This document shows, piece by piece, positions 1-18,827 of a DNA stretch of 18,827 bases. The notes under the pieces were generated by a model. It was not told where the DNA came from and made no database searches. It saw nothing but the letters and a program-made list of their open reading frames with translations. Both the position numbers and the translations under genes were made by a program. The stretch is taken from assembly GCA_015067375.1 (NCBI GenBank), contig SVMQ01000011.1, positions 1 through 18,827 of the forward strand, in the 5' to 3' direction. Source of the DNA: Oscillospiraceae bacterium. Lineage in GTDB: Bacteria; Bacillota; Clostridia; Oscillospirales; Ruminococcaceae. Position 1 is the first letter of the stretch. Each line of letters opens with the position of its first letter.

Positions 1-495
1 GGATACGTGATTGACAAAACCCACCACGGGTTGCACCAAAGAAGAAAGAAAATTTGCTTTCTTGGAAATATCCGCAAGCCGTGCGCTTATCTTCGTATAT
101 TCTTCCAAACGTCCGCTTTCCATTCCAAAATTTTTCACCGTCTCTATCCCGCCGTAGGTCTCTTCCGCGTAGGCGTAAATAGCGTCGTATTCTTCCCAAA
201 GCTTGTTGTATTCCTTGGCGCTTTTCTTTGCGATAACCGTCGCCAAAATTGCCGAAATCGGCGTGAGAAGAAGTACCATGACTGCGATGACTGCATCGGC
301 TTCTTCAGCGCCGCAGGCGCGAAGCGTATCTCCTGAGGTGCCATCGCCGCAGCTTACTTCAGCGTCAAGGTTGTTTGCGCAGAAGTGGCACTGCTCCTTA
401 TCCTGCTCGATTATCACGACGGAATGTTCCTGCTCCAGCAGCGTTTTTGCAAGGTAGAAGCCTACCTTTCCGCCGCCGACTATGATAGTTCTCAT
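1..495 (-). CDS. TrkA-like N-terminus joined in frame to an ABC-exporter membrane-domain fragment (partial)
   Basis: The frame starts at ATG 495, behind an AGGAGG site that overlaps the stop of the preceding trkA, and stays open to the window edge (165 codons). Residues 1-72 are a typical TrkA/KtrA Rossmann domain: the nucleotide motif IIVGGGKVG, an acidic end of the second strand (VVIIEQD), a GDGT loop, and EEADAVIAV, which in this family is normally followed by a T-x-x-D-E-x-N helix. From about residue 73 the text becomes something else: a hydrophobic LLLTPISAILATVIA segment, then EETYGGIETVKNF and ISARLADISKKANFLSS. This is the pattern of the fourth to fifth membrane helices and intervening cytoplasmic region of ABC exporters (usual form EE-x-x-x-G-x-x-x-V-K-x-F). 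Codon choice changes too (more TTT, TTG and GAA). I infer an assembly chimera or a recombination joint rather than one functional protein. The left neighbour expected in a normal genome would be the rest of this trkA, perhaps followed by trkH. Confidence 0.85.
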   Translation of the reverse strand, partial: MRTIIVGGGKVGFYLAKTLLEQEHSVVIIEQDKEQCHFCANNLDAEVSCGDGTSGDTLRACGAEEADAVIAVMVLLLTPISAILATVIAKKSAKEYNKLWEEYDAIYAYAEETYGGIETVKNFGMESGRLEEYTKISARLADISKKANFLSSLVQPVVGFVNHVS

Positions 496-504
496 GCCTG
501 CCTC

Positions 505-1125
505 CTATGCTTTTTTTGCGAAGATGAGCTTGTCGCCCTCGTTGAATTCTATGCGTATGTTCAGATCGTGCATCAGCATCTCACTGCCGCGCATTACCGC
601 AAACAACACCTCACCGGGCTCGTATTGGATATCTTCAGGGGTGTTGCCGATGAATTCTTCGGGGACATCCATGGTGGTGAAGCTTACGCTGTGATTTTCA
701 AAGGTAAGCGAGGATGTCTTATGGGTGTCCTCCTCAAGTGCTGCACAGGCTGCACTTACGATCAGATTGGTGGTGCATACGGTGCGTATGCCAAGGCTTT
801 CAAATATTTCGGCTTTGCTTATGTCGCGGATGCGCGCAAACACCTTTTTTACACCAAAGACTTTGTTTGCAAGCTCTGATACCATTATGTTCATATTATC
901 GTTGTCGGTAACGGCACAGAGCGCGTCGCAGGACTCGATGCCCGCACGTTTAAGTATCTCCTGCTCTATGGGGATGCCCGTGGTGGTGAATCCGCTGAAA
1001 TTATCGGGCAGCAGGTCGAAGCTGCTTTCGTCGCGGTCTATAATAGAAACGTCATGCCCTCTCATGTCGAGGGTAGCGGCAAGCTCGCTTCCTACCATGC
1101 CGCAGCCTATAATAAGTATGTTCAT
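505..1125 (-). CDS. trkA: TrkA/KtrA-family potassium uptake regulator
   Basis: This 206-aa protein is the cytoplasmic nucleotide-binding (RCK) subunit that gates a TrkH/KtrB-type K+ channel. The N-terminal Rossmann fold shows the dinucleotide motif GCGMVG at residues 8-13, the acidic end of the second strand (SIIDRD), a G-I-P-x-x-Q-E-x-L loop, and AVTDNDNMNIMVSELA, the usual family helix. From about residue 130 a small TrkA-C domain follows, with PEEFIGNTPEDI and a terminal NEGDKLIFA strand. The length fits a single N+C unit of about 210-220 aa. The start ATG has GAGAGG upstream, overlapping the stop of the 328-aa gene, and its own stop overlaps the ribosome site of the next trkA-like frame. 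Coupled translation of two TrkA proteins is therefore likely. The channel subunit is not in the window. Confidence 0.9.
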   Translation of the reverse strand: MNILIIGCGMVGSELAATLDMRGHDVSIIDRDESSFDLLPDNFSGFTTTGIPIEQEILKRAGIESCDALCAVTDNDNMNIMVSELANKVFGVKKVFARIRDISKAEIFESLGIRTVCTTNLIVSAACAALEEDTHKTSSLTFENHSVSFTTMDVPEEFIGNTPEDIQYEPGEVLFAVMRGSEMLMHDLNIRIEFNEGDKLIFAKKA

Positions 1126-1127
1126 AA

Positions 1128-2114
1128 TTACCTCTCAGCATTTTCTTTGCAGAGTATTTTGAAGCTTAGCCTGTCTTTTCGCTCCTGACTGAAATTTTTG
1201 GCAGGGCCGAAGAAATACACGCCATACTTGTCTGCGATAAACATCTCGTCAAGCACTGTGCGGTATTTCCTGATATCTATATCCTTGTGGAAGCAAAGCT
1301 CGATATACAGTCCCACTGCACGGTCGATATGCACGGCATTCATCAGCATATACAATGCGCATCTGAGCGGCGCTCCGTCTTTCAGGCGCTTGCCGCTTAA
1401 CATCTCCTCGGCTTCGCGGAATACTTCGTTATTCCAAAAACCGAGCGGATATCTGTCCTTTTGGTGAGGAGCTTCCTTTTCGAGGATCATGAGCCGTTCA
1501 TACTGCTCCTCGTATTGAATGAATTCCTCTTCGAGTGCAGGCAGCGCGATAGCTTTAGTTATCTCAGCAACGTTGTACCGTACATAGTCCAGTGTGAATG
1601 CAATATCGTGCATTCCACCCATAGCGGATGCATACTGCTTTTCTGCAATAAGCTTTATACGGCGCATCGTTTCTTCAGGTATGCTGTGCTTGTTCATCAA
1701 TTTGCTGCATACCTTTATGTAGTGTTCCAGCAGGTCGAAGCAGATATGAACATTATCGCTTGGCTCGCTTAGCGGAGGACATTTGTACCTGCCGTCAAGA
1801 AAGCTGTAACAGCGCATAGTTATCTCGTTTGCCTGACGGAGATTGCTTTCAAATTTCCTGCGGTGATGCAGCTCGTGATCGTGAGAAAATCTGCGAATTT
1901 TACAATAGAGCAGATGTGAGATGAATTCTTCCTTGGTACTGCCTATTTCGGATGTATGCTTTTCTCCGCGGTCACCTTCGGTGTGCTCGTAAAAATGCCC
2001 GTCGGAATAGCTGTGATGTGTATAGGCAGAGCTGAAGTCTGTCGGGATGTCGTAGCAGGTTATTTTTTGCAGCTCCTCGCTTGCGGTGCGGTAGCATTCT
2101 TCGATAATGTCCAT
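1128..2114 (-). CDS. Unrecognised 328-aa cytoplasmic protein
   Basis: I do not recognise this family. The protein has no signal peptide or membrane segment and looks largely alpha-helical. Its N-terminal third is unusually rich in His, Tyr and acidic residues (THHSYSDGHFYEHTEGDRGEKH, then HDHELHHRRKFE near residues 77-88). The middle has a long charged helical stretch (ALEEEFIQYEEQYERLMILEKE), and the C-terminal part is hydrophobic-helical (ALYMLMNAVHIDRAVGLYIELCFHKDIDIRKYR) before a basic tail. The ATG lies 2 bases after the mnmE stop with only a weak GGTAAA site, so translation is probably coupled to mnmE. The stop is 2 bases before trkA. The His clusters could bind a metal, but nothing else supports that. 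The compact position inside the operon, clean codon use and matching frame all indicate a real gene. Confidence 0.8.
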   Translation of the reverse strand: MDIIEECYRTASEELQKITCYDIPTDFSSAYTHHSYSDGHFYEHTEGDRGEKHTSEIGSTKEEFISHLLYCKIRRFSHDHELHHRRKFESNLRQANEITMRCYSFLDGRYKCPPLSEPSDNVHICFDLLEHYIKVCSKLMNKHSIPEETMRRIKLIAEKQYASAMGGMHDIAFTLDYVRYNVAEITKAIALPALEEEFIQYEEQYERLMILEKEAPHQKDRYPLGFWNNEVFREAEEMLSGKRLKDGAPLRCALYMLMNAVHIDRAVGLYIELCFHKDIDIRKYRTVLDEMFIADKYGVYFFGPAKNFSQERKDRLSFKILCKENAER

Positions 2115-2116
2115 TG

Positions 2117-3478
2117 CTATTTACCTACACAGAAGCGCTTGAACACTTCCGCAATAACTTCCTCGCTTGCCTTTCTGCCCGAAAGCTCATACACTGCGTC
2201 CAGCGCCTGCTCCAGCATTACGCCGACAGCGTCGGGAGTAAGCCCCAGCTGCACTGCGGAAAGAGCCTCGTTTACCGCGTCGGATGCGCGTAGTATACAG
2301 CTTCTCTGGCGCTCGTTTGCAAGCACGCCTGCCTGAGTATCGAGCTTATCGAGGTCAAGCCTTGCTTTTATCGCGTCTGACAGCACATCCGCGGTCTTGT
2401 CGGATTTCGCCGAGATGTAGACCGCACTGCCCAGTTTCTTTTCAAGTGTAACGGTATCAAGCGTCAGCTGCAGGTCGCATTTGTTCACGATGGGTATCAC
2501 CTGCTTGCCTGAAAGCTGCTCGATAAGTGTCATGTCGTCAGCTTCAAGCGGACGGGAGCTGTCAAATACCGCAAGAACAAGGTCGGCATTGTTCAGCTTT
2601 TTCAGCATTATCTCAACGCCTATCTTTTCGATGGCGTCATCAGTATCGCGGATGCCTGCACAGTCCGCTACTTTCAGCACAACATCTCCCAGCGAGATGC
2701 TCTCTTCCACGATATCGCGCGTTGTACCTGCGATATCCGAAACGATGCTGCGCTCCTCGCCTGAGAGCAGGTTCATCAGCGTGGATTTTCCGACATTCGG
2801 CTTGCCGACTATTGCACAGGAAATGCCCTCGCGTATCAGTCTGCCTGTGTCGTAGCCCGAAAGCAGCTTGGAAAACTCTGCTTGTACAGCGGTCAGCTTT
2901 TCGGTCAGCCATTCGTCGGTGACAACAGGGGTATCGTCCTCGGGGTAGTCTATCCATGCGGCTATCTGAGAGGATATCTCCATTATCATGTCAGCGATAG
3001 CTTCGGTGCGGCGGTAGAGTGCGCCCTCGCGCTGGGAGTTTGAGCAGCTCAACAGCTGTCCGCTCTGCGCGTTGATTATATCTGTCACCGCCTCTGCCTG
3101 TGTCAGCGACAGCTTGCCGTTGAGCAGTGCGCGTTTGGTGAATTCTCCTGCGGCGGCAGGCTCAGCGCCCGCCTTTATGCAGGCAGCAAGAACACGGCGC
3201 GTGACGTATATTCCGCCGTGGCAGGATATCTCTGCGACATCCTCGCCTGTGTAGCTGTGCGGTGCGCGGAACATCAGAAGTACTCCGTCGTCGAGGCGCT
3301 CTTCGCCGTCGTATATCTTTCCGTAAGCGGCACGGTAGCCTTTAAGCTCTTTCACGGGCTTGTCCGAAACAGGTCTGAACACCTTTGCGGCGATATCCGC
3401 GGCGTGCTCTCCTGATATTCTTATTACAGAAATTCCTCCTGCGGCAGGGGGGGTTGCAATAGCGCATACAGTAGACAT
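2117..3478 (-). CDS. mnmE: tRNA uridine-5-carboxymethylaminomethyl modification GTPase MnmE
   Basis: MnmE, with MnmG, modifies the wobble uridine of certain tRNAs (cmnm5U). This protein has 453 aa, the normal length. An N-terminal formyl-THF-binding domain (TICAIATPP-like start, RAPHSYTGEDVAEISCHGG, GEFTKRALLNGKLSLTQAEAV) leads into a helical domain. The embedded G domain has the P-loop GKPNVGKS at 225-232, DIAGTTRD at 248-255, DCAGIRDT (the family usually has DTAGIR) and the NKCD guanine-specificity motif. The C-terminus FCVGK matches the conserved CxGK, including the functionally important Cys. The start ATG at 3478 follows AAGAGG. In many Firmicutes mnmE sits beside rnpA, jag/oxaA and mnmG. 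Here it instead lies between a secA-like gene and an unknown gene, so its operon has been rearranged. Confidence 0.97.
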   Translation of the reverse strand: MSTVCAIATPPAAGGISVIRISGEHAADIAAKVFRPVSDKPVKELKGYRAAYGKIYDGEERLDDGVLLMFRAPHSYTGEDVAEISCHGGIYVTRRVLAACIKAGAEPAAAGEFTKRALLNGKLSLTQAEAVTDIINAQSGQLLSCSNSQREGALYRRTEAIADMIMEISSQIAAWIDYPEDDTPVVTDEWLTEKLTAVQAEFSKLLSGYDTGRLIREGISCAIVGKPNVGKSTLMNLLSGEERSIVSDIAGTTRDIVEESISLGDVVLKVADCAGIRDTDDAIEKIGVEIMLKKLNNADLVLAVFDSSRPLEADDMTLIEQLSGKQVIPIVNKCDLQLTLDTVTLEKKLGSAVYISAKSDKTADVLSDAIKARLDLDKLDTQAGVLANERQRSCILRASDAVNEALSAVQLGLTPDAVGVMLEQALDAVYELSGRKASEEVIAEVFKRFCVGK

Positions 3479-3496
3479 TGTGATTCCTCTTGTGAT

Positions 3497-5773
3497 CTAT
3501 TTTTTGCCGAAGAGCGAGGCGAAAAATCCCTTTTTCTTTTCGGGCTTTTCAGCAGGCTCTTCAGTCTTACGCGGCTTTGGCTGCGGTTCTTCTTCGTCGA
3601 ATACATTGAGCAGCAGCGGCTTTGTCTTGAATTCCTCTGCCATATCGTCAAGCAGATAGGTGTAGGTCTTTGTCGGCACAGCAACCTTGTATTCATCAAG
3701 GGAGGAGCAGTCAAGCAGCGCTTCAAGCTTCTCTGCCATGCGCTCGGGGATGCTGTCCGCGGCGCTGTCGTAGTATTCCTCGCAGGCGATATTGTACTCC
3801 TCGGCAGGATTTCTGCCTGCTACCTGAGTAAGGTGTATACCCTCGCGCAGATACGCGGTGTAATCAAGATAATCGCACCAGAATTCATTCAGCAGCGATG
3901 CGAGTATCAGATTCTGCTTTTTCTGCAAAGCATCCTTGTCGAATTTTGCAGCGGCTTCTTCGTAAAGCTCAGGCGCGTGGGTCTGCCACATTTCCGCATT
4001 GTAGCTGCCGTCAAGCAGTGCTTTTCTGCGGCGGAAGGTCTGCTCACGGTGCTTTTCGCCTATCATGGTGTATTTCATGAGGTTTGAGCGCTCGTCAAAG
4101 GCGTCGCCCTCGGAGATACGCTGTATGCGCTCGGCTTCTTTGAGCAGCGACTTGTCGTCTATAGCGCCGCTGACCTTTTCGGTGGGGTAGTGTCTGCCTG
4201 CAAGCTTGTGAAGCTCATATTTTGTCATGATGCCATCGTCAAGTGAGGCAAAAAAGCGGCTTTCTCCTATATCGCCCTGACGTCCTGCACGCCCGCGAAG
4301 CTGTCTTGTGATACGCGAGCTTTCTCTCATGGAAGTGGCAAGCACCAGCAGACCGCCTGCGTCTGTTACAAATTCCTTTTCGCGGCAATCCTCGCCGCCC
4401 AGCTTGATATCAACACCGCGGCCTGCCATATTGGTGGAGATGGTAACTGCACCCTTTTCACCGGCGCGTGAGATTATCGCGGCTTCCTCTGTGTCATTTT
4501 TTGCGTTGAGCACGGAGCATTCAATGCCCTTTGTGCGGAGTATCGCGGCAAGCTCCTCGGATTCCTCGATGCTCTCGGTGCCTACCAGCACGGGGCGCTG
4601 TGCCTCTGCGGCTTCTTCTATCGCGCTGATTATAGCAGCGTGCTTTTCCTCGCGGTCGAAGTACATCTCAAGCGGATGGTCGGTGCGCGCACAGGGAAGT
4701 CTTGTGGGTATGATGTCTGTGGGAAGTCCGTACAGTGCGTCAAATTCCTCTCTTGCAAGCTCCGCAGTGCCTGTCATACCTGCTATTTTAGGATACAGTC
4801 GCGCAAAATATTGCAGCGCAATATTGCCCATGATACGTCCGCGCGAGGTTATTTTAAGTCCATGCTTTGCCTCTACTGCAGGCTGCAGCTCGCCGGGGAA
4901 TACACGTCCTATTGCGGCTCTGCCTGTAAACTCATCTATAAGGGTAATGTGTTCGTCTTTTACGATGTAGTCCTTATCCTCTTTAAGCACTGCGCGCGCT
5001 TTAAGGCAGGCGCAGACCTTTGCGAGCAGGGGCGCGCCCTCCTCGCTGTAGATATCACAGCCGAATACATCCTCCGCGAGGTCTGCGCCCTCGTCGGTGA
5101 GGTAGACATTGCGGCTTTCTTCGTCTATCTCAAAATGCTCGTCCAGTATAAAGTCGGAAAGCTTTGCATACACTTGCGCGGTGGAGCTGCTGTCCTCAGC
5201 GGCGAGGTCTCCCGCGATAACGAGTGGGATTCGTGCCTCGTCGATGAGGATGCTGTCCGCTTCGTCAACTATCGCTAAATTGAGCTGCTCGGGGAATACC
5301 ATCTTTTCGGGGTCGAAGCATACGAAATCGCGCAGATAGTCAAAGCCTGCCTCCTTTGCGGTGAGGTAGACCACCTGTCTTTTATAGGCATCCTTGCGCT
5401 CGGCGGTATCTGACTTTTCTGTCACATAACCGACAGAAACGCCCATTTCGTCGTATACAGGCTTCATCCATTCATAGTCGCGCTTTGCAAGGTAGTCGTT
5501 AAAGGTCAGGATGTGTACTGCACCGCCGTTTGCGGCTTCGCTGCAGGCTGCAAACACTGCGGAGAGAGTCTTGCCCTCGCCTGTCTGCATCTGCACCATC
5601 ATGCCGTCGCACAGTGATAAAGCGGCAGAGAGCTGTTCGTCAAACGGTGTTATTCCGAGCGTCTTTTCGACAGCGTTATAGCAGCGCGCGAATACCTGTT
5701 CTATACTGTTGCCTGAGGTATCTCCGCCTGTGGCAAGCTCCTTTATTTTTGCGATAAGTGTTTTTTTATCCAA
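3497..5773 (-). CDS. secA2: SecA-type preprotein translocase ATPase, short SecA2-like form
   Basis: This is an ATP-driven motor for protein export through SecYEG. Walker A is MQTGEGKT (62-69), the DEAD box sits in IVDEADSILIDEARIP (168-183), and the second helicase half has TNMAGRGVDIKLGG and RGRAGRQGDIGESRFF. At 758 aa it is shorter than housekeeping SecA (about 830-900 aa). It lacks the C-terminal Cys-rich zinc/SecB-binding tail and ends instead in a Pro/Glu/Lys linker and a basic amphipathic tip, KKGFFASLFGKK. The start is TTG at 5773 with AGGAG 6 bases upstream; there is no ATG between it and the Nudix stop. I infer an accessory SecA2 because of length, tail and operon setting. A divergent sole SecA cannot be excluded from one window. 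No accessory SecY or Asp gene is nearby. Its natural clients could be the abundant surface proteins encoded further right, but nothing here proves that. Confidence 0.88.
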   Translation of the reverse strand: MDKKTLIAKIKELATGGDTSGNSIEQVFARCYNAVEKTLGITPFDEQLSAALSLCDGMMVQMQTGEGKTLSAVFAACSEAANGGAVHILTFNDYLAKRDYEWMKPVYDEMGVSVGYVTEKSDTAERKDAYKRQVVYLTAKEAGFDYLRDFVCFDPEKMVFPEQLNLAIVDEADSILIDEARIPLVIAGDLAAEDSSSTAQVYAKLSDFILDEHFEIDEESRNVYLTDEGADLAEDVFGCDIYSEEGAPLLAKVCACLKARAVLKEDKDYIVKDEHITLIDEFTGRAAIGRVFPGELQPAVEAKHGLKITSRGRIMGNIALQYFARLYPKIAGMTGTAELAREEFDALYGLPTDIIPTRLPCARTDHPLEMYFDREEKHAAIISAIEEAAEAQRPVLVGTESIEESEELAAILRTKGIECSVLNAKNDTEEAAIISRAGEKGAVTISTNMAGRGVDIKLGGEDCREKEFVTDAGGLLVLATSMRESSRITRQLRGRAGRQGDIGESRFFASLDDGIMTKYELHKLAGRHYPTEKVSGAIDDKSLLKEAERIQRISEGDAFDERSNLMKYTMIGEKHREQTFRRRKALLDGSYNAEMWQTHAPELYEEAAAKFDKDALQKKQNLILASLLNEFWCDYLDYTAYLREGIHLTQVAGRNPAEEYNIACEEYYDSAADSIPERMAEKLEALLDCSSLDEYKVAVPTKTYTYLLDDMAEEFKTKPLLLNVFDEEEPQPKPRKTEEPAEKPEKKKGFFASLFGKK

Positions 5774-5786
5774 ATCTATCTCCTGT

Positions 5787-6320
5787 TCAGGCAGTAAACT
5801 GACCTGCCTTTATCTTGTTAATATAAGAATATATGTTGTCGCGGCGTGTGTCCAGCCACTTTGCAACAGTGCGTGTGGTCTGACCGCTGCGCACCATTTC
5901 CTCAAGGCGCTCAAGGCTCACCCATTTTGCGGCGCACACCTCAGCAGACTGAAGATGTATGCTTTCAAGCGGAACGTTTTTGTTTACGATATAGAAATCT
6001 CGCAGCATACTGTCGGTGGTAAGGCTCCATTCAAGCTCTATCTCCTCGGGGGTAGTGCGGATGCCTGTTTCCTCAAACAGCTCTCTTGAAGCGGCGGTGC
6101 GGCTCGTTTCGCCGCTTATCGCACAGCCGCCCGAGCATTCCCATCTGCCGCCGCTGGTCTTTTGCGGCACGCGCTGGGTAAGCAGTATCTCGCCCTTGTC
6201 GTTTACTGTCATTATCTGCACGACGATGTGATACTCGCCTTTTGGTATGGGGGCGCCTCGCTGTATCTTTCTGCCGAGTGATCTGCGGTCGGCAGTGTAT
6301 AAGTCAAAATATTCTGTCAT
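5787..6320 (-). CDS. Nudix hydrolase
   Basis: A 177-aa Nudix-fold hydrolase that would cleave an X-linked nucleoside diphosphate or similar pyrophosphate. The Nudix box is complete, starting at the second Gly of GGCAISGE: G-x5-E, then seven residues, then RELFEETGI, with the metal-binding Glu residues intact. The N-terminus ([20 protein letters not shown]) and the segment [24 protein letters not shown] resemble the Nudix subgroup that includes IPP-isomerase-like proteins. The C-terminus has a helical tail with [17 protein letters not shown]. The ATG overlaps the GH130 stop in an ATGA junction, with GGAGAAG upstream, so translation is coupled to the phosphorylase. Substrate unknown; a nucleotide-sugar or ADP-sugar would suit the neighbour, but that is inference only. 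Confidence 0.93.
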
Positions 6321-7504
6321 ATCTTCTTCTCCGCGCTGAGGTTCTTGGCGATAAGCTCACATCTCTGCTTTACGCAGTCGGCGGAGCGCAGCGCATCTGA
6401 AGGAGTGTTGAACGTGTAGTCCATCAGCTTTTCGATCGTGGTGGAGGCAACGTGAAGCCTTGTGTCGGAGGATGCGTAGTAGATATACACCTCGCCGTTC
6501 TCGCGCACGATAGCGCCATTTGTGAATGCGACATTGGAAACATCACCAACGCGCTCGATGCCGTGAGGTGCGATGAAAAGACCTGACGGGGAAGCAATGA
6601 GCTTTCTGGGATCATTCAGGTCTGTTGCGAAAACGTAGATGACATAGCGCAGACCCGCGGCTGTATTCCTTACGCCGTGTGCGATGTGTATCCAGCCCTT
6701 TGGAGTCTTTATCGGAACAGCGCCAGCGCCGTTCTTTACCTCGGTCAGTGTGTGGTATACTCTGGGGCTGATGACGACCTCTTCGGTGCAGAGGACAGGG
6801 TTCGTGATATCCTCGCAAAGCGCGAAGCACACACCGCCGCCTGAGCCTGTGGAGATGAAATCATCCTGCGGTCTTGTATAGAATGCGTACTTTCCATCCA
6901 CAAATTCGGGGTGAAGTACAACATTTCTCTGCTGGGGAGATTTGGAGATAAGGTTAGGCAGGCGTTCCCATGTGGTGAGATCCTTCGTGCGCACTATGCC
7001 TGCCTGTGCGATAGCCGCGGACAGATCGTTGGAGGAAGTATCCTTGCTCTCGGAGCAGAATACGCCGTATATCCAGCCGTCCTCGTGCTGCGTCAGGCGC
7101 ATATCGTATACATTAGTTTCCTCGGGGCAGGTGTCGGGGAGTATTACGGGATAATCTCTGAAACGGAAGCCCTCTGTCGGCTTGTCGCTCTCAGCAACGG
7201 CAAAAAAGCTCTTGCGGTCACTGCCCTCTACTCTTGCAACAAGGCAGTACTTGCCGTTGAGGTAGATCGCACCGCTGTTCATTACAGCATTGACACCAAG
7301 GCGCTCCATGAGATTTGGATTGTCCTCATGACAGAGGTCGTATCTCCAGATGATGGGCGCGTGGGCGGCTGTAAGCACGGGATTCTCATAACGGTCGTAC
7401 ACTCCGTTGTAGGCTGCTGCCTTGGGATTGGGGCGGCGTATAAGCTGCTCCTGCTCGTTTATCAGCTGAGCAAGGCGTGTATTGAATTCTTCTTTAGTCA
7501 ACAT
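6317..7504 (-). CDS. GH130 phosphorylase, probably 4-O-beta-D-mannosyl-D-glucose phosphorylase
   Basis: GH130 enzymes of this group reversibly phosphorolyse beta-1,4-mannosyl-glucose to mannose-1-phosphate and glucose in mannan breakdown. The 395-aa protein matches the group throughout: [61 protein letters not shown] with the expected catalytic Asp at 134, [52 protein letters not shown] and [13 protein letters not shown]. This is the pattern I know from B. fragilis MGP and R. albus RaMP1 (EC 2.4.1.281), so I favour that activity over mannooligosaccharide phosphorylase (RaMP2 type). It has no signal peptide, so it acts in the cytoplasm on imported sugar. ATG 7504 follows AGGAAAGGA. It is the first gene of the leftward operon. 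No epimerase or mannanase is beside it. Confidence 0.93.
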
Positions 7505-7544
7505 AATTGATATGTTCCTTTCCTGAAAAACTATATTCCTTATT

Positions 7545-7573
7545 ATTATATCATATATTTATGCATATTTCAA
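7545..7573 (-). promoter_or_regulatory. Sigma-A promoter of the GH130-to-trkA operon
   Basis: On the minus strand TTGAAA (7573-7568) and TATAAT (7550-7545) are exactly 17 bases apart. The predicted transcript would start near 7538 and give a leader of about 35 bases with an AGGAAAGGA ribosome site. No other good promoter was seen between the tightly spaced genes to the left. Confidence 0.8.
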
Positions 7574-7575
7574 GG

Positions 7576-7604
7576 TTGACAGCGCGATTTTTCGGGAGTA
7601 TAAT
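7576..7604 (+). promoter_or_regulatory. Consensus sigma-A promoter of the membrane protein/HAD pair
   Basis: TTGACA (7576-7581) and TATAAT (7599-7604), spacer 17, are a perfect consensus. The -35 box lies 2 bases from the -35 box of the divergent promoter, so the two polymerase sites overlap physically. Confidence 0.88.
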
Positions 7605-7643
7605 AGTAATGATGTTTATTTGAACAGATCAAGGAGAATGATG

Positions 7644-7949
7644 ATGAACTTTACAAAATTTGATAAGATACAGCTTGTGTTCAATATACTGCTTATCACG
7701 GCAACAGTGCTGAACGTGCTGGTTATCGCAGGTATCTGCGTCAGATGGGTCTCGTTTGTGGGATTCGTTCTGGCTATCGGCGGCTGTGTGCTTACGAACA
7801 CCGCCACAGGCGGCAGAGAGCAGGGGCATAGGCAGACCGTAAGCGGCAGTCCGTTTCTTTCGGGACTCACTTATGTTACGGGAATTGCATGGCTGATCTC
7901 TTTTGCAGTGATCCAGTTCGGTATCGTGAATAACAGTATGGTGCAGTGA
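7644..7949 (+). CDS. Small membrane protein, three predicted helices
   Basis: I do not recognise the family. Three successive ATGs (7638, 7641, 7644) follow AAGGAG at 7631-7636; the third has the best spacing (7 bases) and gives MNFTKFDKIQ and 101 aa. Hydrophobic segments lie at about residues 10-31 (LVFNILLITATVLNVLVIAGI), 34-51 and 73-95 (LTYVTGIAWLISFAVIQFGIV). Between the second and third is a polar loop, TGGREQGHRQT. The stop TGA shares bases with the ATG of the HAD gene (TGATG), which suggests coupled translation and perhaps a joint role, but none is known. Confidence 0.8.
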   Translation: MNFTKFDKIQLVFNILLITATVLNVLVIAGICVRWVSFVGFVLAIGGCVLTNTATGGREQGHRQTVSGSPFLSGLTYVTGIAWLISFAVIQFGIVNNSMVQ

Positions 7950-8605
7950 TGGCTATGTACAGATTAGTTGTTTTTGATCTTGATGGTACGCTGCTCAATA
8001 CGCTTGGTGATCTTGCGGCGGCAGGAAACTATGCTCTGGAGCAGCTTGGATATCCCGTGCATGAAACGGAAGCCTACAAGCTGTTTGTCGGCAACGGGAT
8101 TCCTAACCTTATCCACCGCATACTGCCTGAGGGACATTCGGATGAGGAGCATGAGCGATGCTATCGCATTTTTACGGAGTATTATTCGCAGCACAAGAGC
8201 GATCGCACAGCGCCGTATGATGGCATGACGGAGCTTGTGAAAAAGCTGAGCGACAGTGGGGTGATCTGCTGTGTGAATACCAACAAGGCTCATGAGTTTT
8301 CGTGTGAGCTGGTCAGAACGGCGTTTGGCGACTATATCCGCGATATTATCGGATTCGGCGTCGGTTTTGCCGCAAAGCCATCTCCTGAAGCGGCGCTGGA
8401 GCTGTGCCGACGTTTCGGGACAGATAAGAGCGAAGCGCTGTATGTGGGCGACAGTAATGTGGATGCGCGTACCGCGGCCGCGGCAGGAATGGACTGCTGC
8501 TCGGTGCTGTGGGGCTTTCGCAGTTATGAGGAGCTGTCGGCTTGCTGCCCTAAGTATCTTGTAAGTTCGCCCGAGGAGCTTTATAAAGTCGTTATGGGAA
8601 TATAA
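7949..8605 (+). CDS. HAD-superfamily phosphatase, phosphoglycolate-phosphatase (Gph) type
   Basis: A 218-aa cytoplasmic HAD hydrolase that removes phosphate from a small phosphorylated metabolite. The signature motifs are present in order: VFDLDGTL with nucleophile Asp10 and acid/base Asp12, NTNKA (motif II), FAAKPSPE with the conserved Lys (motif III), and YVGDSNVDARTAAAAGM with the Mg-binding acidic pair (motif IV). A helical cap sits between motifs I and II (residues about 20-85), as in Gph and pyrophosphatase PpaX. The exact substrate cannot be told. The start is ATG 7949, overlapping the upstream stop; ATG 7955 is a possible alternative. There is no clear ribosome site of its own, so translation is probably coupled. 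Confidence 0.92.
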   Translation: MAMYRLVVFDLDGTLLNTLGDLAAAGNYALEQLGYPVHETEAYKLFVGNGIPNLIHRILPEGHSDEEHERCYRIFTEYYSQHKSDRTAPYDGMTELVKKLSDSGVICCVNTNKAHEFSCELVRTAFGDYIRDIIGFGVGFAAKPSPEAALELCRRFGTDKSEALYVGDSNVDARTAAAAGMDCCSVLWGFRSYEELSACCPKYLVSSPEELYKVVMGI

Positions 8606-8634
8606 AAGGTCGGAGCAGTACGCTCCGACCTTTT
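8604..8634 (+). terminator. Intrinsic terminator after the HAD gene
   Basis: A 13-bp perfect stem (AAAAGGTCGGAGC with its complement, loop of 5) begins inside the stop codon and ends in TTTT. The A-run on the left arm makes it usable from both strands. Confidence 0.9.
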
Positions 8635-8733
8635 GGTCATTTATGACATTCGCAAATTGCCCAATAATATGGATGTTGTATTGTTATAGTACACAAAATT
8701 CACCTGTAAAGAGCAAAAAGATTGTGAAATATG

Positions 8734-8762
8734 GTGACAAAAACGTTGGGATGTGCTATAAT
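8734..8762 (+). promoter_or_regulatory. Promoter of the cytidylate-kinase-like gene
   Basis: GTGACA (8734-8739, one mismatch) and TATAAT (8757-8762), spacer 17, with TG one base before the -10 box (extended -10). The transcript would begin near 8769. Confidence 0.75.
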
Positions 8763-8776
8763 TTAAGTAGAAAGAT

Positions 8777-8793
8777 ACACAGTTTATCTGTGT
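8777..8793 (+). other. Small hairpin in the 5' leader
   Basis: ACACAG and CTGTGT form a 6-bp stem with a 5-base loop, right at the start of the predicted transcript and just before the GGGGAGG ribosome site. It probably protects the 5' end or tunes access. No riboswitch match was recognised. Confidence 0.4.
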
Positions 8794-8809
8794 CGGGGAG
8801 GTGCATTTT

Positions 8810-9409
8810 ATGTCTAAAAAGATAATCACGATCACAAGACAGTACGGCAGCGGCGGACGCGAGATAGGCGAGCAGCTGGCGAAGTCCCTTGGGATAGAAT
8901 TCTACGACAACAAGCTTCTGGATCTGGCGGCTGAAAGCAGCGGTATCCATCGCAATCACTTTGAGGAGAACGATGAAAAACGTACCAACAGCTTTTTGTA
9001 TCTGCTTTCTACAACCTATGGTCAGGGCGGCGTGCCGTTTGACGATACGCTTTTCTTTGCGCAGCATAATGCGATACGCAAGATAGCATCTGAACATTCT
9101 TGTGTCATCATGGGCAGATGTGCGGACTATGCGCTGCGTGATTTCAACAATGTTATCAACGTTTTCGTTTCGGCGCCTCTGGAGTATAGGGTAAAGCGCG
9201 CGGTTGAGGTCTATGGTATAGAGCAGAAGCACGCTGAGAATTATGTCAAGCGCATCGACAAGCAGCGCATCTCCTACTATAACTACTACACTGATAAGCG
9301 CTGGGGTCAGCCACAGAACTATCAGCTGTGTGTAGACAGCTCTGTGCTTGGCATAGATGGCTCTGTAAAGCTTATTGAAGATCTTGTCAAGATGTACTAC
9401 AAGGACTGA
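8810..9409 (+). CDS. Cytidylate-kinase-like family protein
   Basis: A 199-aa P-loop kinase of the cytidylate-kinase-like group (the Cytidylate_kin2 type). The N-terminus KIITITRQYGSGGREIGEQLAKSLGIEFYDNKLL is diagnostic: the nucleotide loop is YGSGGREIG rather than a canonical GxxGxGKS. Further family features are SCVIMGRCADYAL, NVFVSAPLEYRVKRA and KRIDKQRISYYNYYTDKRWG, the last corresponding to the Arg/Tyr-rich lid. Substrate specificity of this group is not settled, so calling it CMP kinase (cmk) would go too far. The start is ATG 8810 behind GGGGAGG; an in-frame GTG at 8801 sits on the ribosome site and is unlikely. It is a single-gene unit with its own promoter and terminator. Confidence 0.9.
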   Translation: MSKKIITITRQYGSGGREIGEQLAKSLGIEFYDNKLLDLAAESSGIHRNHFEENDEKRTNSFLYLLSTTYGQGGVPFDDTLFFAQHNAIRKIASEHSCVIMGRCADYALRDFNNVINVFVSAPLEYRVKRAVEVYGIEQKHAENYVKRIDKQRISYYNYYTDKRWGQPQNYQLCVDSSVLGIDGSVKLIEDLVKMYYKD

Positions 9410-9428
9410 TATACTATTATAATATATT

Positions 9429-9453
9429 AAGGGAGGGTCGATGCCCTCCCTTT
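9429..9453 (+). terminator. Intrinsic terminator after the kinase-like gene
   Basis: AAGGGAGGG and CCCTCCCTT form a 9-bp stem with a 6-base loop, followed by T-rich TTGCTGTTTT. Confidence 0.85.
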
Positions 9454-9471
9454 GCTGTTTTATGATCGACG

Positions 9472-10205
9472 CCGACCAACAGGACGGGGCAAATAAAAAG
9501 AAGCAGCTGCGCGAACGTGAGCGTTTTTTGCGAAGCAAAAATGAAATGCCATAAGGGCATTTCAAGTCGAGGTTTGCCATTTAAAAAACCGTCCAAAAAG
9601 ATGGGGTGCAATAAACTTGTAGCAGCTCCCGCGAACGTGAGCGTTTTTTGCGAAGCAAAAATGAAATGCCGTAAGGGCATTTCAAGCCGAGCGTTTGCAA
9701 TTAAAAAAACCGTCCAAAAAGATGGTGCAATAAACTTGTAGCAGCTCCTGCGAACGTGAGCGATTTTTGCGAAGCAAAAATGAAATGCCATAAGGGCATT
9801 TCAAGCCGAGCGTTTGCCATTTAAAAAACCGACCAAAAAGATGGTGCAATAAACTTGCAGCAGCTCCCGCGAACGTGAGCGATTTTTGCGAAGCAAAAAT
9901 GAAATGCCGTAAGGGCATTTCAAGTCGAGGTTTGCCATTAAAAAAACCGTCCATCAGGACGGGGCAAATAAAAAGAAGCGGCTCCCGCGAACGTGAGCGA
10001 TTTTTGCGAAGCAAAAATGAAATGCCATAAGGGCATTTCAAGTCGAGGTTTGCCATTAAAAAAACCGTCCATCAGGACGGGGCAAATAAAAAGAAGCAGC
10101 TCCCGCGAACGTGAGCGTTTTTTGCGAAGCAAAAATGAAATGCCGTAAGGGCATTTCAAGCCGAGCGTTTGCCATTTAAAAAACCGTCCAACAGGACGGT
10201 TTTTT
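9472..10205. repeat. Tandem array of six 118-119 bp multi-hairpin units
   Basis: Unit starts (GCAGCT or GCGGCT) fall at 9503, 9622, 9741, 9860, 9978 and 10096, giving periods of 119, 119, 119, 118 and 118. Every unit carries the same structural series: GCTC...GAGC around CGCGAACG (first copy altered); TTTTTGC-GAA-GCAAAAA; TGAAATGCC-NTAAG-GGCATTTCA, whose loop varies (AT/GT) while the stem is unchanged; and, at the linker, ACCGTCC with a more or less complete GGACGG partner. Two linker types occur: AAAAGATGG...ATAAACTTG after copies 1-3, and ATCAGGACGGGGCAAATA before copy 1 and after copies 4 and 5. Body variants AAGCCGAGCG and AAGTCGAGG alternate independently. The period is not a multiple of 3, so reading frames in it shift from copy to copy; I regard it as non-coding. 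Weakly remembered, not checked: minus-strand translations such as PYGISFLLRKKRSRSREL recur among doubtful predicted proteins of gut Firmicutes, which would make this a dispersed repeat family. Confidence 0.93.
10178..10205. terminator. Perfect bidirectional terminator ending the array and the tRNA transcript
   Basis: AAAAAACCGTCC (10178-10189) and GGACGGTTTTTT (10194-10205) are exact complements around a 4-base AACA loop. It can stop transcripts leaving the tRNA on the minus strand as well as any plus-strand transcript from the array. It is the last, intact version of the linker hairpin of the array. Confidence 0.9.
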
Positions 10206-10212
10206 AAATATG

Positions 10213-10287
10213 TGGCACCCCTTGTAGGAATCGAACCTACAACTGCCCCTTAGGAGGGGGCTGTTATATCCATTTAACTAAAGAGGC
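10213..10287 (-). tRNA. tRNA-Arg (anticodon CCT)
   Basis: The cloverleaf was read by eye on the minus strand: acceptor GCCTCTT pairing with AAGGGGT (two G-T wobbles), an anticodon arm GCCCC-CTCCTAA-GGGGC that gives CCT (reads AGG, Arg), a T arm GTAGG-TTCGATT-CCTAC, and an encoded CCA at 10215-10213. It is 75 bases with CCA. The terminator at 10178-10205 follows its 3' end by 7 bases. Confidence 0.95.
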
Positions 10288-10304
10288 AGATCGACTGCTT
10301 AATT

Positions 10305-10333
10305 ATTATAACATCAACCGAAGATTTTTTCAA
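10305..10333 (-). promoter_or_regulatory. Promoter of tRNA-Arg
   Basis: On the minus strand TTGAAA (10333-10328) and TATAAT (10310-10305) are 17 bases apart. Transcription would start about 10 bases before the mature tRNA end. Confidence 0.85.
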
Positions 10334-10589
10334 TAGGTTTTGCGGATTTGACTGAAAATTATGCTAAAATAATGTGAAAAAAGTCGGAAATCGGTATAAT
10401 ACGCGTGCATCATGCGAAAAATTAAAAAGAAATCCACCTTTTTTTGTGACCGTTATTAAAACGTATCACAAATTGCCAATGGCACGAAAATCGCATGGTT
10501 AAGCCATTCGTTGAGAGTAAGAGCATGAGCGATGGGAAATGTTGCACAATTATTCTAAAATATCGGGAAAGATTTATACAAATTGCACA
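10334..10589. other. AT-rich upstream region without a convincing gene
   Basis: There is no credible coding frame here: the only open stretch, on the minus strand at 10422-10628, has no ribosome site. TATAAT at 10395-10400 lacks a good -35 partner. Short inverted repeats TGCC-AAT-GGCA (10474-10484) and ATGG-TTAAG-CCAT (near 10496) lie in the stretch, and CAAATTGC occurs at 10469 and 10579 (also at 8653). These may be operators for the strong surface-protein gene downstream, but none is recognised. Confidence 0.4.
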
Positions 10590-10619
10590 TTGACGAAAAG
10601 GGCTTAAAAATGTTATATT
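10590..10619 (+). promoter_or_regulatory. Probable promoter of the surface-protein cluster
   Basis: TTGACG (10590-10595) and TATATT (10614-10619), 18 bases apart, each have one mismatch to consensus. It would give a leader of about 105 bases before the ATG at 10731. Confidence 0.6.
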
Positions 10620-10625
10620 GATATA

Positions 10626-10730
10626 CAAGGGTAGCTATGTCCCGATGCATGGCTGAACCTTAGCTAAGGTAAAATCTTTTCGCCGCTGTTCAGAGCGGCG
10701 AGGCAAAATCTTTAAGGAGGATTTTTCGTT
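10626..10730 (+). other. Structured 5' leader of the surface-protein gene
   Basis: The leader holds a perfect 14-base palindrome ACCTTAGCTAAGGT (10657-10670), then a 7-bp hairpin CGCCGCT...AGCGGCG (10681-10700) flanked by direct copies of AAAATCTTT (10671 and 10705), then a strong AAGGAGG at 10714-10720. TAGCTA also occurs earlier at 10632, so two foldings compete. I see no known riboswitch core. The likely role is mRNA protection or translation control of a very highly expressed gene. Confidence 0.5.
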
Positions 10731-11609
10731 ATGAAGATCACAAAGATTCTTTCTACCGTTGCAGCTGCTGCAGTTGCAACATCCGCTCTTGCTGCTACTG
10801 CAAGCGCAAACTTCAAGCCCTGGGGCACAAACGTTAACCCCGCAGGTTACGTAGAGAACAGCGGCTCCGGCAACTATGGTATCATGGTTGTTTCCACAGG
10901 TGAGGCTGACGCTCCCACATCTACTCTGGCAGAAGATTTCGGTTTCGATCCCACAGATATCGGTGGCGCTTACTTCATCGTTACTATCCCCGAGACAGAC
11001 AGCTTTGGTGCTGACGGCAACCAGCTCTGGTGGGATGGTTCTATCGGCGGCGGTATCGTAACATCCCTGCACACCGATACAGATAAGTCCACATACAACT
11101 GGCCCTCTCAGGGTGAGTTCTGGGGCGTTATCGACGAGGATCTCGGTCTTGAGACACTCGCAGCTGACAAGCCCTTCCAGTTCGAGAAGGTTGGCGACTA
11201 CACCTACAAGCTGACTGCAATGTTCAACTTCGATGAGGCTCTCAACACAATCGAGGGCGATCACATCGTTCAGTACAGAATCTTCATGCAGGGCTGGGAC
11301 AACGGTATGGCTGAGTACCAGGTAACAGAGTGCGCACTGCTCGATGATTCCGGCAACCCCCTCGTTACACTTTCCGGTGATGGTTATCCCCTCACTGATA
11401 CACCCGTAGCTGACACACCCGCAGTTGAGGATGCTCCTGTTGATACACCCGCCGATGCTCCCGCTGACACAGGCGCAGTTGATACAGGTGCTGCTACAGA
11501 TACAAACAAGGGCGGCTCTCCTGACACAGGTGTTGAGGGCGTAGCTGCTGTTGCAGGTCTCGCAGTTGTTGCTGCTGGCGCTGCAATCCTCTCCAAGAAG
11601 AGAAAGTAA
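10731..11609 (+). CDS. Exported cell-surface protein with beta-rich domain and SPDTG-type anchor
   Basis: A 292-aa protein exposed on the cell surface; its function is not recognised. Residues 1-27 are a signal peptide (KK/R-poor but positive start MKITK, an Ala-rich core, cleavage likely after TASA). Residues about 28-220 are aromatic- and Gly-rich with alternating hydrophobics and resemble a beta-sandwich, perhaps carbohydrate-binding (LWWDGSIGGG, YNWPSQGEFWGV, YRIFMQGWDNGMAEYQV); the family is not identified. Residues about 223-265 form a Pro/Thr/Asp/Ala linker of DTPA-type repeats. The tail has SPDTG, a hydrophobic stretch (VAAVAGLAVVAAGAAIL) and KKRK, a sortase-like sorting signal in which SPDTG stands for LPxTG. 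Codons are extremely biased (ACA, GCT/GCA, TCC, CCC), and TTA, CTA and TCA are practically absent, which indicates heavy expression. It is first in a row of three surface genes. A small substrate-binding adhesin is the most reasonable guess. Confidence 0.9.
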   Translation: MKITKILSTVAAAAVATSALAATASANFKPWGTNVNPAGYVENSGSGNYGIMVVSTGEADAPTSTLAEDFGFDPTDIGGAYFIVTIPETDSFGADGNQLWWDGSIGGGIVTSLHTDTDKSTYNWPSQGEFWGVIDEDLGLETLAADKPFQFEKVGDYTYKLTAMFNFDEALNTIEGDHIVQYRIFMQGWDNGMAEYQVTECALLDDSGNPLVTLSGDGYPLTDTPVADTPAVEDAPVDTPADAPADTGAVDTGAATDTNKGGSPDTGVEGVAAVAGLAVVAAGAAILSKKRK

Positions 11610-11861
11610 TCCATACATATATGGAGATATCCGAAAATTTCGGATGAATAAAAATTTTCAAAAAAATTTGAAAATTCTGAAACTTTTTTGAATTTACCCG
11701 CGACTACCGTAGTGTAACCGAAAAAATCAAAAATTTTTTGAAACTTTTTTGATGGTTCGGCTGACTACGGCAGTGAGCGGTGAATTAATCACTGTTAAAC
11801 ACATCCGAGTGCCCGATAACTCAGAGATGTTTTAAAAAAACAAACTTTTAGGAGGACTATT
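11610..11861 (+). other. Highly structured intercistronic region
   Basis: No gene and no clear promoter here. In order: hairpin TCCATA-CATA-TATGGA (11610-11625); ATCCGA...TCGGAT (11629-11645); a 10-bp A/T stem AATTTTCAAA...TTTGAAAATT (11653-11676); then an imperfect long hairpin between ACTACCGTAGT (11703) and ACTACGGCAGT (11764), enclosing AACC/GGTT and ATCAAAAA/TTTTTGAT. TGAAACTTTTTTGA occurs twice, 61 bases apart (11678, 11739), and GACTAC...AGTG repeats with the same 61-base offset, so an old tandem duplication underlies part of this. A last hairpin, ACATC...GATGT (about 11800-11830), ends in TTTT just before TTAGGAGG (11849-11855). Any of these could end or stabilise the first transcript. 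Because no promoter is seen, partial read-through into the dockerin gene is likely. Confidence 0.6.
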
Positions 11862-14522
11862 ATGTTAAGAAGAAGAATCTTTTCTTCCGCTATGGCTTCT
11901 GTAATGGCACTTTCTTCCGTTGCAGTTGTTGCTAATGCAGAAGACGCACAGTACAAGTCCAAGGCAGAACTTGAGAAGCTTGTATATGAGACCTACGGTG
12001 ATACTTTCCGTACAGACGAGCTGTCTGAGTACGGTTCCGTATCTGCTGACGCTGTTCTCGATGCACTCGAGGCTGCTGAGGCTATTCTCAATGATGATGA
12101 GAAGGATGAGGCTGATTACACAGTTGCATACATGATGGTAGAGGCTACTGTTTCCAGACTCGTTATCTACACTGCTGAGGAGCTCGATGCTCTTATCAAG
12201 AAGTGCACATCCATCTACGAGAGCAACAACATCTACAACGAGGAGCTTCAGGATCGTATCTACACAGTTAAGACATACGGTGCTCTTACAGAGGCTTATG
12301 AGAACGCTACACTGTTCGTTACATCCTCTTCCAGCGTTGATATCACAGAGGCTTATGAGCAGCTGAACAAGGCTTACAACGAGCTGGAGAAGGAGACTGT
12401 AGTTTCCAAGTCCATGTTCAGATCTGTTATGAAGCAGTATGAGGCAATCATCAAGTCCGAGTACGCTTACGAGACATGGAGACGTGGTGCTTACACATCC
12501 GACTGGACCAACCTCAACACTGGCAACTACTGGGCAATCCAGGGCGCACAGGCTACATTCGGTGTTGCTTGGGAGTCCATGCTGTCTGTAAAGGCTGACA
12601 TCAACTCCGCTTACGAGTCCATCGACTCCATCAAGACACTGTCCAAGACATCTGACGAGGACATCGTTGCTGGTTACAAGATGGCACAGGATGCTGTTAC
12701 TCTGTTCAATGCTTGGTCTGCTGATGATACATCCAGAGCTACAAAGGCTGGTGTAAACGCACTGCTCAAGCAGTATCACGGTTGCCTCGTATACGAGTAC
12801 AACATGACATCTGCTGAGGCTCTCTACGATCTGATCGATGCAGCTAACGGTGTTGACGAGAAAACAGGCGAGAACAAGCTTGTATCTGATGGTGTTGCTC
12901 CCACCTACGGTCAGGCTGATTACTGGCAGCCTTCCTGGTCCAACAACACAACTGCTAAGCTCACAGATGCTAAGTGGAACATCAAGTCTACAGTAAACAT
13001 CTACGTTCCCGTAGACGCTAAGGGCTTCTGGACAGGCGCTGACATCAAGGTTGGCACACGTCCCGACGAGTCTACTCTTCCTACAGGTGCTGAGAGATGG
13101 CAGCTCATCTCCGCTAAGACAAACTTCGACATCCTCAAGATGATCAAGGTTGATTCTTCCATGATCTCTGCTGACCTCGACAACAAGTCTGGTGGCAAGG
13201 ATATCAGCGGCGATTCTAAGAACGCAGTTCTCGACAGAGCTTACGAGTGGAACACATTCGGCGCTCCCATCATCTACGGCGAGATGGCTACACATGATGA
13301 GAACGGCAATGCATTCCAGGTTTGCGACTGGTCTACAGGCGCTGACGTTCATAAGGACGGCGAGAAGAGCCGTATCGCTTACTACCTTGAGGGTGGCACA
13401 ACACATCCTCACTTCTGGGAAGCTGATATGAGCGATGACTACAACACAAACATCGACTTCTCCAACGCTTACCTGCTTGCTGAGAACTACATTGCAGGCA
13501 ACCACAAGGCTGTAGTAGAGGGCGCTGGCAACGATATCTATGATGTCGACACAACAGGTGTTGTAGCTAAGGAAGCTAGCGGTAACTCCAAGGAGTGGGC
13601 TATGGTATATCGTTACCTCAAGTACGCTCTGGAGGATAAGTACTCCGCAGTTGTAACAACTGAGACACACACAAGAGCTGATGTTAAGAAGCTCATCGAC
13701 GACTGCTACGATCTCGCTGATCTGACAGGTGACGCAGCTATCTTCGAGGTAACTCACAATGCGATGGTTGAGGCTCGTCAGGATGCTCTTGACTGGCTGA
13801 CAGAAGCTACAGCTGATAAGCTCTACAAGGATAACACAACATTCCACGTATTCGGCAACTACACTGTTGAGCTGGATAAGGATGGCGATGGCACACCTGA
13901 GACCTACTCTGTAGCATACAACTCCACAGGCGCTTACGATCACCTCTACGCTAAGTACGAGGCTCTGCTCAAGGAATACAACGCAATGAAGTACTCCTTC
14001 GGCGATATCTACGACAAGCTGGCTGAGGTTACAGCTATGATCGATGATGGTGATCTCGAGGCTACAACAGAGCTGCTCACCGCTCTCGATGAGACTGCAT
14101 ACCGTCTGTCTGTTGTTGATGATCTCGTTAACGAGACATACGATGAGAACCCCGCATTCGACGTTGACAGAGCATTCCAGGCTCACAACCGTCTGATCAC
14201 AAACACAGGCGACGCTCAGAACATCGCTACAATCAACCAGGGCGTTACAACTAAGGATGGCGCTAACCCCACTCACGCAGCTCTTGCTACAGCTTACGAC
14301 GCTCTGCTCGCAGCTGTTGACGCTCAGCTCGCTCCCGCAGCTCTGCTCGGTGACGTTGATGGCAACGGTACTGTAAATGCTCTCGACGCTTCCGCTCTGC
14401 TCGTTAACACTGTAAACGGTGTTACTATGGATGCTGCTGTTGCTGACTACGATAAGAACGGCTCTATCAATGCACTCGATGCATCTGCTATCCTGATCGC
14501 TATCGTTAACGGCACAGTTTAA
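11862..14522 (+). CDS. Large exported helical protein with C-terminal type I-like dockerin
   Basis: An 886-aa secreted protein that should bind a cohesin. Signal peptide: residues 1-26 (MLRRRIFSS, a hydrophobic core, cleavage after VANA). Residues about 30-270 and 600-820 are rich in Ala/Glu/Tyr helices of the kind found in FIVAR-like and other surface helical modules (for example ITEAYEQLNKAYNELEKET, YDHLYAKYEALLKEYNAMKY). Residues about 330-570 look beta-rich and aromatic (YWQPSWSNNTTAKL, YVPVDAKGFWTGADIKV) with no glycosidase motif that I can name. The dockerin occupies 828-886: two loops, DVDGNGTVNALD (831-842) and DYDKNGSINALD (862-873), each followed by the same ASA(L/I)L helix, with Ca-ligands at loop positions 1, 3, 5, 9 and 12. 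The halves are nearly identical (recognition residues Ala-Leu in both), as expected for dual-mode binding. Codon bias is extreme. It is preceded by TTAGGAGG and followed directly by the cohesin-like gene. Confidence 0.9.
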   Translation: MLRRRIFSSAMASVMALSSVAVVANAEDAQYKSKAELEKLVYETYGDTFRTDELSEYGSVSADAVLDALEAAEAILNDDEKDEADYTVAYMMVEATVSRLVIYTAEELDALIKKCTSIYESNNIYNEELQDRIYTVKTYGALTEAYENATLFVTSSSSVDITEAYEQLNKAYNELEKETVVSKSMFRSVMKQYEAIIKSEYAYETWRRGAYTSDWTNLNTGNYWAIQGAQATFGVAWESMLSVKADINSAYESIDSIKTLSKTSDEDIVAGYKMAQDAVTLFNAWSADDTSRATKAGVNALLKQYHGCLVYEYNMTSAEALYDLIDAANGVDEKTGENKLVSDGVAPTYGQADYWQPSWSNNTTAKLTDAKWNIKSTVNIYVPVDAKGFWTGADIKVGTRPDESTLPTGAERWQLISAKTNFDILKMIKVDSSMISADLDNKSGGKDISGDSKNAVLDRAYEWNTFGAPIIYGEMATHDENGNAFQVCDWSTGADVHKDGEKSRIAYYLEGGTTHPHFWEADMSDDYNTNIDFSNAYLLAENYIAGNHKAVVEGAGNDIYDVDTTGVVAKEASGNSKEWAMVYRYLKYALEDKYSAVVTTETHTRADVKKLIDDCYDLADLTGDAAIFEVTHNAMVEARQDALDWLTEATADKLYKDNTTFHVFGNYTVELDKDGDGTPETYSVAYNSTGAYDHLYAKYEALLKEYNAMKYSFGDIYDKLAEVTAMIDDGDLEATTELLTALDETAYRLSVVDDLVNETYDENPAFDVDRAFQAHNRLITNTGDAQNIATINQGVTTKDGANPTHAALATAYDALLAAVDAQLAPAALLGDVDGNGTVNALDASALLVNTVNGVTMDAAVADYDKNGSINALDASAILIAIVNGTV

Positions 14523-14565
14523 TCTGTAATTAATCATCATTTCAAGTTTTGTGATTAGTCCCCCA

Positions 14566-14585
14566 GTCGGAGCTTCGGCTCCGAC
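14566..14585 (+). other. UUCG-capped intercistronic hairpin
   Basis: GTCGGAGC and GCTCCGAC form a perfect 8-bp stem around a TTCG tetraloop, one of the most stable RNA hairpins. A weaker TAATCA...TGATTA stem (14531-14557) precedes it. No T-run follows, so it fits a 3'-end or processing stabiliser between the two cistrons better than a full terminator. Confidence 0.7.
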
Positions 14586-14629
14586 AACGGGATTGATTAT
14601 ATAAACAAAAAACTATGGAGGAAAATAAT

Positions 14630-15280
14630 ATGAAGAAGATTTTATCTCTCGGCGTTGCTGCTGCTGTTCTTTCTATGACAGCTATCGCTGCATCTGCTGC
14701 TATCGCTCCCGCTATCATCGATGATGTTGTAGAGGGCGAGACAATCACAGTTGAAGTTGTTGCTAACGGCATGACACTTCCCGGCACACAGTTCACAGTT
14801 GCTGCTTCTGATAACCTGACACTGGTTGAGTCCACAGCTATCGGTGGCGGTTTCTTCGCTAACAACACATTTGCATGGGCTTCCACAGAGGCTGCTGCTG
14901 ACGGTACAGTTCTTCTGACACTGGTTTACAACGTTGACGGCGCTGCTGATGATGAGGTTTCCGTAACTCTCACACCTGCTGCTGGCTTCGAGGCTGATGT
15001 AGACGCTACTGCTGCAGCAGCAGTTGTAGTTGCTGGTGAGGGCGTGATCGGCGATATCACATCTGAGGAGAGCACAGAGACTGTTGATATCACAGAGACT
15101 GTTGACATCACAGAGACTGTTGATATCACAGAGACTGTTGACATCACAGAGACTGTTGACACACCTGCTGAGTCCACAGAGTCCGCTGAGACTTCCAACC
15201 CTGGCACAGGTATCGCTCTTGCAGTTGCTCCCGCAATGCTCGCAGGCGCTGCTATCGTAGTTGCTAAGAAGAGAAAGTAA
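14630..15280 (+). CDS. Cell-wall-anchored protein with a compact cohesin-like domain
   Basis: A 216-aa surface protein. ATG 14630 is chosen because GGAGGA (14617-14622) lies properly in front; the in-frame ATG at 14615 sits on the ribosome site. Signal peptide: about 1-23 (MKKILSL, a hydrophobic core, cleavage after ASA). Residues about 34-138 have the layout of a cohesin: a first strand with GETITVEVVANG, a strand-pair TLPGTQFTVAASDNLTLVEST, a glycine-rich turn and FFANNTFAWAS, then DGTVLLTLVYNVDGAADDEVSVTLTPAAGF, ending AAAVVVAGEGVIGD. It is shorter (about 105 aa) than typical cohesins (about 135-140 aa), so the assignment is by pattern, not certain; another Ig-like surface domain is the alternative. 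Residues 149-178 are five copies of TETVD(I/T). The C-terminus has NPGTG (190-194), a hydrophobic helix and KKRK, a sortase-type signal. It lies just after a dockerin gene and shares its codon bias, which supports a cohesin role: a single-cohesin anchor like the short anchoring scaffoldins of ruminococci. Confidence 0.85.
   Translation: MKKILSLGVAAAVLSMTAIAASAAIAPAIIDDVVEGETITVEVVANGMTLPGTQFTVAASDNLTLVESTAIGGGFFANNTFAWASTEAAADGTVLLTLVYNVDGAADDEVSVTLTPAAGFEADVDATAAAAVVVAGEGVIGDITSEESTETVDITETVDITETVDITETVDITETVDTPAESTESAETSNPGTGIALAVAPAMLAGAAIVVAKKRK
15074..15163 (+). repeat. Five tandem 18-bp units coding TETVD(I/T)
   Basis: Units start at 15074, 15092, 15110, 15128 and 15146. The Asp codon alternates GAT/GAC along the row, so the original duplication unit was probably 36 bp. 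It codes the Thr/Glu-rich spacer between the folded domain and the wall anchor. Such an array can change length by slippage or recombination without shifting the frame. Confidence 0.93.
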
Positions 15281-15320
15281 TCCGGCATAGCTGAGATGAT
15301 CTTATTCTGATTAAACATTG

Positions 15321-15344
15321 ACCTCCCCTTTCGGGGAGGTTTTT
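15321..15344 (+). terminator. Strong intrinsic terminator of the surface-protein cluster
   Basis: ACCTCCCC and GGGGAGGT form an 8-bp stem with a TTTC loop, followed by TTTTGTTT. It is the only textbook terminator between the first surface gene and the ABC operon. Confidence 0.93.
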
Positions 15345-15631
15345 GTTTATAGCTGTCAAATTACAGAGAGGTAAAAAATAACACAAGTTAACTCAGTGTG
15401 GAGAGATATAAAAAAGAGATACGAATTTTGTGAAATTCGACGAAAACGTTTTCAAGTGAATATGCCTTGAATATCTTGATTATATGTGCCGACTATATCT
15501 AGATGTTTTTGTGACAGTTTAGAAAAAAACAGACTATATATTGTAAAAAAGAGAAAATTGCTAAATAAGTGAGAACGAAAATAAGCAGCACTGATTATTT
15601 ATCTATATTGCATAAAAAAATTCAAATCTTA
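15345..15631. other. AT-rich control region before the ABC operon
   Basis: No convincing gene on either strand. It contains an inverted repeat GAATTT-TGTG-AAATTC (about 15423-15438), the operator-like palindrome listed separately, and a possible weak promoter GTGACA (15511-15516) with TATATA 18 bases on. Otherwise A/T runs. Confidence 0.45.
15441..15454. promoter_or_regulatory. LacI/CcpA-type operator (cre-like)
   Basis: CGAAAACGTTTTCA contains the perfect 12-base palindrome GAAAACGTTTTC with the central CG typical of LacI-family operators. It fits 13 of 14 positions of the Bacillus cre consensus TGWAANCGNTNWCA as I know it. It lies about 180 bases before the consensus promoter of the ABC operon, so action at a distance, looping, or control of the possible promoter near 15511 would be needed. 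Confidence 0.55.
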
Positions 15632-15660
15632 TTGACATCCGCGTATAAATTTGATATAAT
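15632..15660 (+). promoter_or_regulatory. Perfect-consensus promoter of the ABC operon
   Basis: TTGACA (15632-15637) and TATAAT (15655-15660) with a 17-base spacer. Transcription would start near 15667, giving a leader of about 70 bases. Confidence 0.92.
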
Positions 15661-15681
15661 TAAAACGATATATATGATAGC

Positions 15682-15718
15682 GGTGTTATGGCTTGGTGAA
15701 AGATAACGCCTGATTTTT
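15682..15718 (+). terminator. Leader hairpin with T-run (possible attenuator)
   Basis: GGTGTTAT (15682-15689) pairs with ATAACGCC (15703-15710), one G-T pair, loop of 13. TGATTTTTG follows, so the element has the shape of a small intrinsic terminator inside the leader. ATGGCTTGGTGA (15688-15699) could encode only Met-Ala-Trp and has no clear ribosome site. Confidence 0.4.
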
Positions 15719-15737
15719 GCGGACGAAAGGGCTAAAC

Positions 15738-16463
15738 ATGGATCACATAATTGAAGCAAAAAGCGTCTGCATGGACTTTAAGATCGGTGACGGTAGCGTT
15801 GTTCATGCGCTGAAAGGTATTGATCTCCAGATCAGGCCGAATAAGCTGTCTGTGCTCAGAGGTCGTTCTGGCTCAGGCAAAACGACACTCATAAATATCC
15901 TCGGTGCGCTCGACAGACCCACTTCAGGTGAGGTCATCTTTATGGAGGAAGGCAACGACATTACAAAGCTCTCCGATCCTGAGAGGGATCGGCTGCGCCG
16001 CTTTGATATGGCGTTCGTGTTCCAGTCGGTCGCACTGATATCAACGATGACGGCTTTCGAAAACGTGGAATTCGCGCTGAGGCTGACAAAACTGCCTTAT
16101 CGGGAGCGTGTTGAACGCGCTAAGCAAGCCCTCATTCAGGTCGGTCTGGAAAAACGTATGCATCATCGCCCGGGTGAAATGTCGGGTGGTGAGCAGCAGC
16201 GTGTAGCCATTGCGAGAGCAATTTCCACATCGCCCAAGATCATTTTCGCGGATGAGCCTACTGCCGAGCTCGACTCGCCAACAGGTTTTGCCGTAATGAA
16301 TCTTTTCAAAGAGTTGGTTAGGAATAACGATCTAACGATCGTTATGACGACCCACGACACTTCAATGATGGAGATCGCTGATATCGTTTACACACTAGAG
16401 GACGGCGTTATCAGTGATATTACCGAGAACGCTTCTGCAGACGGGGAGGGATCGGATGCCTAA
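15738..16463 (+). CDS. ABC transporter ATPase, LolD/MacB type
   Basis: A 241-aa nucleotide-binding subunit with Walker A GRSGSGKTT, Q-loop VFQSVALISTMTAFENVEF, signature MSGGEQQRVAIARAIS, Walker B IIFADEP and the switch His in MTTHD. The sequence around LGALDRPTSGEV and the D-loop DEPTAELDS place it with the LolD/MacB/FtsE branch, which usually works with FtsX-like or MacB-type permeases in export, lipoprotein handling or mechanotransmission, not with sugar import. ATG 15738 is chosen for the AAAGGG site 7 bases before it; upstream TTG 15717 is unsupported. The Q-loop neighbourhood and the A in DEPTAELD (usually DEPTGNLD) are slightly unusual but not disabling. It overlaps the next ATPase by 8 bases, so the two are made together, probably as a heterodimer. 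Confidence 0.93.
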   Translation: MDHIIEAKSVCMDFKIGDGSVVHALKGIDLQIRPNKLSVLRGRSGSGKTTLINILGALDRPTSGEVIFMEEGNDITKLSDPERDRLRRFDMAFVFQSVALISTMTAFENVEFALRLTKLPYRERVERAKQALIQVGLEKRMHHRPGEMSGGEQQRVAIARAISTSPKIIFADEPTAELDSPTGFAVMNLFKELVRNNDLTIVMTTHDTSMMEIADIVYTLEDGVISDITENASADGEGSDA

Positions 16464-17367
16464 AAAGGTCATGTTGGCTCCGCCCGAAAACGTCATGGTA
16501 CAGGCGGATAATCTGGTGAAGATCTACAAGTCCAAGGATGTCGAGGTAATGGCGCTTCAGGGACTGGATCTTACAGTAGAACGCGGCGAGCTGATGGGTA
16601 TCGTAGGCGCGAGCGGCAGCGGTAAATCAACGCTGCTGAATATGCTGGGCGGCCTCGACAGACCATCCGCGGGCAGCCTTTTCGTTGACGGAAAGGATAT
16701 GCTAAAGTTCACTGAAGAGGATTTCATCGAATACAAAAGGAATACAGTCGGGTTTGTGTGGCAGAATAATGCGCGCAACCTGATTCCGTATTTATCGGCA
16801 CAGCAGAATGTTGAGATGCCGTTGCTGCTTTCGGGCTTTTCGGGCAGAAAGCAGAGGGCGTCGGAGCTTCTCGATATGGTGGGATTATCTCACCGTAAGA
16901 ACAGCCGTCTTGACCAGATGTCAGGCGGTGAGCAGCAGAGAGTTGCGATCGCCATAGCGCTGTCAAATAACCCGAAGCTGCTTCTCGCAGACGAGCCGAC
17001 AGGCTCGGTGGACACCGCGACGGCAAAGCTTATTCTGGATGTGTTCCGCGATCTTAACAAGGTCATGGGCGTTACGATCATTATCGTGACGCACGATACA
17101 AAGCTTTCGGCACAGATCGACAGAGTCGTTGCCATCAGAGATGGTAAGACATCTACGGAGCTTGTGCGTAAGGCTTCGGTGATCAAATCCTTCGGTCAGC
17201 TGACCGAGGAGGCGGCTGAGGCGGGTCACGAGGAGCTTTCAGTCCTCGACCGTGCAGGCAGACTACAGATCCCGAAGGAATATCTTGAGGAACTCGGCAT
17301 CAAGGGCGGCGATAAGGTGCGCGTGGAGCTGGAGGACGGAAGGATATGTATTTACCCTCGGTTGTGA
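16456..17367 (+). CDS. ABC transporter ATPase (MacB-like) with C-terminal AbrB-like domain
   Basis: A 303-aa protein. Residues about 15-235 are a LolD/MacB-type ATPase: Walker A GASGSGKST, Q-loop FVWQNNARNLIPYLSAQQNVE, signature MSGGEQQRVAIAIALS, Walker B LLLADEPTGSVD, and IVTHD with the switch His. Residues 263-303 are an added domain, VLDRAGRLQIPKEYLEELGI followed by KGGDKVRVELEDGRICIYPR. This is the classic swapped-hairpin AbrB/MazE pattern (GR-x-x-IP-x-x-x-x-x-x-LGI-x-x-GD-x-V). Such domains normally dimerise and bind DNA, or in a few proteins serve purely for assembly. The fusion could tie transporter state to gene control, or simply dimerise the ATPase. The start ATG 16456 follows GGGGAGGG and lies inside the end of the preceding gene. 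The next gene begins 84 bases further on. Confidence 0.93.
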   Translation: MPKKVMLAPPENVMVQADNLVKIYKSKDVEVMALQGLDLTVERGELMGIVGASGSGKSTLLNMLGGLDRPSAGSLFVDGKDMLKFTEEDFIEYKRNTVGFVWQNNARNLIPYLSAQQNVEMPLLLSGFSGRKQRASELLDMVGLSHRKNSRLDQMSGGEQQRVAIAIALSNNPKLLLADEPTGSVDTATAKLILDVFRDLNKVMGVTIIIVTHDTKLSAQIDRVVAIRDGKTSTELVRKASVIKSFGQLTEEAAEAGHEELSVLDRAGRLQIPKEYLEELGIKGGDKVRVELEDGRICIYPRL

Positions 17368-17451
17368 GGAATATGATTGTATCTTGATCGGGAGGAGAAG
17401 CCCGATTAGCGATATGCTGCAAAACAGTACTGATGAAAGGTGGATAATACC
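17368..17451 (+). other. Short gap with hairpin that encloses a ribosome-site-like sequence
   Basis: ATCGGG (17387-17392) and CCCGAT (17401-17406) form a stem whose loop is AGGAGAAG. A 19-codon frame (17414-17473) starts 17 bases after this site and overlaps the GTG start of the next gene. The spacing is poor, so a leader peptide is only a remote possibility. No promoter is seen, and the next gene is probably in the same operon. Confidence 0.35.
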
Positions 17452-18827
17452 GTGGCAAAAAAGCAAGGTATGAAGCTGAAAAGATTAACATCGTTGTTCA
17501 TGGCGACAATGGTGCTTACTACGACTGTTCAGGTTCAGATGACGTTTGGTGCCGCCGCTGAGGACAGTGCGGGTACCGATGGGTCATCAGTTAGTGCCGA
17601 AAATGTCGGCATGACAAGTAGAGAGGGCGCGTATAAAGCCTACATAGAAAAGCATTCAGGTGCGTCCTACCCGATGGAGGAAGTAACCGTTGATGTAACG
17701 AACTTCACTACAGAGGGCGTTGAGGTCTCGCTCGAAGACTTTCAGGGCGAAGAGGACTGCGTGGCTTGGGTAGACAGCGAAGGTACCATCGAATGGAAGT
17801 TCAATGTCGCAACAGCAGGACTTTACAACCTCGAGATGTTCTACTATCCTGTAGCAGGTCAGAATACAACAGTAGAAGTTGGTCTGAAGATCGACGGTGA
17901 GAATCCTTTTGACGAGGTGAAGCTGGTCGAGCTTGACCGTTACTGGAAAAGTGAAGGCGGCATCGTTCCCGATGAGCGCGGAAACCAGAAAAGACCTCCT
18001 CAGGTCGAGTATGATTGTTGGGTAAGATATCCCATCAAGGACAAGGATGGTCTGATCAACACACCGTATTTCTTCTACCTTGATGCAGGTCAGCATACTA
18101 TCTCGCTGGACGCTGTAAAGACAAACATCTACATAAAGGGTATGAGATTCTTTAACAGCGCGGAGCTTCCGTCTTATGCAGACATCGCTCCGACACAGGA
18201 GCAGATCGATAATACTCCTGCACTGGCTGAGAACAAGCCTATACTTATCAGTGCTGAAACACCTGAGTATACTACGGCATCTACTCTCTATCCCACTTAT
18301 GATAGAACAGATTACAATGTAGAGAGCCTTGATCTGCAGAATCATCCCACCAAGAAGCGTTACAACACGATCGGTACAGATACTTGGGATCAGGCAACTC
18401 AGGCGATCTGCTACGATTTTGATGTTCCAAATGATGGTTATTATACCATCCAGCTCAAAGCACGCCAGAGCACGATGCGCGGTTTCTTCTCCAACAGACG
18501 CGTGTACATTGACGGCGTAGTTCCCTGCAAGGAGCTTGATGATGTAAAGATCCAGTATGATCCCGACTGGCAGACAGTTGAGTTCAGCGACGCTAACGGC
18601 CAGCCTATCTATCTTCATCTTACAGCAGGTAAGCACAGGATAATGCTTGAAGCTATCCCCGGTGATATCGGTGAGGTAATGCAGCGTCTTGATGATCTTA
18701 TCTTTGATCTTAACTACTATTACAGACGTATACTTATGATCACGGGCCCTAGCCCTGACGAGTATAACGACTACTTCCTCGATGAGCAGATCCCCGAGCT
18801 GCTGGATGTTTTCCAGAACGCTATCGA
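17452..18827 (+). CDS. Large exported protein with two galactose-binding-like domains, probably the start of a solute-binding protein (partial)
   Basis: Open to the window end, with 458 codons visible. GTG 17452 is chosen because AAGGTGG (17437-17443) lies 8 bases before it; ATG 17470 is a weaker in-frame alternative. Residues 1-36 are a signal peptide (basic start with KK/KLKR, a hydrophobic core, cleavage near FGAAA). There is no lipobox Cys, so it is not a lipoprotein. Two beta-sandwich domains follow, about 68-240 (DFQGEEDCVAWVDSEGTIEWKFNVATAGLYNLEMFYYP...HTISLDAVKTNIYIKGMRFF) and 264-425 (ETPEYTTASTLYPTYDR...CYDFDVPNDGYYTIQLKARQ...YLHLTAGKHRIMLEAIPG). Both have the AG-x-Y-x-L and AG-x-H-x-I marks of CBM6/35-like folds. 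The last residues (RRILMITGPSPDEYNDYFLDEQIPELLDVFQ) resemble the link to the solute-binding part of very large extracellular solute-binding proteins of Firmicutes, as I remember them. That half is outside the window. Confidence 0.85.
   Translation, partial: MAKKQGMKLKRLTSLFMATMVLTTTVQVQMTFGAAAEDSAGTDGSSVSAENVGMTSREGAYKAYIEKHSGASYPMEEVTVDVTNFTTEGVEVSLEDFQGEEDCVAWVDSEGTIEWKFNVATAGLYNLEMFYYPVAGQNTTVEVGLKIDGENPFDEVKLVELDRYWKSEGGIVPDERGNQKRPPQVEYDCWVRYPIKDKDGLINTPYFFYLDAGQHTISLDAVKTNIYIKGMRFFNSAELPSYADIAPTQEQIDNTPALAENKPILISAETPEYTTASTLYPTYDRTDYNVESLDLQNHPTKKRYNTIGTDTWDQATQAICYDFDVPNDGYYTIQLKARQSTMRGFFSNRRVYIDGVVPCKELDDVKIQYDPDWQTVEFSDANGQPIYLHLTAGKHRIMLEAIPGDIGEVMQRLDDLIFDLNYYYRRILMITGPSPDEYNDYFLDEQIPELLDVFQNAI

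Follow-up and report, generated by a model that had tools for sequence, protein, structure and literature searches.

A very small, putatively wall-anchored cohesin beside a dockerin gene in a gut bacterium, overlooked by standard domain searches

To what do dockerin proteins attach in genomes that encode dockerins and hardly any visible cohesin? The puzzle has been noted for Ruminococcus albus (PMC4081043) and is still open. The window analysed here is the whole 18,827-nucleotide stretch of contig SVMQ01000011.1 from an Oscillospiraceae bacterium; elsewhere in the host assembly (74% complete, in 313 contigs), Pfam matches five more dockerins but not a single cohesin. The relevant features are as follows.

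11862..14522, + strand: dockerin-bearing surface protein, 886 aa (open reading frame, Dockerin_1 match, AF2 model)
11862..11939, + strand: its signal peptide, about residues 1-26 (by eye; kept in alignment A2)
11955..12395, + strand: two FIVAR-like three-helix modules, residues 32-102 and 103-178
14337..14519, + strand: C-terminal dockerin, residues 826-886, with symmetric calcium loops DVDGNGTVNALD and DYDKNGSINALD
14549..14598, + strand: intercistronic RNA hairpin, GC core 14566-14585 (folding z-scores, covariation)
14630..15280, + strand: small wall-anchored cohesin protein, 216 aa (ATG at 14630, GGAGGA site before the start)
14699..15037, + strand: cohesin-fold domain, residues 24-136 (predicted fold and profile match)
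15073..15161, + strand: repeat spacer, 18-nt tandem unit x 4.9 (TETVDI)
15197..15277, + strand: NPGTG anchor (190-194), hydrophobic segment and KKRK tail, residues 190-216
15320..15341, + strand: terminator-like stem after the cohesin gene (5 such sites in the stretch versus 3.0 expected; weak alone)

The sequence-only reading had divided the small protein into a signal peptide, a cohesin-patterned domain, a repeat spacer, and an NPGTG anchor, and each of these parts was found. The signal peptide (residues 1-23), the [NL]PxTG-type motif, the hydrophobic stretch, and the basic tail were recognised by eye; a longer frame from 14615 was set aside as mechanical, with the start placed at ATG 14630. 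Structure prediction folds residues 24-136 into a nine-strand cohesin jelly roll (pLDDT 84-98), in line with the fold that had been proposed. Compared as a profile with 20 Pfam cohesins (hhalign), the domain gives a probability of 96.2%, with reversed controls near 1%, and the profile reaches 5n5p among PDB sequences at E 0.011; the collagen adhesin 6fwv, its top PDB match (E 2.9e-4), was dropped as no single domain passes (i-values at least 1.2). Searched alone, the window protein has no PF00963 match in Pfam at E up to 10 and no usable cohesin match in Pfam, NCBIfam, or PDB sequences, while the orthologue in genome G031 matches PF00963 at E 1.8e-4 with 22.5 bits, below the cut-off of 24.1. 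By predicted fold and profile, the small domain is thus a cohesin-fold domain and a sequence relative of cohesins; it is a very small cohesin in a gut bacterium, overlooked by standard domain searches.

The anchor scores 15.4 bits against NF033846, under the curated cut-off of 23.5, and residues 190-216 are near-invariant in alignment A1 (31 rows: the window protein, 13 of the best 120 of 405 homologues, and 17 of 19 related loci). A1 omits the window's own L037 and L055; the cohesin-like fragment of L055 (G014:C10) lies in a frame that is KdpB-like by eye and was excluded as a broken or misjoined copy. Among the matches listed for the A1 search, many share the anchor only. Sortases were found in the host's own genome.

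Small single-cohesin sortase anchors are already known from ScaE, the sortase-attached anchoring scaffoldin of Ruminococcus flavefaciens, and from cSca5 of Limousia. The single-cohesin wall-anchor architecture is therefore not new, the anchoring being ScaE-like. The shortness of the cohesin proposed earlier is borne out (112 residues aligned versus 130-150 in most matched chains). The present cohesin nonetheless differs from ScaE in being shorter (the solved ScaE chain has 181 residues), in not being seen by Pfam, and in having as its neighbour a helical protein without an enzyme domain instead of ScaB/CttA. Non-cellulosomal cohesin-dockerin pairs occur in Clostridium perfringens, where the domains are carried on glycoside hydrolases, whereas here the cohesin sits on a small wall anchor.

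The neighbouring 886-aa protein had been read as exported, with a symmetric C-terminal dockerin, and this holds: the open reading frame is present, and Pfam places Dockerin_1 at residues 829-876 (E 4.9e-7, 30.3 bits versus a cut-off of 22.9). Its C terminus thus has the two calcium-loop helix repeats and the above-cut-off Pfam score of a type I dockerin. Beyond Dockerin_1, no Pfam family exceeds its cut-off in the protein. Its AF2 model (mean pLDDT 81.8) suggests three-helix modules over residues 31-180 resembling the FIVAR-type modules of EbhA, Embp, and ZmpB, unlike which it lacks a match to Pfam FIVAR; Foldseek of the whole model against the PDB returned nothing significant (best E 0.17). 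The displayed neighbour looks helical and FIVAR-like, and the suggestion that it is structural or adhesive gains from the adhesin-like helical modules and the lack of any Pfam enzyme family. Outside these modules, no fold was assigned either to the middle of the protein or to a beta part at about residues 346-423.

Of the genus's 43 genomes, 20 carry the dockerin-cohesin pair, and conservation of the gene pair was thereby confirmed: in all 20 genomes with an orthologous small protein, the two genes are adjacent on one strand, from which we take the pairing to exceed chance. A locus search with the single window protein found no related loci; with alignment A2 (47 rows, made up of the window protein plus 46 from the best 120 of 231 homologues), it found seven named loci, all in Oscillospiraceae or Clostridia MAGs. 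Six unclear matches of the A1 search were followed up as cohesin candidates elsewhere. Of these, G000:C23 and G038:C10 were rejected as other exported proteins and G055:C1 as a helical anchored protein, whereas the truncated tail G000:C96 may represent a second small cohesin; the remaining two lie in G009 and G033.

Between the two genes lies a hairpin in 20/20 pair genomes (gap 86-113 nt; z -2.4 to -7.0 against plain shuffles). Across 19 of the 20 intergenic sequences (G041 omitted as nearly the same as G017), 21 cells changed on both sides of the helix versus a shuffled mean of 8.2, and the covariation score was 0.396 versus 0.184, each reached by 0/500 shuffles; slid helices gave at most 12 cells. 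Base pairs with changes on both sides numbered five, which 54/500 shuffles reach. An Rfam scan of the window returned a tRNA only. With its terminator-like stem 3' of the cohesin gene, the pair may well be transcribed as one unit. Codon usage is Nc 30.8 for the dockerin gene and 33.2 for the cohesin gene versus 43.1-58.1 in eight other window genes, and the pair is probably highly expressed.

We consider it likely that the small protein is a sortase-anchored, single-cohesin wall port that takes up its 886-aa neighbour and probably other dockerin proteins. The small protein would be exported, fixed to the wall at NPGTG by sortase, and would hold its short cohesin up on the repeat stalk. The 886-aa helical protein, probably made from the same transcript, would likewise be exported, with its dockerin folding around calcium and plugging into the small cohesin; the hairpin between the genes would probably set the relative amounts of the two. 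The same cohesin would probably also serve as port for other dockerin proteins, mostly adhesive-looking as opposed to enzymatic. This model is built on domain identities, anchor motif, adjacency, the covarying hairpin, correlated evolution, and sortases.

Whether the port is shared is the point at which the sequence-only reading fares worst, for it had the two proteins form a self-contained complex. Under such an arrangement, which we hold to be unlikely, cohesin and dockerin would bind only each other and the remaining dockerins would bind elsewhere. Strict adjacency speaks for it, as does the way in which just these two domains have evolved together: distances among the cohesins follow those among the dockerins even after the rest of the protein is taken into account (partial r 0.63, n = 16, from 16 of the 20 pairs; for G001, body and dockerin come from separate contigs). 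Within the host's own genome, moreover, the pair's dockerin has no particular likeness to the others. Against it, dockerin numbers track the pair, with about six per genome where the pair is present and about one where it is not (up to 16 in the genus; G037 and G041 are absent from this count). The main count omits G018, which has five dockerins, its protein cut at a contig end, and no small protein found; with G018 added as lacking the pair, the association holds (P 2.6e-4). PF00963 at E 1e-3 occurs in only 4/43 genus genomes, one domain each, one of these being the small cohesin itself, a count that divergent cohesins may escape. Across 15 genomes, the other dockerins are also closer to the pair's dockerin of their own genome than to those of different genomes, and some share its signatures (AADAT in G017 and G041; NVLDAS in the single additional dockerin of G016; DQKDA in two of the eight others of G014). 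This comparison used 85 rows (17 pair, 68 other) chosen from genus listings, with domains of at most 35 bits or under 48 aa dropped and a tandem array supplied by G017. Given the many dockerins in genomes with the pair and the near absence of Pfam cohesins, the port is probably shared and not self-contained.

A further alternative is that the small domain is a cohesin-like sandwich in an adhesin or structural wall protein that does not bind dockerins, with the dockerin's partner encoded somewhere else, perhaps in the quarter of the genome that the assembly lacks. Two relatives, G009 and G033, carry more distant wall-anchored cohesin-like proteins with no dockerin gene beside them, and in G009 no dockerin was detected at all, which counts against the port reading; both were scored as without the pair, which is right for the pair and not for the wider cohesin-like family. 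We nevertheless regard this alternative as improbable, given the profile match to cohesins with clean controls, the orthologues that always adjoin a dockerin gene, the correlated cohesin and dockerin distances, and the nearly complete relatives G014, G015, and G017, which carry the pair and have no PF00963 match at E 1e-3.

Searching the own genome with the small-cohesin profile gave three matches: the protein itself, an otherwise unrelated protein with a shared signal peptide, and an anchor tail truncated where a contig starts. An ordinary, divergent cellulosome whose multi-cohesin scaffoldin escapes Pfam is likewise improbable, since, although ruminococcal cohesins can escape PF00963 (PMC11557425) and G026 has a GH5-CBM65-dockerin enzyme, only one of ten dockerin clients scanned is a glycoside hydrolase and the profile finds no cohesin array in the own genome, an absence that more distant cohesins could escape.

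The port reading has a close parallel in the mucinolysome of Limousia, where, according to PMC12997984, cSca5 joins a cohesin to an LPxTG anchor, is predicted to bind the dockerins of two scaffoldins and most glycosidases, and ranks first (mucin) or second (glucose) in expression among all Limousia genes. The likeness lies in a cohesin with a sortase-type anchor motif; Limousia also has multi-cohesin scaffoldins and many dockerin glycosidases, in contrast to the present genus, which has no multi-cohesin protein by Pfam and among whose ten scanned clients one is a glycosidase. The intergenic hairpin resembles the GC-rich intergenic stem-loops of another cohesin-dockerin system, the cip-cel operon of Ruminiclostridium cellulolyticum (PMC10311766). 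RNA processing at the hairpin is shown there, whereas the present hairpin is known from structure and covariation.

In the open-access literature, the wording used retrieved nothing joining cohesin-dockerin or dockerin with antigenic variation or silent cassettes, nor anything on an autonomous cohesin in Ruminococcus flavefaciens, and among the papers listed, neither titles nor abstract beginnings dealt with this pair or with cassettes of the kind described below. The genus, whose genomes have up to 16 dockerins each and in which Pfam sees cohesins in 4/43 genomes, has a tiny, Pfam-missed cohesin beside one dockerin gene, and the combination of dockerin-gene neighbour, wall anchor, and structure prediction is a route that could reveal missing cohesin partners elsewhere. 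The pair looks like a snap-on display system for surface proteins, shifting cohesin-dockerin assembly from fibre degradation towards the display of adhesin-like surface proteins.

One relative, G034, appears to hold alternative versions of the displayed part in reserve. In its genome, a 30-nt junction (codons LTSPTTTKGD) that marks the exact dockerin start occurs 14 times, 13 times identically and once with a single mismatch (control 0): one copy leads into the dockerin and the cohesin gene, two run into the remnant of half a dockerin, and 11 into other DNA where no dockerin follows. A long open frame is closed by eight of the copies, and six are contig-end tails only, including the expression copy, which is seen only from 46 nt before the junction, where contig C22 begins. 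G034 therefore presents several incomplete copies with constant ends, variable middles (in the four whole copies), and one dockerin-cohesin expression copy; the four wholly readable copies agree in 60/60 first nucleotides, whereas identity falls to about 10-60% of residues through most of the middle. This pattern resembles, at the level of sequence, silent cassettes for antigenic variation. The dockerin-cohesin joint may then be a constant socket, in which the dockerin attaches any currently expressed form of the surface protein to one wall-anchored cohesin, with dockerin-less silent copies recombining to swap the exposed part, a proposal to which we give even chances; if true, it would amount to modular surface variation with the anchor kept constant. 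In G001, G018, and G024, the gene is interrupted by contig breaks; these were dropped as cassette signs, being expected in fragmented assemblies, and the window's own genome showed one copy in an assembly 74% complete and in 313 contigs. In 51 related metagenomic proteins of 836-843 aa, drawn from the best 120 homologues, recombination was detected (PHI 0.19 versus 0.25, 0/500 permutations).

An exported 886-aa protein ending in a symmetric dockerin, as the sequence-only reading had claimed, is borne out: residues 829-876 match the Pfam type I dockerin (E 4.9e-7), with two symmetric calcium loops, DVDGNGTVNALD and DYDKNGSINALD. The features around it are:

11804-11825, leader hairpin (GAGT-8 nt-ACTC), ~40-60 nt 5' of the dockerin protein gene start
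11862-14522, + strand, dockerin protein gene (886 aa, signal peptide)
14549-14598, covarying intercistronic hairpin between the dockerin and cohesin genes, present also in the corresponding gap of 19 relatives
15320, terminator-like stem 3' of the small cohesin gene

The small cohesin gene follows the dockerin gene after 107 nt, starting at ATG 14630 with a ribosome site at 14617. Its 216-aa product comprises, in order, a signal peptide, a domain (residues 24-136), a repeat spacer (18 nt x 4.9), an NPGTG motif (190-194), a hydrophobic stretch and KKRK.

Among 100 relatives, protein searches gave 20 genomes with the dockerin protein and 18 with the small one, every one from the window's genus; after a profile search and manual reading of genomes G034 and G041, the orthologous small protein stood at 20 of the 43 genus genomes. 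In all 20, its gene lies 3' of a dockerin gene on the same strand across a gap of 86-113 nt; the gene pair is conserved. Of the 20 dockerins encoded 5' of the small protein, 17 were picked up by the dockerin profile; for G024, G036 and G037 the assignment was made by eye, and in G036 and G037 the domain looks degenerate. In G018, the small protein was not found and the dockerin protein is truncated by a contig end. Second, more divergent pairs of a small wall-anchored cohesin-like protein and a dockerin gene occur in G017 (L105, 5305-6527 of contig C25, near the contig end) and G041 (L106, 5454-6410 of contig C11, which ends within the dockerin gene). A second cohesin-like gene also follows a dockerin gene in G014 (L066, contig C10, ~5100-5460); its frame is broken and enters one that looks KdpB-like, making it either a degenerate copy or an assembly error.

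Sortase-anchored single cohesins are already known, namely ScaE (PMC4081043) and cSca5 (PMC12997984), and another report acknowledges ruminococcal cohesins that escape Pfam (PMC11557425). As far as our searches went, what is new is (i) the very short cohesin family, (ii) its constant pairing with a helical, non-enzymatic dockerin protein, and (iii) the dockerin boundary as a gene-copy breakpoint in G034.

Does the small cohesin serve its neighbour privately, or is it a port shared with dockerins on other proteins? Several figures bear on this, all alike inflated by relatedness: (i) cohesin and pair-dockerin distances, once the distance over residues 31-330 of the dockerin protein is removed, correlate across 16 genomes (partial r 0.63, 0/5000 permutations); (ii) other dockerins resemble the pair dockerin more within the same genome (0.451) than in other genomes (0.385; 15 genomes, 0/20000 permutations), the own genome ranking top in 6/15, eighth of 16 for the window's genome and twelfth of 16 for G031; (iii) genomes with the pair average 6.1 dockerins versus 0.8 in those without (18 and 18, P 4e-6; P 1e-4 excluding the pair's own dockerin); and (iv) the Pfam cohesin PF00963 matches at E 1e-3 in 4/43 genomes of the genus, with a single domain per genome, and one of the four is the small cohesin itself. 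Some recognition-helix signatures are shared within a genome (AADAT in G017 and G041, NVLDAS in G016), and DQ[RK]DA in G014 is found in the pair and 2/8 other dockerins. Taken jointly, these observations favour a putative shared port over the self-contained two-protein complex envisaged earlier. G017 also encodes, in tandem, seven small exported proteins (L144, 2999-8620 of contig C6; 205-303 aa) whose dockerins are nearly identical.

G034 (100% complete) contains 14 copies of a 30-nt sequence encoding LTSPTTTKGD, the last codons ahead of the dockerin; 13 are exact and one carries a single mismatch, and the reversed control sequence has 0 copies in this genome.

G034, loci L056-L062, L104 and L186-L191, junction copies identical at the dockerin start

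Exactly one junction (C22) leads into a dockerin and small cohesin gene, two into a half-dockerin remnant and eleven into other, dockerin-free DNA; the flank of C9 is similar to that of C17, and the flank of C15 to that of C21. Long open frames terminate at 8/14 junctions, the other six (including C22) being visible only as tails at contig ends. The four copies readable whole share 60/60 first nucleotides, with middles mostly at 10-60% residue agreement. Four leaders agree at 36-39/40 nt in the stretch immediately 5' of the leader hairpin and at 8-20/40 beyond, except C31 and C18, alike for another 40 nt. A hairpin of equal form to the window's precedes the G034 cassettes (CGAGTCCCCGATCACTCG). 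Judged from sequence, this layout is silent-cassette-like, with one putative expression copy; alternatively, since the copies retain their own start and ribosome site, they may be expressed as secreted proteins without an anchor. For 51 metagenomic proteins of 836-843 aa (among the matches listed), the PHI statistic (0.19 versus 0.25, 0/500) indicates recombination, whereas the last 60 alignment columns, dockerin included, barely vary. Cassettes were not found in the window's own genome, a 2.23-Mb assembly that is 74% complete.

Each of the 20 intercistronic gaps folds into a GC-rich hairpin, with z between -2.4 and -7.0 vs 100 plain shuffles. In an alignment of 19 sequences, 91% of cells pair and 21 are altered on both sides (mean of 8.2 in shuffles, with 0/500 reaching 21); the covariation score is 0.396 versus 0.184 shuffled (0/500), falling to <=0.113 when helices are displaced by 1-3 columns. 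Changes on both sides affect 5/8 pairs, a number that 54/500 shuffles reach. In the cip-cel operon, intergenic stem-loops direct RNA processing and subunit ratio (PMC10311766); by analogy, we infer that the pair's hairpin could act likewise. Strong codon bias (Nc 30.8 and 33.2, vs 43.1-58.1 in 8 other window genes) suggests that the pair is highly expressed. For the wall-anchored cSca5 gene of Limousia, PMC12997984 gives an expression rank of first or second among all genes.

Distant wall-anchored proteins fit the small-cohesin profile in G009 (L197, 767-1783 of contig C40; 35.9 bits) and G033 (L198, contig C78; 27.6 bits), both genomes lacking the pair. Neither adjoins a dockerin gene, and in G009 (99% complete) PF00404 detects 0 dockerins; the wall-anchored cohesin-like family is thus broader than the pair, and its members need not all bind dockerins. 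Another candidate member may lie in the window's own genome, where a wall-anchored protein tail cut at the contig start (L196, 1-325 of contig C96) begins with residues similar, by eye, to the final part of the small cohesin domain.

Other window features include:

10731-11609, + strand, 292-aa exported protein with an SPDTG anchor (wall-anchor family NF033846, above cut-off)
16456-17367, + strand, ABC transporter ATPase carrying an additional MazE/AbrB-like domain at its C terminus (residues 266-301, E 9.5e-8)

The 292-aa protein matched no family other than NF033846 and has the strongest codon bias (Nc 27.6) among 11 window genes measured. On the minus strand, mechanical ORFs across 9417-10056 read NLDLKCPYGISFLLRK and similar, over and over; this looks like a noncoding repeat near the tRNA (10216-10287). 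Also on the minus strand, the frame at 1-495 begins TrkA-type-like and then resembles an ABC exporter membrane part (by eye), possibly a misjoin given its position at the contig start.
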